From NCBI GenBank assembly GCA_021851065.1, contig JAJZJQ010000007.1, positions 1 to 57,025 of the forward strand: a stretch of 57,025 bases of DNA. The letters run 5' to 3'. This DNA comes from Microcaldota archaeon (lineage in GTDB: Archaea; Micrarchaeota; Micrarchaeia; Micrarchaeales; CABMGC01). Under the pieces are notes generated by a model. That model was not told the origin of the DNA, ran no database searches, and saw only the letters and a program-made list of their open reading frames with translations. The position numbers and the translations under genes were made by a program. This document shows, piece by piece, positions 1 to 57,025 of the stretch. Position 1 is the stretch's first letter. Each line of letters begins with the position of its first letter.

Positions 1-381
1 GGACAGACTTGCAAACGGCGCACAGCAGAAACTCCGCGAACTCGGCAGCCATCCCGATGAAATAGTGCGCGCAAATGCAAGAAGCATCCTGTACGCAGCC
101 CTTCGCAACGGAAACCTCCCACTTGCGGACAGCCTTGCAAAGGGCGCACAGCAGAAACTCCGCGAACTCGGCAGCCATCCCGATGAAATAGTGCGCGCAA
201 ATGCAAGAAGCATCCTGTACGCAGCCCTTCGCAACGGAAACCTCTCACTTGCGGACAGCCTTGCAAAGGGCGCGCAGCAGAAACTCCGCGAACTCGGCAG
301 CCATCCCGATGAAATAGTGCGCGCAAATGCAAGAAGCATCATGTCCGCAGCCCTTCACAACGGAAACCTCTCACTTGCGGA
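1..381 (+). repeat. 126-bp tandem repeat array
   Basis: Three near-identical 126-bp units in frame, marked by the recurring GTGCGCGCAAATGCAAGAAG at 65, 191 and 317. Units differ by only a few bases, and similarity decays after about 381. The array continues past the left edge. Confidence 0.9.
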
Positions 382-463
382 GAGAATTGCCAATGAAGTC
401 TCAAGAAATCCTGCAGATGCAAGAAGTATAATACATGGCTATCTGCCTGCCAATGGCGACTAG
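2..463 (+). CDS. Tandem 42-residue helical-repeat protein, 5'-truncated by the window edge
   Basis: The reading frame is open from base 2 to a TAG at 461-463, so only the C-terminal part of the gene is present. A GTG at 65 is in frame but lies inside a repeat and is probably not the start. The protein is a chain of nearly identical 42-residue units, each holding two or three predicted helices (for example VRANARSILYAALRNGN and LSLADSLAKGAQQKL), followed by a shorter degenerate last unit and a tail ending in PANGD. The pattern resembles HEAT- or TPR-like solenoid repeats, but I cannot assign a known family. No catalytic motif, signal peptide or membrane segment is visible. A protein-binding scaffold role would be inference only. 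Confidence 0.7.
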   Translation, partial: DRLANGAQQKLRELGSHPDEIVRANARSILYAALRNGNLPLADSLAKGAQQKLRELGSHPDEIVRANARSILYAALRNGNLSLADSLAKGAQQKLRELGSHPDEIVRANARSIMSAALHNGNLSLAERIANEVSRNPADARSIIHGYLPANGD

Positions 464-487
464 TCCTGTAATCCAAAATCATGGCTA

Positions 488-1156
488 TTAGTGATTCCAG
501 CAAAGCTTCCTGAACCCTTCGATGGAATCACTCACACTCGCATGCGCGCCAAATATGGCGGATCCTGCAACCAGCTCGCTTGCGCCAGCTTCCATCGCTA
601 GCCTGCCGGTTTCAATATTAATCCCGCCATCTACGGCAATTATCGTGCCATATCTGTTTTTGTCCACATATGCTCTCGCCTGACGTATTTTGTCCAGTAC
701 AACGGGCATGAACTTCTGTCCGCCCATGCCAGGGTCAACTCCCATTATCATGAGGGTGTCTATGCTGCCCATATTGCTGCTTATACTGTCGAAAGTGGTT
801 TGAGGATTTATGGCTACGCCTGCCTTTGCGCCTTGTGACTCTATTGCGGCAATCTCTCCTTCAAGATCTGCGCATGCTTCATGGTGCACTATGACTATGT
901 CTGCACCTGCAGCTACAACTGCCTTTGCCTGTATGCCCGGGTCACTTACCATCAGGTGGGCCTCAAACGGGATCTTTGTCGCGCTGCGCAGTGCTGCAAC
1001 CATCTTAGCCCCGAATGTTATTCCAGGCACGAAGTGGCCGTCCATTATGTCTATATGTATTCTGTCGGCATTACATCTGTCAAGGGCCTCTACAGAGGCT
1101 CTAAGATGGCCAAAGTCTGCAGAGAGTATTGATGGCGATATCATTACCTTGTTCAT
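488..1156 (-). CDS. rpe: Ribulose-phosphate 3-epimerase
   Basis: Interconverts D-ribulose 5-phosphate and D-xylulose 5-phosphate in the cytoplasm, in pentose phosphate or ribulose-monophosphate-type sugar metabolism. The 222-residue product has the usual length and the family landmarks of this TIM barrel: SPSILSADF at the N-terminus, IHIDIMDGHFVPGITFG near residue 33 with the metal-binding His and catalytic Asp, EAHLMV, a GVDPGMGGQKF phosphate/loop motif and a VDGGI segment with the second catalytic Asp. It follows eS1 on the same strand after 63 bases and has its own TATA box, so it may be transcribed both with and without the ribosomal genes. Confidence 0.95.
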   Translation of the reverse strand: MNKVMISPSILSADFGHLRASVEALDRCNADRIHIDIMDGHFVPGITFGAKMVAALRSATKIPFEAHLMVSDPGIQAKAVVAAGADIVIVHHEACADLEGEIAAIESQGAKAGVAINPQTTFDSISSNMGSIDTLMIMGVDPGMGGQKFMPVVLDKIRQARAYVDKNRYGTIIAVDGGINIETGRLAMEAGASELVAGSAIFGAHASVSDSIEGFRKLCWNH

Positions 1157-1188
1157 GCCAGCATTCCCCGATTAGGATTAGATGCCCG

Positions 1189-1197
1189 TATTTATAT
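1189..1197 (-). promoter_or_regulatory. TATA box for the epimerase gene
   Basis: On the minus strand the sequence ATATAAATA is centred about 37 bases before the ATG at 1156. Initiation about 25 bases downstream would give a leader of roughly 11 bases. Confidence 0.5.
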
Positions 1198-1219
1198 GCA
1201 TGTCAAGCAGCCAGTGTGC

Positions 1220-1783
1220 TTATACCTCTATCCTTTTCAGCTCCAGCTTGCTTACCCGCGCAATGTTCAGCGTCCTGCGTATGATCTCGGACTGGAAGCT
1301 GCCGTCAAGCATTGCGTTCAGAAGCTCGTCGAAGGTGTGCGCAGCCGAGAACTCATTAGTGAACTTGCCTATCTCCTTTCTTATGGCCGTCTTCTTAGGA
1401 GTCCTTATCTTGCTTGCAGTTACTGCTATGAGCTTGAGCACAAAACCCCTGCCGTTCTTGTCCTTGAGCTTATCAACTGTGTATATTGCGCTAGAATGCC
1501 TCCTTACAAGCGAGTGTATGTAGCTGAAAGTCTGCTCAATGTAATCGAGATCCGTGTTGACGCTGTTGCCGCTTACGTTGTTTACCCTAAGGCCGACAAG
1601 CATGAAAGAGTGCTCCGGCCTGTGTGTTATCCAGCTCATGCTGACCTTTATACGCCTGTCCATGATCGCCTTCTCATCATTTGCCGGTATCTCGCCTATG
1701 GCAGACTCGCCAAGAAGCTTTGGCGGGTAAACATTGAACCACACCTTGCTCTTCCATTTCTCCGATGACTTCTGCGTTGCCAT
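1220..1783 (-). CDS. rps3ae: 30S ribosomal protein eS1 (S3Ae)
   Basis: Structural protein of the archaeal small ribosomal subunit. The 187-residue protein opens with a basic segment (KSSEKWKSKVWFNVYPPKLLGE), followed by IGEIPANDEKAIMDRRI, which matches the archaeal/eukaryal eS1 signature of a W/Y-P-K start and a GE-P-ANDP-like turn. The middle carries a lysine-rich RTPKKTAIRKEIGKF stretch typical of the family. Length is slightly shorter than many archaeal homologues (about 195-225 residues). It lies 7 bases after uS15 on the same strand, a ribosomal pairing that supports the call. Confidence 0.88.
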   Translation of the reverse strand: MATQKSSEKWKSKVWFNVYPPKLLGESAIGEIPANDEKAIMDRRIKVSMSWITHRPEHSFMLVGLRVNNVSGNSVNTDLDYIEQTFSYIHSLVRRHSSAIYTVDKLKDKNGRGFVLKLIAVTASKIRTPKKTAIRKEIGKFTNEFSAAHTFDELLNAMLDGSFQSEIIRRTLNIARVSKLELKRIEV

Positions 1784-1790
1784 AGTGTAA

Positions 1791-2255
1791 TCAGCTCTTT
1801 ATGAGTAGTGCCACCTTTACGGGATCATATTTCCAGTCAGCAGGCATGGCTCCGGTGTTCTTGTAGTAGTTGCTGAGCCTCCATATCTTAGCCTCTACTC
1901 TGTTTAGCCTGGTGCGATTGTGAACGTCATTATGATTTCTCTCAAGATGCCTCCTTAGCGTTATAGCTTTCCTTAACAAGTCCATCATATCCTGCGGGAT
2001 CTCTGCCTTGAACCCATTCTCCTCGAGCACGTCTCCAAGCCTTTTTCCAAAAAGCTGCCTTACATAAGGTATGCCGTGTTTGGTCTTTAGCAGTTCCCCT
2101 ATCTGGGCCTGATGCTTGCCCTGCTTTGCATAATCTGTTATGAGTTTCACTACCTCTTCGTTGCTTATAACTATTCCCTCGGGCCTCACGCCTAGCCGAA
2201 CGTCAGGCTTTCGCGACTTAGACTTCCCGTGCTTTCCTGTATGCATCCTTGCCAT
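1791..2255 (-). CDS. rpsO: 30S ribosomal protein uS15
   Basis: Primary 16S rRNA-binding protein of the small subunit, archaeal S15/S13e type with the N-terminal extension. I place the start at the ATG at 2255 because archaeal uS15 begins MARMH-x-K-x-G; an upstream in-frame ATG at 2273 would add six atypical residues. The C-terminal half holds the conserved four-helix core, including HLERNHNDVHNRTRLNRVEAKI-like helix residues (H-N-D-H-N-R) and a terminal YYKNTGAMPADWKYDP motif that is diagnostic for the archaeal/eukaryal form. First gene of an apparent uS15-eS1-epimerase run. Confidence 0.93.
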   Translation of the reverse strand: MARMHTGKHGKSKSRKPDVRLGVRPEGIVISNEEVVKLITDYAKQGKHQAQIGELLKTKHGIPYVRQLFGKRLGDVLEENGFKAEIPQDMMDLLRKAITLRRHLERNHNDVHNRTRLNRVEAKIWRLSNYYKNTGAMPADWKYDPVKVALLIKS

Positions 2256-2467
2256 TAAACCATTTAAAATCAAGCCAAGGCACTAAGCCTAGGCATATTC
2301 AACTAATATCATCCATAAGAGTTTATAAAGATAGCGTTTCGCGCGCTTCAAGCAAGCCGCAGCCTAAAGCCTGATGCGAAGCACTAGCCTTGGGCTAAGG
2401 GCTAAAAAGCCAACATGCGTTCCCCGATATAGTTAAATATGACGCCAGCTGAGGAACCTGCGTTGAT
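2256..2467. promoter_or_regulatory. Divergent intergenic region between uS15 and an unknown gene
   Basis: Holds a palindromic TTTATAAA at 2322-2329 that could serve uS15 with a leader of about 40 bases, and AGTTAAATAT at 2431-2440 centred 32 bases before the plus-strand start at 2468. An imperfect hairpin TAGCCTT / AAGGGCTA lies at 2385-2404, and GAGG at 2451-2454 may be a ribosome site for the plus-strand gene. Confidence 0.4.
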
Positions 2468-3652
2468 ATGCGGATTCAAAGGGCAGACTATTACATTGCG
2501 CACCCACAAGCGTTGCATGGGCAGCCTAAGCGAACCATCGGCGAATTAGTTGCGCACCATGGCATCCTAGTGCCGGAAAGGTACGATACCCTCAGTTCCG
2601 CACTCAGATCACGGGTGCCCCTTATATATCGCAGCGAGAGCACTTTTGAGTACATGGGTGGATCTGGCCTTCTGCCAAGTCCTACTTCATCCACACTCAT
2701 AATCGACGGTAAGAAAACTGCAGCTAACATATCAAGGGCGCTCAGGAAAACTCTAGACGGCTTCGACGTCAACCGCAGGATAGGGGATTATTGCAGGCTT
2801 ACTGGCACTGATGCAAAGTCGTTCAAGGAAGGGGTCACATTCTCCTACTGGCGGGAAATTCCAGGCTATTTAAGGAAGGTAGTTGCTGACTCTGCCATAA
2901 GCGATCGCTATCACATAACTACTGTAAGCAGGCAGCATGGGAAATCATGGCACTATACCCTCTTTGATAATGGCAGGGTAATAGAACTTGGCGAGCCACT
3001 GCCAGGAGATCTCAGAAAGGGCCTTGGCAGGCTGCTTGACACGTATGACGCTGTCAGGAACCTAGCCAATTTTGATCCTAACAATTGCCCTGTTATGGAA
3101 TTTGTGACCAGCTATGGCAGCAGCGAGGATTACTTCCTGCAGTACTTGCGCGGCAGGGACTTTGTGCCTTCGGAATTCACGCTTCCGGGCGTGCAGCAAT
3201 CCGAAGGCGATGCAAAAGCGCTGTTTGTTCGGGGTGCCACGGGCCCTGAAGGCATGTCGTGCAGGGTTGTCATTGCGCGCGCATACCAGAGTGGCATGGG
3301 CATGGAACGCGAGCTGCCATCCAATGAGGATGGCTTTTTGGGCAGCAACGAGTCTGCCACCATGGCCGAGCTGATGTCCTCCAAAAGGAAGCTGCATATT
3401 CATGTGGCGCGGGGGGAACGCAGGCTCAAACTCGGCGAATTCTGCGATAATCACGAAAGCTATTCCACTCTCATGGGTCCGCAAGTCGCAGTGATCGTGG
3501 GCAAGAGCAATCCCATTATGCCTGCAAAGGAACTCAAAGCCATTATGAAAGATCGCCACAGGAAAGTCAAAGGCGGCGTGGACCTGCCCGAAGTCGCCAT
3601 GGCTGTGAATGTGGTCTCTGACGGAAGGATCGCTTATCTCAAGCGTTCCTGA
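2468..3652 (+). CDS. Unrecognised 394-residue protein
   Basis: I do not recognise this family. It is a soluble protein of mixed composition with no signal peptide and no membrane segment. Visible landmarks are an N-terminal basic region, a central FVTSYGSSEDYFLQYLRGRDFVPSEF stretch rich in aromatic residues, a glycine-rich VRGATGPEGMS turn, a GSNESATMAELMSSKRKLHIHV segment and a final PEVAMAVNVVSDGRIAYL strand pattern. The clustered conserved-looking G/D/R residues suggest an enzyme or nucleic-acid-associated protein, but this is not demonstrable. It stands alone between divergent ribosomal genes and a convergent surface protein. The ATG at 2468 is supported by the TATA-like element 32 bases upstream. 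Confidence 0.75.
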   Translation: MRIQRADYYIAHPQALHGQPKRTIGELVAHHGILVPERYDTLSSALRSRVPLIYRSESTFEYMGGSGLLPSPTSSTLIIDGKKTAANISRALRKTLDGFDVNRRIGDYCRLTGTDAKSFKEGVTFSYWREIPGYLRKVVADSAISDRYHITTVSRQHGKSWHYTLFDNGRVIELGEPLPGDLRKGLGRLLDTYDAVRNLANFDPNNCPVMEFVTSYGSSEDYFLQYLRGRDFVPSEFTLPGVQQSEGDAKALFVRGATGPEGMSCRVVIARAYQSGMGMERELPSNEDGFLGSNESATMAELMSSKRKLHIHVARGERRLKLGEFCDNHESYSTLMGPQVAVIVGKSNPIMPAKELKAIMKDRHRKVKGGVDLPEVAMAVNVVSDGRIAYLKRS

Positions 3653-3713
3653 ATTTAGCCACATGCCAAGCTCCTGCAGGCCTGCGCGCCACGTTTTGCC
3701 TTCACGCAACGCC

Positions 3714-6020
3714 CTACTTTCTAAGCCTGAAGAACGCATAACCCACTGCTATTGCTATCACTACCCCTGCAATACCTGCCGGCAACGTGTAAGGCGATTG
3801 CTGCTTCGATATGACTGAAGACTTAACTTGCGTTACGGACTGCCTAGGGATTGTCGTTTCAGCAGTTGTTATCTGGGTAGTTTCACGCTGCACCGATGTT
3901 GTTGGGCTGGTTGTCGGCATAACTGTATCATATGTGGTGCTACTTGCCGGAACATTCTTCTGCGTTACGATCTGCTGCGCTACCGTGGTCACAGACGTGC
4001 TCTGCACTGAGCTACCGCCGCTCCCCCGTATGCCATATCCGGCGCTTGTGCCAACCGTTGTTGTCGCTGTAGAGCTGCTTGTGGTTGGCTGGCTCACGGT
4101 GGCGTTTTGCCGGGAAGAGTCGAATGTATAGTTTCCAGAGCCCGTATCGGTTGCACGCACATACACTGCCTGCCTGCCTGGCGTCTGCGGCGCGTACGAT
4201 ACGTATGCAGAGTCTCCGCTGTGCATTACGGTGGCATTAGCTACAACGTTCCCATTAGCAACAAGCTGCAGTTCAAACGGTCCAACTCCATTGCCTTGCG
4301 AGATTGTGGCTTCATAGGAGAGGTTCTGCCCTACGTCCACCTGCTGGCTGCCCTGCGCAGCAATCTGCACCGTGGGCAAGAAGCTAAGCGACGGCATTAC
4401 ATTCTGCTCTACCCACTGGCTTGTTATGTTATTTGGAACTGAGGAGTTGGTATAGCCAAACTGCTGTGGATGAAGTATGATTGCATACAGCAGTGTTCCA
4501 TATGCTGCAAGGGGACCTGGCTCGTCAGTTATGTTTGTTGCCAAGTTGCCAAGCACGTAAACTCTTCCATCCTTCCATGCAGTTGTGTTTTGTATGCCCG
4601 GCATTGTCGCAAGCTGATTGTATGTGGTCGATATATTCGAATATGGCGTTCCGAATATGCTTGCTATTATATAATCAGGATTGCCTGCTATCAACTGCTC
4701 TACCGAAGGCGATGGATAATAGCCTGGGAATATGTTGTTCCCATTGGCCTCCTCAATCTCCGAGCCTATGAAAGACTTGCTGCCATCTGCATACATGCTG
4801 CCGTATCCATACCATATTATCATGGCAACTGTCGGCGTATTAACTCCATATACCCTGCTATTAACTCCGGAAAGTATCCTGCCCATGGCATCCGTAACCT
4901 CAAGGCCTTGCGGCGTCGAATTGGTAGTGTTTGCAACCAGCATTATGTCGCTTCTGACCCCGCTTATGTTCTTGTCAAAATCGCCTCCTATGACTACAGA
5001 ATTTACTCCGCCTGCCTGAAAGTCCTGCAGTCCGGCCGTCAGGGTCCCCTCAAAAGCCCCGGCATCTATGGGCACATAATCCGCAGTTGTATTCACTAGC
5101 TCTTCGAAGTAGTCAGGCAGGTAATAATCAAAGTTCAGCCCTATGTCTGCAGCCGTGCTCGGCAGTCTTGCTCCAAATCCACGGAGCACCTGCTCTGTAG
5201 CGGCAGTTGCCGCAACTGTGTAATTGCCAAGCCCAAGCGAGTAGACTATCTGCGCTGCGCCTGGTGTGATGAGCCCTATCCTGAGCGGATTGCGAAGCAG
5301 CTGACTTACATTCCTATCGAGGTAATCGCTTACAAGAGGCGGGTCCGGATTAGCGGTTAGGAGATAATACTGGGTATTGGCATACGATGCATTCCCTGCT
5401 GAGCTATCATATACTGAAACTGTCAGGGTCCCAGATACGCTGCCAGTAACATTCCCTGCAGTTATTATGCATAAAGGCCCGGTGCTGCTGCAAGAGGAAT
5501 TGGCTATAAATGCATTATAAGGCAAGCCAGAAGTATTCCAACTGTAGGAATAATTGCCGGTACCTCCTGCAACTACGATATTGTAAAGCGCATTGAACGT
5601 AAACGAATGCGGCGTAGTTATGTTTACCACTGGCGGATAATAATCTGTGGCTATACTAAGCGCAGGATCCACAGTTATGTTGGCGTAGTTTGACTGCAGC
5701 AGAGCATTTCCAGTAGAGTTGCCTGCAGCCCGTGTTGAGTTGGCCATTGCAAAATACATAAGCCTTTGGCCTGCCGACTCTGCGGTGATGTTAAGGGCAT
5801 AGGAGTTTGCTCCAGCAATTTCCACATCCGAGCCTCCAGTTGCATTGTACCACTGGTAAGCATAAGCGCCCGTGCCATTATGTACGGCCGCATAAAGCGC
5901 CACTGTCTGCCCTGCATCTACTACCGCGTTCGGCGGAGTCACTGCCACATAGGCCTGCGCTTCAATAGCAACCGGAAGCAGCAACAACACCGCAAGTCCA
6001 AAGAAATATGCAGATCTCAT
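3714..6020 (-). CDS. Membrane-anchored ABC substrate-binding protein with Ig-like domains (chelated metal or corrinoid type)
   Basis: Probably captures a metal chelate or corrinoid outside the cell and passes it to the divergent permease/ATPase at 6175-7900. From the ATG at 6020 (768 residues): a signal peptide (residues 1-23, AYFFGLAVLLLLPVA core); Ig-like segments to about residue 230, the first with a Y-Q-W-Y-N strand; a BtuF/FepB-like fold at about 240-530 (PLRIGLITPGAAQIVYSLGLG, later NPDYIIAS and WKDGRVYVLG, which mark the second lobe); another Ig-like segment; a Thr/Ser-rich stalk; and a C-terminal membrane helix ending RLRK. Many N-x-S/T sequons suggest glycosylation. The ATG at 6020 is preferred over the GTG at 6035 because GGTGAT sits 5 bases upstream. 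Ligand is unknown. Confidence 0.8.
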   Translation of the reverse strand: MRSAYFFGLAVLLLLPVAIEAQAYVAVTPPNAVVDAGQTVALYAAVHNGTGAYAYQWYNATGGSDVEIAGANSYALNITAESAGQRLMYFAMANSTRAAGNSTGNALLQSNYANITVDPALSIATDYYPPVVNITTPHSFTFNALYNIVVAGGTGNYSYSWNTSGLPYNAFIANSSCSSTGPLCIITAGNVTGSVSGTLTVSVYDSSAGNASYANTQYYLLTANPDPPLVSDYLDRNVSQLLRNPLRIGLITPGAAQIVYSLGLGNYTVAATAATEQVLRGFGARLPSTAADIGLNFDYYLPDYFEELVNTTADYVPIDAGAFEGTLTAGLQDFQAGGVNSVVIGGDFDKNISGVRSDIMLVANTTNSTPQGLEVTDAMGRILSGVNSRVYGVNTPTVAMIIWYGYGSMYADGSKSFIGSEIEEANGNNIFPGYYPSPSVEQLIAGNPDYIIASIFGTPYSNISTTYNQLATMPGIQNTTAWKDGRVYVLGNLATNITDEPGPLAAYGTLLYAIILHPQQFGYTNSSVPNNITSQWVEQNVMPSLSFLPTVQIAAQGSQQVDVGQNLSYEATISQGNGVGPFELQLVANGNVVANATVMHSGDSAYVSYAPQTPGRQAVYVRATDTGSGNYTFDSSRQNATVSQPTTSSSTATTTVGTSAGYGIRGSGGSSVQSTSVTTVAQQIVTQKNVPASSTTYDTVMPTTSPTTSVQRETTQITTAETTIPRQSVTQVKSSVISKQQSPYTLPAGIAGVVIAIAVGYAFFRLRK

Positions 6021-6094
6021 ATATATCACCAACACACAACTGGTAGTTGTACATGTTTATTTTAACACAACCAGTAGTGTAACTCATGAGCAAG

Positions 6095-6104
6095 TTATAT
6101 AAAG
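6095..6104 (+). promoter_or_regulatory. TATA box for the uptake permease-ATPase operon
   Basis: TTATATAAAG upstream of the permease. Initiation about 25 bases on would fall near 6125, at the edge of an inverted repeat. A second AT-rich TATATTATA at 6151-6159 is too close to the start to act as the TATA box for the TTG at 6175. Confidence 0.5.
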
Positions 6105-6125
6105 CATTGCTGGCAATTATCCTAA

Positions 6126-6147
6126 CCAGGTAAATAAATTAACCTGG
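6126..6147. promoter_or_regulatory. Candidate operator, inverted repeat CCAGGT-N10-ACCTGG
   Basis: Perfect 6-bp arms separated by 10 A/T-rich bases, located where transcription of the permease operon should begin. The position suits a repressor of uptake, for example a metal-responsive one. The regulator is not identified. Confidence 0.45.
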
Positions 6148-6174
6148 CAGTATATTATACGGCAAGGTGTTTGG

Positions 6175-7182
6175 TTGGGCCGCAGATTGCAGGATTTATT
6201 GGTTGCTGTAATTGCAATGATCGCGCTCACGGCTGCTCTTTTTGTAGCAAACCTTATCTGGGGCAGTGTATCGATTCCACTGCAATACCTATTACATCCC
6301 ATGGGCATCTACAGCACCATACTGTTTGTACTTAGGCTTCCGCAGGCCTACGGCGCTGTGATTGTGGGCATAGACCTGGCAGTGGCCGGCGCCGTAATGC
6401 AGGCGGTGTTCAGGAATCCGCTTGCTGACCCGTACATAACCGGGACAGCATCTGGCGCTGTGCTTGGGTCCCTTGCAGGCATCGCATTCGCCGCCATGGT
6501 ACCGGGCGTCTTCTTCCTGGCTACCCTGCTGCAGCCAGCTATGGGTTTTGCCGGAGCGCTTCTCGCCACCCTGCTAGTAGTGCTCACTGGCAGGAAAGGC
6601 GGATGGCTTGCATTAATACTTGCCGGCATAGCCGTTTCTATATTCCTTTCCTCATTGGCAACTATAACTGATTCATGGCTTCTGGCCAATGGTACAGCTT
6701 CGTTCTCGATATTCTTCCTCCTCTTCGGGTCCCTTGGCAGCCTAAATGCATCAAGCGATATCATAATAACACTGGCAAGCGTTCCAGTCCTTCTGTTTAT
6801 TTTCTGGTCTGGTAAGAAATTCAACCTTATGGCCATAGGCGACGAAGTTGCTAATTCTTCCGGTGTGGATGCCAGCAGGCTAAGGAGCATCATGATAACT
6901 GCTTCAAGCGTGCTAACTGCCCTGGCATTGTCATTTACCGGGATAATAGGCTTTGTAGGTCTGATCTCGCCACACATCACAAGGCTTGCCATAAAGGATG
7001 CCGATAATTCCAAGGTGCTTACGCTGTGCGGGCTTGTCGGAGCCGCAATACTTCTTCTGGCAAACCTTCTTTCAAAAATCATCATACCATACACTGTAGT
7101 TCCAATAACTGCAATAACAAGCCTGATAGGGGCGCCTGCACTGATATACCTTATACGAAGGGGTAGGTGGATTGGGCAATAA
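6175..7182 (+). CDS. FecCD/BtuC-family ABC transporter permease
   Basis: Inner-membrane channel of an importer for ferric-siderophore, haem or corrinoid-type ligands. The 335-residue product has about nine to ten hydrophobic helices and the family pattern: LPQAYGAVIVGIDLAVAGAVMQAVFRNPLADPYITG near residue 60 (the R-x-P-R-x-A...G-A-x-Q-x-x-x-x-N-P-L-A-x-P signature with Q for the second R) and FTGIIGFVGLISPHITRLA near residue 260, which forms the coupling helix to the ATPase. Start: TTG at 6175, backed by GGTG five bases upstream. It overlaps the ATPase gene by 11 bases, so the two are translationally linked, and it is divergent from the binding protein. Confidence 0.9.
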   Translation: MGRRLQDLLVAVIAMIALTAALFVANLIWGSVSIPLQYLLHPMGIYSTILFVLRLPQAYGAVIVGIDLAVAGAVMQAVFRNPLADPYITGTASGAVLGSLAGIAFAAMVPGVFFLATLLQPAMGFAGALLATLLVVLTGRKGGWLALILAGIAVSIFLSSLATITDSWLLANGTASFSIFFLLFGSLGSLNASSDIIITLASVPVLLFIFWSGKKFNLMAIGDEVANSSGVDASRLRSIMITASSVLTALALSFTGIIGFVGLISPHITRLAIKDADNSKVLTLCGLVGAAILLLANLLSKIIIPYTVVPITAITSLIGAPALIYLIRRGRWIGQ

Positions 7183-7900
7183 GCGCAGTGGTTACGCAAT
7201 CAGGTTCGACGGCCTTAGTCTTGGGTACGGCGGCACCATGGTAATAAGCAATCTTACCGCACAGGCTCCTGGGGGAAAGTTGACATCGCTGCTAGGCCGC
7301 AACGGCTCAGGCAAGACCACAGTGCTGCGTGCAATGGTAAAGCATATCCTTCCAATCTCTGGCGCAATCTGCATAGGGGGCAGGGATCTTGGCGCACTGG
7401 ATGTCTCGGACCTGCCGCGATATCTCTCTTATACTCCCTCAGAGGCCGGGAACGTGGGTCTTAAGTGCATTGATGTGGTATCCAGTGGGAAAAGGCACGG
7501 CTCCTGGATAAATCCAAAACAGGCACTCGGAGCGCTCAAAGAGCTTGCCATACCTGGCCTATCAAATAAGCAATTCGACGAGATCAGCACCGGCCAAAAG
7601 CGACTTGTGCTTATAGCAAGAGCAATGGCAATAGGCGCACCTGTAGCTCTGTTCGACGAGCCTACGCTTGGGCTGGACCCTTCAAACAGGAGCAGCGTTG
7701 TCAGGGCCATAAAAGACATGTCAGCCAGGCACGGAACAACGGCAATCGTAGCAACACAGGATACGGGACTAGCGGCAATGTCTGACTGGCTTATAGCGAT
7801 CAAGGATGGCGAGGCGATGGCAAGCGGCCCTGCAAGAATACTCACAAGAAAAATGCTTTCAATGCTTTATGCGGTAAGCGAGGGGGGCAAAAGCCGCTAA
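7172..7900 (+). CDS. ABC transporter ATPase of the FecE/BtuD type
   Basis: Hydrolyses ATP to drive the FecCD-type importer encoded upstream. The 242-residue subunit has a Walker A GRNGSGKTT at residues 42-50, a Q-loop region with YTPSEAG (the Gln is not obvious), a non-canonical signature STGQK in place of LSGGQ near residue 145, Walker B VALFDEPTLGLD around residue 158, and an H-like switch position occupied by VATQDTG rather than the usual T-H-D. The missing switch His is worth noting; the rest is standard. Start TTG at 7172 overlaps the permease end (7182). Confidence 0.9.
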   Translation: MGNKRSGYAIRFDGLSLGYGGTMVISNLTAQAPGGKLTSLLGRNGSGKTTVLRAMVKHILPISGAICIGGRDLGALDVSDLPRYLSYTPSEAGNVGLKCIDVVSSGKRHGSWINPKQALGALKELAIPGLSNKQFDEISTGQKRLVLIARAMAIGAPVALFDEPTLGLDPSNRSSVVRAIKDMSARHGTTAIVATQDTGLAAMSDWLIAIKDGEAMASGPARILTRKMLSMLYAVSEGGKSR

Positions 7901-7920
7901 GGTCCACCCATATTCACAGG

Positions 7921-8721
7921 TCACGTCGAATATACTACTGTTATGGTGTTTGCAGCGTACACTCCAAGGGAGTTTGCAGTTACTGTAACACTGCCAAGTG
8001 ATCTTCCGGTGAAGTATGCTGTGGCATTGCCGTTTATGTTTGTAAGAGCCATTCCTGGAGATACGGATGCCTGCACTGCATTGACTGCAAACGACACCCC
8101 ACTGCCCTGTATTGGGACTCCTCCAACCCTGACGTTAGCCACTATCGGCAGCGGTGTATAAACCCTATCATCAGGCGAAGGCACGTAAAGCGCCACGCTT
8201 GGCTGTAGCGCCGATATCGACGGCGCAACAGTCTGCCCAGTGAAGTTGCCGATAAACGAGACCTGCTGCTGCGCGGTGCACAAATCAAACGATCCCTGCA
8301 GGCATATCGTTGCGTTTAGCCATATCTCTCCTTGAGCCTGCGTGCCCAATCCAGTTGCAGCCGGATATGTCGCAGTGCACAGCATAATACCACCCGCAAG
8401 CACATTTGCAGGCAGGCACGGCAGCTGCAGCGATCCGTAGCCAGACACATTGACTGTTGCGTATGGGTTTATCAGGCCGTACTGCTGGCTGTTTTGCAGT
8501 ATAAGGTTTATCCTGGTGGTAGAAAGCAAGGAATTGGAGCCTATGCTGATGTATTTGCATGTGGCTCCGTACCGCACTGTACATGAAGGCGGGACAGTAT
8601 TGTACGGCAGGCTTACAAATACTATCAATGCAGCTACCACCATGCCCAGCAGCACCATTCCCCATCCGTAGCTCACAAGGAAGTCGAACGCGGTTTGCGC
8701 CTTGAGGCCGTTCCCAGCCAT
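7921..8721 (-). CDS. Pilin-like surface protein with class III signal peptide and Big-type Ig domain
   Basis: Probably an assembled surface filament subunit or filament-associated adhesin. The 266-residue protein begins GLKAQTAFDFLVSYGWGMV, a class III (type IV pilin/archaellin-like) signal in which an archaeal prepilin peptidase would cut just before the Gln, leaving a hydrophobic helix (GMVLLGMVVAALIVFV) as the assembly core. A Cys-containing domain follows (PPSCTVRYGATC and further Cys pairs), and residues about 185-266 read as a bacterial-Ig-like domain (VPIQGSGVSFAVN ... GNATAYFTGRSLGSVTVTANS). It converges on the uptake ATPase and is divergent from the radical SAM gene, sharing a TATA region with it. 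Confidence 0.8.
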   Translation of the reverse strand: MAGNGLKAQTAFDFLVSYGWGMVLLGMVVAALIVFVSLPYNTVPPSCTVRYGATCKYISIGSNSLLSTTRINLILQNSQQYGLINPYATVNVSGYGSLQLPCLPANVLAGGIMLCTATYPAATGLGTQAQGEIWLNATICLQGSFDLCTAQQQVSFIGNFTGQTVAPSISALQPSVALYVPSPDDRVYTPLPIVANVRVGGVPIQGSGVSFAVNAVQASVSPGMALTNINGNATAYFTGRSLGSVTVTANSLGVYAANTITVVYST

Positions 8722-8744
8722 ACATGTTTTATATCCTTAGCAAC

Positions 8745-8755
8745 ATATATTAAAT
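8745..8755. promoter_or_regulatory. Shared divergent TATA region
   Basis: ATATATTAAAT reads as a TATA box on both strands. Its centre is 29-30 bases from both the minus-strand pilin ATG at 8721 and the plus-strand radical SAM ATG at 8780. Confidence 0.45.
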
Positions 8756-8779
8756 CATCATGAGTCAAGGTGCATTATA

Positions 8780-9847
8780 ATGACCATCAACCAGCAGACC
8801 AAGCTCGCGGGCCTTGCCATGACTGCACTGAGGAGCAATTTTACAAGGCTAAGCAGGCCATATAAACTTACCTTCTCAATAACATACTCCTGCCAGAGCC
8901 GCTGCCTCACCTGCTCAATATGGCAGCTGCATCCTACTGGCGAACTCGACCTGCGCGAGATAAAGGAATTTGCTGCCAGGAACAACTACTTCAAGTGGAT
9001 AGAGATTACTGGAGGGGAACCGTTTCTTAGGAGCGACATCGTAGACATAATAAGAGCATTCAAGGATAGCTCAAAGGACCTCTATCTTCTCACCATGCCT
9101 ACCAACTCCCTATGCAACCCAGATGCGGTCGTGGGCAAGATAACCCAGATACTGGAACTTGGCATACCAAAGGTATCCATAACGCTAAGCCTGGATGGAT
9201 ACAGGGAGCTGCACGACAAGATACGCGGAATACCTGGCAACTTCGACCGCGTAATCAACATGGCAAGGAGGCTGCACGAGCTTCAAGCTACGCACAGCAA
9301 TCTCTTTTTCATATTCGGGTACACGATGAGCAGGTTCAACCAGGGCCATCTGCTTGAGACAATACAGAAGGTTAAGGCAGAGCTTTCGTGGGCAACGTAC
9401 AATAACTTCCATGTGAACGTGGGCCAGGTCTCAGACACTTATTACAAGAACGAGAAACTGGATCTTGCTCCAGATAGGCCAGTAATTGCGCAGGAGCTTG
9501 GCGAATTCATAGGCTACAGAAAGTATGAATTCGGGGCACTGCCTACGGTGGAGACCGCGTTCCTAAAGAAACTACAGTACTATGTCAAGACAGGCAAGCC
9601 TCCAATGAAAGGCAGAAGCCTTGATGTATCGCTTTTCATGGACAGCTATGGCAACGTCTATCCATCCATAATGTGGGGCAGAAAGATCGGCAACATACGC
9701 GAAAGCGGCTACAGCCTTGCTCCGATGTGGAACAACGATGAGGCGAAGGAGGTGAGGCGGCTTATAAAAGAAGGCAGGGAACCTGGCGCGTGGACAGCAT
9801 GCGAGGCCTACCAGACGCTCGTTGGCCACATAGCCAGCCTGCTGTGA
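8780..9847 (+). CDS. Radical SAM enzyme
   Basis: A [4Fe-4S]/S-adenosylmethionine radical enzyme. The cluster motif CQSRCLTC (C-x3-C-x2-C) is at about residues 38-45, followed by IEITGGEPFLR for SAM binding and a SLDGYRELHDKIRG segment as in the MoaA/PqqE/SPASM-related group. The C-terminal region VYPSIMWGRKIGNIRE aligns with a twitch/SPASM half-domain, but its cluster cysteines are largely absent (Ser where the first is expected, one Cys in TACEAY), so no auxiliary cluster is predicted. It lies 10 bases ahead of a carbamoyltransferase and a glycosyltransferase, suggesting modification of a sugar or other surface/secondary metabolite. Substrate unknown. Confidence 0.85.
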   Translation: MTINQQTKLAGLAMTALRSNFTRLSRPYKLTFSITYSCQSRCLTCSIWQLHPTGELDLREIKEFAARNNYFKWIEITGGEPFLRSDIVDIIRAFKDSSKDLYLLTMPTNSLCNPDAVVGKITQILELGIPKVSITLSLDGYRELHDKIRGIPGNFDRVINMARRLHELQATHSNLFFIFGYTMSRFNQGHLLETIQKVKAELSWATYNNFHVNVGQVSDTYYKNEKLDLAPDRPVIAQELGEFIGYRKYEFGALPTVETAFLKKLQYYVKTGKPPMKGRSLDVSLFMDSYGNVYPSIMWGRKIGNIRESGYSLAPMWNNDEAKEVRRLIKEGREPGAWTACEAYQTLVGHIASLL

Positions 9848-9857
9848 GTGTGGATCG

Positions 9858-11561
9858 ATGTATATTCTTGGGATATGGGATGGGCATGACTCCGGAGCTG
9901 CGCTAGTAAGGGATAGCAGCATAATATTTGCCTCCAACGAGGAGAGGTATACAAAAAGGAAGCTGGAAGTCGCATTCCCATCGCATTCGATAAAGGCCGC
10001 GCTGGACTTCGAAGGCATAAAACCATCGGACGTGGACGTGGTGGCATTCCCAACAACAGAGCTCACAAAAACAATCTCAAGGGTATTTCCAGCTCAAAAG
10101 GAGGCATACTATCGGTTCAGGAGAAGGAAGATGCTACGGCCAAGGGCAGAAGGGCTAATGCACTACACAAAGTACACCATGACTGCAATAGGCGCACTGC
10201 CACTGTGCGGCAGCATAAGCAAGGCGTGCATACTAAGAGAGCTGCGTCGCCTAGGTTTTGAAAAACCCACCATATCTGCGATAGACCATCACGAAGCCCA
10301 CGCTGCAACGGCAGCATTCACGTCAGGCATGAGGGACTGCCTGGTCGTAACGCTTGATGGTACCGGCGATGGCGTATCCGGTTCCATAAGCACTCTTGAG
10401 AAAGGCAAACTCATAAGGCAAAGGAGCATACCCACACGCGACTCGATAGGCATATTCTTCGAGCAGGTCACTAATATAGTGGGAATGAGGGAGCTGGAGG
10501 ACGAGGGCAAGGTTATGGCCATGGCAGATTATTCCTTCCCGTTCAAGTTCAGCGAGAACAAGTTCAGAGAATTCTTCTCAGTTGACGGGCTTAGCATGAA
10601 GGCGCTATATAGCCCTTCCAGGCAGTACGACATGCTGAACAGGGTGGCATGGGGCATGCCACGGGAGCAGTTCGCATACATGGCCCAGCAGCTCATAGAG
10701 CACATCGTCGCGGAGTTCGTCTCAAACGCCCTGGACGAATTCGGAATGCATGATGTGGCTTTCGCAGGAGGGGTAATGTCCAACATAAAGGCAAACATGC
10801 GCATACGCGCGCTTGACAAGCTAAGGCGCTGGTACATCTTCCCACACATGGGGGACGGCGGCATAGCCCTGGGCGCAGCCCTGGCTGCAAACTACAACAA
10901 AAATGGGGTATCCGGATATGAGTTCAGCAACTCCTATCTTGGGGATTTCTACGATAACAACTACATAGAGCAGCTCCTAAAGAGGGACAAGGAACTGGAG
11001 TTCAGCCAGGAGAAGAGGAAGGCGTCACACGCAGCGGAGATCATAGAGGAGAACGACTACGTGCTATGGTTCCAGGGCAGAATGGAGTTCGGCCCAAGGG
11101 CTCTTGGAAACAGGAGCATACTTGGCAACTCAAGCTCTGAACGCGTAAAGGACAAGCTGAACACTTACGTGAAGCAGAGAGAGTGGTACCAGCCTTTCGC
11201 CCCGTCTATGCTTGCAGAGGAAGCTCCACGGCTCCTTGAGGACGTGAAGGGCACCGACAGGTTCATGACCATGGGCTACGTTGCCAAGAGGTCTGCTGGC
11301 GAGGTGATGAAGTCCGTGGTGCATGTGGATATGACCGCAAGGCCGCAGATGGTTGGCGATGAGAATCCTGCATACAAGAGCCTACTTGGGGAGGTTAAAA
11401 GGAGATCAGGCTACGGGATTGTTCTAAACACAAGTTTCAACATCCACGGCATGCCCATAGTATCCTCCCCACAGGATGCGATAGGCACTCTCAAGAAAAC
11501 AGGATCCAGATACATGTTCATTGGCGACTATTTCGTCGAGAACAAGAATGCTAAGGTGTGA
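9858..11561 (+). CDS. NodU/CmcH-family carbamoyltransferase
   Basis: Transfers a carbamoyl group from carbamoyl phosphate, via a carbamoyl-adenylate, to a hydroxyl of a sugar or small molecule. The 567-residue product has the two expected parts: an N-terminal Kae1/YrdC-like ASKHA domain (MYILGIWDGHDSGAALV, DHHEAHAATAAF with the metal-binding His-x3-His, LDGTGDGVSGS, GVMSNIKAN) and the C-terminal domain with WFQGRMEFGPRALGNRSIL and WYQPFAPSML, both highly characteristic. Spacing to the radical SAM gene is 10 bases and to the glycosyltransferase 4, so the three form an operon. The acceptor is not known; O-carbamoylated cell-surface glycans or nodulation-factor-like sugars are the family precedents. 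Confidence 0.92.
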   Translation: MYILGIWDGHDSGAALVRDSSIIFASNEERYTKRKLEVAFPSHSIKAALDFEGIKPSDVDVVAFPTTELTKTISRVFPAQKEAYYRFRRRKMLRPRAEGLMHYTKYTMTAIGALPLCGSISKACILRELRRLGFEKPTISAIDHHEAHAATAAFTSGMRDCLVVTLDGTGDGVSGSISTLEKGKLIRQRSIPTRDSIGIFFEQVTNIVGMRELEDEGKVMAMADYSFPFKFSENKFREFFSVDGLSMKALYSPSRQYDMLNRVAWGMPREQFAYMAQQLIEHIVAEFVSNALDEFGMHDVAFAGGVMSNIKANMRIRALDKLRRWYIFPHMGDGGIALGAALAANYNKNGVSGYEFSNSYLGDFYDNNYIEQLLKRDKELEFSQEKRKASHAAEIIEENDYVLWFQGRMEFGPRALGNRSILGNSSSERVKDKLNTYVKQREWYQPFAPSMLAEEAPRLLEDVKGTDRFMTMGYVAKRSAGEVMKSVVHVDMTARPQMVGDENPAYKSLLGEVKRRSGYGIVLNTSFNIHGMPIVSSPQDAIGTLKKTGSRYMFIGDYFVENKNAKV

Positions 11562-11565
11562 CACC

Positions 11566-12702
11566 ATGAAGATAGCTTTCGCTTACGACGTACCGTATCC
11601 CTGGCACATAGGCGGCATAGAGGCGATGAACTTCAATGAGGCCGAAGAGCTTGCCAAGGGGAACGACGTGCATTATTTCACCACCAAGTGGCCTGGAATG
11701 AGGTCCAACGAGTTTACCTACAGGGGCATAAAATACCATGCATACAACGAGACCAGCCAGGACCTGATATACCGTCATGGCAGAAGGTCGGTGAGGGAGG
11801 CAGTGCGCTACGTGCTGTCCCTGGCGCAGATATACCGGCATAAGTTCGATGTAGTTATAACCAACGCCTTCCCAATCCTTCATCTCCCATTCCTAAAGCT
11901 TTACTGCAAGATCAACAACGCAAAGCTTATAGTCCAGGTTGCCGAGGTATGGGACGAAGAGTACTGGAAGACCTATATGGGCAAGATGTCTGGAAGGCTT
12001 TCATACTCCTACTCAAAGTCCGCGATAAAGGGCGCTGACCACTACATAACGATATCCAGCACCACCACAAGAAATCTCGCGAAGTTCGGGATACCGCGCA
12101 GTAAGATAAGCGAATTCGCGCCTGCAGTAGACGACTCTGTAATAAAGCGCGTCAAGTCCGAGAAAGCCCACGCATCAAGCACAGTCTTATTTTCAGGCAG
12201 GCTGATAAAGGAGAAGAGGCTCGACGTGTGGCTTAGGATACTGTCCAGTGCCACAAAGTCAAACGGCAGCATAAACGGCCTCATCGTGGGCAGTGGGCCC
12301 GACAGATACAACATAGACAGGCAAATCTGGTCTCTTGGCCTTCAGAGCAGGGTCAGGATACGCAACTACTATCCCGACAGCGCCCAGCTTTACAGGCAGA
12401 TAAGGGATTCCCTTGCAGTGCTCCACACCTCGGAGAGGGAGGGCCTTGGCATCCTGGCCATAGAGAGCGTAATGCTTGGCACTCCTGTTCTCATACCTCA
12501 ATACAGCCCAATTCCCGATGAGGTCAAGGGCATGTGCATAGTCGGCAGCGACAAGAAGCTCGCCCAGATGCTTGTAAGCATGTCGCGCGGCAAGTCAGTC
12601 AGGCTAAAGGCAGATAGCAAGATGCTCTCAAAGTTCTCCAAGTCGCATGTCAGGGAGTTCTACGCAAGGCTTTTCAAGAAGCTTGGCGCAAAAGGCAGAT
12701 AG
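11566..12702 (+). CDS. GT4-family (GT-B fold) glycosyltransferase
   Basis: Transfers a sugar from a nucleotide donor to a glycan or lipid acceptor at the cytoplasmic face. The start is the ATG at 11566, preceded by GGTGTGA. The 378-residue protein opens MKIAFAYDVPYPWHIGGIE, the glycine-rich N-lobe motif, and the C-lobe shows LFSGRLIKEKRLDVW, VGSGPD, and EREGLGILAIE, the E-x7-E donor-binding motif of GT4. VQVAEVWDEEYW in the N-lobe may shape the acceptor site. It overlaps nothing, follows the carbamoyltransferase by 4 bases, and precedes a Nudix gene by 1 base. Confidence 0.9.
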   Translation: MKIAFAYDVPYPWHIGGIEAMNFNEAEELAKGNDVHYFTTKWPGMRSNEFTYRGIKYHAYNETSQDLIYRHGRRSVREAVRYVLSLAQIYRHKFDVVITNAFPILHLPFLKLYCKINNAKLIVQVAEVWDEEYWKTYMGKMSGRLSYSYSKSAIKGADHYITISSTTTRNLAKFGIPRSKISEFAPAVDDSVIKRVKSEKAHASSTVLFSGRLIKEKRLDVWLRILSSATKSNGSINGLIVGSGPDRYNIDRQIWSLGLQSRVRIRNYYPDSAQLYRQIRDSLAVLHTSEREGLGILAIESVMLGTPVLIPQYSPIPDEVKGMCIVGSDKKLAQMLVSMSRGKSVRLKADSKMLSKFSKSHVREFYARLFKKLGAKGR

Positions 12703-12703
12703 C

Positions 12704-13222
12704 ATGTCCGACGAGCAATACAAACGCCTTGTGCAGACTTCAGTCACATGCTTTCTGTACTGCGGCGATGACTATCTCTTCCTCAGGCGCAGCACAAGCA
12801 AGAAGATAGATCCTGGCAGGCTGAACGGCGTAGGCGGAAGGCTCGAGAAAGGCGAAAACTATGCCGATGCAGCAATACGCGAGATAAAAGAGGAAACAGG
12901 ATACTCCCTGTCCAAAGGCGACCTATCGCTTGCAGGGGTAGTGAAACTTGAAGAGGGTTACGAGGAGGACTGGGTGATGTGTTTTTTCAAGGCGAGGGTA
13001 GCAAGCAAGAGCATACCAATAGGCAGCAAAACCCAAGACGGAGAGCTAGTGTGGCTAAACAAGGGCAAAGTGCTTGGCAGCGGATACGATCTCGTTGATG
13101 ACATAAACTACTGCATGGACGAGATCATCTCTGCGAAGGCAATCTTCTTTATAACTGCGCAGCTCAATAACAACCAGAAGGTTGCAAAAATAAGCAAGAG
13201 TCTGCTACCTAAAACCACATAG
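12704..13222 (+). CDS. Nudix hydrolase
   Basis: Hydrolyses a nucleoside diphosphate linked to another moiety; substrate not predictable. The Nudix box runs from GGRLEKGENYADAAIREIKE into ETGY and fits G-x5-E-x7-R-E-U-x-E-E-x-G-U fully. From the ATG at 12704 the protein has 172 residues; the preceding stop of the glycosyltransferase ends at 12702, so coupling is tight. The N-terminal YKRLVQTSVTCFLYCGDDYLFLRR strand pattern is standard for the fold and resembles the MutT/oxidised-nucleotide clade. It may clean up nucleotide-sugars for the upstream genes or be a general housekeeping enzyme. Confidence 0.9.
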   Translation: MSDEQYKRLVQTSVTCFLYCGDDYLFLRRSTSKKIDPGRLNGVGGRLEKGENYADAAIREIKEETGYSLSKGDLSLAGVVKLEEGYEEDWVMCFFKARVASKSIPIGSKTQDGELVWLNKGKVLGSGYDLVDDINYCMDEIISAKAIFFITAQLNNNQKVAKISKSLLPKTT

Positions 13223-13231
13223 GCTGCTGTT

Positions 13232-16069
13232 ATGGATTATCACGAAATCGACAAGAAATGGCAGAAGGCATGGGACGATGCAAGGCTATTCGAGGGAGAC
13301 GTTTCAAATAAGGATCCCTACCTGATTACAGTTGCGTTTCCGTACGTTAACGGGCCACAGCACATAGGCCATCTGCGCACGTTCGGCATAGCAGATGTGC
13401 TCGCACGGTACAAGCGCATGAGCGGGTTCAACGTGCTTTTTCCAATGGCATTCCATGCTACTGGCACCCCCATACTGGCATTTGCCAAGAGGATAAGGAA
13501 CAACGACCAGGACCTGATAAAGGACCTAAAGCTATTCCACATACCTGATTCCGACATAGCCAAGATGACAGACCCGCTGTTCATAGCTGACTATTTCAGA
13601 AACGAGATAGAGAAGGGGATGCACGAGGCGGGCTACAGCATAGACTGGCGCAGGAAGTTCGTGTCCATAGAGCCATTCTTCAGCAAGTTCGTAGAGTGGC
13701 AGTTTGGCATACTGAATTCCAGGGGTTACCTGGTGAAAGGCAAGCACCCTGTCGGATGGTGCCCTAATGAGAATAACGCAGTGGGCATGCACGACACCAA
13801 AAGGGACGTAGAGCCTGAGATAGAGAAAGTGGCCGGGGTGAAATTCAAAGTCGAAGGAGAAGACACCTATTTTCTGTGCGCCACCTACCGCCCTGAGACC
13901 ACTGCAGGAGTCACAAACCTATGGGTAAAAAAGGACTCAAGGTACGCGCTGTGCAGGATAGATGGCAAGGACACATTCTACGTGGCGAAGGCTGCATCCG
14001 ATATCCTGAAATATCAGATGAAAGTAGAGCCGATAGGCGAGATAAGCGGCTCAGATCTGCTTTCAAAGAGGTGCTTAAACCCGCAAAGCGGCGCCTCGCT
14101 GCCAGTGTTTTACGGCGAATTTGTCGACGACGCATTTGGCACAGGCGTAGTAATGAGTGTTCCGGCCCACGCTCCATTCGACTACGCTGAGCTAGAGAAG
14201 CTCAAATCCCAGGGCATTGCAAAGGACATAAAACCGATACGCGTTATAGAGATACCTGAAGGGGCGCACCCTGAGTTCAGCCAGACCAGTTCCATGCCAG
14301 GCTATCTTGACGCTCCTGCCCTTGCATACATAGAGATGTTCAAGTCGCAGGACAGCGATGACGTACTCGAGCTCGCCACAAAGCAGCAGTACAAGGAGGA
14401 GTCCCACCTGGGCAAGATGATACTCGAGGGCTACGCCGGCATGGGCGTGCAGGAGGCAAAGGCAAAGATAACCTCTCAGATGCTTTCCTCAGGGAAGGCC
14501 ATGGATCTGTACATACTTGCAAACAGCCCTGTGTACTGCAGGTGCGGCTATCCGATAGTTGTAAATGTTGTAGACCAGTGGTTTCTCAACTACGGCAATG
14601 CACAGTGGAAAAAGCAGGCAAAGGAGGCTTATAGCGCAATAAACGTACTGCCTGAGAAGTCCAGGAAGGCCTTCGATTCTGCCATAGACTGGATAGACCT
14701 AAGGGCCGTGGCGCGCTCGCAGGGTCTTGGCACAAGGTTCCCTCTCGAGCAGGATAAGATAATAGAGTCGCTGTCAGATTCCACTATATACATGTCCTTC
14801 TACACCATATCCAATTTCCTGCGCGGCATAGACGTCGAGAAGCTAAAACCAGAGCTGTTCGACTACATATTCCTGGGCAAGGGCGATGCCGAGGCTGTAT
14901 CTGCCGGCACCGGCGTGGGGTACGAGACGGCTAAGAGATGCAGGGAATCGTTCGAGTACTGGTACAGGAACACATCAAGGCATTCCGGCCCCGACCTCAT
15001 ATTCAACCATCTGACAATGTACATATTCAACCACTCCACTATATTCGACAAGAAGTACTGGCCAAAGCAGATAGTTGTGAACGGTTCGGTCCTAAGCGAA
15101 GGCGAGAAGATGAGCAAGAGTCTTGGCAACATAGTTCCTCTTGTGGATGCCCTTGGCAAGTACGGCGCTGATGTGATGAGGACGATGGTGGCGGCTGGCG
15201 CAGATCTTTTCAGCGACTCAGAGTTCAGCGATGAGGCTGCCAGGGGCCTTGACGAGCGATTCGGCTATCTGCATGAAGTAGCGCAGAGGGTCTCGGATTC
15301 TGACGGCGGCGAGTTGAGGCACATTGACTACTGGATGTATTCAAGGATGAACAGGAAAGTGCGCGAGGTAACTGCCCAGATAGAGAAGCTGGAGCTAAGG
15401 GGCGTTAGCACTGCAGTGGTGTACGATTCGGTTCTTGAGCTCAAAAGATACCTCTCGCGCGCAGAGCCAAACGGAATGGTGCTCAAGGAGTACATATCAA
15501 ACGTGGTGCTTATGATGGCGCCCATGGCCCCCCATATCGCCGAGGAACTGTGGCATGATCTTGGCAACGAAAATTTTGTCTCTATAGAGAAGTGGCCTTC
15601 GCCAGACGAATCCATGATAAGCGACAAGATCGAGGCAGAGGAGGCTCTTCTTGACAGTATAATAAGCGACTCTAAGCAGGTCATAGCCCTGATGAAGAAG
15701 GCCGGGAAAGAGCCAAAGTCTGTGACTTTGATAGTAGCTGACGAGTGGAAGAGGGATCTTGCAAACGAGCTATGCAAGAGCAAGAGCATAAAATCTGTAA
15801 TCGAACGGCTAAACGGCACAGATCCTGCAATTGCCGCGCCAGAGAGGGAAAAGGCCATAAAGTATGTCCAGCAGCTTGCAAAGAAGCTCAATTCCATGAG
15901 GGTGTCAGAAACCAGCCAGGAGGAGGAGTTCAAGCTGCTTGAGGAAGCATCCAGGTACCTCTACGAATCGCTCAAGTATCCTGTAGCAATAGAGCAGGAG
16001 TCGAAATCCAAATCACAGCGTGCTTCCAACGCCCTGCCCCAAAGACCCAGTATAGATATACATTCCTAA
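13232..16069 (+). CDS. leuS: Leucyl-tRNA synthetase
   Basis: Class I synthetase charging tRNA-Leu. The 945-residue archaeal/eukaryal-type enzyme shows HIGH at residues 44-47 within PQHIGHLRTFG, the early YINGP-like VAFPYVNGP motif, a CP1 editing domain with TYRPETTAGVTNLWV and DDAFGTGVVMSVPAHAPFDY (editing-site Thr and Asp regions), a zinc-binding CRCGYPIVV element, and KMSKS at 626-630. A C-terminal helical tRNA-binding region follows. Length and motif order are normal and no disruption is seen. It starts 9 bases after the Nudix gene. Confidence 0.97.
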   Translation: MDYHEIDKKWQKAWDDARLFEGDVSNKDPYLITVAFPYVNGPQHIGHLRTFGIADVLARYKRMSGFNVLFPMAFHATGTPILAFAKRIRNNDQDLIKDLKLFHIPDSDIAKMTDPLFIADYFRNEIEKGMHEAGYSIDWRRKFVSIEPFFSKFVEWQFGILNSRGYLVKGKHPVGWCPNENNAVGMHDTKRDVEPEIEKVAGVKFKVEGEDTYFLCATYRPETTAGVTNLWVKKDSRYALCRIDGKDTFYVAKAASDILKYQMKVEPIGEISGSDLLSKRCLNPQSGASLPVFYGEFVDDAFGTGVVMSVPAHAPFDYAELEKLKSQGIAKDIKPIRVIEIPEGAHPEFSQTSSMPGYLDAPALAYIEMFKSQDSDDVLELATKQQYKEESHLGKMILEGYAGMGVQEAKAKITSQMLSSGKAMDLYILANSPVYCRCGYPIVVNVVDQWFLNYGNAQWKKQAKEAYSAINVLPEKSRKAFDSAIDWIDLRAVARSQGLGTRFPLEQDKIIESLSDSTIYMSFYTISNFLRGIDVEKLKPELFDYIFLGKGDAEAVSAGTGVGYETAKRCRESFEYWYRNTSRHSGPDLIFNHLTMYIFNHSTIFDKKYWPKQIVVNGSVLSEGEKMSKSLGNIVPLVDALGKYGADVMRTMVAAGADLFSDSEFSDEAARGLDERFGYLHEVAQRVSDSDGGELRHIDYWMYSRMNRKVREVTAQIEKLELRGVSTAVVYDSVLELKRYLSRAEPNGMVLKEYISNVVLMMAPMAPHIAEELWHDLGNENFVSIEKWPSPDESMISDKIEAEEALLDSIISDSKQVIALMKKAGKEPKSVTLIVADEWKRDLANELCKSKSIKSVIERLNGTDPAIAAPEREKAIKYVQQLAKKLNSMRVSETSQEEEFKLLEEASRYLYESLKYPVAIEQESKSKSQRASNALPQRPSIDIHS

Positions 16070-16338
16070 GGCAGATCTAACCGAAAAACCCACAAAAATG
16101 CCTTTACTGCAGCTTCAGCAATAACTGCGGCGCAATTATGCGCAGGTGGCTGTACTTCAAACTGCCAACAATAACCGCCGGCTTCTCAAGCATGTTCCGC
16201 AGGGCAAATAAGGCAAAAGAGAACCTGGGCAAACATATGGCGCAGAAGGTCCACGCCGGTGCAAGGCGTTGCAGCACGAATGCGGGCCGCGAAGGCAATA
16301 TGGGATGGGTCCGTGGTATTGCAGGAAGTCCCTGGCAC

Positions 16339-17085
16339 TCAGAACATCCTTAGTCCCGAAGCGAAGAAGAAGTGTATCATCAGTGCGAATATCAGCACGA
16401 TCACCATGGATGTGAGTATTCCTGGCCCTCCGATGTAGTACAGAAATGCAAAGATTACCGCTATTGCTGTAAGGTACACGTACCTATTCCATCTAAGTAC
16501 CTTGCTGCCGTCAAGAGGGTAGATGGGAAGCATGTTGAAGAATGCAAGCCATGCGCTTATGAACATGGTTATTACTATCATGATCTCTATGTAGCCTGCA
16601 TTGCTTATTCCGTTGAGCACACTCTGCGGGGACGTCCCGTAAAGCGACATAAACACTGCAAAGAATACTAGGAAGACGGCGAAATTTGTAAGCGGGCCTG
16701 CAAGCGATACGTATCCCTCCTCCTTCTCAGTGAATCTGCTTGAATATATCATGGTTGCCCCAGGAAGTCCTATCAGCACTCCAAAAAGGGATGACGCAAG
16801 CGTTACAATTATGCCCATGTCCCACTTCCTAAAGCCTGCTATGGCGCCGAATTTCTGCGCCACTATCTTGTGCATGTACTCATGCAGCACAAATGAAAGC
16901 GTGACCGCAACGAAAGCTATGGGTATGAAATAAAGGAAGTTTGCGACTCCTGAAGCTAGCCCCAGAAGCCCTCCGGAGAACATCAGCGCAAAGGCCACCG
17001 TGAGCACTGCATCCGCTATCACAAGGTCCTTTATCTCTCCTGAAATTGCAAGATGCTCACGATATCCGCCAGTCACGAGAATCAA
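16339..17085 (-). CDS. M50-family (site-2-protease-like) membrane zinc metalloprotease
   Basis: Intramembrane or membrane-bound metalloprotease. The 248-residue protein has about six hydrophobic helices. HEYMH at residues 68-72 gives the HExxH zinc site, SLAGPLTNF matches the conserved N-x-x-x-N/P segment of M50 proteins, and NMLPIYPLDGSKVLRW carries the third zinc ligand in an LDG motif. It fits the short archaeal S2P group without PDZ or CBS domains. Monocistronic; its start is about 55 bases from the tRNA gene on the other strand. The 269-base spacer 16070-16338 between it and leuS holds no convincing gene. Confidence 0.9.
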   Translation of the reverse strand: MILVTGGYREHLAISGEIKDLVIADAVLTVAFALMFSGGLLGLASGVANFLYFIPIAFVAVTLSFVLHEYMHKIVAQKFGAIAGFRKWDMGIIVTLASSLFGVLIGLPGATMIYSSRFTEKEEGYVSLAGPLTNFAVFLVFFAVFMSLYGTSPQSVLNGISNAGYIEIMIVITMFISAWLAFFNMLPIYPLDGSKVLRWNRYVYLTAIAVIFAFLYYIGGPGILTSMVIVLIFALMIHFFFASGLRMF

Positions 17086-17105
17086 TAGACTACACGTGCA
17101 GCATC

Positions 17106-17113
17106 TTTATTAA
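17106..17113 (+). promoter_or_regulatory. TATA box for tRNA-Gln
   Basis: TTTATTAA is centred about 31 bases before the first base of the mature tRNA. Confidence 0.45.
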
Positions 17114-17140
17114 CGTGCGAGTCGAATTACGTAACTGCAC

Positions 17141-17213
17141 AGCCCCATAGTCTAGTGGTCAAGGATAGCGGGCTCTGAACCCGTTGACGCCAGTTCGAAT
17201 CTGGCTGGGGCTA
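17141..17213 (+). tRNA. tRNA-Gln (anticodon CTG)
   Basis: Full cloverleaf without an intron. Acceptor arms AGCCCCA (17141-17147) and TGGGGCT (17206-17212) pair perfectly, with discriminator A at 17213. The D arm contains GTGGTCAAGGAT. The anticodon stem GCGGG/CCCGT closes the loop CTCTGAA with CTG at positions 34-36. The T arm GCCAG-TTCGAAT-CTGGC is perfect. CCA is not encoded. Confidence 0.97.
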
Positions 17214-17229
17214 TTTGCTGGTGGGAAAT

Positions 17230-17778
17230 TTGCAAAATAAAATCATAGCGTTGACTGGCCTATCGGGCTCCGGCAAATCCACCATTGCGGCAAAAACTGC
17301 CGAACAAAACGGGTCCCACGTAATACCTGCAAGCGGCTTCACTGCCCAGATATCAGAAATTAACAGGATGCCGGATCTGATGCGCTTTCTTGTGCGCAAC
17401 TATCCAGGCAAAATAATAAGCCACAGGCCAGTTCTTGACGAAACAAAATCAAAACTGCCAGCTACCCCGATAATCCTGGATGGGGTATACAGCAGAAGGC
17501 TTCTGCATTCACTTATTGCGGAATTCGGGAGGGAAAATGTAGTTGTGGTGCATGTCGTGGCTAGCTTTTCAGACAGGCGCAAAAGGATATTATCCAGGGG
17601 CCAGACTCTTGCCCTCATGCTGGTACGCGACGCTGCAAAGATGCTGTCAGGGGCCGGAATAGTAAACAGGCAAGCAGATACTAGGATAGTCTCGAACGGG
17701 CAACCAGACGCAATATACGATGCCACTATGCAGCTTGCCCGGCTGATACGCCCATGCCTATCCTCGCAAGAACCTTAA
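17230..17778 (+). CDS. P-loop nucleotide/small-molecule kinase
   Basis: The product has a Walker A GLSGSGKST at its extreme N-terminus and an adenylate-kinase-like layout (LIDsubstrate loop LDGVYSRRLLHSL, a RRKRILSRGQ lid-like region), so it is probably a small cytoplasmic kinase of the AAA_18/dephospho-CoA-kinase-like type. Its substrate cannot be read. The upstream TTG at 17215 is in frame, but the TTG at 17230 is better supported because GGTGGG lies 5 bases before it and it places the P-loop close to the N-terminus, as usual. It begins just 16 bases after the tRNA gene and may be co-transcribed with it. Confidence 0.75.
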   Translation: MQNKIIALTGLSGSGKSTIAAKTAEQNGSHVIPASGFTAQISEINRMPDLMRFLVRNYPGKIISHRPVLDETKSKLPATPIILDGVYSRRLLHSLIAEFGRENVVVVHVVASFSDRRKRILSRGQTLALMLVRDAAKMLSGAGIVNRQADTRIVSNGQPDAIYDATMQLARLIRPCLSSQEP

Positions 17779-17842
17779 CGCTATACAGCAATTGCATGCA
17801 GCCCAGCCGCGCGTCCAACCTGCCCGCACTATATAACTTGCA

Positions 17843-17853
17843 CTATATATTAT
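17843..17853 (+). promoter_or_regulatory. TATA box for the small zinc-ribbon gene
   Basis: CTATATATTAT is centred 25 bases before the ATG at 17873, the spacing of a leaderless promoter, and decides the start of that gene. Confidence 0.5.
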
Positions 17854-17872
17854 CTTGTTGAACAATGATGGC

Positions 17873-18127
17873 ATGCAAAACGAAATCACCCCTGCGCAAT
17901 ACTACAAAATAGTAAATTCATGTCCGGTGTGTGGAAACAAGAGGCTGTATTATTACTACGACACTGCAGTGAGCAACATTGATGTGGTATGCGCTGCATG
18001 CAAGCGATTTCTGATTGTGATCAACGAGGACAGAAACTCAAAGAATATCCATCTTCACATATACCAGACACAGTCCATAGTAAAAGGCATAATGAGCGCC
18101 CATCAGACCGAATTCAAGGACTGGTAA
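17873..18127 (+). CDS. Small zinc-ribbon-like protein, function unknown
   Basis: An 84-residue protein when started at the ATG at 17873, which is the base where transcription should begin; an in-frame TTG at 17855 would add six residues. CPVC near residue 17 and CAAC near residue 41 form a plausible four-Cys zinc ribbon. Between them lies an aromatic KRLYYYYDT strand. No family is recognised. Small ribbons of this type often bind nucleic acid or other proteins, but nothing nearby identifies a partner. Confidence 0.65.
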   Translation: MQNEITPAQYYKIVNSCPVCGNKRLYYYYDTAVSNIDVVCAACKRFLIVINEDRNSKNIHLHIYQTQSIVKGIMSAHQTEFKDW

Positions 18128-18579
18128 GCTGTCCTCTTGCCATGACTACTAATGCTTGCTGTGAAGCTGCTCCGGGCGATACGAATGGATATCTCCATCC
18201 AGCACCACTTGCATGTTCTTCAGGCCTGCAATATCCACGGCTCCTTGCTCAGCTTTCACGCCTGCGGCTCGGTAGGAATGCCAATACCCTACTAGAAAGC
18301 ATACTATAAGCATCTTCCATAATGATGGGCGCAATAGGGGTCATGGCACACTTGCTGGATTCTGTGCCATATGCCTGACAAAGAGGGTTTCTACAAAGCC
18401 CTCAATGCTGCTCCTTCCATGGCAACCAATGCACTACCTGTATCCCATATGGTCCTTGGCAAGCTTTCATGCGTCATGCCATAAGCGGAACAAAGCAAGC
18501 ATACGAAACTTCCACTAGACGGTAAAACAGGCATAGTTTTTTAAACGTACTCAAAGCACATAACTCCTGGCGACTAGGT
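18128..18579. other. 452-base spacer with two adjacent hairpins
   Basis: No convincing gene on either strand. Two hairpins lie close together: ATGGCACA / TGTGCCAT (18343-18370, perfect 8-bp stem, 12-base loop) and GAGGG...CCCTC (18383-18403, stem continuing as TTT/AAA around one bulged base). They could be parts of an unannotated RNA. SRP and RNase P RNA signatures were not found here. A T-rich TTTTTTAAAC near 18537 probably serves the next gene. Confidence 0.4.
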
Positions 18580-18900
18580 ATGTACTATAGTGGTCTTGAT
18601 AGGATAAGGAGGCTACAAAAGACACTAGAGAAGATAGCATACGTTTCAGTAGGCACTGACTTCGTGATAGCAGGGGCAACGTACATGGTTATACGCAATA
18701 CCCCGTATTCGAATTCCCTCCTCATGGTCAGCGACTATATAGACATGTTCATAGTCATAGTGGTGAGCATGCTTATGTTCACTCTAGTTCTTATGAAGAG
18801 CCAGGACGCATTCGTCAGGAAGGCAAAGCTGTTAGCGCTACGGTGGCCTGCCAGCAAACTTGGCATGCGTTACCTAAAGGCGTTCCTAACCAGCATATAG
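18580..18900 (+). CDS. Small two-helix membrane protein, unknown
   Basis: A 106-residue protein with a basic amphipathic N-terminus (GLDRIRRLQKTLEKI), a first hydrophobic stretch (AYVSVGTDFVIAGATYMVI), a second (DMFIVIVVSMLMFTLVLM) and a basic C-terminal tail. This suggests a two-pass inner-membrane protein with both ends cytoplasmic. No family motif is recognised. It is preceded by a TATA-like TTTTTTAAAC about 40 bases upstream and stands alone ahead of the aEF1A promoter. Confidence 0.6.
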   Translation: MYYSGLDRIRRLQKTLEKIAYVSVGTDFVIAGATYMVIRNTPYSNSLLMVSDYIDMFIVIVVSMLMFTLVLMKSQDAFVRKAKLLALRWPASKLGMRYLKAFLTSI

Positions 18901-18967
18901 TCATCTACCAAGTGCGTTCTGGCTCTATTGCGTTTCGTTTTTTTCTGAGGCCAGTATCGGGCAAAGA

Positions 18968-18976
18968 TTTAAATAC
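18968..18976 (+). promoter_or_regulatory. TATA box of the aEF1A-uS10 operon
   Basis: A strong consensus TTTAAATAC, preceded by AAAGA as a B-recognition-type purine tract. Initiation near 18995 would leave a leader of about 60 bases, and GGTGA at 19047-19051 is the ribosome site for the ATG at 19057. The TFB gene has the same core. Confidence 0.65.
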
Positions 18977-19056
18977 CTTATCAGCCAATATTACCTCGTC
19001 AAATTTGAAGCGCTTACGGCAGTTCGGCATTTTGACAATCATATTTGGTGAATTAA

Positions 19057-20325
19057 ATGGTAGACAAACCCCACATGAATTTGATCTTCATTGGTCATAT
19101 AGACCACGGGAAGTCAACGACAGTAGGAAGGCTGCTCTTCGATACCAAGGCAGTTACTGAGCAGGACATGAAAAAACTCAAGGACGAGGTCGCCAAGTAC
19201 AACAGACCTACATTCGAGTTTGCGTTCGTCATGGACCAGCTCAAGGAGGAGAGAGAGCGAGGCATAACAATAGACATAATGCACAGGGACTTCCAGACTC
19301 CAAAATACTATTTCACAATCATAGATGCACCTGGGCACAGGGACTTCGTGAAGAACATGATAACCGGTGCGAGCCAGGCAGACGCCGCAGTTCTTGTTGT
19401 ATCAACGCCTGACGGAGTGCAGTCCCAGACAAGGGAGCACGCATACCTTGCAAGAGTTCTTGGTATATCCCAGCTAATCGTAGGCCTAAACAAGATAGAT
19501 GCGGTGAATTACGACAGGGCTAAATTCGACGATGCAAAGAACAAGGTATCCGAGCTGCTAAAGACGGTCGGATATGATATCTCCAAGGTCCTCTTTGTGC
19601 CTTACTCTGCACTTGAGGGCATCAATGTTTCTGCAAAGTCCGATAAGCTTGGCTGGTACACCGGTCCTACGCTGCTTGAGGCACTTGACACATTCCAGGT
19701 GCCTAAGAAGCCCACAGAGAAACCTCTAAGGCTGCCTGTTCAGGACGTTTACAGCATATCCGGGTTCGGAACTGTTCCAGTGGGCAGGGTGGAAACCGGG
19801 GTAATGAAGCCTGGAGATCCTATAGTGATAATGCCATCCGGCGTAAAGACTGAAGTGAAGAGCATAGAGATGCACCACCAGCAGCTGCAGAAGGCAGAGC
19901 CTGGGGACAATGTCGGATTCAATACAAAGGGAATAGACAAGAAGGACGTGAGGAAGGGTGACGTGGTAGGACCCAGCAGCAACCCGCCTACGGTCGCCCA
20001 GGAGTTCACTGCGCAGGTAGTGGTGATAAACCACCCAACTGTCATAGCTCCTGGCTACACTCCGGTGTTCCATATACACACTGCACAGATATCGGCTACT
20101 ATAACCGAGATAGTGGAGAAGAAGGATCCAAAGACCGGGCAGACGCTCCAGAAGAATCCAGAGTTCATAAAGAATGGCGACGTGGCTATAGTGAAGGTCA
20201 AGCCAACCAAGGCTGTGGTAATAGAGAAGTACAGCGACTTCCCGCAGCTTGGCAGGTTCGCCATAAGGGACATGGGCCAGACTGTGGCTGCAGGAGTCGT
20301 TCTTGACGTAGTTAAGAGACAGTGA
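19057..20325 (+). CDS. tuf: Translation elongation factor 1-alpha (aEF1A)
   Basis: GTPase that delivers aminoacyl-tRNA to the ribosomal A site. The 422-residue protein has G1 GHIDHGKST at residues 13-21, G3 DAPGHRDF, G4 NKID and the SALEG G5 region, then two beta-barrel domains ([28 protein letters not shown]). The effector region carries [10 protein letters not shown], the archaeal/eukaryal switch I form. The ATG at 19057 has GGTGA five bases upstream. uS10 follows after 4 bases, the standard archaeal order. Confidence 0.98.
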
Positions 20326-20329
20326 TTGA

Positions 20330-20635
20330 TTGCCTGTAGCAAGGATAAAGATAATCAGCAGGAACGTCAAGGATGCCATAAGCATAGCCGGGCAGATAGT
20401 GGAGATAGCAAAGACCCTTAACATAAAGTTCAAGGGCCCTATTCCTCTGCCTACGCGCAGGTACAAGATAACAACGCGCAAGACACCCTGCGGCGACGGT
20501 TCACATACTTATGAGCGCTGGGAGATGCGGATACACAAGCTTCTTGTCCAGATAGACGGCAGCGACCAGGCGCTCAGGCAGGTCATGCGCATACCTGTGC
20601 CGGACACGGTGCAGATAGAGATGTCCCTGTCCTAA
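20330..20635 (+). CDS. rpsJ: 30S ribosomal protein uS10
   Basis: Small-subunit head protein. The 101-residue product shows the archaeal uS10 pattern: RIKIISRNVKDAISIAGQIVEIAK, GPIPLPTRRYKITTRKTPCGDGSHTYERWEMRIHKLL and a VRIPVPD-like RIPVPDTVQIEM end. The start is TTG at 20330, with GTGAT overlapping the aEF1A stop region just upstream, so translation is probably coupled to aEF1A. Confidence 0.96.
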   Translation: MPVARIKIISRNVKDAISIAGQIVEIAKTLNIKFKGPIPLPTRRYKITTRKTPCGDGSHTYERWEMRIHKLLVQIDGSDQALRQVMRIPVPDTVQIEMSLS

Positions 20636-20747
20636 GCTTGTAGCTGCTCACGGCAGCATTTCTGCAAGTACTTAGCTGCGCTTATCGCTTATCCCGGGCA
20701 TGGGCCTGCGCAAAGCCTCATGAACCACTAAAATAAATAAAGGGCCG

Positions 20748-21167
20748 ATGTGTATGGTTACTCTTGTTACATCAAGACGCAGAACGCATACAGAATCCGG
20801 TCGCATAAAATATGATCCTGGCAGAATAGGGCTGGACACGTCTGACCTGATCTCCTCCGACGTGCATGTCGGGAAGACTATATCCTTCGTTTACCTGTTT
20901 GAGAACACACATACCCTAAAGGTAATGTACGATGAGCTAGAAGGAACATTTACTGCAGGCGTGGCTCCTGGCCAGTGCCTTCTTGGCACATATGGCGGCA
21001 ATTCCTACCATGGGTCTGATGTGCATAAGGCAAATGGCCTGATCGACAAGGTGCGCAGGCTTCCACGCCCAAGCTTTAAAGCCAGGATAGGAGCACAAAA
21101 AGATGCATTGTACCCAGGGCTCACGATGCGCGAACTTTTGGGCGACTCCCACCGCATAAACGACTAA
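20748..21167 (+). CDS. Unrecognised 139-residue protein
   Basis: No family is recognised. The protein is soluble and mixed alpha/beta, with a basic N-terminus, a VGKTISFVYLFENTHTLKVMYDELEG segment, and a Gly-rich GTYGGNSYHGSDVHKANG stretch. Start choice is ATG 20748 or ATG 20754. An AAATAAATAAA run at 20731-20741 is close to the start, so transcription may begin inside the assumed reading frame, and a later start is possible. It is separated from uS10 by about 110 bases. Confidence 0.55.
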   Translation: MCMVTLVTSRRRTHTESGRIKYDPGRIGLDTSDLISSDVHVGKTISFVYLFENTHTLKVMYDELEGTFTAGVAPGQCLLGTYGGNSYHGSDVHKANGLIDKVRRLPRPSFKARIGAQKDALYPGLTMRELLGDSHRIND

Positions 21168-21236
21168 TGCAGTTCTTGGGGCATTGTGCACATTGCCAAG
21201 GCGCAGGGCTTTGGCAAAAATCCGCTCTCTCAAGGG

Positions 21237-21512
21237 TCAATCTCCATCTGCCGTGCAGGCCTCAGAATTCCTGATGGCAAGGCGAGCTAGCGCTTCATCC
21301 TGCTGCCTTCTCAGGCTATTCTGGGGCGAGTCTGGAAGCATGTCACTTCCCATAGCATGCCTCCTGACTGCATTGAACACAAGCTGCTTGGCGTTATGTG
21401 CTGTCGGATCCACTCCTCTGGAAGCTAATACATCGGCTATGAGGTCAGCCACATCCCCGCTCATGAGTATGGGCCGCGCACCTGGTTTTCTTCTGATTAT
21501 AGGTCCACGCAT
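21237..21512 (-). CDS. Unrecognised 91-residue protein downstream of metK
   Basis: A basic, helix-rich small protein (RGPIIRRKPGARPI start; GDVADLIADVLASRGVDPTAHNAKQLVFNAVRRHA; Gln/Arg-rich C-terminus). No known motif. It starts 11 bases after metK ends on the same strand, so it is probably co-transcribed. It may be a small nucleic-acid- or protein-binding factor; that is a guess. Confidence 0.5.
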   Translation of the reverse strand: MRGPIIRRKPGARPILMSGDVADLIADVLASRGVDPTAHNAKQLVFNAVRRHAMGSDMLPDSPQNSLRRQQDEALARLAIRNSEACTADGD

Positions 21513-21523
21513 GGCACAACGCC

Positions 21524-22735
21524 TTAGAATGTTTTATACTTGCCAAGCGATACGTCTATCGTGAACTGGCCTATGTTCTCCAGCCATCCGTCGGCTATGT
21601 ATGCGGCCTTGTCCTTTACGTCGTTGAAGTTGGCGTTGTGATCGGCCGATATGTCTATGTTAAGGTTGAGGGGGTGGTCGATCCTCTTGCCTATCTGCGA
21701 CATTATGGCTATGTTGCAATCCTCGACCGCAGGATACTGAGCGACTATGTCGTTTGCTATGACGCTTGCTAGTATGTTGTAGATCTTTCCTATATGGTTA
21801 ACGGGGTTCTTTCCTGCCGCAGCCTCAAGGCTCATTGGCCTGAACGGGGTAATCAGCCCGTTGACCCTGTTGCCCCTGCCTACTGAGCCATCGTCGCCTG
21901 CCTCGCAGCTAAGCCCTGACTTGGTAAGATAAACCTCATCACTGTCCTCGGGGTCTGCAGCGTTTATGTGGACTGTAACTATCCTGCCGGTAAGCTTCTC
22001 TGCGAATTTCTCTACGTCATGCCTGACCTCGTCCTTGTACTTGAGATAGGTTGACAGGTCCCCAGTCAGGCTGGCTACGAATGCTATTGCTATTGTGAGC
22101 GTTATGTTGCTTCCATTGCGCAGTCCCATGACTTTTATATCCTCTCCAACTGCAGGCATCCTGCCTTTGTACTCCTTGCTGTTGAGGTATCTTTCAGTCT
22201 CTAGCACAAGCCTTTCAGTATCGGTGAAAGGCGCAAAACCCAATCCAAACGAAGTATCGTTTGCAAGCGGTATCTTGTGCTCGGTGTTCCTGACGAATAC
22301 GTTTGTAAGATCGGCACTGCCGCTTGCCACCTTGGAATCAAACACTACCTCGCTGTCAAGGTCAAGATACCTGGTGTTGTCCTTAAGGTACTTCTTGGCT
22401 GTTCTCTTTGCAATCTCATCAACATCTATGCTAAAGCTGTTGAACTTGCTTGTCGCCCTGCCTGTCACTATCACCTCTATCTTTTTGGTTATCCTGCCAC
22501 GTCCAAATGATGCCTCTGACGCCCCGCCTATTATGAGGCCTTTGTCGACATTGTGGTGCAGTATGGTCCCGCCGCAATTATCTATATACTCCTTGCTCAG
22601 CACGTGGCTTGTTTCGTCAACTATGCCGTCTATCAGGCTATCTGGGTGCCCTATGCCCTTTCTTTCAACGTACTCTATGCCCTGTTTTTCCACAGGCATG
22701 CCATTAAGCTTATTCACGGATATGTTTCTGGCCAT
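21524..22735 (-). CDS. metK: S-adenosylmethionine synthetase, archaeal type
   Basis: Makes S-adenosylmethionine from methionine and ATP. The 403-residue protein is of the archaeal class, which is divergent from bacterial Met[20 protein letters not shown] at the N-terminus (the catalytic HPD-type motif), [49 protein letters not shown] and a final [13 protein letters not shown]. The start ATG at 22735 has GAGG about 10 bases upstream. It is divergent from an HTH-CBS regulator with a pair of inverted repeats in the gap, suggesting regulation of SAM supply. The product also feeds the radical SAM and methyltransferase enzymes in this window. Confidence 0.96.
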
Positions 22736-22752
22736 TTGATCAATTCCTCAGA

Positions 22753-22813
22753 ATTATGCGGTAGGTGTGGCAACATGGTTATAAATACCTATATAATTAT
22801 TGTTACGCATAAT
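22753..22813. promoter_or_regulatory. Divergent metK / HTH-CBS promoter with 8-bp inverted repeat
   Basis: ATTATGCG at 22753-22760 and its exact reverse complement CGCATAAT at 22806-22813 bracket a TATA-like TTATAAATA at 22779-22787. The layout suits a dimeric regulator controlling one or both genes. Confidence 0.45.
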
Positions 22814-22834
22814 ATTACCAATACGGATGATAGC

Positions 22835-23428
22835 ATGCCTATAAACGTGCGCCCGCTCGAGGAGATCTCCGGCATGCTCAGGGACAACAGGAGAACGCTT
22901 GGGCTGAGTCAGAAGAGGCTAGCCAGCATGTGCGGGCTGAGCCAGAGCACCATAGCCCGCATCGAGACCGACATAACGCGCCTTAACCCAAGCTATCAGA
23001 CTGTGTTTGAGGTGGCAGATGCTCTGGGCAGCATGGGGAACCGGTCTGGAGGCGAACTGCTTAGCAGGAATGCGGGGGAGATAATGCATAGGCGGATAAT
23101 CCACATAATGCCAAATAATACGATATCCGACGCCATAAATACCTTCATAGACTACGACTTCCCGCAGCTTCCGGTTTTAGATTCCGCAAGGCATGTGGTC
23201 GGGACAGTCTACCAGAAGGATGTGCTAAGCATGGCTACACAGGCGCCTGATCTAGTGCATAGCAGGAAGGTAGGCGGAATCATGAAGGGAGCTCTTCCTC
23301 AGATAGACCGCAGCACTCCTGTGACAAAAATAAAGCCGATGCTTGAGACTGTAGGGGCCGTTATAGTAGCCCACGACGGCAAGGCCGTTGGCATAATAAC
23401 CATATACGACATACTGAAGAATGTCTAG
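22835..23428 (+). CDS. HTH (XRE-type) transcription regulator with two CBS domains
   Basis: The 197-residue protein has an N-terminal HTH (LRDNRRTLGLSQKRLASMCGLSQSTIARIET, residues about 14-45) and a C-terminal CBS pair (ISDAINTFIDYDFPQLPVLDSARHVVGTVYQKDVL, then TPVTKIKPMLETVGAVIVAHDGKAVGIITIYDIL). CBS pairs commonly bind adenosyl compounds, including AMP, ATP and S-adenosylmethionine. The ATG at 22835 is chosen because the longer in-frame ORF runs back into metK on the other strand and lacks HTH-family similarity there. Divergent from metK, so a SAM-sensing regulator is an attractive inference. Its stop overlaps the next, convergent gene by 4 bases. Confidence 0.9.
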   Translation: MPINVRPLEEISGMLRDNRRTLGLSQKRLASMCGLSQSTIARIETDITRLNPSYQTVFEVADALGSMGNRSGGELLSRNAGEIMHRRIIHIMPNNTISDAINTFIDYDFPQLPVLDSARHVVGTVYQKDVLSMATQAPDLVHSRKVGGIMKGALPQIDRSTPVTKIKPMLETVGAVIVAHDGKAVGIITIYDILKNV

Positions 23429-24828
23429 TTCCACGGTATGCCTAGCCTGAGGATGGAATGGGCAACACCTCTATTCGTGCCGATTATATTGTGTTCCTCA
23501 GCTGGGTCGCGCTTAAGGTCGTATAGCTCATCCATGCCTTTGCCGTAGTGATGCAAGACCTTGTAACTGCCCTTGTATATCGCGGTGACTTTACGGTCAA
23601 GCTCTCTTTTCTTACTGTAGATCATGTCCGCATTCCTTGATCTCTTCCTGAAGAGCTTGAGAAGGTATGTATCCCACACCTCGGTTATGCCTATGTGGTC
23701 AGATATGGCTGCCTGCGTGCTGCATCTGTCCATACCTGCAGCTATCAGCCCGTTAAGCCGCGTGAGGCTAAACGGCTCGTTTACTGTCTCCCCCAGCCTT
23801 ACCTGCCTGCCATCTTCGAATTGCGCAATCACAAGCGGCACCCTGGCAACTTCATTGTAGGGGAATGTATTATGGAACATCTGCCCATGCTCCATGAAGG
23901 CCTGGCCATGATCGCTTGCTATTATTACGGCTGCATCATCCAGAATGCCTGCCTTTCCCAATGTCCCAAGCAGGTCTCCTACCTTTGAATCAAGATACTC
24001 GAGCCTCCTCGCATAACCAAGCTTTATCTCGTCTATCCCTCCATTGGCATTGCCTGTCATGTGCAGCCACTTGTCCTGCTCCACATACTGTCTTGCTACC
24101 AGGTTGGTTGGATAGCCTTCGTGGCCCTCCATGTAGTTTATGAATATGAAATTCCTCTGGTCTATGCTATCATTTGCATACTCCTTGATCTGCCTGTTGG
24201 TCTGCACGGCCCCTTTGTCCAGCCTGTAGTATCCGTACTCGCGCGAAAAGTGCTCATTGAGCTTCTTCCTCAGCTTTAGGTAGAGCCTGTCAATGCTTCT
24301 GTCAGGCATAAGTGAGGATATGCCGTATCCAAGCTTTATGAGGTTCCTTCTGGCAAGGTCGCTTTGTATTATGCCAAGCACCGTCCTGACCCAGAGCCTG
24401 TTGGACCTGAGCATGCTGTCAACGAACATGCTGCTTACATGCGAGAAGCCATCGGCAAGTCCTGTAGGCCCTGACACAAAAGGATTATTGGAGAACATCG
24501 CACTTCTGTAGCCAAAATACTCCATCATTCCTGCAAGCGTCATGCCACCGCTAGCGTACCTGGCCTTCCTGAGCAGCGGATCTGTCATGAGCTCGCTGAA
24601 CTTCATCCCAGTGGCCTTCATTCCGGGTATGTCGGTGACCCGCTTGCCAAGGAATATTGAAAGATGCGAAGGCAGGGTATACGTGCCAGGGGCTACTGCC
24701 ATGTCATATCTTCTACCATGCCTTGCAAGCCTGTCAAGGTTTGGCATGCTGATTTTGCCGCCATAGGTGCTAAGCATATCTGCCCTTACCGTGTCAAGCA
24801 TAACAAATATTATGTTCTTGTTATCCAC
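23425..24828 (-). CDS. Alkaline-phosphatase-superfamily (sulfatase-fold) hydrolase or phosphotransferase
   Basis: The 467-residue enzyme has the sulfatase-fold metal site: IIFVMLDTVRADMLSTYG at the N-terminus (Asp12, Asp17) and IIASDHGQAFMEHGQ (metal Asp-His). The nucleophile position, aligned to the C/S-x-P-x-R of true sulfatases, reads GTYTLPSHLSIFLG with Thr51 and no Cys/Ser for formylglycine. That favours a phosphodiesterase or phosphoglycerol/phosphoethanolamine-type transferase over a sulfatase. No signal peptide or membrane helix is present, so it is soluble or cytoplasmic-facing. No operon partner is obvious. Confidence 0.8.
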   Translation of the reverse strand: MDNKNIIFVMLDTVRADMLSTYGGKISMPNLDRLARHGRRYDMAVAPGTYTLPSHLSIFLGKRVTDIPGMKATGMKFSELMTDPLLRKARYASGGMTLAGMMEYFGYRSAMFSNNPFVSGPTGLADGFSHVSSMFVDSMLRSNRLWVRTVLGIIQSDLARRNLIKLGYGISSLMPDRSIDRLYLKLRKKLNEHFSREYGYYRLDKGAVQTNRQIKEYANDSIDQRNFIFINYMEGHEGYPTNLVARQYVEQDKWLHMTGNANGGIDEIKLGYARRLEYLDSKVGDLLGTLGKAGILDDAAVIIASDHGQAFMEHGQMFHNTFPYNEVARVPLVIAQFEDGRQVRLGETVNEPFSLTRLNGLIAAGMDRCSTQAAISDHIGITEVWDTYLLKLFRKRSRNADMIYSKKRELDRKVTAIYKGSYKVLHHYGKGMDELYDLKRDPAEEHNIIGTNRGVAHSILRLGIPWN

Positions 24829-24845
24829 TCAACCATCCAGGCGCT

Positions 24846-25793
24846 TTAGAAGAGCTCCAGATAGGAAAACATTATGGGGAGTATGATGGTTATGTCTCCA
24901 TCTATTGTAACATACTTTGCCTTGGGCTTCACCTTTCCCCATGAAACTGCTTCTGTGAGCCTTGCTCCGGAGAGGCTGCCGTCATACTGCGATGCGGTAG
25001 TGACGTACACTGCATAGTCAAGGCCGCCCTTGAACTGGTTCCACCATATCACATGGTGCTTGCTTATCCCTCCTCCCAGCATGAGCGCGCCTGTAGTCTT
25101 GCGGTCGAACGATATGTTGCTAAGCGCAAGCTCGTCCTTTAGCATGTCGAGCTTGAACTTGTGGTCCTGCGAAAAGAGCGCAAGCTGTGTGCCGAACGCT
25201 CCATCGACTATTCCGGGGACGTAGATGGGTACGTCGTTAAGGTAGGCCTGCCTGAGTATCGAGTGCTCGTCCTTTATCCTCTTCCCGAACTCATGCAGCA
25301 GCTCGCTTGGACTGTACTCGCCCTTGTAGTCCTTCGAGCTGTATATGTCGTTCATGATCTGCGCGAAATACTTCTCAACCGCAAGGCCGTACTGCTCGCT
25401 TCCTATGAATATATTTCCAAGGCGGTATATGTCGAGCTCCTTGAGCATGTTGTCGTCTACTTCGAATGTGCCAAGGCTGTACTTGCCTCCGTACGCCTTT
25501 GCAAGATCATGGTCGAGGGTGCCGCAGGTCGTGATTATCGCATCAAAGTGCTTAACCGAATCGGCTATCATGCCTCGCAGGCCGGTTGCTACGATGTCTG
25601 CGGGGAAGGAGAGGAAATTGAACGATTCCTTGTCACCAAGCATATCCCTTGTTATGTCTATTCCCTGTATCATGTGCTGCGCAGAGAACCCGCCTATCTC
25701 CCTTTGCGAGTCCACCAGCTGCTTTATGCTCATTCCCTTGCCTAGCTTTATGTCTTTTACGTGGTTCTTAAGCAGTTCATTTTTGTCAGGCAT
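24846..25793 (-). CDS. dys: Deoxyhypusine synthase
   Basis: Transfers the aminobutyl group of spermidine to a lysine of aIF5A, the first step of hypusine formation. Landmarks are IVATGLRGMIADSVKHFDAIITTCGTLDHDLAK (NAD-binding, TTCG-H-D), SWGKVKPKAKYVTIDGDITIILPIMFSYLEL with the catalytic Lys in WGK, and GGGISKHHVIWWNQFKGGLDYAVY. The TATA box at 25817-25824 puts transcription start near 25795, so I prefer ATG 25793 (MPDKN) or 25799; the upstream ATG at 25814 would lie before the transcript. About 310 residues, near family length. Confidence 0.95.
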   Translation of the reverse strand: MPDKNELLKNHVKDIKLGKGMSIKQLVDSQREIGGFSAQHMIQGIDITRDMLGDKESFNFLSFPADIVATGLRGMIADSVKHFDAIITTCGTLDHDLAKAYGGKYSLGTFEVDDNMLKELDIYRLGNIFIGSEQYGLAVEKYFAQIMNDIYSSKDYKGEYSPSELLHEFGKRIKDEHSILRQAYLNDVPIYVPGIVDGAFGTQLALFSQDHKFKLDMLKDELALSNISFDRKTTGALMLGGGISKHHVIWWNQFKGGLDYAVYVTTASQYDGSLSGARLTEAVSWGKVKPKAKYVTIDGDITIILPIMFSYLELF

Positions 25794-25816
25794 ATTCATA
25801 CTCTTCGCACACATGC

Positions 25817-25824
25817 TTAAAAAC
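25817..25824 (-). promoter_or_regulatory. TATA box for deoxyhypusine synthase
   Basis: CTTAAAAA on the plus strand, that is TTTTTAAG on the minus strand, is centred about 27 bases before the ATG at 25793 and fits a leaderless mRNA. Confidence 0.45.
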
Positions 25825-25949
25825 AGTTAGGTCGATTTCGCATATGCGCATAACTCGAACGGCCAGGCGTACCGGTTTATGCCTTTATGCACATCATCCT
25901 GAAGGCATGGCCGTGTAACTATAAATAATTATTTCATGGGTGGATAAGG

Positions 25950-26750
25950 TTAGTCTATTTCAACAATAGTCGACCTGATTGATTTTCCCGTCATCGCCCT
26001 GTAAAGTCTATCGGGCACATTCGCATTGACTATGTAGCATCTTGTCTTACTCGTCTTAGCTATTTCATACATCAGTTCCACCTTACGCTTCATGCTTCCT
26101 GTTACATCAAATTTTCTATTTGATGAGAAAGTCACTGTCCTATCGCCTAGCCAATTTATTCTCGGTATAAGCGTTGCGCTCTTTAAAGTCTTGGGATCTT
26201 TGTCGAATACACCATCCACATCGGTACCTATTACTACTTTTGCAGGCTTGAACTTTGATGAAAGATACCTAAAGACTTCCTCAGTAGAAGCTATGCATAC
26301 TCCCTGCTTTGCATCTATCGCAACATCGCCATAGACCAACGGCACAAATCCTTTCTCTAGTGCAGCCTCCATCGGTTTCGTATCCCACTGCACTATCCTG
26401 CCTGATCTGGCTATTGCACTGCTAGATGGCGAGAATGAAAACACTTCTATGCCTGCCTTAACGAATTCAGCAACTATTATGCGATGAAGTTCTGCTGCAG
26501 AGAGCTGGGTTATGGATGCCCCTATCCTGCTTTTATTGTTGATAAATCCTTCATTGACCCTATACTTGTGTGCTGGGACATGTGCAAAAGATCCTGCACC
26601 ATGGCCTACTATAACTCCCCTACCTGCAGCTGCAGCGCGCCCAATCTCAGCAACAAGTCTCTTTACATTGCCCATTCTGGCCTTGTTAGGCACATTTATA
26701 TCTGTTATAACACTCCCGCCAAGTTTGACGAGTATTAATTCCTTTTTCAT
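25950..26750 (-). CDS. ipk: Isopentenyl phosphate kinase
   Basis: Phosphorylates isopentenyl phosphate to isopentenyl diphosphate, the last step of archaeal mevalonate routes. The 266-residue amino-acid-kinase-fold protein has VKLGGSVITD (glycine-rich ATP loop), GHGAGSFAHVPA with the diagnostic His57 that marks IPK within the superfamily, VYGDVAID, and VIGTDVDGVFDKDPK. The ATG at 26750 lies 14 bases after the mevalonate-3-kinase-like gene, with GGTG just upstream, so the two are in one operon. In Thermoplasma IPK acts after the bisphosphomevalonate decarboxylase, whose likely homologue is encoded divergently close by. Confidence 0.94.
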   Translation of the reverse strand: MKKELILVKLGGSVITDINVPNKARMGNVKRLVAEIGRAAAAGRGVIVGHGAGSFAHVPAHKYRVNEGFINNKSRIGASITQLSAAELHRIIVAEFVKAGIEVFSFSPSSSAIARSGRIVQWDTKPMEAALEKGFVPLVYGDVAIDAKQGVCIASTEEVFRYLSSKFKPAKVVIGTDVDGVFDKDPKTLKSATLIPRINWLGDRTVTFSSNRKFDVTGSMKRKVELMYEIAKTSKTRCYIVNANVPDRLYRAMTGKSIRSTIVEID

Positions 26751-26764
26751 AGTTACACCACTAA

Positions 26765-27721
26765 CTATCTCGAACTTATTACCTTGGCTTCTGGAGCCAC
26801 TTTGTATCTAACTGGCTTCTGGCCCCTAGCAACTAGCTCATTGTATACCTTACTTGAATCAGCACCCCAGCTTATTGCGTTTATTACTCTTCCGCCTCCA
26901 GCCACCCAATAAACCTGCAATCCTGATTCGCGTATTTCTTCCACATCTATCACTGCATTCATCATCTCCTTTCTCCTGCATCTTTTGCCTCCGCTCTCTA
27001 TCAGATAGTGAGCGTTTGCGCATGTCTGCTCGGCGTTTGAGAACACTGTTGCCCAATCTTGCTTAATCAGACCCCTCTCTATCTCTTTCCTCCAGCGCGG
27101 TACCATTTCAAGGCGGCTTTTCCAGAACGGGCTCGACTTGCATATATCGAATATATCTTGCGCTGATACCCTTGTGGAATAGTCAAAACCCATTGCAAAT
27201 ATGTTTATGTCTCCAAGCTGCTTCTCAGTTGCCATATCCATTCCCTTTGGCTTCCCTTCGCTTACTATGTATGCGTTCATGCCCCCGTATACTGAGCGTA
27301 TTGCGCTTTCCGATATCCTGTTTCCGAGCTCTGAAAGCCTCTCTTTAGTGAAATTTGTCTGGAACAAATCATTGAGACCAACCACAAAGGCCGCTGCGCC
27401 CGAGTCACTTGATCCAGAGTATATTTTGTAATTATTCGATGTTATGTGCAGACCTGTCTTTATACCTGCTTCACGTTCGAATTCTTCTACAACAGCCTTT
27501 ATGTCTGCATACCTCTTGCCCTCCACTGGTCTGCCCTCCAAGAGGAACTCAACTTTGTTAGACTCTACTGCCGCAATCCTTGTTACGCTTTTTGTTTCTC
27601 CCTCCAAATCGGTGACAGCCATGCCCATGCTGTCATGAAGCGGAACCCTATTTTCATCTGCCGACGCCAGGAATATTACAGGTATGGTCGGATAAGCAAC
27701 GGAGATTACTTCATTCTTCAT
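26765..27721 (-). CDS. GHMP-fold kinase, probable mevalonate 3-kinase
   Basis: Probably phosphorylates the 3-hydroxyl of mevalonate. The protein (318 residues from ATG 27721) is a diphosphomevalonate-decarboxylase-like GHMP protein: IYSGSSDSGAAAFVVGL (ATP loop, residues about 100-115), ISESAIRSVYGGMNAY (Glu138), and VYWVAGGGRVINAISW near the C-terminus. At that last site true decarboxylases have T-F-D-A-G-P-N with a catalytic Asp; here the Asp is replaced, so a kinase without decarboxylation fits better. The start is set by TTTAAAAA at 27744-27751, centred 27 bases upstream. Operon with IPK; divergent from the decarboxylase-like gene. Thermoplasma mevalonate 3-kinase has about the same length. 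Confidence 0.75.
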   Translation of the reverse strand: MKNEVISVAYPTIPVIFLASADENRVPLHDSMGMAVTDLEGETKSVTRIAAVESNKVEFLLEGRPVEGKRYADIKAVVEEFEREAGIKTGLHITSNNYKIYSGSSDSGAAAFVVGLNDLFQTNFTKERLSELGNRISESAIRSVYGGMNAYIVSEGKPKGMDMATEKQLGDINIFAMGFDYSTRVSAQDIFDICKSSPFWKSRLEMVPRWRKEIERGLIKQDWATVFSNAEQTCANAHYLIESGGKRCRRKEMMNAVIDVEEIRESGLQVYWVAGGGRVINAISWGADSSKVYNELVARGQKPVRYKVAPEAKVISSR

Positions 27722-27743
27722 GGTTTCTATTACTAAGGCATAC

Positions 27744-27802
27744 TTTTTAAAGCATTTTATCATATCGTGCGTCGACGAAGGACTCCGGCTAAGATTTATT
27801 AA
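27744..27802. promoter_or_regulatory. Back-to-back promoters of the mevalonate genes
   Basis: TTTAAAAA on the minus strand (27744-27751) lies 27 bases from the ATG at 27721. TTTATTAA on the plus strand (27795-27802) lies 34 bases from ATG 27833 and 46 from ATG 27845. Two separate TATA boxes fire away from each other in a 120-base gap. Confidence 0.5.
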
Positions 27803-27844
27803 GGTGGCCAAGAGATAGATAACTGTGAGCTGATGGTGACAGCT

Positions 27845-28993
27845 ATGAAGAATATGCCGCAAGCAACTAAGCCCGCATTCAGTGAAAGTGAGCTTGCGGA
27901 GTTTGCTTCAAAAGGCAGACAGATACTCGCACTTCTCAAGTCAAAGGGGTTATACAAGCCTCTGAAGACTTATCCTGCTCGACTAGAAGAAGGGAGGATA
28001 ACTTACGGGGAGGGCAGGCCAATAACAGCATTCGAGAAGTTCCTGGGCTATTACGACAAGATTGCCAACATAGCGAATTCTCCTTCAATCTCCATTGTTA
28101 CTGACTTTAGCGTTGCGAGATGCTTCTGCAAATATGTGTCTGCTGCAGGGATGGATCGCGTAGTTCTTGACGGAGAATCAGACGAAAGATATACGAAGAG
28201 ATCCGTAAAGGCTCTTGACAAGTTCCGCGAAATTACCGGGGTGGAGGGGTCGTTCCAGTTCAGCATAGTGCGTGTTAAGAAATACTCAAAAGCCAAGGGA
28301 TTGGGGGAATCTGCTGCAGTTGCAGAAGCAACATCAAGAGCGTTGGTGGGCAACGTATTCGGCGACGCCGCAGCCAAGGACAATGAATATGTTTCCAGGT
28401 TTGCAAGGCTGGTTTCAGGCTCCGGAACAAGAGCTGCAACAGGCGGCATGTCAATATGGGCGTCATTCCCGGGAATAGGGGAAGCGGAATGTTATGCAGC
28501 TCGGCTACCTGTGGATACAAGCAAACTTCATTTTGCAGTCTTTCCCGACTTTCACAATATCCAGACAATGGATGCCCACGGGATCGCATCGTCATCTGAG
28601 TTCTATGCAACATGGATTAAGAACAAGTACGACAGGGTGCTCAAACTTATTGGAGCTGGTTTTGACCTGGAAGACCTCATGAGATATGCCCAGGCCGATA
28701 CCTTCAGACTTCGCGCATTGCTTATGTCTGGGGGAGTCGCGATAGACACTGAGAAAAGCCTGTCGCTGATAAACGCAGTCAGCAGCTTCCAGCAAGGAGG
28801 CGGCAGGGTCTGGTTAACTGCAGATACTGGCCCATCTATAGTGGTGATGTCAGATGACAAGGATGAACTGGATGCGTTTGTCTCAGGACAAAGATCAAGA
28901 CCAATATATGGGCATGTGCCAGAGCTAACCGGACTTAGCCCAGATGCGGCGGCCATGGCAAAGGCAACTGATTTCTTCAATTCTATTAGATGA
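27845..28993 (+). CDS. Diphosphomevalonate-decarboxylase-family protein, probable mevalonate 3,5-bisphosphate decarboxylase
   Basis: Expected to convert mevalonate 3,5-bisphosphate to isopentenyl phosphate. The 382-residue protein carries the decarboxylase-family motifs: KGLGESAAVAEATSRALVG (equivalent of G-L-A-S-S-A-A), SRFARLVSGSGTRAATGG (S-R-x-A-R-x-x-S-G-S-x-x-R-S-x-x-G-G) and VWLTADTGPSIVVMS, where the Asp matches the catalytic Asp of T-F-D-A-G-P-N. It has an N-terminal extension of about 60 residues, as the Thermoplasma enzyme has. GGTGA five bases before ATG 27845 favours that start over ATG 27833. A classical diphosphomevalonate decarboxylase is the alternative, but the company of IPK, a second family member and the next kinase argues for the bisphosphate route. 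Confidence 0.78.
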   Translation: MKNMPQATKPAFSESELAEFASKGRQILALLKSKGLYKPLKTYPARLEEGRITYGEGRPITAFEKFLGYYDKIANIANSPSISIVTDFSVARCFCKYVSAAGMDRVVLDGESDERYTKRSVKALDKFREITGVEGSFQFSIVRVKKYSKAKGLGESAAVAEATSRALVGNVFGDAAAKDNEYVSRFARLVSGSGTRAATGGMSIWASFPGIGEAECYAARLPVDTSKLHFAVFPDFHNIQTMDAHGIASSSEFYATWIKNKYDRVLKLIGAGFDLEDLMRYAQADTFRLRALLMSGGVAIDTEKSLSLINAVSSFQQGGGRVWLTADTGPSIVVMSDDKDELDAFVSGQRSRPIYGHVPELTGLSPDAAAMAKATDFFNSIR

Positions 28994-28999
28994 TATGCT

Positions 29000-29599
29000 A
29001 TGCACAGAGTGATTATTGTAGGCGGAATACCATGTGTTGGAAAGACGAGCATATGTGGCGAAATAGCAAGGCAGCTTGGGATAGACATAATGCTCTCCAC
29101 TGATTATCTTAGGGAGTTTCTGAGGGGCGCAGTTGCTGGGGACAGCGATTATGACTTACTTAATACCAGTGTGTATGATGCATGGAAGAGGTTCGGAGAG
29201 CACAACAAAGATAACATAATTAAAGGGTACAGGGAACAGAGCGCCATCATATCCATGGGGATAAATTCACTGATCGAAAGGGCAAGCAAGAATCAGGAAA
29301 GCGTGGTAATCGAGACGCTGTATTTCGTACCCGAGCAACTGCCTGCGCTTAAAAACCCTGGTGTCCTGCCCATCTATATACAGGTTTCAGATATTGGGGT
29401 TTATAGGAAAATGATGCTCGAACGCGATAAATTCACGCATCCGGGACAGCCAGGCGGCAGGCTAGTTCCACACATAGATGAATACAGGTTTATGGCTGAG
29501 GATGCGCTTAACGAGTGCAAGAAATACGGCATAAAAGTTTTCGACAACTTGGATTACATCAAGACAAGGGACGAAGTGATAAACTTTTCCAGGCATTGA
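29000..29599 (+). CDS. 2-phosphoglycerate-kinase-like P-loop kinase, probable mevalonate-3-phosphate 5-kinase
   Basis: The 199-residue kinase starts with Walker A GGIPCVGKTS, followed by LSTDYLREFLRG and VVIETLYFVPEQLP, the arrangement of the 2-phosphoglycerate kinase group. The Thermoplasma mevalonate-3-phosphate 5-kinase belongs to that group and was originally annotated under the same name. This one starts 6 bases after the decarboxylase-like gene, so the operon context supports the 5-kinase role: it would supply mevalonate 3,5-bisphosphate to the neighbour. The alternative is an unrelated small-molecule kinase. Confidence 0.72.
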   Translation: MHRVIIVGGIPCVGKTSICGEIARQLGIDIMLSTDYLREFLRGAVAGDSDYDLLNTSVYDAWKRFGEHNKDNIIKGYREQSAIISMGINSLIERASKNQESVVIETLYFVPEQLPALKNPGVLPIYIQVSDIGVYRKMMLERDKFTHPGQPGGRLVPHIDEYRFMAEDALNECKKYGIKVFDNLDYIKTRDEVINFSRH

Positions 29600-29670
29600 G
29601 GCACTTTGCCTCCTGATGTGTTCAAGGTTCAATAAAGTGCAGGTTTGCGAAACCGCAACAATGCTGTGCA

Positions 29671-29678
29671 TTTATAAT
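29671..29678 (+). promoter_or_regulatory. TATA box of the GT-C gene
   Basis: TTTATAAT is centred 26 bases before the ATG at 29701, the leaderless spacing. Confidence 0.55.
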
Positions 29679-29700
29679 CGTTTTTGCAAAAGAGAATATC

Positions 29701-31422
29701 ATGCTACTGGGTTACGCCTTCACTGCAGCGTACATAGTGCTTCTCGGTTGGCTCATCGTCTGCGCATACCTGTCAAGGAGGTGGATAAGCGGCCTTTTCC
29801 GCGGCAAGATAGATCGCATAACCATAACCCTAGCCATCGCTGTGATGGCCTTCTTTGTCATATTCTCGCTGCTTTATGTACATCCTGTGGAACAGCTCTA
29901 CTTCGATGAGAACATATACCAGGGAATAGCCCTAAACATCCTTCACAGCGGGAATGCGCTGTGGTGCCAGTACGGGACTGCATATGCGTCAAGCTGCGGC
30001 CTTGGCACAGTTTACCACGATCCAGTAGAGCTCTCGTTCTACCTTGCAATAGCCTTCGCCATATTCGGCATAGGCACCAATGTGGCGTACGGCCTTGAGC
30101 TTGCTATAGGCGCAGTATCCATATTACTGGTCTTTTTGCTGGCTTCAGCAATGTTTGGCAAGCGAGCAGGTATAGCATCCGCCATAGCATTCGCGCTGAT
30201 TCCTGAGCTGTTCATATGGTCGCGCACGCAGGCAGTGCCAAATCTCCTGCTTATGGCATTCACTGTCCTGGCATTTCTGCTCTACGAAGTATACCGCAGG
30301 GACAGGAACTGGCGCACCATGGGCCTATTTCTGTCTGCTGTTGGCATGGCGATGTACGTTCGCATAGAAGCTGCACTGCTGATCCCCATATTCTTCCTGA
30401 TAGAGCTGCCGTGGATTTTGGACTCGTCAAAGGATCTGGGCAGATTTAAGCCAAGGCGCAAGTTCATTCTCGGGTTAGCGGCGTTTGTGCTGTTTGTAGT
30501 CCTGATAACGCCGCAGATCTATTACATAGCATACGAACTGCATAGCCTTAACTACGGTAGCGGTTCGCTTTGCGGTGCGAATGACACTGCGACATTCTCT
30601 GTTTCCAATTTTGCATGCAACATAAAGTCTAATACAGCGTTCTTCCTTGGCGCATATAATTCCACAGGATATTATCCTGCCTATTTCGCGCCGCTGACCA
30701 CCATCATAGCAGTAGTCGGATTTGTTGTCATGCTGCTGTACGGCAAGAGAGAAGACCGGCATTATGCCATGGTCCTTGGCCTGTGGATACTGGCATTCCA
30801 CTTTTTCTACGATGCATTCTATGCAGGTTCTGTCACATATGGCGTAGATGTCAGGTTCATGCTGATAATCTACCCTGCGCTTGCAATATTTGCAGGCTAT
30901 GCGATATCCAGCATGAGCAGCGAGATGCCAAAGCTTGTGCCGGCGCTTCACAAGCTTCGCAACGCATGGATGCGCGGTATAGTTGCAGATGTATCATTCA
31001 TACTGATAATATCTGCATTTGCGATACTGCCATTCTACAACGCTCTGGGCACCATAACGTTGCCTACCTCGCAGATGCCGCAGGAGCAGCTGCCTCTTGC
31101 TGCTGTCAATTTCATATACGGCAACTACACTGCAGTCCCAACTAACTGCCTTGTGTTCTCATTCACGCCAGACATATGGTATGAGCACAACAGAAGCGCG
31201 GCGCAGATAGGATACCTCGGCTCAACCGATTCCAATTTCACCAAGTTCGAATCGCAGTTCAGCTGCTTTGTCATAGACAGGGGATACTGGTGCGCAGTAA
31301 GCCCGTACAACACTGGCGAATGCCCGCAGGACATGTCCAACTACAACGTCACTGCTCTTGCATCGACGCAAGCGAGCGGATCAACGTTGGGGTTCTACCG
31401 CATAAACAACTATACAAAGTGA
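29701..31422 (+). CDS. GT-C fold membrane glycosyltransferase (PMT/ArnT-like)
   Basis: A 573-residue integral membrane protein with about ten to twelve hydrophobic helices and a C-terminal extracytoplasmic region. The first extracytoplasmic loop contains LYFDENIYQGIALNIL, the D-E/D-E-x-x-Y type acidic motif of GT39/GT83-like enzymes that use polyprenyl-phosphate sugars, followed by YHDPVELSFYLAIAFAIFGIG. The C-terminal part holds paired Cys residues and N-x-S/T sites. A role in protein or lipid glycosylation is likely; donor and acceptor are unknown. Monocistronic, with its own leaderless-type promoter. Confidence 0.82.
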   Translation: MLLGYAFTAAYIVLLGWLIVCAYLSRRWISGLFRGKIDRITITLAIAVMAFFVIFSLLYVHPVEQLYFDENIYQGIALNILHSGNALWCQYGTAYASSCGLGTVYHDPVELSFYLAIAFAIFGIGTNVAYGLELAIGAVSILLVFLLASAMFGKRAGIASAIAFALIPELFIWSRTQAVPNLLLMAFTVLAFLLYEVYRRDRNWRTMGLFLSAVGMAMYVRIEAALLIPIFFLIELPWILDSSKDLGRFKPRRKFILGLAAFVLFVVLITPQIYYIAYELHSLNYGSGSLCGANDTATFSVSNFACNIKSNTAFFLGAYNSTGYYPAYFAPLTTIIAVVGFVVMLLYGKREDRHYAMVLGLWILAFHFFYDAFYAGSVTYGVDVRFMLIIYPALAIFAGYAISSMSSEMPKLVPALHKLRNAWMRGIVADVSFILIISAFAILPFYNALGTITLPTSQMPQEQLPLAAVNFIYGNYTAVPTNCLVFSFTPDIWYEHNRSAAQIGYLGSTDSNFTKFESQFSCFVIDRGYWCAVSPYNTGECPQDMSNYNVTALASTQASGSTLGFYRINNYTK

Positions 31423-31507
31423 AGGAAACAGCAGCATAAATGCCCATCGTTTTGCAATTCCAATGACCGGTCGCCGGCATATATCCAAAGCCGCTGTATC
31501 TATATCG

Positions 31508-31924
31508 TCAAAGATCCAAGGCCCACTCCATGACTATTCTTCTTGTGGTAATGGCGATAGAATAATCCGATATATTGCGGGACATATGGCCTGAAAGGCC
31601 ATGCAATAGCTCCTTTAGTACTTTATCGGACTCTGCTGTCGTTCCATCAAACAGCCTCTGCGATGCGATGAGGGCATTGTAGAAATCAGCCATCTTCCCG
31701 CCTCTTACCGAGACGTATGCATTATCTAAGGGCATATGTGCATCTGGTATTCCTGCAGGGCTTTCGTAAAGAAAAACTTTTCTGGCAGGCTCCGAAGATC
31801 CCAATATCGTAGCGTCATTCATGTGCCTGGCCTCAACGTGTTGCCTGCTCATGGCTGCAACTTCCGCTGCAAATCTACGGCCAACATCAGGCAATGCAAG
31901 ATCCAATATCCTTGCAGACGGCAT
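31508..31924 (-). CDS. Unrecognised 138-residue protein
   Basis: Soluble, mostly helical protein without recognised motifs (RILDLALPDVGRRFAAEVAAM start; ISDYSIAITTRRIVMEWALDL end). GCATAAATC on the minus strand at 31941-31949 may be its TATA box, centred about 21 bases upstream. It is divergent from TFB, with a strong inverted repeat between them. Confidence 0.5.
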   Translation of the reverse strand: MPSARILDLALPDVGRRFAAEVAAMSRQHVEARHMNDATILGSSEPARKVFLYESPAGIPDAHMPLDNAYVSVRGGKMADFYNALIASQRLFDGTTAESDKVLKELLHGLSGHMSRNISDYSIAITTRRIVMEWALDL

Positions 31925-31952
31925 GCTATCACGTTTTTATGATTTATGCTGG

Positions 31953-32008
31953 TTATTATGGCTTGCGTGGATTCCATGCTTCAAATCCATGCATGCAAGC
32001 CATTATAA
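31953..32008. repeat. 56-base inverted repeat upstream of TFB
   Basis: Arms TTATTATGGCTTGC (31953-31966) and GCAAGCCATTATAA (31995-32008) are complementary at 13 of 14 positions. An inner stem TGGATT/AATCCA (31968-31973, 31984-31989) adds 6 bp. It sits between the divergent 31508-31924 gene and the TFB promoter. Confidence 0.7.
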
Positions 32009-32046
32009 AACTTGGCTGCCGTACAGACGGCTAATTAGCCGAAAGA

Positions 32047-32105
32047 TTTAAATATCTTACTATACAGTATTTTATCACTCATCTTAGGAAGATTTAAAAA
32101 TTTAA
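32047..32105 (+). promoter_or_regulatory. Two TATA boxes ahead of TFB
   Basis: TTTAAATA at 32047-32054 (the aEF1A-type core, again preceded by AAAGA) and TTTAAAAATTTAA at 32093-32105. Both are consensus-like. The downstream one would give a very short leader to the ATG at 32136 and the upstream one a leader of about 60 bases. Confidence 0.5.
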
Positions 32106-32135
32106 TTTTTAGCGCGTTATACTTCAGGGGATAAC

Positions 32136-33182
32136 ATGGCAAAACAAAACAAAGTCACGAATGCAAAAAATGCACCAAAAAAGGCCCAGCAGACAGAGAT
32201 GGAAGTGGATAGGGACAGTCAGCCTGTGGTGCTCGAACAAAGGCGCGCAGCCCCAAAGCCCATGGGGCAGGGGATGGATATAAAGAAGTGCCCAAGCTGC
32301 GGAAGCCTTGACATAATATTCGATAATGAGCGCGGGGAGTACGTATGCAACAACTGCGGCCTAGTTATAGAGGAGAATGTCACTGACAGCGGCCCTGAGT
32401 GGAGGGCATTTGATGCCGACCAGAGGAATGCCAGGGCAAGGACAGGCGCGCCCATAAAGTACATGAAGCCAAACAAGGGCCTTGTCACGGAAATTGACAT
32501 GTACAACAAGGACATAAGGGGCACAAAGCTACCATCTAAGAGGCAGGCGCAGCTCTACAGGATGCGCAAGTGGCACAAGAGGGCAAGCATAGCAAGCTCA
32601 AGCGAGAGGAACTACCTGATAGCCCTCCCAGAGCTTAACCGGGTTGCAAGCTATCTGGGGCTTCCGGACAACATAAGGGAGCAGGCAGCGCTTCTATACA
32701 GGCAGTGCGTTAAGAACAACCTTATAAGGGGCAGGCCGATAGAGACGGTGGTGAATGCGGCTCTTTACGCAACGTGCAGGGATGCAGGCATGCCACGTAC
32801 TCTCGATGAGATAGCGCAGGTGTCAGGCGTCCCTAAGAAGGAGATAGGCCGCTCGTTCAGGGTAATAGCCCACGAGCTGCACCTGAAGATACCGCTGACT
32901 GATCCATCAAGCTACGTTCCCAGGTATGTCTCGGCGCTCAAGCTGAGCGGCGATGCGCAGGAAAGAGCAGTTCTTCTGCTCAAGCAGGCCATGAAGAAAG
33001 GCCTTGTCAGCGGAAGAAGCCCAACCGGGGTCTCGGCTGCTGCAGTGTACATTGCAGGTGCACTGGTTGGCGAGAGGAGGACGCAGAAGGAGGTCGCTGA
33101 TGTTGCTGGAGTAACTGAAGTGACTATCAGAAACAGGTACAGGGAGCTTAAGAAGGAGCTCAACATAGATGTAAACCTGTGA
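32136..33182 (+). CDS. tfb: Transcription initiation factor TFB
   Basis: Archaeal TFIIB, which bridges TBP-DNA and RNA polymerase. The 348-residue protein has a Lys/Gln-rich N-terminal tail of about 45 residues, longer than usual; a zinc ribbon with Cys52, Cys55, Cys71 and Cys74; the B-reader/linker (GPEWRAFDADQRNARARTGAP); and two cyclin folds, with SKRQAQLYRMRKWHKRAS, then RPIETVVNAALYATCRDAGMPRTLDEIAQVSGV and a matching SPTGVSAAAVYIAGAL repeat with a final HTH. Its stop codon lies inside a UUCG-capped hairpin. Confidence 0.97.
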   Translation: MAKQNKVTNAKNAPKKAQQTEMEVDRDSQPVVLEQRRAAPKPMGQGMDIKKCPSCGSLDIIFDNERGEYVCNNCGLVIEENVTDSGPEWRAFDADQRNARARTGAPIKYMKPNKGLVTEIDMYNKDIRGTKLPSKRQAQLYRMRKWHKRASIASSSERNYLIALPELNRVASYLGLPDNIREQAALLYRQCVKNNLIRGRPIETVVNAALYATCRDAGMPRTLDEIAQVSGVPKKEIGRSFRVIAHELHLKIPLTDPSSYVPRYVSALKLSGDAQERAVLLLKQAMKKGLVSGRSPTGVSAAAVYIAGALVGERRTQKEVADVAGVTEVTIRNRYRELKKELNIDVNL

Positions 33183-33197
33183 GCTTCGGCTCACAGG
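33176..33197 (+). terminator. UUCG-tetraloop hairpin spanning the TFB stop codon
   Basis: CCTGTGAGC-TTCG-GCTCACAGG is a perfect 9-bp stem closed by a C(UUCG)G tetraloop, with the TGA stop at 33180-33182 in the 5' arm. It could stabilise the 3' end or regulate the gene 14 bases downstream. It is not followed by a U tract, so simple termination is doubtful. Confidence 0.6.
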
Positions 33198-33210
33198 CTG
33201 GTTGGATAGC

Positions 33211-33630
33211 ATGAAGGCGCTTTCAGTGCTTGTGCTTGCAGTCCTGCTCCTGCCTGCAGCTGTGGCTGCCGAGCAGATATCTGCAGAGAGCTATAACTCC
33301 ATATACGCCAACGCCACGATAGCGTCTACTTATGGTTATATAGACTCTGTGAACCAGAGCGGTTATCTGCTATTCCAGCCCAATCTTACGCTTGCGTACA
33401 AATACGCCTGGCTTGCTCTTGGCAATGTGAGCTCAGATCCGAACCTTTCCGTATTCTATTCTGAGAAAGCCCGGGGCATAGCACAGCAGCAGTACTCACA
33501 GATAAACCAGTACAGGTCAGAGTCTCTTGGCGCAATGGCGCTGGTAACTCTTGCACTGCTGATAGCGCTTCTCAAGGTCATGGCCCCTGCTGTTTCCACA
33601 AGACCAAGGAAGAAGCAGGCGGGCAACTAG
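33211..33630 (+). CDS. Small exported, C-terminally anchored protein
   Basis: A 139-residue product from ATG 33211 (TTG 33202 is an in-frame alternative). It has a clear signal peptide (MKALSVLVLAVLLLPAAVAA), a short Tyr/Asn/Ser-rich extracytoplasmic domain with N-x-S/T sequons, a membrane helix (LGAMALVTLALLIALLKVMA) and a basic cytoplasmic tail (RPRKKQ). Extracytoplasmic function unknown. It follows TFB closely but is separated from it by the UUCG hairpin. Confidence 0.65.
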   Translation: MKALSVLVLAVLLLPAAVAAEQISAESYNSIYANATIASTYGYIDSVNQSGYLLFQPNLTLAYKYAWLALGNVSSDPNLSVFYSEKARGIAQQQYSQINQYRSESLGAMALVTLALLIALLKVMAPAVSTRPRKKQAGN

Positions 33631-33657
33631 CTCCCGATTGCCATTCTGCAAGTAGCC

Positions 33658-33665
33658 TTTATAAG
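33658..33665 (+). promoter_or_regulatory. TATA box upstream of the malic enzyme
   Basis: TTTATAAG is centred 25 bases before an ATG at 33687 that opens an 18-codon reading frame, not before the enzyme start at 33748. Confidence 0.45.
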
Positions 33666-33686
33666 AGCACCTGGTGTAATATGCTA

Positions 33687-33743
33687 ATGCCTGGGATTTG
33701 CTATCCAGGAACCAGGATATGCAGTCCCTTATTCACGCGATGA
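33687..33743 (+). CDS. Possible 18-residue leader peptide of the malic enzyme mRNA
   Basis: ATG at the predicted first base of the transcript opens MPGICYPGTRICSPLFTR, ending with TGA four bases before the TTG of the malic enzyme. Within it, CCTGG (33690-33694) can pair with either of two CCAGG copies (33705-33709 and 33712-33716). The arrangement resembles a leader or attenuator, but could be chance. Confidence 0.3.
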   Translation: MPGICYPGTRICSPLFTR

Positions 33744-33747
33744 GACT

Positions 33748-35025
33748 TTGGCAAACAAGAAAAAGATACTTGATCTCCACAAGGCAGCGCACGGCAAGAC
33801 GCAGATTATGCCAAAAGTGCCCCTCGATACCCTGGAAGATCTTTCCGTATACTATACCCCGGGTGTAGCCCAGGTAAGCGAGGAGATAGAGAGGAATCCT
33901 GCAAGCGTCTACAACTATACTTCAAAATCCAACACTATAGCAATAGTCTCGGACGGCACGCGCATACTGGGGCTTGGAGACATAGGGCCCCAGGCAGGTC
34001 TGCCTGTGATGGAAGGCAAGGCAATACTTTTCAAGAAGTTCGGCGGGGTAGATGCAGTGCCTCTGTGCATAGACACTACTGACGAAGACAAGATAATCGA
34101 ATTCGTACGCAACATCTCCCCAACTTTTGGCGGCATAAACCTTGAGGACATAGAGTCGCCAAAGAGCTTCAGGATAGCAGGCAGGCTAGAGAAAGAGCTA
34201 GACATACCTGTGTTCCACGATGACAGGCAGGGTACGGGGACGGTTGCGCTCGCTGCCCTCATAAATTCGCTTAGGCTTGCCGGAAAGGGAAAGGGCTGCA
34301 GGATCGTTATTAACGGGGCAGGAAGCGCAGGATTTGGGATAACCATGCAGCTTGCGCACTATGGCTTTGGCAACATGGTTGTCGTAGACAGCGATGGGGC
34401 CATATACAGGGGCAGAAAAGAGAACATGAACCGCTTCAAGAGCGAGATTGCAATGGCTACAAACAGGCAGAAAAGAAGCGGCACACTGGAGGATCTGCTA
34501 AAGGGTGCCGACGTGTTCATAGGCGCATCCACTGCAGGTGCGTTCAGCAAGGATTATGTTGCCATTATGGCACAAAAGCCTATAGTCTTTGCTCTTGCAA
34601 ATCCTATACCTGAGATAGAGTATGCCGACGCTCTTGATGCGGGCGCATTCATAGCTGCGACAGGGCGCAGCGACAGCCCAAACCAGGTAAACAACCTTCT
34701 CGCATTCCCTGGAATAATGAGGGGGCTGCTGGACTCAAGGGCAAGGAAGGTGACATATCAAATGCTTAACAGCGCAGCGCAGACTCTTGCGAACAGTGTT
34801 GGAAAAGGCCTGAGAAGGAATCGTATACTTCCATCTCCTCTTGAAAAGGGCTTCTCCCCTGGAATAGTGTCGGAAGTGGCCGCAAGCGTAGCTGTCGCAG
34901 CAGCAAAGGGTGATATGGCACGGCACAGGCTCACCTATTCGGCCGAAAGAGAAGCTGCAGAACGGATAATAAGCGACTACCTGGTTTTCGAGAACTCGTC
35001 AATACCTTCAAGGCTAAGATATTAG
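33748..35025 (+). CDS. NAD(P)-dependent malic enzyme
   Basis: Oxidatively decarboxylates malate to pyruvate and CO2. The 425-residue short-form enzyme shows DLSVYYTPGVAQVSEEI (catalytic Tyr), GLGDIGPQAGLPVMEGKAILFKKFGGVDAVPLCI, NLEDIESPKSFRI, FHDDRQGTGTVALAAL (metal-binding Asp pair and Rossmann entry), VINGAGSAGFGITMQL (nucleotide loop) and FALANPIPEI. No phosphotransacetylase domain is attached. Start is TTG at 33748, since no in-frame ATG precedes the conserved N-terminus. Cofactor preference is not assigned. Confidence 0.95.
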   Translation: MANKKKILDLHKAAHGKTQIMPKVPLDTLEDLSVYYTPGVAQVSEEIERNPASVYNYTSKSNTIAIVSDGTRILGLGDIGPQAGLPVMEGKAILFKKFGGVDAVPLCIDTTDEDKIIEFVRNISPTFGGINLEDIESPKSFRIAGRLEKELDIPVFHDDRQGTGTVALAALINSLRLAGKGKGCRIVINGAGSAGFGITMQLAHYGFGNMVVVDSDGAIYRGRKENMNRFKSEIAMATNRQKRSGTLEDLLKGADVFIGASTAGAFSKDYVAIMAQKPIVFALANPIPEIEYADALDAGAFIAATGRSDSPNQVNNLLAFPGIMRGLLDSRARKVTYQMLNSAAQTLANSVGKGLRRNRILPSPLEKGFSPGIVSEVAASVAVAAAKGDMARHRLTYSAEREAAERIISDYLVFENSSIPSRLRY

Positions 35026-35579
35026 GAGAATACTGGATGCCTAAGTGCTTTTAGCTCAGCTATATTGCGCGCAGCAAGTTCCTTGTCGTATCTGTCGCCA
35101 TGTTTCTCCTGTTTCCTTATGCTGTCTGAAATGCGACCTACTACTTCAGCGAATTTTTTATGTAAATCCTGATCGCCCATGACTCTCTCAGTTATAAGTC
35201 TCCTCCCACTATCTCCGATAACACGCCTCAGATCATCGGCCAGGCCTACTTGCGTAAGGTCTGTTATGTCTCTCTTGTTGCCACGTAGCAGTTTGTGTGC
35301 TATCGATGCCCCAAGGGTCTGCGGCTCTGAAAATGACACTACAGTCACCCTACCGTCTCTGACCATGTAGAATTCGGTCGGGAGTGGCATTACTGTCAGA
35401 AACAACAGGCCGTTGTCCTTGTACTCCTTGGAGAAGAGTAGCTGGCCCGGAAGGCTTGGAGTGGTATGGGGCCTGCCGTCTTGTCTGACGAATGTGACTG
35501 AAAAGTATTCGGACGCATTTAACTCAAACCATCCTGCCTTTTTAAATATGGCTGCAGCAGCACTTGCGTGTTTTTCCAA
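35022..35579 (-). CDS. Unrecognised 185-residue protein
   Basis: No family recognised. The N-terminal half is beta-rich (EYFSVTFVRQDGRPHTTPSLPGQLLF, NGLLFLTVMPLPTEFYMVRDGRVTVVSF), while the C-terminal half is helical and charged (KKFAEVVGRISDSIRKQEKHGDRYDKELAARNIAELKAL). It follows the 86-residue gene at 35606-35866 after 26 bases on the same strand and overlaps the end of the malic enzyme by 4 bases, tail to tail. Confidence 0.6.
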   Translation of the reverse strand: MEKHASAAAAIFKKAGWFELNASEYFSVTFVRQDGRPHTTPSLPGQLLFSKEYKDNGLLFLTVMPLPTEFYMVRDGRVTVVSFSEPQTLGASIAHKLLRGNKRDITDLTQVGLADDLRRVIGDSGRRLITERVMGDQDLHKKFAEVVGRISDSIRKQEKHGDRYDKELAARNIAELKALRHPVFS

Positions 35580-35605
35580 TATCTGGACATCGTATAAATT
35601 GCTTG

Positions 35606-35866
35606 TCAGCCTTTCATGCAGTACTTTTCAGGTACAGCTACCGTTGTTCCGAGGTTAGCTCCGCATATTGGCTGAAATGGTATCTTGCTATCATTCAGGA
35701 GCTGGTAAACCTCTCTACCTACTGCTATGGTTGTTTCAAGCATCACTTGCCCAAATGTATTCTTTCTGTTTATCTGCCCAAGGACCGTTGCACCTTCGTG
35801 GGGCCGGATTAAGCTGCCATTGCCTGCAGGATCTGGAGTACGCACTCTGACTCTTGGTGAGGTCAT
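35606..35866 (-). CDS. Unrecognised 86-residue protein
   Basis: A small protein with a basic start (TSPRVRVRTPDP), a central VLGQINRKNTFGQVMLETTIAVGREVYQLLN segment and a Cys-containing end (ICGANLG, EKYCMKG). No known motif. Its TATA box at 35889-35897 lies 27 bases upstream of ATG 35866, so it heads a two-gene leaderless transcript with the 185-residue gene. Confidence 0.5.
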   Translation of the reverse strand: MTSPRVRVRTPDPAGNGSLIRPHEGATVLGQINRKNTFGQVMLETTIAVGREVYQLLNDSKIPFQPICGANLGTTVAVPEKYCMKG

Positions 35867-35888
35867 ACAAATATAACTAAATTTTCTG

Positions 35889-35897
35889 CTATTTAAG
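35889..35897 (-). promoter_or_regulatory. TATA box of the 86/185-residue gene pair
   Basis: CTTAAATAG on the minus strand is centred 27 bases before the ATG at 35866. Confidence 0.45.
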
Positions 35898-36031
35898 CGT
35901 TATGTACAACTCATACAACTCATCAAGTCGAAGTATAGTCCCGATAGGATAGCAAGTTTCAATATGCAAGTCCAGGCCGTGTGCAGAGCAACTCTAATAA
36001 ACCTTAATTTCCATAAAATATGGGTTTTTGA

Positions 36032-36505
36032 ATGGTAGAGATAGGAGAGAATATGCCCAAGCTTAGGCTTGCGGACACAGAACTCGCACAGGTAAGCCTG
36101 CCTAAGGCGGCAAAAGGGAAGGCTGCAGTAATAGCATTCTTTCCGGGTGCATTCACAGGAGTGTGCACAAAGGAGATGTGCACGTTCAGGGACAGCATAG
36201 AAAAGCTAAACTCGCTAAATGCAAGCCTATACGCAATAAGCGTGGACGGGCCTTTTGCAAACAAGGCATTCAAGGAGAAGCACAGCATAAGCTTCCCGAT
36301 ACTAAGCGACTACAAGCGCAAGGCTGTCAAGAAGTTCGGGATAGAGTTCAAGGACTTCGCCGGGCTCAAGGGCTATGTTGCGGCAAAGAGGGCAGTGTTC
36401 ATAGCAAATGCGCAGGGAGTTGTAAGGTACAAATGGGTATCCGACGATCCTATGGTGGAGCCTAACTACGAAGAGATACAGTCTGCTCTGTTAAACGTAG
36501 CATAG
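36032..36505 (+). CDS. Peroxiredoxin (BCP/PrxQ or Prx5-like)
   Basis: Reduces hydrogen peroxide and organic hydroperoxides. The 157-residue thioredoxin-fold protein has FFPGAFTGVCTKEMCTFRD with peroxidatic Cys45 in P-x3-T-x2-C and a second Cys50 spaced as in the bacterioferritin-comigratory group; RAVFIANAQGVVRYKW supplies the conserved Arg region. Reductant unknown. It starts about 30 bases after CTCTAATAAAC, and is followed after 8 bases by an aquaporin gene, suggesting joint handling of peroxide. Confidence 0.9.
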   Translation: MVEIGENMPKLRLADTELAQVSLPKAAKGKAAVIAFFPGAFTGVCTKEMCTFRDSIEKLNSLNASLYAISVDGPFANKAFKEKHSISFPILSDYKRKAVKKFGIEFKDFAGLKGYVAAKRAVFIANAQGVVRYKWVSDDPMVEPNYEEIQSALLNVA

Positions 36506-36513
36506 ATGGTCTC

Positions 36514-37209
36514 ATGGCAAAAGCAGCAAAGGCCTCGAATACTCTCGCCCAGAAACTTGCGGTGGAGGCGCTTGGCACATTTCTACTAGTATTCCTGGGT
36601 GCCGGGGCAATAGTGGCATCAGCGTCAGCATACGGCGCGCCTGACCTACTGATTGTGGCTATAGGCCTTGGCATGGCTCTTGCGATAGGCGTTACCATTG
36701 CGATGAGCATATCCGGAGGTCACATAAACCCTGCGGTGACCATAGGCATGCTTGTTACCGGGAGGATAAAGGCCGCAGATGCTGCAGCATACATAGTAGC
36801 TCAGGTAGTGGGAGGGTATATAGGCGCCGCGCTACTTGCGCTCATTCTGCCTGCATCCGTAGGGGCAGCTGTAAATTGGGGGTCTACCACTCTCTCAGCC
36901 AATGTAAGCGTGCTGCAGGGAATAGCCATTGAGGCTGTAATAACATTCATACTTGTACTCGCAGTGTTCGGCACAGCAGTCGACGAGCGCGCACCCCGCA
37001 TGGGAGGTCTTGGGATAGGCCTTGCCCTCATGCTGTGCGTGCTTGTGGCAGGCCCGTTCACAGGAGGATCTGCAAATCCTGCAAGGACCATAGGTCCAGA
37101 ACTAGTCTCCGGAAACTTCTCGTACTGGTATGTGTACTGGATAGGTCCCATAATAGGCGGCATTGTGGCTGCGCTTATGTATCAGAACGTGATACTGAGG
37201 AAGAGGTGA
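36514..37209 (+). CDS. Aquaporin / MIP-family channel
   Basis: A six-helix membrane channel for water or small neutral solutes. Both half-helix motifs are intact: GGHINPAVTIGMLV and GGSANPARTIGPELVSG, the latter with the selectivity-filter Arg after NPA. At 231 residues it matches the AqpZ/archaeal AQP size. The N-terminus has a short basic extension before helix 1 (AVEALGTFLLVFLGAGAI). Co-transcription with the peroxiredoxin (8-base gap) suggests that it may carry hydrogen peroxide; water or glycerol are alternatives. Confidence 0.93.
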   Translation: MAKAAKASNTLAQKLAVEALGTFLLVFLGAGAIVASASAYGAPDLLIVAIGLGMALAIGVTIAMSISGGHINPAVTIGMLVTGRIKAADAAAYIVAQVVGGYIGAALLALILPASVGAAVNWGSTTLSANVSVLQGIAIEAVITFILVLAVFGTAVDERAPRMGGLGIGLALMLCVLVAGPFTGGSANPARTIGPELVSGNFSYWYVYWIGPIIGGIVAALMYQNVILRKR

Positions 37210-37271
37210 CAGTACCTGCGCATATGGCAGCTGCTGCACAGGCAGCTTAATATATCAGGTATGGCACGCCT

Positions 37272-37901
37272 ATGTGCGGTACAATGCCAGAACGTACGGT
37301 ATCAAAAACAACAGATGCAGGGCTATTAAGGCAGATGCTAAGAAAGGGCGATCCAGTAGCCCATGAAGAGGTCAGGCGACTAGTGGCGCTGGGAACGAAG
37401 CGGGCAGATATTGCCAGCAGATTCGGGGTCTCTTCGGCTACCATAAAGCGACACGCCGATCGTGCCGGTATAAACTTGCCGTCCAGGGCGCCTGTTATGG
37501 ACAGAAATGATCCAAAGCTGCGAGATACAGTAAGTGGCTATCTTAATGAGGGCAAGACGGAAACATGGATAGCACGCGAATTCGCTGTAACCAGTGCAAG
37601 AGTAAGGCAATATCTTGCGCAGGTGGGCCTTACAAATCCTTCCATAAACCGTGCAGTGCAGGAACGCAGGCAGGAGGAAATATACGCGATGGCCATGGGA
37701 GGCATGACCTATACCGAGATCGCAAGAAAGATGGGCGTAACGCGCCAGGCAGTGGGCTACGTTGTAGGTAGGCGCAGAGCGGCTGTACGTATTGAACTCC
37801 AATTTACCAGGCAGGAATGGGAAGCCGTCAGCAAAGCCATAGGCAGTTCAAGCCTGCATGACTGGATCGTCAATACAGCGGGCCAGAATGCCAAAACATG
37901 A
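37272..37901 (+). CDS. Putative DNA-binding protein with three HTH repeats
   Basis: The 209-residue protein contains three helix-turn-helix-like segments in series: RADIASRFGVSSATIKRHADRAG (about residues 45-68), TWIAREFAVTSARVRQYLAQVG (about 95-117) and YTEIARKMGVTRQAVGYVVGRRR (about 144-167), followed by VRIELQFTRQEWEAVSKAIG. Each resembles the recognition unit of resolvases or sigma region 4. A repeated-HTH layout suggests binding to long or repeated sites. Start ATG 37272 or 37284 (MPERTVS): a TATA-like CTTAATATATC at 37246-37256 lies about 21-33 bases upstream. It opens a stretch of poorly conserved genes. Confidence 0.7.
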   Translation: MCGTMPERTVSKTTDAGLLRQMLRKGDPVAHEEVRRLVALGTKRADIASRFGVSSATIKRHADRAGINLPSRAPVMDRNDPKLRDTVSGYLNEGKTETWIAREFAVTSARVRQYLAQVGLTNPSINRAVQERRQEEIYAMAMGGMTYTEIARKMGVTRQAVGYVVGRRRAAVRIELQFTRQEWEAVSKAIGSSSLHDWIVNTAGQNAKT

Positions 37902-37934
37902 TGCAAAACCAAAAACCGCATCCGTGGCTAATGC

Positions 37935-37942
37935 TTTATAAA
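37935..37942 (+). promoter_or_regulatory. TATA box of the BofA-like gene
   Basis: TTTATAAA, 32 bases before ATG 37971 (leader of a few bases). Confidence 0.5.
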
Positions 37943-37970
37943 CATTCGATTTCTACTGTTTGCTGATAAC

Positions 37971-38237
37971 ATGGCAATAGCTGCAGGGGGGATACTGTCA
38001 GAGATCCTCATCGTAATAGGCATATTCCTGGTCCTGTACATAATATTCAAGCTTGGCAAGTTCATACTAGGGCTTATTGTAAACGTAATACTCGGGTTCA
38101 TCGCAATATTCGTAGTCAATGCCCTTTTCGGCCTGGGTCTGTCCTGGGACCTGATAACTGTGATCATAACCGCGCTTCTCGGGCTCCCCGGAGTAGCGCT
38201 TCTTGTGATATTAAAACTCCTGGGCATATCTGTATAA
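37971..38237 (+). CDS. BofA-family small membrane protein
   Basis: An 88-residue hydrophobic protein with two to three helices ending in GLPGVALLVILKLLGI, the conserved G-x-P-G-x-x-L-x-x-x-L-x-x-L-G terminus of the BofA (pro-sigma-K processing inhibitor) family. In Bacillus BofA inhibits an S2P-type intramembrane protease; archaeal members have no assigned role. An M50 protease is present elsewhere in the window (16339-17085), which makes a partnership conceivable but unproven. Confidence 0.72.
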   Translation: MAIAAGGILSEILIVIGIFLVLYIIFKLGKFILGLIVNVILGFIAIFVVNALFGLGLSWDLITVIITALLGLPGVALLVILKLLGISV

Positions 38238-38360
38238 TTGGCATGCGCCAATGCTGCACATCCTGCAATGCAACATCGTCAATACGATAACATAGCCGGA
38301 AAGGAATATATACCAGGAAAGGCGCAAGGTCGGATAGCATTTATCAAGGGAGGAATACAA

Positions 38361-39731
38361 GTGACAAATCTTACCAAATCTTACTCCAAGGCATCAAGGG
38401 GACTAGACAGATTGTCTGCGGAGTTTAGCTCCATGCTCAGGAAAGGAGGAACTGCGCCAAATGCTGCGATAGAGGCTGCCCTGAGTAAGGTGAACGTGGC
38501 CAAGGGACAGATGGCCAAGGCAACAATGGCTGCCAGATCTGCAGGCACCAATACCAATATGCAAGGCAGGCAGCTTACGCTCCTAGAAGCCGCAGCCCAT
38601 CAAGACCCGGACATATCAAATCCTGCCAAAATGCAGCTCCATGCACTCCTTTACACTGCAGCAGATCATCTGGCCAATATAGCGACTACTAACGAGAGGC
38701 TTATGGCAAAGGTCACAGTGCTGCTTAAGAGGCTCGGAAAACTTGCCGAGCAGTTCAACTCCCAGATTCCGCGCGCCGGCGACATGAAAAGCGCCGATCC
38801 GCAGGCATACATCACATCTGGCGGAATGGAATCGGAAAGCTGGATAGGCCTTTCCACCCAAGCCAGATTGCATCTTGCCCAGGCGCCTAATCAAGGATTG
38901 CACGCAACTAACGGCCATCCCGCATTTGCGCAGACGGCCGTACAAGAACAACAGGGATCCGCTTCTGCGTCAACCACCACACCGATCCCCAGGGGAACCG
39001 AACTCGCCATGCCTCAGAGCGGGACCAAGTCGCCAGCCTACGCAAACCCCAAGGGCAACAAAGATCATCAAGCAGCTATCGCTGCATACAGGGGATCAGG
39101 AAAGGGAAAAAAGAACAAAAAGGACGCATCCAAAGGCAATGGGGCATCCACGGACCACGCGAAATCTGCAGCTTCGGCCAGTGGCAAGGATAATGCAGTA
39201 AAGGCCACTGTGATATCTGATGCAAACTCGCACAGTGAAGAAGAACATGTTATTTGGAAAGGAATCGAACTTACTGGGAGGGCATATGCCAATGTACGCA
39301 TTCTCGAAGCCATTCATGGGATACTTAAGCCAAAACTGCCAAGCCCCGAAAGAATAGAGCTATGGGCCAAGAAAAGGGACGGATCCAAAGTGCTAATAGG
39401 CACTATGGCGCTGGGCGGGAAAAACGACGGCAAATTTGTTGGCCGTGGCCTTGATCAGGATCTGCCTGTCGGCGGCAGGAAGATTGAGGCAGCAAGGCAG
39501 TCCATCACCGATTCGGAAGACAGGGTCATAGAGAAGATTGCCGCCTGGCAGCATGCCAACCGCGGAAATCTTCCGTCTTTGGGCGAATTCACAAGGCCAG
39601 AAAAAGAAGGGGGACTTGGGCAACGCGAATTCTTCAGGGATTTTAAGGTAAGCCTGTCTTCAGCAAGAGGCAAGCCAGATGAAAAGATCTATTCCAATAT
39701 GCTTTATGAACTTGGTTTTGATCCAAAATAA
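38361..39731 (+). CDS. Unrecognised protein with disordered central linker
   Basis: The frame is open from TTG 38238, but GTG 38361 is the better start because GGGAGGA lies 6 bases upstream and the protein then begins MTNLTKSYSKASRGLDRLSAEF. About 456 residues: a helical N-terminal half (ADHLANIATTNERLMAKVTVLLKRLGKLAEQF), a Gly/Ser/Lys/Ala-rich disordered linker (roughly residues 225-320) and a C-terminal domain with VIWKGIELTGRAYANVRILEAIHG and IERKIAAWQHANRGNLPSLGEFTRPEKEGGLGQREFF. The last part resembles a small nucleic-acid- or replication-associated domain, but no family is assigned. Confidence 0.6.
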   Translation: MTNLTKSYSKASRGLDRLSAEFSSMLRKGGTAPNAAIEAALSKVNVAKGQMAKATMAARSAGTNTNMQGRQLTLLEAAAHQDPDISNPAKMQLHALLYTAADHLANIATTNERLMAKVTVLLKRLGKLAEQFNSQIPRAGDMKSADPQAYITSGGMESESWIGLSTQARLHLAQAPNQGLHATNGHPAFAQTAVQEQQGSASASTTTPIPRGTELAMPQSGTKSPAYANPKGNKDHQAAIAAYRGSGKGKKNKKDASKGNGASTDHAKSAASASGKDNAVKATVISDANSHSEEEHVIWKGIELTGRAYANVRILEAIHGILKPKLPSPERIELWAKKRDGSKVLIGTMALGGKNDGKFVGRGLDQDLPVGGRKIEAARQSITDSEDRVIEKIAAWQHANRGNLPSLGEFTRPEKEGGLGQREFFRDFKVSLSSARGKPDEKIYSNMLYELGFDPK

Positions 39732-39842
39732 GCAGAAAGGAGCAAAAGCTCTGATGTAAAATTGAATTTATATATTTATGAGGGTATATCGGATACGATG
39801 ATGTAATGGCGATTCGCAATCTTCAAAGGCTTAGGGAGCTCT

Positions 39843-40670
39843 TTGGCATCAAGCCCCTTATCCAATCGTGCTGCCGGTTCCAATATGCATATGGCTATGG
39901 CTGGAGGCATGAAAGATCCTCATTTGGGATACGATGTTCAGTATGCAGAGCATATAACTATTGATTATGGTCCTAGGGATAACATGAAATCTAAAAGAAA
40001 CGATCCGGCTGATGTAGAAAGACAGCAGAAGAGAAACATCATTGCTCTACGTGCAATGTCTGCAGCAAGCATGGCGGTGATAGCATCCTCGCTTGCAATT
40101 TCATATTCAGATGCCGGGAAGAACAAAATTGCAGCCAAGCACAATGCAGCTATGGCCTGTGAGCTCGGTATATACTCAAATGGATTATTCGCAATGCGCT
40201 TAGGCAATGCCCCATTTGGAATGCTAACTGAAGCGAGATTCGGTCCCACAAAAGGATTGGTTCAGGTAGTTATGAACTATTCTGGCATGGGGGAGGTAGT
40301 AATATATGAAAATGGAAATCCCATCGGAAACATTCCTGTGAAGGCAGCAGCAAAGAACATTACCATAGTATTGTCTGATGAACAGGTGTTCTATATGCGG
40401 GTATCAGGCAAACCGCTTGACGCTCAGCTGCGCGCGAGCGATGCAAAGAAGAGTTTAACCCAGCTACTGCGGGAGAAGAGTGCCGGGGCATCATATGTCT
40501 GGCCGTATGGCAAGAAGAGTTACACCAGAGCCGAATGTGAAAGAGCGTTGCAGATGAACCCCAATTCAGATGCACAATTATCGCACAACTTTGCTGTATT
40601 CTCGGAAAGTGTAGCAAGCATAACAAGACCAGGGGTGCATGCGATCCCAAAGCAGCGTATCGCCAGGTAG
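39843..40670 (+). CDS. Unrecognised protein with one central membrane helix; N-terminus probably frameshifted
   Basis: The frame opens at TTG 39843 with no ribosome site. The promoter (ATTTATATATTTATG, 39766-39780) points instead to ATG 39806 in another frame, which encodes MAIRNLQRLRELFGIKP and then needs a +1 shift within CCCC to join this frame at LSNRAAGSNMH. The body has a basic N-terminal region, a hydrophobic helix (ALRAMSAASMAVIASSLAIS), a domain with LVQVVMNYSGMGEVVIYENGNPIGNIPV and a basic C-terminus. No family recognised. A late start at ATG 39885 is another possibility. Confidence 0.5.
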   Translation: MASSPLSNRAAGSNMHMAMAGGMKDPHLGYDVQYAEHITIDYGPRDNMKSKRNDPADVERQQKRNIIALRAMSAASMAVIASSLAISYSDAGKNKIAAKHNAAMACELGIYSNGLFAMRLGNAPFGMLTEARFGPTKGLVQVVMNYSGMGEVVIYENGNPIGNIPVKAAAKNITIVLSDEQVFYMRVSGKPLDAQLRASDAKKSLTQLLREKSAGASYVWPYGKKSYTRAECERALQMNPNSDAQLSHNFAVFSESVASITRPGVHAIPKQRIAR

Positions 40671-41013
40671 TTAATACTGAGCGCTTCCAAGAGCATATTC
40701 GGATTGCGTAAGTGAGGCCCAAGGCACTGCAAAACGCAATTTTCTTTTTCCTGCCACGCAAGGTCGCCAAATGAAATACCTGGCAACTACTACACAGGTG
40801 GTATATGTACGGTCTGTTAAAGAGATATGGGGCAAAAAGCAGAATTACAGACCAAGCTAAAATAATACTAGATATTCTAATACTATTTCTCTTAGCACCT
40901 AATCTGCCTGGCTTGCCGCAATACTGCCGCATGTGTTTTTCCTGCAATACGTCTATCTGCCTATGCTAACCAAAGGGCGTAAATATTAGGGATGGAACGA
41001 ACAACCTGATCAT
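40671..41013. other. 343-base spacer
   Basis: Holds the first copy of an AT-rich 24-base motif (40857-40880) and a TATA box GTAAATATTA at 40979-40988 centred about 30 bases before the next gene. No convincing coding sequence on either strand. Confidence 0.5.
40857..40880 (+). repeat. AT-rich 24-base repeat, copy 1
   Basis: CTAAAATA, then four variable bases, TAGAT, one variable base and TTCTAA. A second copy in the same orientation lies 790 bases downstream. Confidence 0.45.
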
Positions 41014-41622
41014 ATGGCGCAGTTAATGATACGCACTGCCGGAATGGTTGCACGCGAGATCGAAAACCTAAAGTTTAACATGTCTGTAAGCAGGGACGAA
41101 TGGCTTGCCAGGAGATCAGCTTCGCCTAAGCGACTAGATACGGTATCAAACAGGCCTATAGGGATTACATACGCCCATGCACTTGGGGAAGTTGCGAACA
41201 ACAGGGCAACAGCTCCGCAGACCCTTGCAAGAATGGCAACCGAGTGCGCAGACATAATTAACGAAACTGATAATGTTTCGTTGAGAACAGATCCAAATAG
41301 CCCAATCTCAGTCCAATACGCCGTTGCCTTCAGTGTACTAAAGGAGCTGGCAGGCAACCCAAATCTTCCTGCAAAGTCACAGCGGCTAATAGCAGCCATG
41401 CACAAGGATCTACGCAAAAGGCTGCTTGATATCCCAAGCCTTGCACCAGATGTGATAAAGTCCCTTGAGAATGACCCAGAGCCATCTATAAGCGCTGCAG
41501 CTGCGAGAAGGTTTGACTACATTTTCGCAGTGCTCAGGGAATCCGGCATCATGACTACAAGGCAATTTCTCAAGGATCTTAGGGAGATGAGAAGGGACAT
41601 AGAGAAACTGGAAAGGCCGTGA
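41014..41622 (+). CDS. Unrecognised helical protein (202 residues)
   Basis: Almost entirely alpha-helical by sequence: MVAREIENLKFNMSVSRDEWLARRSASPKRLDTV, YAVAFSVLKELAGNPNLPAKSQRLIAAM and ISAAAARRFDYIFAVLRESGI. The regular spacing of helices and of N-P/D-P turns resembles HEAT- or variant-repeat solenoids, as in the gene at the left edge, but no family is assigned. The gene is bracketed by two copies of a 24-base AT-rich motif in the same orientation. The ATG at 41014 lies 30 bases after GTAAATATTA. Confidence 0.6.
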   Translation: MAQLMIRTAGMVAREIENLKFNMSVSRDEWLARRSASPKRLDTVSNRPIGITYAHALGEVANNRATAPQTLARMATECADIINETDNVSLRTDPNSPISVQYAVAFSVLKELAGNPNLPAKSQRLIAAMHKDLRKRLLDIPSLAPDVIKSLENDPEPSISAAAARRFDYIFAVLRESGIMTTRQFLKDLREMRRDIEKLERP

Positions 41623-42067
41623 TATGCACGTGACTAAGCAGTCAGGCTAAAATATAATTAGATTTTCTAAGATATTTTGCAGTACGCAGCATTTCAGTTC
41701 TGGAATGCAATCTCTGTATGCATATAAAATATCAAACTGCAATTATTAAGCCATTCTGGGCCTATTCTCCCGCATTATTCTGTCGTCGGAAGGACTTTCA
41801 ACGCTAACTTCCACTATTTCTGCAGCATGCCCGTAAGCTATTCCATATCTGTGGTATAAGATTCGCGCATTCCATATATATGGCACAAAAGATGACCTCA
41901 TGAATAAAACCATTCCTTTTGGGCTGTTTTGGCAGCTTGGCCACATGGGCTAACCAAACCAAGGCTTTTTCCAAAAATCCGGAATGAAGAGCTTTTAGGA
42001 AATGCATTTCAATTCCAGAATGATGGAACCTGCACTGGTATTTGTTTTTGTTACTCTGATTTGATGA
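41623..42067. other. 445-base spacer, possible degenerate small ORF
   Basis: Contains the second 24-base motif (41647-41670). A minus-strand frame at 41746-41901 could encode 51 residues (MRSSFVPYIWNARILYHRYG...), but it has no clear ribosome site, promoter or recognised similarity; it may be chance or a gene remnant. Confidence 0.35.
41647..41670 (+). repeat. AT-rich 24-base repeat, copy 2
   Basis: CTAAAATATAATTAGAT, then T and TTCTAA, matching copy 1 at all but about five positions. A weaker third match (CTAAAATAATAT) lies at 42769-42780. Confidence 0.45.
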
Positions 42068-42748
42068 TTATGGAACATAGGCTGCTTCCAGGCCTTTCTC
42101 AGATGCTACTGCCTTGATTGTGGCAAAACTCCTTCTTACCGCATCACGGTCTGCCAGCACCGACTGGCGTCCGTAGTTATCCATTACACCTGCCAGCGTA
42201 ATGACATCTGAGCCAGCTCTCTCAACTAACTCTGGATTCTCAACAAGCAGTTTTGCTGTAGGTATGGGCCAGCACTCTATAATGGCCTGCGTTATGCCTG
42301 GATCTACTCTAGCAAGAATAGATGGATTTAGGACAATCTCCATGGCCGCCTTCTCAGAAGAAACCACCACATGGTCAAGGAGCACTCTTCCTGACACAGT
42401 ATATAGCATTAGTTCAGCGTGCAATCTAAACATATCATATACAACTCCATATTTATCGTTATGGCCTTGGTTTACAGGCCCAAGCGCAATTTCATGCGCA
42501 ATGGAGGTCTCGGCATCTACATGCATGCCATTTACCACATAAATCCATTCAGGGTCAGGGAGCCTTATAGTCAATGCCTGCCGATATTCACGTATTACAA
42601 GATCAGACACAATGGCGGCAGTCAGCTGGTTGTCTCCCCTGATAAGCTCTGCCAGGTCCACCCTTGCCTTTAAGGACGTACTGCCTTCAAGTAAAGATGA
42701 CTCTACTAACCTCTTCACATCTGCCTTTAAATTAGACATGGAGCCCAT
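42068..42748 (-). CDS. Unrecognised 226-residue protein
   Basis: Helix-rich protein with repeated short units (LNPSILARVDPGITQAIIECWPIPTAKLLVENPELVERAG) reminiscent of variant or HEAT repeats. The middle has an HVDAETSIAHEIALGP stretch with several His/Asp residues that might bind metal, but no signature is recognised. Start ATG 42748 or ATG 42739 (MSNLKADVK). It lies downstream of the 104-residue minus-strand gene across an AT-rich spacer that may carry its promoter. Confidence 0.6.
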   Translation of the reverse strand: MGSMSNLKADVKRLVESSLLEGSTSLKARVDLAELIRGDNQLTAAIVSDLVIREYRQALTIRLPDPEWIYVVNGMHVDAETSIAHEIALGPVNQGHNDKYGVVYDMFRLHAELMLYTVSGRVLLDHVVVSSEKAAMEIVLNPSILARVDPGITQAIIECWPIPTAKLLVENPELVERAGSDVITLAGVMDNYGRQSVLADRDAVRRSFATIKAVASEKGLEAAYVP

Positions 42749-42784
42749 CTAGCATTTTCTTAGAAACACTAAAATAATATAAGA

Positions 42785-43099
42785 TTAGAGCTTGAGGCTC
42801 TCTTTGAGGCTCTTGACAAGCTCTACAGCAGTTGCATGGCCTATGCTTTTAGCTGCTTCGCTGGCAGCCTTCAATGAAAGGACTGCATGGTCGTAGTAAA
42901 AATTGCCATGGGGGCCGACTGATCTTGCTGCGTTGTACAAATTCACGGCTTTCCTCGCATGCACGAACACGTCGCTATCAGGGCCTACGCATTCTCTTAG
43001 GCTATGCCTTAGCTTCAATGCCTCGTGTGGCAGCCTGCCGGTATTCTCTCCGTCAAATGCAACTAACGCCTTGGTTCTCCTTTCAGATTCTATTGCCAT
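42785..43099 (-). CDS. Unrecognised 104-residue helical protein
   Basis: A short helical protein (RRTKALVAFDGENTGRLPHEALKLRHSLREC, YYDHAVLSLKAASEAAKSIGHATAVELVKSLKESL), perhaps a helical hairpin or TPR-like pair. No function can be read. Same strand as its two neighbours, with gaps of 36-43 bases, so a loose operon 43721 to 42068 is possible. Confidence 0.5.
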   Translation of the reverse strand: MAIESERRTKALVAFDGENTGRLPHEALKLRHSLRECVGPDSDVFVHARKAVNLYNAARSVGPHGNFYYDHAVLSLKAASEAAKSIGHATAVELVKSLKESLKL

Positions 43100-43142
43100 C
43101 CAATCACTTCGCAGCTAATATTTTTCAAGTGTTTTGGGATTT

Positions 43143-43721
43143 CTAACCGTCCCTTAACAACTCCCTGACAAAATCTCTTTCCCTGCCGCTCAGCCTACGG
43201 TTAGCCTGCATGTGGTCCGCAGCGCCTTTGCTAAGATCCTGCGCTGGTCTGTCGTACCTAAACGCCATAGAAGCATCAAGAAGGATCATGCGCGACTCCG
43301 TGTATTCCCTGTATTTCTCCCTTGTCGTTTCATCCAGCAGATCCATAAACATGCGCACAGCCTGCGAAGAGCCGTGCTGCCACCAATACGTCACCTTTTC
43401 TAGTGCTTGGGAGCACACCGCCTGCGCACGACTGCCGCTCACGGAATGGGCCTGCCCTGCTTCCTCATATGTTCTTGCAGGCTCACTGCGCCAAAATGCC
43501 GTGGGACGTCCGCTGGCACTAATATGCAGCACCAGGCCAGGATTGTCTCTGCTGCTGTTGAAGAGATCCGTAATCGCTTGCGAAAGTCCGATCTCGCCGT
43601 ATCTCGTCTCAAGGAAATGCCTCTCAGTATGTGTAAGAGGGCATTCTGGGCCCAAAAGCCTTGAAAGCCTGCCTTTCTCTTCAGTATAACTATTCGGTCT
43701 AGTCTGCTCCCTAAATGCCAT
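43143..43721 (-). CDS. Unrecognised 192-residue protein
   Basis: Soluble, charged, helical protein (LTHTERHFLETRYGEIGLSQAITDLFNSS; TYWWQHGSSQAVRMFMDLLDETTREKYREYTESRMILLDASMAF). No family recognised. ATG 43721 lies just inside the region where a mobile element begins upstream at 43779, so its promoter region may have been altered by the insertion. Confidence 0.55.
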   Translation of the reverse strand: MAFREQTRPNSYTEEKGRLSRLLGPECPLTHTERHFLETRYGEIGLSQAITDLFNSSRDNPGLVLHISASGRPTAFWRSEPARTYEEAGQAHSVSGSRAQAVCSQALEKVTYWWQHGSSQAVRMFMDLLDETTREKYREYTESRMILLDASMAFRYDRPAQDLSKGAADHMQANRRLSGRERDFVRELLRDG

Positions 43722-43769
43722 GCTTCTTGCCTATATGCAATACGCTGCACATTTTCATATATAAAGATG

Positions 43770-43778
43770 CCTTCAATC
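43770..43778 (+). repeat. Target-site duplication, left copy
   Basis: CCTTCAATC directly before the element; the same nine bases recur directly after it at 47691-47699. Confidence 0.7.
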
Positions 43779-43783
43779 GGTTT

Positions 43784-43827
43784 TGTCGCATAATCGGCAC
43801 CTTTGATGAAGTGTCGCATTCGGCACC
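43784..43827. repeat. Left terminal inverted repeats (outer and inner)
   Basis: TGTCGCATAATCGGCACC (43784-43801) and TGTCGCATTCGGCACC (43812-43827), 28 bases apart start to start. The inner copy is exactly complementary to 47642-47657. Tandem copies suggest two transposase-binding sites per end. Confidence 0.85.
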
Positions 43828-44087
43828 TATCGCTTTAGTCCAAATTCTACATAAGTTCGATTTATAGGATTACGTTTTTTAGCCATTATTTCTTGACCGT
43901 CTTTCAGAGCATTTAACACTAACTCAAAATCGTTACCAGTAAGATGTTTTTTCTTTTTAATAGCTTTTGCCATAACATCCAAACTCTTACTACCTAAGTT
44001 CTGTATTACTGTTATTCTGAATATAAAAGAGCTTATATTTTGACCAAAAGTCTTTAATTTGGCAAATATCAGCCCAATTATACTCAT
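43827..44087 (-). CDS. Transposon-borne unknown small protein (86 residues)
   Basis: Basic protein with a hydrophobic amphipathic N-terminus (SIIGLIFAKLKTFGQNISSFIFRITVI) that could be membrane-associated, then a Lys-rich AKAIKKKKHLTGNDFELVLNALKDGQE segment. Its stop codon overlaps the inner terminal repeat by one base. Last of three minus-strand genes. No family recognised. Confidence 0.55.
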   Translation of the reverse strand: MSIIGLIFAKLKTFGQNISSFIFRITVIQNLGSKSLDVMAKAIKKKKHLTGNDFELVLNALKDGQEIMAKKRNPINRTYVEFGLKR

Positions 44088-44104
44088 TAAATCACTACTT
44101 AGAA

Positions 44105-44479
44105 TTAGAACTCTATCTTACCGTAAGTCTTAACTACAAATAGCCTAAACCATTCAAGCATCTTGTTCTTAAAGTTCCTATCCGCATCTGCATTAGTCTT
44201 TTGTAAAAGTTCATCAAGTAGTGTCGATGCTAACGAATCGAACATATCCTGATACTTGTTGTATACTACTAATTCATTAGAGTTCATTAGTTTGGTTGCT
44301 GAAGTTCCCTTGTTCAAATTTTGAATCACTTCTTCAGTTAAAATTTCAGAAATCTCAATAACTCTTGTTTCCGAAGGAACATCAGCAAATAAATCCACCT
44401 GATAAAGTTGCGAATTTCTTAGATTAGGGAGGAATGCTTGTGGCTGTTTCAAAACAATATCTTGGAAATATACATTCAT
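44105..44479 (-). CDS. Transposon-borne unknown protein (124 residues)
   Basis: Acidic, helical protein (YQVDLFADVPSETRVIEISEILTEEVIQNLNKGTS; YQDMFDSLASTLLDELLQKTNADADRNFKNKMLEWFRLFVV). Its ATG directly follows the stop of the upstream gene (44480-44482), so the two are translationally linked, and it is 17 bases from the next. No family recognised. It could be a transposition accessory or a regulator of the modification gene; nothing decides between these. Confidence 0.6.
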   Translation of the reverse strand: MNVYFQDIVLKQPQAFLPNLRNSQLYQVDLFADVPSETRVIEISEILTEEVIQNLNKGTSATKLMNSNELVVYNKYQDMFDSLASTLLDELLQKTNADADRNFKNKMLEWFRLFVVKTYGKIEF

Positions 44480-44773
44480 TTAATCACATTTGCTTAATTC
44501 CATTTTACCTTCTGCGTTTATCTTCAACCTCCATTTTGAATTTAGAGTATATGGTATTGGCTCTTTCGGTTTCAGCATCAATACCATATCTATTTTAGGT
44601 AGTATGTCCCCTATTTGATTTGAAGGGATTACCTTTGACTCTAATAGCTTAGCTCGTAGTTGGTTGTCTACCTTTATCATACTTCCAAAATTAACCTGAA
44701 CTACACTTTCGCCTGTCAACTGGTGAGATATATAGTAAATACCTACAACTTCTAAATCTATTTCAGTAGCCAT
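44480..44773 (-). CDS. Transposon-borne unknown protein (97 residues)
   Basis: Starts at ATG 44773 (MATEIDLEVVGIYYISH); a TTG at 44782 is an in-frame alternative. Beta-rich pattern (VVQVNFGSMIKVDNQLRAKLL, VLMLKPKEPIPYTLNSKWRLKIN) resembling a small beta-barrel or AbrB/OB-like fold, but no signature is recognised. First gene of the three-gene minus-strand block. Confidence 0.55.
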   Translation of the reverse strand: MATEIDLEVVGIYYISHQLTGESVVQVNFGSMIKVDNQLRAKLLESKVIPSNQIGDILPKIDMVLMLKPKEPIPYTLNSKWRLKINAEGKMELSKCD

Positions 44774-44861
44774 AATCAACACAAATTAATTATGAAACAT
44801 GACTATCGCTTTGATAGTTTAATGAAGTTAGACTTTTTATACCTTGCTGTATGCTACGGAA

Positions 44862-45008
44862 CTACCGCTTATCCTTTTTACGAGGTAAATTCCAGTATGG
44901 AGACTTGCACTTAGGGCAAACTTTGGGTTCCTCTTTGGTATATTCTCTTGGGAACCAGATATGACCGCAACGTTCACATTTATAACCATCAATTTTTATC
45001 TTCGCCAT
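44862..45008 (-). CDS. 48-residue zinc-ribbon protein of the transposon
   Basis: MAKIKIDGYKCERCGHIWFP, then VCPKCKSPYWN and a basic end. C-x2-C and C-x2-C give a compact zinc ribbon. Small archaeal proteins of this type are widespread and often lie near mobile elements. It is divergent from the transposase, and the gap between them carries two copies of a palindromic element. Possible accessory DNA-binding or regulatory protein. Confidence 0.75.
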   Translation of the reverse strand: MAKIKIDGYKCERCGHIWFPREYTKEEPKVCPKCKSPYWNLPRKKDKR

Positions 45009-45016
45009 AGTTTAAC

Positions 45017-45086
45017 TATATTACCATAAGGTATATAAATCTAACGTCGTATTCATTAGTTATAGTATATTACCAAAAGGTATATA
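45017..45086. promoter_or_regulatory. Two copies of a palindromic operator between zinc ribbon and transposase
   Basis: TATATTACC-ATA-AGGTATATA at 45017-45037 and TATATTACC-AAA-AGGTATATA at 45066-45086, 49 bases apart. The near-palindromic halves (TTACC / GGTA) and AT-rich flanks may combine TATA function with repressor binding. Likely controls both divergent genes. Confidence 0.6.
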
Positions 45087-45125
45087 TACCTGATTAGCTA
45101 TAGTATTACTGTGTAAAGTGATGTT

Positions 45126-46301
45126 ATGGTTGCACAAACCGACCTTATAGGAGAATCAGCAAAGAGGAAAGAGAGAGCAGTAGCAGTCCTTAATACGAGA
45201 GTGCCAGAAAGGGTTAATGATACAACCTACCTTATCCCTTCATCTGATGGCTCTACCAAATACAAGGTAAGGCATCTTGATAGCTATTCCTGCACCTGTC
45301 CTGATTATACAAACAGATGCAAGGATAAGGGTCTATACTGCAAACACATTAATGCCATAATCCTTTTCAATAAGATGAAGAACAAGGTAGAACTTGACGA
45401 CTTCCAAGTAGAGGATATAACCGATGAGAAGAACTGCCCTAACTGCAAAAGCGATAAGATAATGCAAAAGGGCATAAGAAAGAACAAGTCAGGAACTAAG
45501 CAGAGGTATAAATGCTCTGATTGTGGCTCTTACTTCGTTCTTGACCCTGCAAAAGGCATCAAGGGTAATGCCCGTATTCTCTGCTTGGCTCTTGATATGT
45601 ATTACAAGGGCAATTCGCTTAGGGATATCCAAGATACGCTATACCAGTCATTCGGGCTGAAACTGCACCACGAAACGATTAGACGCTGGAATAACCGATT
45701 TATGAGCAAAATAAACACTTATACAGACCAGTTGAAGCCCCAGACAAGCGACACTATGCACATAGACGAACAGATGATACAGATAGGCAAGGATAATGAG
45801 TATTGCTGGAACGCTATGGACAATAAGACAAGGTTCTTACTCGCCACACAAATAACGAAGATTAGAAGAATAAAGGATGCAAGAGGCATAATACAAAAGG
45901 CAAAAACCAAGCTATCTCAAAAGCCCGACTTTGTAGCGACAGACAAAGGACAGTTCTACAAGAAGGCTATAAGGCGAGAGTTTCCTACCCATGCTAAGAA
46001 TTACGTTCACTTCAATAGGGTAGGAGTAAATCACATCACAAAGAAGGTGGATAACCAAATCATAGAGCGTTATCACGGCACATTCAGAGAAAGAGATAAG
46101 GTTATTCGTGGTTTCAAAAGTGAGCAAACAGCACAGCGATATATAGATAATTGGCAGACCTATTACAACTTCGTAAGACCTCACACAACTCTTAATGGTC
46201 TAACCCCTGCACAAGAAGCAGGGATAGGAATAGGGCTTGACAGAAACAAATGGTTAGGACTACTCAAACTTAGCCAGTCCGCCACAACACAATTATTATA
46301 A
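45126..46301 (+). CDS. DDE transposase with SWIM zinc finger and zinc ribbon
   Basis: Catalyses movement of the element. The 391-residue protein has three parts. A SWIM zinc finger (SCTCPDYTNRCKDKGLYCKHI, residues about 55-75; C-x-C-x-n-C-x-H). A four-Cys ribbon (CPNC...CSDCGSYF, about 103-138) like the InsA/IS1 DNA-binding ribbon. A DDE core with DEQMIQIG (first Asp, about residue 215), VATDKGQFY (second Asp) and NQIIERYHGTFRERDKVIRGF (Glu), ending in an HTTLNGLTPAQEAG motif that is also seen in IS6/IS3-like integrase cores. Ribosome site GTGAT lies just before ATG 45126. Confidence 0.88.
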   Translation: MVAQTDLIGESAKRKERAVAVLNTRVPERVNDTTYLIPSSDGSTKYKVRHLDSYSCTCPDYTNRCKDKGLYCKHINAIILFNKMKNKVELDDFQVEDITDEKNCPNCKSDKIMQKGIRKNKSGTKQRYKCSDCGSYFVLDPAKGIKGNARILCLALDMYYKGNSLRDIQDTLYQSFGLKLHHETIRRWNNRFMSKINTYTDQLKPQTSDTMHIDEQMIQIGKDNEYCWNAMDNKTRFLLATQITKIRRIKDARGIIQKAKTKLSQKPDFVATDKGQFYKKAIRREFPTHAKNYVHFNRVGVNHITKKVDNQIIERYHGTFRERDKVIRGFKSEQTAQRYIDNWQTYYNFVRPHTTLNGLTPAQEAGIGIGLDRNKWLGLLKLSQSATTQLL

Positions 46302-46336
46302 GGATTAAGATGCAATATACCACTACAAAATGCGTG

Positions 46337-46393
46337 GCTACGCTCAACAAATGCCATCTGTTTCTGGGTGATGAATTTCGTTGTTAGCGTAGC
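46337..46393. repeat. Inverted repeat between transposase and methyltransferase
   Basis: GCTACGCTCAACAA (46337-46350) and TTGTTAGCGTAGC (46381-46393) are complementary apart from one bulged base, separated by 30 bases. A TATA-like TTTTTAAGA follows at about 46400, before ATG 46425. It could be an operator or an mRNA hairpin. Confidence 0.6.
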
Positions 46394-46424
46394 GTATGCT
46401 TTTTAAGATTTACGAGATGATATT

Positions 46425-47639
46425 ATGACTATGATTGCGAATACAATTTATGAAGGGGACAACAAAGATATTCTTCCTAATTTTCCTGACAAGAGTGTAG
46501 ACCTTATTTATGCTGACCCTCCTTTCTTCTCAAACAGGCATTATGAACTAATATGGAACGACGGCGCAGAGATACGGGCTTTTGAGGACAGGTGGAAGGG
46601 CGGTATCTACAATTATGTTGAATGGATGAAGGAGAGAATTCAGCAATGCAAGAGAATACTGAAGGACGATGGCACTATGTTCCTGCATTGCGACGCAAGC
46701 GCAAATGCGCATCTGCGTATCTTGATGGATGAGATATTTAACGGCAACTTCCTTAATGAGATAATCTGGTGCTACGAAACAGGGGGCAGGGCTACAAAGT
46801 TCTATCCTCAGAAGCACGACACTATTTTCTGGTATTCAAAGACTAAGGATTACAATTTCTATTACGACCAAGTAGCACTACCAAGAGACACAAGCACCAT
46901 GCATGAGAGCATATACGTTGATGAGAAGGGGAAGAAATATCAGCGAAACATAAAGAATGGAAAGGAATACAGATACTACTTGGACAAGGGGACGCTTCCT
47001 AATGACTGGTGGACGGACATACAGGCAATAAACCCATCTGCAAAGGAACGCTTGGGCTATCCAACGCAGAAGCCAGTTGCACTACTCAAACGCATAATAA
47101 ACACAGCGTCAAAGCAAGGAGACCTCGTATTAGACCCCTTCTGCGGTTGTGGGACTACTCTTGTAGCATCTCACGAACTCAAGAGAAATTGGGTAGGCAT
47201 AGACGTAAGCCCTACCGCATGTAAGCTCATGCGAGATAGGCTAAGGAAGTCATACAGCATAAGCGTTGAGATTATGAGAGGCAAGGAGGACATAGCTTAT
47301 CTGAAGAAATTGCCACCATTTGAGTTTCAGAATTGGGTGGTCGCTGGCTACTTCTTGGGAAGGGTGAGCGACAGGAAGTCAAGCGACATGGGAATTGACG
47401 GTTATACCTCAATACAAGATGGCGTTAATCCGATACAGGTCAAGCAGTCAGAGGATGTAGGCAGGAATGTTGTAGACAATTTTGAGACTGCTATAAGACG
47501 TGCTAAAAAGAAGAAGGGTTACATAGTTGCCTTCTCTTTCGGTAGAGGGGCTTATGAAGAAGCTGCAAGAGTCAAGAATCAGGAAGGCTTGGATATAGAA
47601 TTGAAGACAGTTAAGGAACTGCTGGATGAAAGAAGATAG
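46425..47639 (+). CDS. DNA methyltransferase fused to an Mrr-like PD-(D/E)xK nuclease domain
   Basis: A beta-class site-specific DNA amino-methyltransferase: DPPF at residues 31-34 (catalytic motif IV) precedes the SAM-binding DPFCGCGTT (motif I, about residue 240), and GYPTQKP (about residue 210) marks the target/SAM region. Residues from about 298 read as an Mrr-type nuclease: PFEFQNWVVAGYFLGR, then SSDMGIDGY (active-site Asp), IQVKQS (Q-x-K) and a helical GYIVAFSFGRGAYEEA end. N6-adenine methylation is likeliest for D-P-P-F, but N4-cytosine cannot be excluded. The single chain could be a combined restriction-modification enzyme or a methyltransferase with a recognition/nickase domain. It is the last gene of the transposon, ending 2 bases before the inner repeat. 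Confidence 0.85.
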   Translation: MTMIANTIYEGDNKDILPNFPDKSVDLIYADPPFFSNRHYELIWNDGAEIRAFEDRWKGGIYNYVEWMKERIQQCKRILKDDGTMFLHCDASANAHLRILMDEIFNGNFLNEIIWCYETGGRATKFYPQKHDTIFWYSKTKDYNFYYDQVALPRDTSTMHESIYVDEKGKKYQRNIKNGKEYRYYLDKGTLPNDWWTDIQAINPSAKERLGYPTQKPVALLKRIINTASKQGDLVLDPFCGCGTTLVASHELKRNWVGIDVSPTACKLMRDRLRKSYSISVEIMRGKEDIAYLKKLPPFEFQNWVVAGYFLGRVSDRKSSDMGIDGYTSIQDGVNPIQVKQSEDVGRNVVDNFETAIRRAKKKKGYIVAFSFGRGAYEEAARVKNQEGLDIELKTVKELLDERR

Positions 47640-47641
47640 TT

Positions 47642-47686
47642 GGTGCCGAATGCGACAAGACTATTTAGGTGCCGAGTTTGTGGACA
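47642..47686. repeat. Right terminal inverted repeats (inner and outer)
   Basis: GGTGCCGAATGCGACA (47642-47657) is the exact complement of the left inner repeat. GGTGCCGAGTTTGTGGACA (47668-47686) is the outer unit, 26 bases on, and shares GGTGCCGA and the terminal GACA with the rest. Confidence 0.85.
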
Positions 47687-47690
47687 ATAC

Positions 47691-47699
47691 CCTTCAATC
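47691..47699 (+). repeat. Target-site duplication, right copy
   Basis: CCTTCAATC, identical to 43770-43778. Confidence 0.7.
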
Positions 47700-47785
47700 A
47701 AGTACCTGTTGCAAATGTAGGCAGCTGGTGCATGTTTTGTGCCTCTGTTCTTATACCTTGCCTGCGCATACTGACATTGAGCCAG

Positions 47786-48148
47786 ATGGACAACTACGAG
47801 CTCGAAAGAGCCATAAACTCTCTTGAGGAGCAGGAGGCACATATAAGAAAGCTGGGCCGGCAATCCGGGCAGCCGCAGCAGGACCGCCGCGCGGTGCAGA
47901 TCGGCACAGTTGAGCAGTATTTTGATAAGATAAAGGTTGTTGCAATAACCCTGCGCGGCGAGCTTGCCATAGGCGACATAATCGAGATAGGCGGAGAGGA
48001 CGATGCAGTGAGGCAGAGGGTGGATAGCATGCAGATAGACCGCAAGGACGTATCGCTTGCAGGCAGCGGCGACTCTGTTGGCATAAAGCTAAAGTATGAT
48101 GTGCCCGAAGGAGCAGCCGTATACAGGATAGTCTGCGCCGGGAACTGA
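47786..48148 (+). CDS. Translation-factor-like beta-barrel protein
   Basis: A 120-residue protein (ATG 47786; TTG 47777 is an alternative) with an N-terminal helix (DNYELERAINSLEEQEAHIRKLG) and a domain resembling EF-Tu domain 2: IGTVEQYFDKIKVVAITLRGELAIGDIIEIGG, VDSMQIDRKDVSLAGSGDSVGIKL and YRIV. Archaea commonly encode such stand-alone barrels next to peptidase U32 or tRNA-processing genes; their role is unclear. A TATA-like CTTATACC at about 47749 fits a short leader. The transposon sits about 90 bases upstream, so its native promoter may have been affected. Confidence 0.8.
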   Translation: MDNYELERAINSLEEQEAHIRKLGRQSGQPQQDRRAVQIGTVEQYFDKIKVVAITLRGELAIGDIIEIGGEDDAVRQRVDSMQIDRKDVSLAGSGDSVGIKLKYDVPEGAAVYRIVCAGN

Positions 48149-48160
48149 ACCAGAACGTTT

Positions 48161-48167
48161 TTTAAAG
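48161..48167 (+). promoter_or_regulatory. TATA box of the antiporter gene
   Basis: TTTAAAG (in a longer T run) is centred 26 bases before ATG 48189. Confidence 0.55.
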
Positions 48168-48188
48168 CCTCACAATGAATATAACTCA

Positions 48189-49400
48189 ATGACATTTGGC
48201 ATAGAGCTCGCAATATCCAGCAGCACCGATCTGATTTTGGCTGCAATAGCGCTGATAATACTTCTTGGTTACATAGGGGAAGCCATATTTCGGGTAACCA
48301 GGATACCGGAGATACTAATACTCATGTTCATAGGCATATTGATAGGGCAGTTCATGCCCTTGGCATACACCTCAACCCTAAGGGACCTCACTCCACTATT
48401 CAGCAGCATAGCGCTGATCATGATAATGTTCAACAGCGGCAGGATAATGAAGTTTGGGGATGGCCACGGTGTTGGTGGACGGGGCCTTTTGCTCGCCTTC
48501 CTTGATATAACCCTCTCGTGCATCGCACTTACGATTGTAATGCACTATATGTTTGGGTGGCCTCTCCTATACGGCGCACTGCTTGGCATCATAGTAGGCG
48601 AAACCTCTACGATAATAGTAATACCACTAGCGAAGAAGCTAAAGACTGCACCAAGCATATACAATATAGTTCTAATGGAAACCACATTCAACACTGTCTT
48701 TGCTATATTGGCATTCTACCTTCTTTTGCCAATAAACGGCACGTCATTCACTGCATACTCATACTTTCAGTATCTCATTGATTACCTGAGCGTGCCGGTG
48801 CTGCTAGGAATCCTAGCGGGATTTGCGTGGCTTGTGGCGCGCAGCATAATCAAGGTTGCCAATAACTACCTGGCATCGCTGGCTATAGCGATGCTTCTCT
48901 ATGGCCTGGTGGACTTTTTGCAAGGATCTGCAGTAGTAGCAGTACTCATTTATGCAATAATATTGGGAAACGACAAACTCTTCGGCAGGCTGATAGGACT
49001 AAGGGGCATAATCAGCAATAAGAAACTTAAGTTTGTAGAGCAGGAGCTCGAATTCCTTCTTAGAACTTTCTTCTTTGTACTCATTGGCATGATCGTGATA
49101 CTGTCGATAGATTATCTTATGGCTGCGGTAGTAGCTGTTGCAGTGCTTGCCTTGGTCAGGTATCCGGAGATAGGGATAGGGATGCATAGCTTCTCCAGGA
49201 CAAACAAGAACCTGATATTCTCGCTCATGCAGAAGGGGCTTGGAGTAGCAGTACTCTCAAGCCTGGTTTATTCCATGTCACTTCCGTACTCTGACGCCAT
49301 ATTCACAATCTCTTTCATGGTAATAGTTATAAGCAACATACTTGCTGCTCCGATAACAAGGTGGGCCACAAGAGGCATGACGATAACCCCTTCTAGCTAG
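48189..49400 (+). CDS. CPA-family cation/proton antiporter
   Basis: A 403-residue membrane protein with about 11-12 helices. It matches the Na+(K+)/H+ antiporter fold: RIPEILILMFIGILIGQFMPL near residue 40, a GETSTIIVIPLAKKL helix around residue 140 that aligns with the ion-site helix, and EQELEFLLRTFFFVLIGMIVIL as the later conserved helix with its Arg. The canonical ND/DD pair on the ion-binding helix is not seen: GIIVGETST has Glu and Thr, which suggests atypical ion coupling. It would serve pH or cation homeostasis, relevant to an acidophile. Leaderless promoter, monocistronic. Confidence 0.85.
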   Translation: MTFGIELAISSSTDLILAAIALIILLGYIGEAIFRVTRIPEILILMFIGILIGQFMPLAYTSTLRDLTPLFSSIALIMIMFNSGRIMKFGDGHGVGGRGLLLAFLDITLSCIALTIVMHYMFGWPLLYGALLGIIVGETSTIIVIPLAKKLKTAPSIYNIVLMETTFNTVFAILAFYLLLPINGTSFTAYSYFQYLIDYLSVPVLLGILAGFAWLVARSIIKVANNYLASLAIAMLLYGLVDFLQGSAVVAVLIYAIILGNDKLFGRLIGLRGIISNKKLKFVEQELEFLLRTFFFVLIGMIVILSIDYLMAAVVAVAVLALVRYPEIGIGMHSFSRTNKNLIFSLMQKGLGVAVLSSLVYSMSLPYSDAIFTISFMVIVISNILAAPITRWATRGMTITPSS

Positions 49401-49540
49401 TTAGATTAATAAATGAACATTTATAGCCGACAAATCACTTTTTAGCATTATTTCCCTCTGCAAAGTACCATATCGGAAAGGTGTTCAATCAACGTTCTTT
49501 CATGCCCAAGATGTTCAGATATCCACCTAATTCACTATCA

Positions 49541-49646
49541 GTGCGCCGCGCCTCGGAGCCGGAGCAGACTCTTGATGCAGCCATGAGACGGAAGGGCGCC
49601 GCAAAGCGCACGGAAGGCGTCTCGAAGAACCCCGCTTTATTTTTAG
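49541..49646 (+). ncRNA. Candidate structured RNA
   Basis: GTGCGC (49541-49546) pairs with GCGCAC (49606-49611) and GCGCC (49548-49552) with GGCGC (49595-49599), leaving an asymmetric internal loop; a smaller inner stem CTCTTG/CATGAG follows. A T-rich run TTTATTTTT at 49637-49645 could end transcription. The segment TCGGAGCCGGAGCAG recalls SRP helix 8, but the required partner strand is missing, so the RNA class is unknown. Confidence 0.3.
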
Positions 49647-49738
49647 GCTGCGCTTGCCTTTACCGATACTATTCTATACGCTTGCTTATTTACGCCTTTT
49701 GTCCAAATGCGCGAAATGGCGTCCATTCTACCCTGCTT

Positions 49739-49745
49739 TTTATAC
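49739..49745 (+). promoter_or_regulatory. TATA box of the phosphoribosyltransferase gene
   Basis: TTTATAC is centred 24 bases before ATG 49766 and fixes that start. Confidence 0.55.
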
Positions 49746-49765
49746 TGGCACAGCAAGCGTATATT

Positions 49766-50404
49766 ATGCAGTTCAAGGATCGCAGCGAAGCCGGAAGGCT
49801 GCTTGCGCAGGCTCTTGAAGGGCGCATTTCCAGCGGAGCGATTGTCATTGCAATACCGCGCGGCGGCGTAGTAATCGGGCATGAGATTGCAAGGCGTTTC
49901 GGATGCCCTCTTGGCATAACTATTCCAAGAAAGGTTGGCGCCCTGGAAAATCCCGAGCTTGCTATAGGCGCAGTGGCTGAAGATGGCAGCAGCTACGTGG
50001 ATAGTGCCGCGGCATCAGTTGCCGGCGCAGATCAGGCGTACGTGGATAGGGCCATCGAGAGGGAAAAAGCCGAGATCGATAGGAGAAAATCCATATATTG
50101 CGCAGCATTGGGCATTTTGGATCTTTCCGGCAGGGACATAATACTAGTCGATGATGGCATAGCTACTGGCTACACCATGCTTGCTGCCATAAGATATCTC
50201 AGGAAGAAGAAACCGTCCAGCATAACCGTGGCTGTACCAGTTGCGCCTGCAGATGTTGCACAGGAGATAATCAGGGAGGCAGACGGCATTGTATGTCTTT
50301 ATCTCCCTGGTCTGTTACGTGCCATAGGCGAATTCTACCTGGATTTTGGCGAGGTTAATGATGATACTGTGGTAAGGCTGCTGGGCAGCGGCTCCAATCC
50401 CTGA
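49766..50404 (+). CDS. Type I phosphoribosyltransferase-fold protein
   Basis: A 212-residue protein with VIAIPRGGVVIGHEIARRFG near the N-terminus and IILVDDGIATGYTMLAAIRYL around residue 130, the PRPP-binding motif of type I phosphoribosyltransferases. It matches the broad group of predicted PRTases with long VPVAPADVA-like C-terminal strands and a final EFYLDFGEVNDDTV. Base or other acceptor unknown; some relatives act on surface sugars or as regulators. The longer upstream frame (to 49481) is rejected because the leaderless promoter selects ATG 49766. Confidence 0.87.
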   Translation: MQFKDRSEAGRLLAQALEGRISSGAIVIAIPRGGVVIGHEIARRFGCPLGITIPRKVGALENPELAIGAVAEDGSSYVDSAAASVAGADQAYVDRAIEREKAEIDRRKSIYCAALGILDLSGRDIILVDDGIATGYTMLAAIRYLRKKKPSSITVAVPVAPADVAQEIIREADGIVCLYLPGLLRAIGEFYLDFGEVNDDTVVRLLGSGSNP

Positions 50405-50410
50405 GAAGCG

Positions 50411-50812
50411 CTAAGAGTCTCTCCTAGCCCTCTTTACCAGATCTATCTGCCTGCTTACTTCCCCTACCTTGCTGTTGCGCATTGAGGCCTTAAGTGCAGC
50501 AAATCCAGCCACCGCCAAAACCGCAAGATTTTCTATTTTAGGCTCCCATGAAACGTGCAGGTCAGTTGTAGCCGGAAGAGTTGCAAGACCATATACGGCG
50601 CTACCGGCCGATAACGCCCCATACGCACCCCTAAGTATCCTGTGCCTCCTGCGCTCTGCGTGCAGCTTCGCCAGAGTCTTGCCCGGATTGACTGGCCTGC
50701 TTTGCGCAGCAACCTTAAGGCTACTCATTTCAAGCTGATGGCTGTTTACTGCCCTATTAAAAGCGTTCATGCTTATCAGTAAGCTCTTTTCCAATTCCTG
50801 ATTCTTAAACAT
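50411..50812 (-). CDS. Small membrane protein, unknown
   Basis: A 133-residue protein with a charged N-terminus (RNAFNRAVNSHQLEMSSLK), one or two modest hydrophobic stretches (LRGAYGALSAGSAVYGLATL and IENLAVLAVAGFAALKASM) and a basic C-terminus. No family recognised. It converges on the phosphoribosyltransferase and lies 48 bases downstream of the rhodanese gene on the minus strand. Confidence 0.5.
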   Translation of the reverse strand: MFKNQELEKSLLISMNAFNRAVNSHQLEMSSLKVAAQSRPVNPGKTLAKLHAERRRHRILRGAYGALSAGSAVYGLATLPATTDLHVSWEPKIENLAVLAVAGFAALKASMRNSKVGEVSRQIDLVKRARRDS

Positions 50813-50860
50813 GCCGATTTTTGCTAAAATAACAGCAATTCCTGTTATACTGGAAACCTG

Positions 50861-51196
50861 TCAGCTTCTGGATCTCAGGCCTTCAATGCCGCCGTGCAGG
50901 CTGTACGCCTTCACCCCGTATCCTGCCAATGCCTGCACGAACCTTAACGACGACCTGCCATGCGGGCACACTATCAGGGAATTGTCAAACCTGCCTTTCA
51001 TGTCATCAGCGCTCTGCTTGGACTGCTCAAACATTATCCCCCTGGCCTCTCCAAGGTCAATATCGCTGATTTCGCCCTCCCCAAAAGCCTCTTTCACAAG
51101 CTCCAGGTCGGCGAAGCTGTTTATGAACACGTACACCTTGCTTCCGCTGTGCACGAGTTTCTTTCCTGAATCAAAATCCACTTCTCCATCGATCAT
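50861..51196 (-). CDS. Rhodanese-like protein
   Basis: A 111-residue rhodanese-fold protein with the active-site loop SLIVCPHGRSSLRFVQAL (Cys followed by five residues, as in sulfur-transfer rhodaneses) and the closing VKAYSLHGGIEGLR motif. It probably carries a persulfide; the acceptor is unknown. Its ATG at 51196 overlaps the stop of the upstream small membrane-protein gene (ATGA), so they are translationally coupled. Short for a single-domain rhodanese but complete at both ends. Confidence 0.8.
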   Translation of the reverse strand: MIDGEVDFDSGKKLVHSGSKVYVFINSFADLELVKEAFGEGEISDIDLGEARGIMFEQSKQSADDMKGRFDNSLIVCPHGRSSLRFVQALAGYGVKAYSLHGGIEGLRSRS

Positions 51197-51384
51197 GCTC
51201 CCGCCCAGTATATTATTGCAAGCAAGACAATGAACGCCGCTGCAGCCAACGCTGCTGCATATACCTTCCTGCCCATATGCCTCTGCTCCCTTATGGCGCC
51301 GAAATTTCCAGGATCTATGTACTTTACCTCCTCCTTCTCTCCTATGCTGTAGTCTCCTGCTACTCTTCCCGGATTATTTGGCAT
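51193..51384 (-). CDS. Small single-helix membrane protein coupled to the rhodanese gene
   Basis: A 63-residue protein from ATG 51384, chosen because the TATA box at 51404-51412 is 24 bases upstream; an in-frame ATG at 51405 lies inside that box. A charged N-terminal part (GEKEEVKYIDPGNFGAIREQRHMGRK) is followed by a C-terminal helix (VYAAALAAAAFIVLLAIIYW), so it is tail-anchored. It may hold the rhodanese at the membrane. Confidence 0.55.
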   Translation of the reverse strand: MPNNPGRVAGDYSIGEKEEVKYIDPGNFGAIREQRHMGRKVYAAALAAAAFIVLLAIIYWAGA

Positions 51385-51403
51385 AATAATCTCTGCTGCT
51401 TTC

Positions 51404-51412
51404 AATATTTAT
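51404..51412 (-). promoter_or_regulatory. TATA box of the small membrane protein/rhodanese pair
   Basis: ATAAATATT on the minus strand, centred 24 bases before ATG 51384. Confidence 0.5.
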
Positions 51413-51448
51413 GCCTATCCTCAGCGTTCTGGTTTGTGGCTTCTTCGG

Positions 51449-51456
51449 TTTATATT
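51449..51456 (+). promoter_or_regulatory. TATA box of the UbiA gene
   Basis: TTTATATT is centred 26 bases before ATG 51479. Confidence 0.55.
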
Positions 51457-51478
51457 CCTTTCCGTTTAATAGTGAACT

Positions 51479-52345
51479 ATGAAGCTAATGCCTGTGCTTA
51501 GGCTCGTCAGGATTGAGCACAGCCTCATGCTGATCGTTGCAGTCGTAGCTGCTGAGCTCTTGGCTGCAGCAATACCTCCCGTTCCCGTGCTGATCCTGAG
51601 CATCGTAACGCCAATCTTTGTTGGCGCAAGCGCATTCTCAATAAATGACTATTTCGATATTGATGCAGACAAGAAGAACAAGAAGAGAAGGCCGCTGGTC
51701 AGCGGAGAGCTGTCCAGAAGAGATGCAATCTACATCACTGCGGCATTCATAGCAATCGGCGTCGGGGCCGCGGTGCTGATAAACATATACTGCGCTGCAA
51801 TAGCGGCAGGTTTCGCACTGCTATCAGTGCTGTACAGCTACAAACTCAAGACCATTCCTCTTGTGGGCAATGCATATGTTGCACTGTCTATGGCAATACC
51901 TTTCCTGTTTGGCAGCTACGCGGTGGCGTCATTCCCAAACCTTCCGATTGTTGGGGTGTTCTTCCTGATATTTGTAGCAGGCCTTGCAAGGGAGATAGAT
52001 GGCACAGTTAGGGACTACAGTGGCGACATATCTGCAAGGAAGGCCAAGACTCTCCCAGTAATTATGGGCAAAAGGCCTGCTGCCTCGCTTGCTCTGGCCT
52101 TCTATGTAATAGCAGTTGCGATCAGCATGTATATGTTCGCGTACACCAGCCCGTTCAGGGGCAATGCCGCATACCTCATTCCGATATCCATAGCCGGAAG
52201 CATGCTGATATACTCTGGGGCAATATTCGCGCGGATGAAAAAGAGGTTTTATTCAGCCGCAAGGAACATGTCTCTTGCAGGCATGGCCATAGCCCTGATA
52301 TTCATACTGGTCTCGGCGCTGGTTTATATCCGAATTCCTTTCTAA
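51479..52345 (+). CDS. UbiA-family prenyltransferase, probable digeranylgeranylglyceryl phosphate synthase
   Basis: An integral membrane prenyltransferase of 288 residues with eight to nine helices. The two Asp-rich sites are intact: NDYFDIDADKKNKKRRPLVSG (N-D-x-x-D-x-x-x-D, Mg-prenyl diphosphate binding) and REIDGTVRDYSGDISARKAKTLP. In archaea the closest role is addition of the second geranylgeranyl chain to make the core ether lipid, which fits with the mevalonate genes in this window supplying precursors. Other UbiA acceptors, such as quinones or haem, cannot be excluded. Its 3' end overlaps the convergent HIT gene by 44 bases. Confidence 0.85.
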   Translation: MKLMPVLRLVRIEHSLMLIVAVVAAELLAAAIPPVPVLILSIVTPIFVGASAFSINDYFDIDADKKNKKRRPLVSGELSRRDAIYITAAFIAIGVGAAVLINIYCAAIAAGFALLSVLYSYKLKTIPLVGNAYVALSMAIPFLFGSYAVASFPNLPIVGVFFLIFVAGLAREIDGTVRDYSGDISARKAKTLPVIMGKRPAASLALAFYVIAVAISMYMFAYTSPFRGNAAYLIPISIAGSMLIYSGAIFARMKKRFYSAARNMSLAGMAIALIFILVSALVYIRIPF

Positions 52346-52769
52346 GCAAGTATACCTCAGCATCTACATCCTTCCTGCTGAAATGGGTTTTTTCCAGTTT
52401 CAGGTCTTCGTAGATGCTTGATGACGACTCTCCCTGATACCCGTCATCCTTTGACCTTGGCAGCAGATGGAAATGGAGGTGCGGAACTGTCCTTCCGGAA
52501 TAAGCCCCTATTTGCGAAGTGATGTCGTATGATTGCTCCTTCGGGCAGTAAATTCCAAGTATCTTAGGTATTGCATGTGCGAAAGTCCTGTGCATATCCC
52601 CAACCTCTTCGCCTGTCAGTTCAAGCAGATCCGTTACGTGCCTTTTGGGTATAAACAGAACGTGGCCGCGCACTACGGGCCTTATATCATAAAGTATCAT
52701 GAAGTGCTCGGTCTTGTGGAATATGGTGCCGCTTATCTCATCTGTGTTGCAGAATGGGTCTACGCTCAT
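52302..52769 (-). CDS. HIT-family nucleotide hydrolase/transferase
   Basis: A 155-residue histidine-triad protein with VPHLHFHLLPR (H-x-H-x-H-x-x) and the upstream RPVVRGHVLFIPKRHV strand. It would cleave the phosphate of AMP-linked or dinucleoside substrates; the exact substrate is unknown. Its ATG (52769) overlaps the stop of the exported protease gene by 4 bases, so it is translated from the same mRNA, and its end runs 44 bases into the UbiA gene on the other strand. Confidence 0.9.
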   Translation of the reverse strand: MSVDPFCNTDEISGTIFHKTEHFMILYDIRPVVRGHVLFIPKRHVTDLLELTGEEVGDMHRTFAHAIPKILGIYCPKEQSYDITSQIGAYSGRTVPHLHFHLLPRSKDDGYQGESSSSIYEDLKLEKTHFSRKDVDAEVYLLRKEFGYKPAPRPV

Positions 52770-54574
52770 CTGGCTCTCCTTGTTCTGACTGGCTGGTTCC
52801 CTTCCTTGCGGTGACCGATGATGTGCACGATAAGTATCAGCAGGGTGATTATCACTACGATGATGAGAATTATCACCACCCCGTATACCAGGTTCAGCTC
52901 ACCTTCTATCTGTGAAAGCTGCGGCGTAGGGGCAGCAAGAGTCGAGTTCACCGGAACAAGACCGCCGGATATCTTAGCGTCCACGGAGTCTATGTTAAAA
53001 GACAGCTGCGCCGTGGAATATGCTGCGCTAAGGTCAGCTGAAGCTGCAGATGCATTGGGCGCCAAAGACGCCTGTTGGAGATAGAAGTAGCTCTGAAGCG
53101 CGAATTCCCTTGGCCATACCCCATTGGCAGAGGCAAGAGAAGATGTAATCATCGAATATATGCCTGATTCGTTGCTCTGTGCCCTCAGGTTTGTACTGGC
53201 GCTGGTATTGTAGAATGTGTTTGCATATGCAAGCGAATACAGCGCTGCTGAATATTCGCCTATGTTATAGCTGTATTGCGATTCGTTCACATATAGCTGG
53301 TTGCCGTACTTGGCCATGGCCTGTCTTATCTGGGACGATGCGTAGCTCTGGAGCTGGTCCGATTGTGCAACAGGCGTGCCTCCCATGCTTGATGAGGTGT
53401 TGTACAGCACCTGCACCGCACTGCACCAGGCATAAGCGCGTGAGGCTGTTACCAAGGCCGCGAATACCTGGTCGCTGCTCTGGGATGAATTAAGCTGTTC
53501 GCCTGCTGCTTCAAGGTCTGTCATAGCCCACGCATACCTTGCCTCTGCGCTGACTACATATTCGTAATTGGAGGTGGTGAGCTGCGGCGCAGTTGCGGAG
53601 ATGCAGTAATCGTATATGTTGTTTATCACCGCGCCAGCTGAGGTTACATTGTATGCCCTGTAGTTATCCAGGAGGAACGCTTCCGGATAGTCAAGGAATG
53701 CAAGATCTGATGCCGAGTAGAGATAACCTCTGGAGCCTATCTCCTTATACTGGTCCATCTGCCCCATAAGCTGATTCTTGGCACTTCCAAAAGCCGTGCC
53801 GTTTATATTGCTTATTGCAGATGAGAGCAGGTCGAATGTGCTGTTCACAAGTGTTGTGAAGTTGGAGTCCTGCGCTGCGCACGAAGGGCATATTGCCGAT
53901 GTCGAATTTAACTGCGATGCGTTGTAATCGACTGTTATGTTGAAGCCCAGCGGCATGGCAGCAGCATTGCCAAATACATAAGGAATTGCCTGCGATACGT
54001 TGCCCACTTCCACAAGAGGTATGCCGTATGCCTGCTGGGACACGTAGTATAAGTTGTACTCGAAAGAGTCGTTAGGGGCGTACGGGACTATCAGGAATCT
54101 TGCTCCGGCCTTAGCTGCCGCCCTTGCCTTATCCGATATTCCTCCTATCTCCCCAACTGTACCGTTTTGCGTTACTGTGCCAGTAGCAACAAAGCCGCCC
54201 GGAAGCTGTTCATGCTTGAGGGCCGCTATCGAGAGGAGAGCAAACGGAAGCCCGGCGCTCGGGCCAGATATGTTGGATCCCCCTGAGACGATGGTGAAGT
54301 TGTAGTTGTATGCGTTCTTGTCTGCGCCAAGATACGAAGCTGCGTAATCAACAGCATAGTTTATTGACTGCACTGTGTCCTGCGCCACCGTTGCATTGCC
54401 GGCGTGCACTGAGACTATTCCTGTGCCTTTGGTAACGTTGAGGTACACCGGGGTAGCTACGCCAGTATATGCTCCCTGGAGGACGGCAAGGGCGTTGATG
54501 TGGACCGTGTATGCAAACGACTGAGACGCCATTAATGTTAACACTAATATCGCTAACAGATAGTATGTGCGCAT
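52766..54574 (-). CDS. Exported Lon-fold (S16-like) serine protease, membrane-anchored
   Basis: From ATG 54574 (602 residues): a signal peptide (YYLLAILVLTLMASQSFA), then a Lon-type proteolytic domain with catalytic Ser in GPSAGLPFALLS (about residue 105) and catalytic Lys in GGISDKARAAAKAGARFLIVP (about 148). It lacks the Lon AAA domain. A long helical extracytoplasmic region rich in N-x-S/T sequons follows, then a C-terminal membrane helix (VVIILIIVVIITLLILIVHII) and a basic tail. It matches predicted archaeal serine proteases with the catalytic domain outside the cell. The TATA box at 54594-54602 fixes the start. Confidence 0.85.
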   Translation of the reverse strand: MRTYYLLAILVLTLMASQSFAYTVHINALAVLQGAYTGVATPVYLNVTKGTGIVSVHAGNATVAQDTVQSINYAVDYAASYLGADKNAYNYNFTIVSGGSNISGPSAGLPFALLSIAALKHEQLPGGFVATGTVTQNGTVGEIGGISDKARAAAKAGARFLIVPYAPNDSFEYNLYYVSQQAYGIPLVEVGNVSQAIPYVFGNAAAMPLGFNITVDYNASQLNSTSAICPSCAAQDSNFTTLVNSTFDLLSSAISNINGTAFGSAKNQLMGQMDQYKEIGSRGYLYSASDLAFLDYPEAFLLDNYRAYNVTSAGAVINNIYDYCISATAPQLTTSNYEYVVSAEARYAWAMTDLEAAGEQLNSSQSSDQVFAALVTASRAYAWCSAVQVLYNTSSSMGGTPVAQSDQLQSYASSQIRQAMAKYGNQLYVNESQYSYNIGEYSAALYSLAYANTFYNTSASTNLRAQSNESGIYSMITSSLASANGVWPREFALQSYFYLQQASLAPNASAASADLSAAYSTAQLSFNIDSVDAKISGGLVPVNSTLAAPTPQLSQIEGELNLVYGVVIILIIVVIITLLILIVHIIGHRKEGNQPVRTRRAR

Positions 54575-54593
54575 GCTAGAATAAACCCATAAA

Positions 54594-54602
54594 GGTTTAA
54601 AT
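54594..54602 (-). promoter_or_regulatory. TATA box of the exported protease/HIT operon
   Basis: ATTTAAACC on the minus strand, centred 24 bases before ATG 54574 and just past the PHP gene stop. Confidence 0.55.
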
Positions 54603-54623
54603 TCACTTCCTTCAAATTCGCTT

Positions 54624-55889
54624 CTAAAACTCACTTATGCGCTTTTGTGTACCGCTTTCCTTCTCCTCCTTCACCTGATTGAATATGTCTATTATGCCGA
54701 AATTGCCATCATAGCCCGGAACTATGTGGGCCCTGTCCTCCCTAACGATGCGTATGGCCCGTGCAAGTTCCTTGTCAACTTCGGCGATCTGCTCCGTGCC
54801 TGCGCTGAGCAGCACATTGAACTCGCTTCCAAAGCGCTCTATCAACTTCAGGTACGTGGCTTTTACGTACTGAGATACTGTACTCTTCCTCGTGACGTAC
54901 GCCACAACCTCCTGAAGTGGTATGGCATGAACGTACGGCACAGCATTGCTAGGCCTCTCTCCAGCCTGCCTGTCTGCAAGTTCAGCCACCCTGTGCATCA
55001 CGCCTACGGTAACCTTCTTACCGCATCTTGGGCATCTGTCATTGTACTTTTTTGACTCCTCCGGGGACATTGACACGTTGCAGTTTCTGTGCCCATCATA
55101 GTGGTATTTTCCTTCTTCAGGATAGAATTCCACAGTCATTCTAAGCTCCTTATCCCTGATTTTTGTTGTGAGATCGTTGAATGTCATGCTCTTATGATCC
55201 AAGTCAAGAACCACGGCTTCGCGGCCCATCTTTGGCAGTGAATGGGCGTCGCTGCACGATAAGATGGCATACCTGTCAAGTTTGGATACCGTCCAGTTCA
55301 TGGGAGGGTCGGATGACAAGCCTGTCTCGTATGCATGTATGTTCCCTGCCTGGTCTGCGTAAGCTTCTTCTATCGAGTCGAAGCCTGAAAACTCCCCAAG
55401 AGCCCCGAACCACGGGGTCCAAAGATGCGCAGGGAAGATGAAAATATCCCTGCTTATCCCCATGAGTTCCTCAACAAGTCCTGCAGGGGTGAGTCCGTTA
55501 AGCACCGGCCTTCCGTCGCTGCCAAGATTGCCGTACCTTGAGAGCGCCAGGTTTGCATGCTCCGCAATCTCCATGCTGGGGGCCAATATGACATGATGTA
55601 TCTTCCGTGTCCTTCCTGTGTTGTCCTCGAAGATAGTGCACACTTCGCTCTCCAGCACAAACCTTGTACCTGTGGACGACCCATTGAGCGCATAAACCCC
55701 GGATCCCTCGGATGTCTCCCTGAGTTTGGACCTGAGCTCTGAGAACCACTTTGGATGCGTGAAATCGCCAGTTGCCACTACCTGTATGCCTTTCTCTCTT
55801 GCAGCCTGGTCAATGCCCTCTGGGGTAAGCTGCTCGCTGCATGCCATTGCGTATCTTGAGTGCAGATGCAGGTCTGCTATGCATTCCAT
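54624..55889 (-). CDS. PHP-domain phosphoesterase with zinc ribbon
   Basis: A 421-residue protein of the archaeal/bacterial PHP group once annotated as DNA-helicase-associated. The metal-binding motifs are present in order: CIADLHLHSRYAMA (His-x-His), VVATGDFTHP, FIFPAHLWTPWFG, and LSCSDAHSLPKMGRE. A zinc-ribbon-like CNVSMSPEES...CPRCGKKV follows at about residue 270-300. A nuclease or phosphatase acting on DNA ends is plausible. ATG 55889 is preferred because the N-terminal HxH then lies near the start; a GTG at 55913 would overlap the endonuclease III gene by 20 bases. Same strand as that gene, suggesting a DNA-repair operon. Confidence 0.85.
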   Translation of the reverse strand: MECIADLHLHSRYAMACSEQLTPEGIDQAAREKGIQVVATGDFTHPKWFSELRSKLRETSEGSGVYALNGSSTGTRFVLESEVCTIFEDNTGRTRKIHHVILAPSMEIAEHANLALSRYGNLGSDGRPVLNGLTPAGLVEELMGISRDIFIFPAHLWTPWFGALGEFSGFDSIEEAYADQAGNIHAYETGLSSDPPMNWTVSKLDRYAILSCSDAHSLPKMGREAVVLDLDHKSMTFNDLTTKIRDKELRMTVEFYPEEGKYHYDGHRNCNVSMSPEESKKYNDRCPRCGKKVTVGVMHRVAELADRQAGERPSNAVPYVHAIPLQEVVAYVTRKSTVSQYVKATYLKLIERFGSEFNVLLSAGTEQIAEVDKELARAIRIVREDRAHIVPGYDGNFGIIDIFNQVKEEKESGTQKRISEF

Positions 55890-55893
55890 TGGC

Positions 55894-56550
55894 TCATCTA
55901 TTTTTGGCAACACCGTTCTTTGGGCACAGTTTATTTATCACGCATTTGCTGCACAAAGGAACCTGTGACTGGCATATCGCCTTCCCATGCGCCTTTAGCA
56001 CATATCCAAAATTCCTCCAGTCTTCCCTGTCCACAAGCCCCATAAGGTCCCTCTCGATACCCTCTGGGTCCTTGGATCCGCTAAGCCCTATCCTGCCGGA
56101 CAGCTTGATGACCCACGTGTCTACAGGTATGCCCTCTACTATGCCGTATGCATTTATGAGTATTGTATTCGCAGTCTTCCTTCCGATTCCAGGAAGCTCC
56201 ACAAGCTGTTCCATTGTTCTTGGTATCTTGCCACCATGTCTTTCCATTATGGCGCTGCATGTGCGGATTATATTCTTAGCCTTTGCTGCTGCAAAACTGA
56301 CCCTGCTTATGTAGCCTGCCAGCTCAGCCTCGTCGGCTCTGGCGTAATCCTGCACCGTCCTGTACCGGCTGAACAGAGCCGGGGTAATCGAGTTTACCAC
56401 CTCATCGCGCGTCTGCGCCGATATTATTGCCGCAACAACCAGATCTATGTCGTTTTTGAAGTCAAGGTAGTAATGTGCATCCTTGTAGCTCGACCTTAGG
56501 AGCGCTATGGCCTTCTTAGCCTCTTCTTTTCCAAGCAACGCCGATTGCAT
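55894..56550 (-). CDS. nth: Endonuclease III-type DNA glycosylase/AP lyase
   Basis: Excises damaged pyrimidines from DNA and cuts the abasic strand. The 218-residue protein has the HhH motif LPGIGRKTANTIL with the catalytic Lys, and the VDTWVIKLSGRIGL segment with the catalytic Asp; the residue after VDT is Trp where most homologues have His. The C-terminal iron-sulfur loop CQSQVPLCSKCVINKLC fits C-x6-C-x2-C-x5-C. It sits between the adenosine-kinase-family gene (4-base gap) and the PHP gene. Confidence 0.95.
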   Translation of the reverse strand: MQSALLGKEEAKKAIALLRSSYKDAHYYLDFKNDIDLVVAAIISAQTRDEVVNSITPALFSRYRTVQDYARADEAELAGYISRVSFAAAKAKNIIRTCSAIMERHGGKIPRTMEQLVELPGIGRKTANTILINAYGIVEGIPVDTWVIKLSGRIGLSGSKDPEGIERDLMGLVDREDWRNFGYVLKAHGKAICQSQVPLCSKCVINKLCPKNGVAKNR

Positions 56551-56554
56551 CCGA

Positions 56555-57025
56555 TCACATCTTGTACCCTATATCCCTTAGGAATCTTTTCCTCTTCTCC
56601 CTGTCTTCGCTGCTCTCTATCCCTTTCGGGGAGGACCCGTCCACAACCCCTAACACGCTGCCCCCCTGCACAGACTGCGCAACCATCACCTCTACTGGAT
56701 TTGCCGTAGAGCAATAGATCCCAACTACTTCAGATACATCCTTCACCGCATTGTTTACGTTTATTGGATACCCGCTCTTGAACATCACTATGAACGTGTG
56801 ACCTGCTCCAATAGCAAGAACGTTGCGCTCTGCAAGCTTCTTAAGCTCCTGGTCGTTTCCTTCGCTCCTGACAAGGCAGGGACCGCTGGCTTCGGAAAAT
56901 GCAATCCCGAACTTTATTCCAGGCACCGCGCCCATCACCGCTTCGTATATGTCCTCCGTAGTCTTTATGAAACCAGCATGGCCCACCATGACCTGGGTCT
57001 CGGCATCCTTCTCAATCTTTACTAT
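56555..57025 (-). CDS. Archaeal adenosine-specific-kinase family protein, 5' end outside the window
   Basis: The frame is open to the right edge (IVKIEKDAETQVMVGHAGFIKT and onwards), so the ATG at 56989 is internal and the gene lacks its first few codons here. Landmarks are GHAGFIKTTEDIYEAVMGAVPGIKFGIAFSEASGPCLVR, AIGAGHTFIVMFK, PINVNNAVKDVSEVVGIYCSTANPVEVMVAQ and GGSVLGVVDGSSPKGIE, which match the COG1839 (adenosine-specific kinase / DUF355) family. The enzymatic activity of this family is poorly settled. It heads the nth-PHP run on the minus strand. Confidence 0.85.
   Translation of the reverse strand: MVKIEKDAETQVMVGHAGFIKTTEDIYEAVMGAVPGIKFGIAFSEASGPCLVRSEGNDQELKKLAERNVLAIGAGHTFIVMFKSGYPINVNNAVKDVSEVVGIYCSTANPVEVMVAQSVQGGSVLGVVDGSSPKGIESSEDREKRKRFLRDIGYKM

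Follow-up and report, generated by a model that had tools for sequence, protein, structure and literature searches.

Is the methyltransferase-nuclease fusion at this locus a working part of the transposon that carries it, or a passenger, and what sets its expression? The locus lies in a 57,025-nucleotide stretch of DNA from a tiny, uncultured member of the archaeal Micrarchaeota that we analysed as a whole (referred to as the window). The first-pass annotation described here a compact transposon that might use the fusion as its own device of self-protection. On comparison with relatives in Micrarchaeota genomes, the region is very likely an intact IS6-family unit transposon, with an exchangeable restriction-modification (R-M) fusion as cargo and a conserved, probably regulatory pseudoknot leader. 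The leader is the most interesting part of the finding.

An intact transposon with duplicated end sites

The transposon is complete and spans 43779-47691 (3,913 bp, 39% GC). The features of the locus are as follows.

43771-43778, no strand: left copy of the 8-bp target duplication, CTTCAATC; matches the right copy and the 8-bp pattern of the relatives
43779-43827, plus strand: left terminal repeat, outer site GGTTTTGTCGCATAATCGGCACC and inner site TGTCGCATTCGGCACC; layout repeated in eight relatives
43827-44087, minus strand: ORF C, 86 aa, variable cargo; no significant family match
44105-44479, minus strand: ORF B, 124 aa, variable cargo; no significant family match
44480-44782, minus strand: ORF A, 100 aa, variable cargo; no family match
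44862-45008, minus strand: zinc-ribbon protein, 48 aa; kept beside the transposase in several relatives
45008-45091, no strand: divergent promoter region with duplicated TATTACCAxAAGGTATATA palindrome/TATA units; a repeat between zinc ribbon and transposase
45126-46301, plus strand: IS6-family transposase, 391 aa; NF033587, PF13610 and invariant residues
46326-46399, plus strand: pseudoknot leader RNA of the methyltransferase-Mrr gene; P1 GCGU/ACGC, P2 GGC/GCC, then CUGUUUCUGGGUGAUGA, with 3' domain UUGUUAGCGUAGCGUAUGC
46425-47639, plus strand: methyltransferase-Mrr fusion, 404 aa; PF01555, PF04471 and conserved motifs
47642-47691, minus strand: right terminal repeat, inner site TGTCGCATTCGGCACC and outer site GGTATTGTCCACAAACTCGGCACC; from repeat comparison and relatives
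47692-47699, no strand: right copy of the 8-bp target duplication, CTTCAATC; as for the left copy

The annotated location (43779-47690) holds, and the right end moves by one base to 47691. The paired terminal repeats are confirmed as well: the inner repeats (43812-43827 and 47642-47657) are identical at 16 of 16 bases, the outer ends (43779-43801 and 47669-47691) are related to each other, and the same ends recur in the relatives. Six ORFs occupy the space between the inner repeats, as had been reported. The AT-rich composition also stands, with a GC content of 0.39 inside the element against approximately 0.45-0.53 around it and roughly 49% for the window overall.

In addition to the one in the window, complete elements flanked by perfect 8-bp duplications are present in G005, G027, G031, G040, G045, G046, G198 and G234. 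All nine are delimited by their repeats. The two parts of the G005 element lie on separate contigs, and the duplication CTGAAAAG is present at the ends of both. Every element starts with GG and ends with CC. The direct duplication flanking the window element is real. It had been read as 9 bp, a length that we rejected in favour of 8 bp: every relative runs from GG to CC and is flanked by a duplication of precisely 8 bp, so the additional matching base belongs to the element, as its terminal C. An 8-bp identity is expected by chance at about 1.5e-5 per element. As it recurs across nine independent insertions (9/9), the flanking repeats are not a product of chance.

At each end, one motif is present twice, at an outer and an inner site; in it, TGTCGCA is followed by an element-specific tail. 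The tails (CGGCACC, CGTCAGT, CATTACC or CGGTTGT) are broadly common to the sites of one element, a pattern that would be expected of transposase-binding sites drifting together. The genome has only one known copy of the element that is nearly complete. In the genus, we found no clean empty site for the window insertion: the right-hand genes are conserved there, and the left-hand ones were not found beside them. For the G046 element, the right flank alone was found in its one congener.

The transposase and the IS6 family

The transposase matches the IS6 model NF033587 of NCBIfam at 127.1 bits, just over the cutoff of 125, and Pfam DDE_Tnp_IS240 (PF13610). In the alignment, the DDE residues D214, D273 and E314 are invariant. 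At the N-terminus, a SWIM-like CxC...CxH motif is invariant in eight aligned sequences, with Pfam SWIM itself below threshold (13.5 bits against 19.6). An IS1/IS1595-type zinc ribbon scores 30.1 bits against a cutoff of 28. The AlphaFold models are of low confidence, and the predicted structure of the transposase (pTM 0.32) is too poor to use.

IS6 elements make 8-bp target duplications and have GG tips with a conserved TGT core; their inverted repeats are described by terminal GG, (c)TGT(t) and caaa motifs, and the long clades h and i have zinc-finger extensions (PMC7986276). The elements described here share the DDE domain, the GG tips with TGT core, the 8-bp duplication and the N-terminal zinc-binding extension that some clades possess. 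GG and TGT occur at all element ends, and a caaa-like ACAAA at one end of most elements only. A typical IS6 member is a simple, short insertion sequence of about 0.7-0.9 kb (longer in clades h and i) without passengers, and one passenger-carrying member is listed, ISDsp3, with one hypothetical passenger (PMC7986276). In contrast, our elements measure 2.2-4.4 kb, carry passengers on one or both sides of the transposase, combine a SWIM-like motif with a zinc ribbon at the N-terminus, and have bipartite (duplicated) end sites. They are thus not short insertion sequences devoid of passengers, a feature that is typical of IS6 and not exclusive to it. Because of this, and because the review accepts a passenger-carrying member, we file them as a transporter-IS variant of IS6. 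In the features related to mechanism, the elements agree with IS6; in size, bipartite ends and cargo, they differ from it. The transposase would bind the repeated TGTCGCA..TCGGCACC sites at both ends (four end sites) and move everything between them by the IS6 route, either copy-in or cointegrate.

The fusion gene as exchangeable cargo

The passengers differ between elements. The window element carries ORFs A, B and C together with the methyltransferase-Mrr fusion. In G005, the fusion is accompanied by a DUF6978 and a DUF1828 protein, which match PDC-M24A/B, a candidate defence pair. The G046 element carries a 796-aa HSDR_N / N6_Mtase / specificity-like protein, by its domains an independent, predicted one-protein R-M enzyme. 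The cargo of the G045 element is a 264-aa protein without family, and that of the other elements consists of membrane (TM) or small proteins only. The fusion gene also adjoins element ends in G035 and G036.

Because relatives with the same ends and transposase carry other passengers, comparison of the elements shows the methyltransferase-Mrr fusion to behave as exchangeable cargo and not as transposition machinery. We rejected the idea that the fusion is essential to the element, as there are relatives without it, and the proposal of a self-protection device is not supported by the same comparison. The suggested search for further copies did recover the same ends in eight relatives, with cargo that differs.

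The three minus-strand genes next to the left end had been suggested as part of the same system. This suggestion finds no support: among 301 Micrarchaeota genomes, and outside this genome, ORF B has one weak match (27% identity) and ORF A two, the matches of both lying at 27-29% identity, and no recurrence of ORFs A, B or C with relatives of the element was found. The zinc ribbon, however, may belong to the element, because it recurs beside the transposase in G005, G045 and G210 (95%, 86% and 64% identity). The promoter region is 88% conserved over 84 nt in G005.

A putative one-polypeptide restriction-modification enzyme

The annotated union of methyltransferase and nuclease in one protein is borne out. 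Residues 1-292 form a beta-class N6-adenine-type (N6/N4) DNA methyltransferase (PF01555, 3.3e-53), with CcrM, M.BceJIV and RsrI as relatives in the PDB, and the structure model has the beta-class methyltransferase fold. Residues ~293-404 match an Mrr-type nuclease (Mrr_cat PF04471, 4.4e-6), with the motif D325...Q338-V-K340. A PDB sequence search with the nuclease domain alone gave non-significant matches only. The DPPF motif is unchanged in 7/7 close sequences aligned, as are D325, Q338 and K340 of the nuclease. With the nuclease motifs intact and all nine elements delimited by their repeats, the refuting condition named by the annotation did not arise. The GxDG...(Q/S)VK pattern is retained in most aligned homologues from phages, plasmids and archaea. 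The nuclease helix glutamate is not invariant, being Q in one viral homologue.

The architecture as such is already known, since plasmids and phages encode full-length homologues that are annotated as methylases, and a PADLOC model (MTase_II, PDLC03339) covers nearly the whole protein. These known fusions likewise have a beta-class N6/N4 methyltransferase followed by an Mrr_cat-type domain; the protein described here differs in being transposon-borne, short (404 aa), from a DPANN archaeon, and in having a specificity domain swapped between elements. Modification and cleavage are also united in one chain in type IIG restriction enzymes. Compared with them, the fusion has the methyltransferase before the nuclease, the beta-class motif order and an Mrr-type nuclease, and its activity is predicted.

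The swap is visible in pairwise comparison. Between the window and G005 fusions, the specificity region is 94% identical and the other domains 65-70%; between the window and G035 fusions, the specificity region is 35% identical and the other domains 62-65%. The elements have thus swapped specificity domains, as one would expect if the R-M enzyme is active, and such exchange would be the usual signature of restriction enzymes selected to change or share their recognition sequence. From the motifs and the domain swapping, we propose that the fusion is a one-polypeptide R-M enzyme, which would mark a specific sequence by methylation and cut DNA that lacks the mark. Its main effect would be host immunity against foreign DNA; stabilisation of the element would come second.

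Two other roles deserve weight. The fusion might be a selfish addiction module that stabilises the transposon through post-segregational killing of the cells that lose it, a role suggested by an intact-motif one-protein R-M enzyme on a mobile element, and by two different enzymes of this kind within the same element family. Most related elements, however, persist without any R-M gene, and such a gene is therefore unnecessary for their maintenance; moreover, the element is chromosomal and single-copy, and its loss would be rare. The persistence of relatives lowers the addiction role and does not exclude it, and we regard it as unlikely. Alternatively, the fusion could mainly be a modification enzyme that shields the element or its DNA from host restriction on entry, with an Mrr-like part that binds DNA or is vestigial. 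Such a role fits the nearest homologues outside Micrarchaeota, which come from viral contigs (52-54% identity), and the many related proteins of phages and plasmids that are annotated as methylases only. However, the nuclease D and QxK are kept in archaeal and viral members, and (Q/S)VK in those of phages and plasmids, unlike a vestigial domain, and the nuclease domain is as conserved as the methyltransferase core. We consider modification as the main role improbable. In phages, where homologues of the fusion also occur, a pure host-defence role is doubtful. We retain the R-M enzyme as the preferred reading of the fusion.

A pseudoknot leader upstream of the fusion gene

The 120 bases between the transposase and the fusion resemble sequences elsewhere in the phylum, of which the nearest-scoring stand directly 5' of methyltransferases of unrelated classes. 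We built a sequence-only model from six members, picked by DNA similarity and not by their neighbours. At E <= 0.1, this model has matches in 105 of the 301 genomes, and about 60 of these are strong. We read 60 loci, and nearly all of them fold into an H-type pseudoknot. Stem P1 is GCGU/ACGC with compensatory variants. In stem P2, the loop GGC pairs with a downstream GCC, and this pair is swapped elsewhere to GCC/GGC, GCCC/GGGC, UGAC/GUCA or GAGCUA/UAGCUC.

P2 has at least 3 bp in 58 of 59 members, against a mean of 45.5 with loops shuffled among sequences (maximum 53; 0/1000 reach the observed value), and double-changed cells of P1 and P2 number 23 against 9.0 expected (0/500 shuffles reach it); the shuffles ignore relatedness, and these figures are therefore not probabilities. 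The hairpin has no significant stability when folded over a longer stretch, and z = -3.1 with exact ends. A long, mutually exclusive hairpin is the predicted minimum, but covariation among its pairs does not exceed chance, and a two-state switch is therefore no more than possible.

A TATA box stands at a fixed distance, -36 to -32 from P1, so that transcription would begin roughly with the first bases of the motif. The leader recurs at dispersed sites and parts of it are highly conserved in sequence, as a DNA operator or a small mobile repeat would be. We hold that explanation to be very unlikely: the changes in P2 compensate each other across the stem, the leader lies just downstream of the TATA box in the same orientation as the gene, and no terminal repeats or duplications were seen around it. 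Functionally related genes share a conserved, covarying structure in their 5' leaders, which is the mark of a cis-regulatory RNA.

Full-length leaders with a readable downstream gene number 37, the window included, and 31 of these precede DNA methyltransferase genes. The methyltransferases span five unrelated Pfam families (PF01555, PF02086, PF00145, PF02384 and PF07669), and three of them are Mrr fusions of ~490-530 aa. The remaining six leaders precede genes for Vsr, a UvrD helicase, a PLD-type protein and a DUF6290 protein, and in two cases no clear gene. A short form of the leader ends at a Shine-Dalgarno-like sequence, GGGUGA. It precedes genes of an NgoPII-type restriction enzyme, a Vsr-like protein and small proteins without family, and almost all genomes of the host genus have a small-protein gene with the short leader. 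Three copies of the leader occur in the host genome itself: in the window, at an HsdM gene (contig C18) and at a small-protein gene (contig C35). The leader is not required by the enzyme, because the G005 fusion gene has none.

The leader is a candidate new RNA class for the regulation of R-M genes. Placed at the beginning of the fusion mRNA, it would fold as a pseudoknot beside a Shine-Dalgarno-like sequence and set the amount of enzyme, regulating translation or read-through of the R-M gene. Its role would probably be to ensure methylation before restriction, or to tie the R-M dose to a cellular signal. Small H-type pseudoknot riboswitches include preQ1-I and SAM-II. The leader resembles them in a hairpin loop that pairs downstream, an A-rich linker and, in its short form, a Shine-Dalgarno-like sequence just downstream. 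In contrast to them, it is archaeal, associated with R-M genes, and matches nothing in Rfam by sequence. C-proteins control the expression of R-M genes through a protein-operator circuit; the leader would likewise regulate R-M expression, through RNA instead. A scan of viral contigs for the leader returned chance matches only, and no description of it was found in the literature.

Spread among Micrarchaeota and implications

A transposase match (E <= 1e-10) is present in 29 of 301 Micrarchaeota genomes, at least some of the matches being distant or decayed. By their named contigs, the hosts belong to Candidatus Micrarchaeota, and a more distant transposase (41% identity) occurs in a Thermoplasmatota MAG. 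Although the element is an AT-rich island, bacterial or viral contamination of the contig is hardly conceivable, as the element family is found in at least 15 Micrarchaeota genomes, long contigs included, and the flanking genes have orthologues in the genus.

IS6 elements drive the spread of genes in bacteria, and members with passengers are almost unknown; the family described here moves defence genes among ultra-small archaea. We give about even chances to a broader reading, in which the leader is a phylum-wide class of RNAs that responds to a metabolite (SAM or its product, for instance) or to a dedicated small protein and coordinately controls unrelated classes of R-M genes, while transposons spread R-M and defence genes and the copy in the window arrives pre-wired into this regulon. 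If this is true, a pseudoknot in front of five unrelated methyltransferase classes would constitute a dedicated RNA control for restriction-modification, and the way in which cells avoid self-restriction on acquiring new R-M genes would become directly testable.

Related transposons and transposases

Two transposons related to the element in the window differ from it in cargo. In the Micrarchaeota genome G046, the transposon at 4796–9176 of locus L050 encodes a 796-aa one-protein R-M enzyme with HSDR_N, N6_Mtase, and a specificity-like end, of a type different from the window fusion. The transposon of genome G005 (L045/L046) holds both a PDC-M24-like gene pair (DUF6978, DUF1828) and an MTase-Mrr fusion. 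An assembly break divides it, and the duplication CTGAAAAG, common to both halves, links them.

At the ends of L047–L051, L066, and L067, the terminal bases of the end motif vary by element (CGGCACC, CGTCAGT, CATTACC, or CGGTTGT), and within one element the sites broadly agree in these last bases.

We also notice distant relatives of the transposase. The host genome contains a decayed one with a stop codon (L062, C31:3683–4584), and SWIM/zinc-ribbon IS6-like transposases of about 40% identity are found in a Thermoplasmatota MAG (L073, 393–1535) and on a viral contig (L138, 1701–2960).

Other MTase-Mrr fusions

Further MTase-Mrr fusions of about 490–530 aa, accompanied by the leader RNA, occur in Micrarchaeota (L213, L216, L228). 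MTase-Mrr fusions on viral contigs L127, L128, and L129 share 52–54% identity with the window fusion, and the L127 and L129 genes sit amid apparent virion genes.

The leader RNA and its short form

The pseudoknot leader RNA is conserved 5' of R-M genes across Micrarchaeota (L187–L246), and no Rfam entry matches it. The host genome has these copies:

Window 46326–46399 (+), leader of the fusion gene
C18:10136–10232, leader copy
C35:16635–16685, leader copy

In the short form, the Shine-Dalgarno-like GGGTGAT abuts the ATG of a downstream small-protein gene:

L220, L221, L225, L226, L232, L233, L239, L241, L244, L245, short-form leader with small-protein gene

This small protein, for which there is no Pfam family, is present once per genome in nearly all genomes of the host genus. 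It is possibly an autoregulated partner of the leader RNA.
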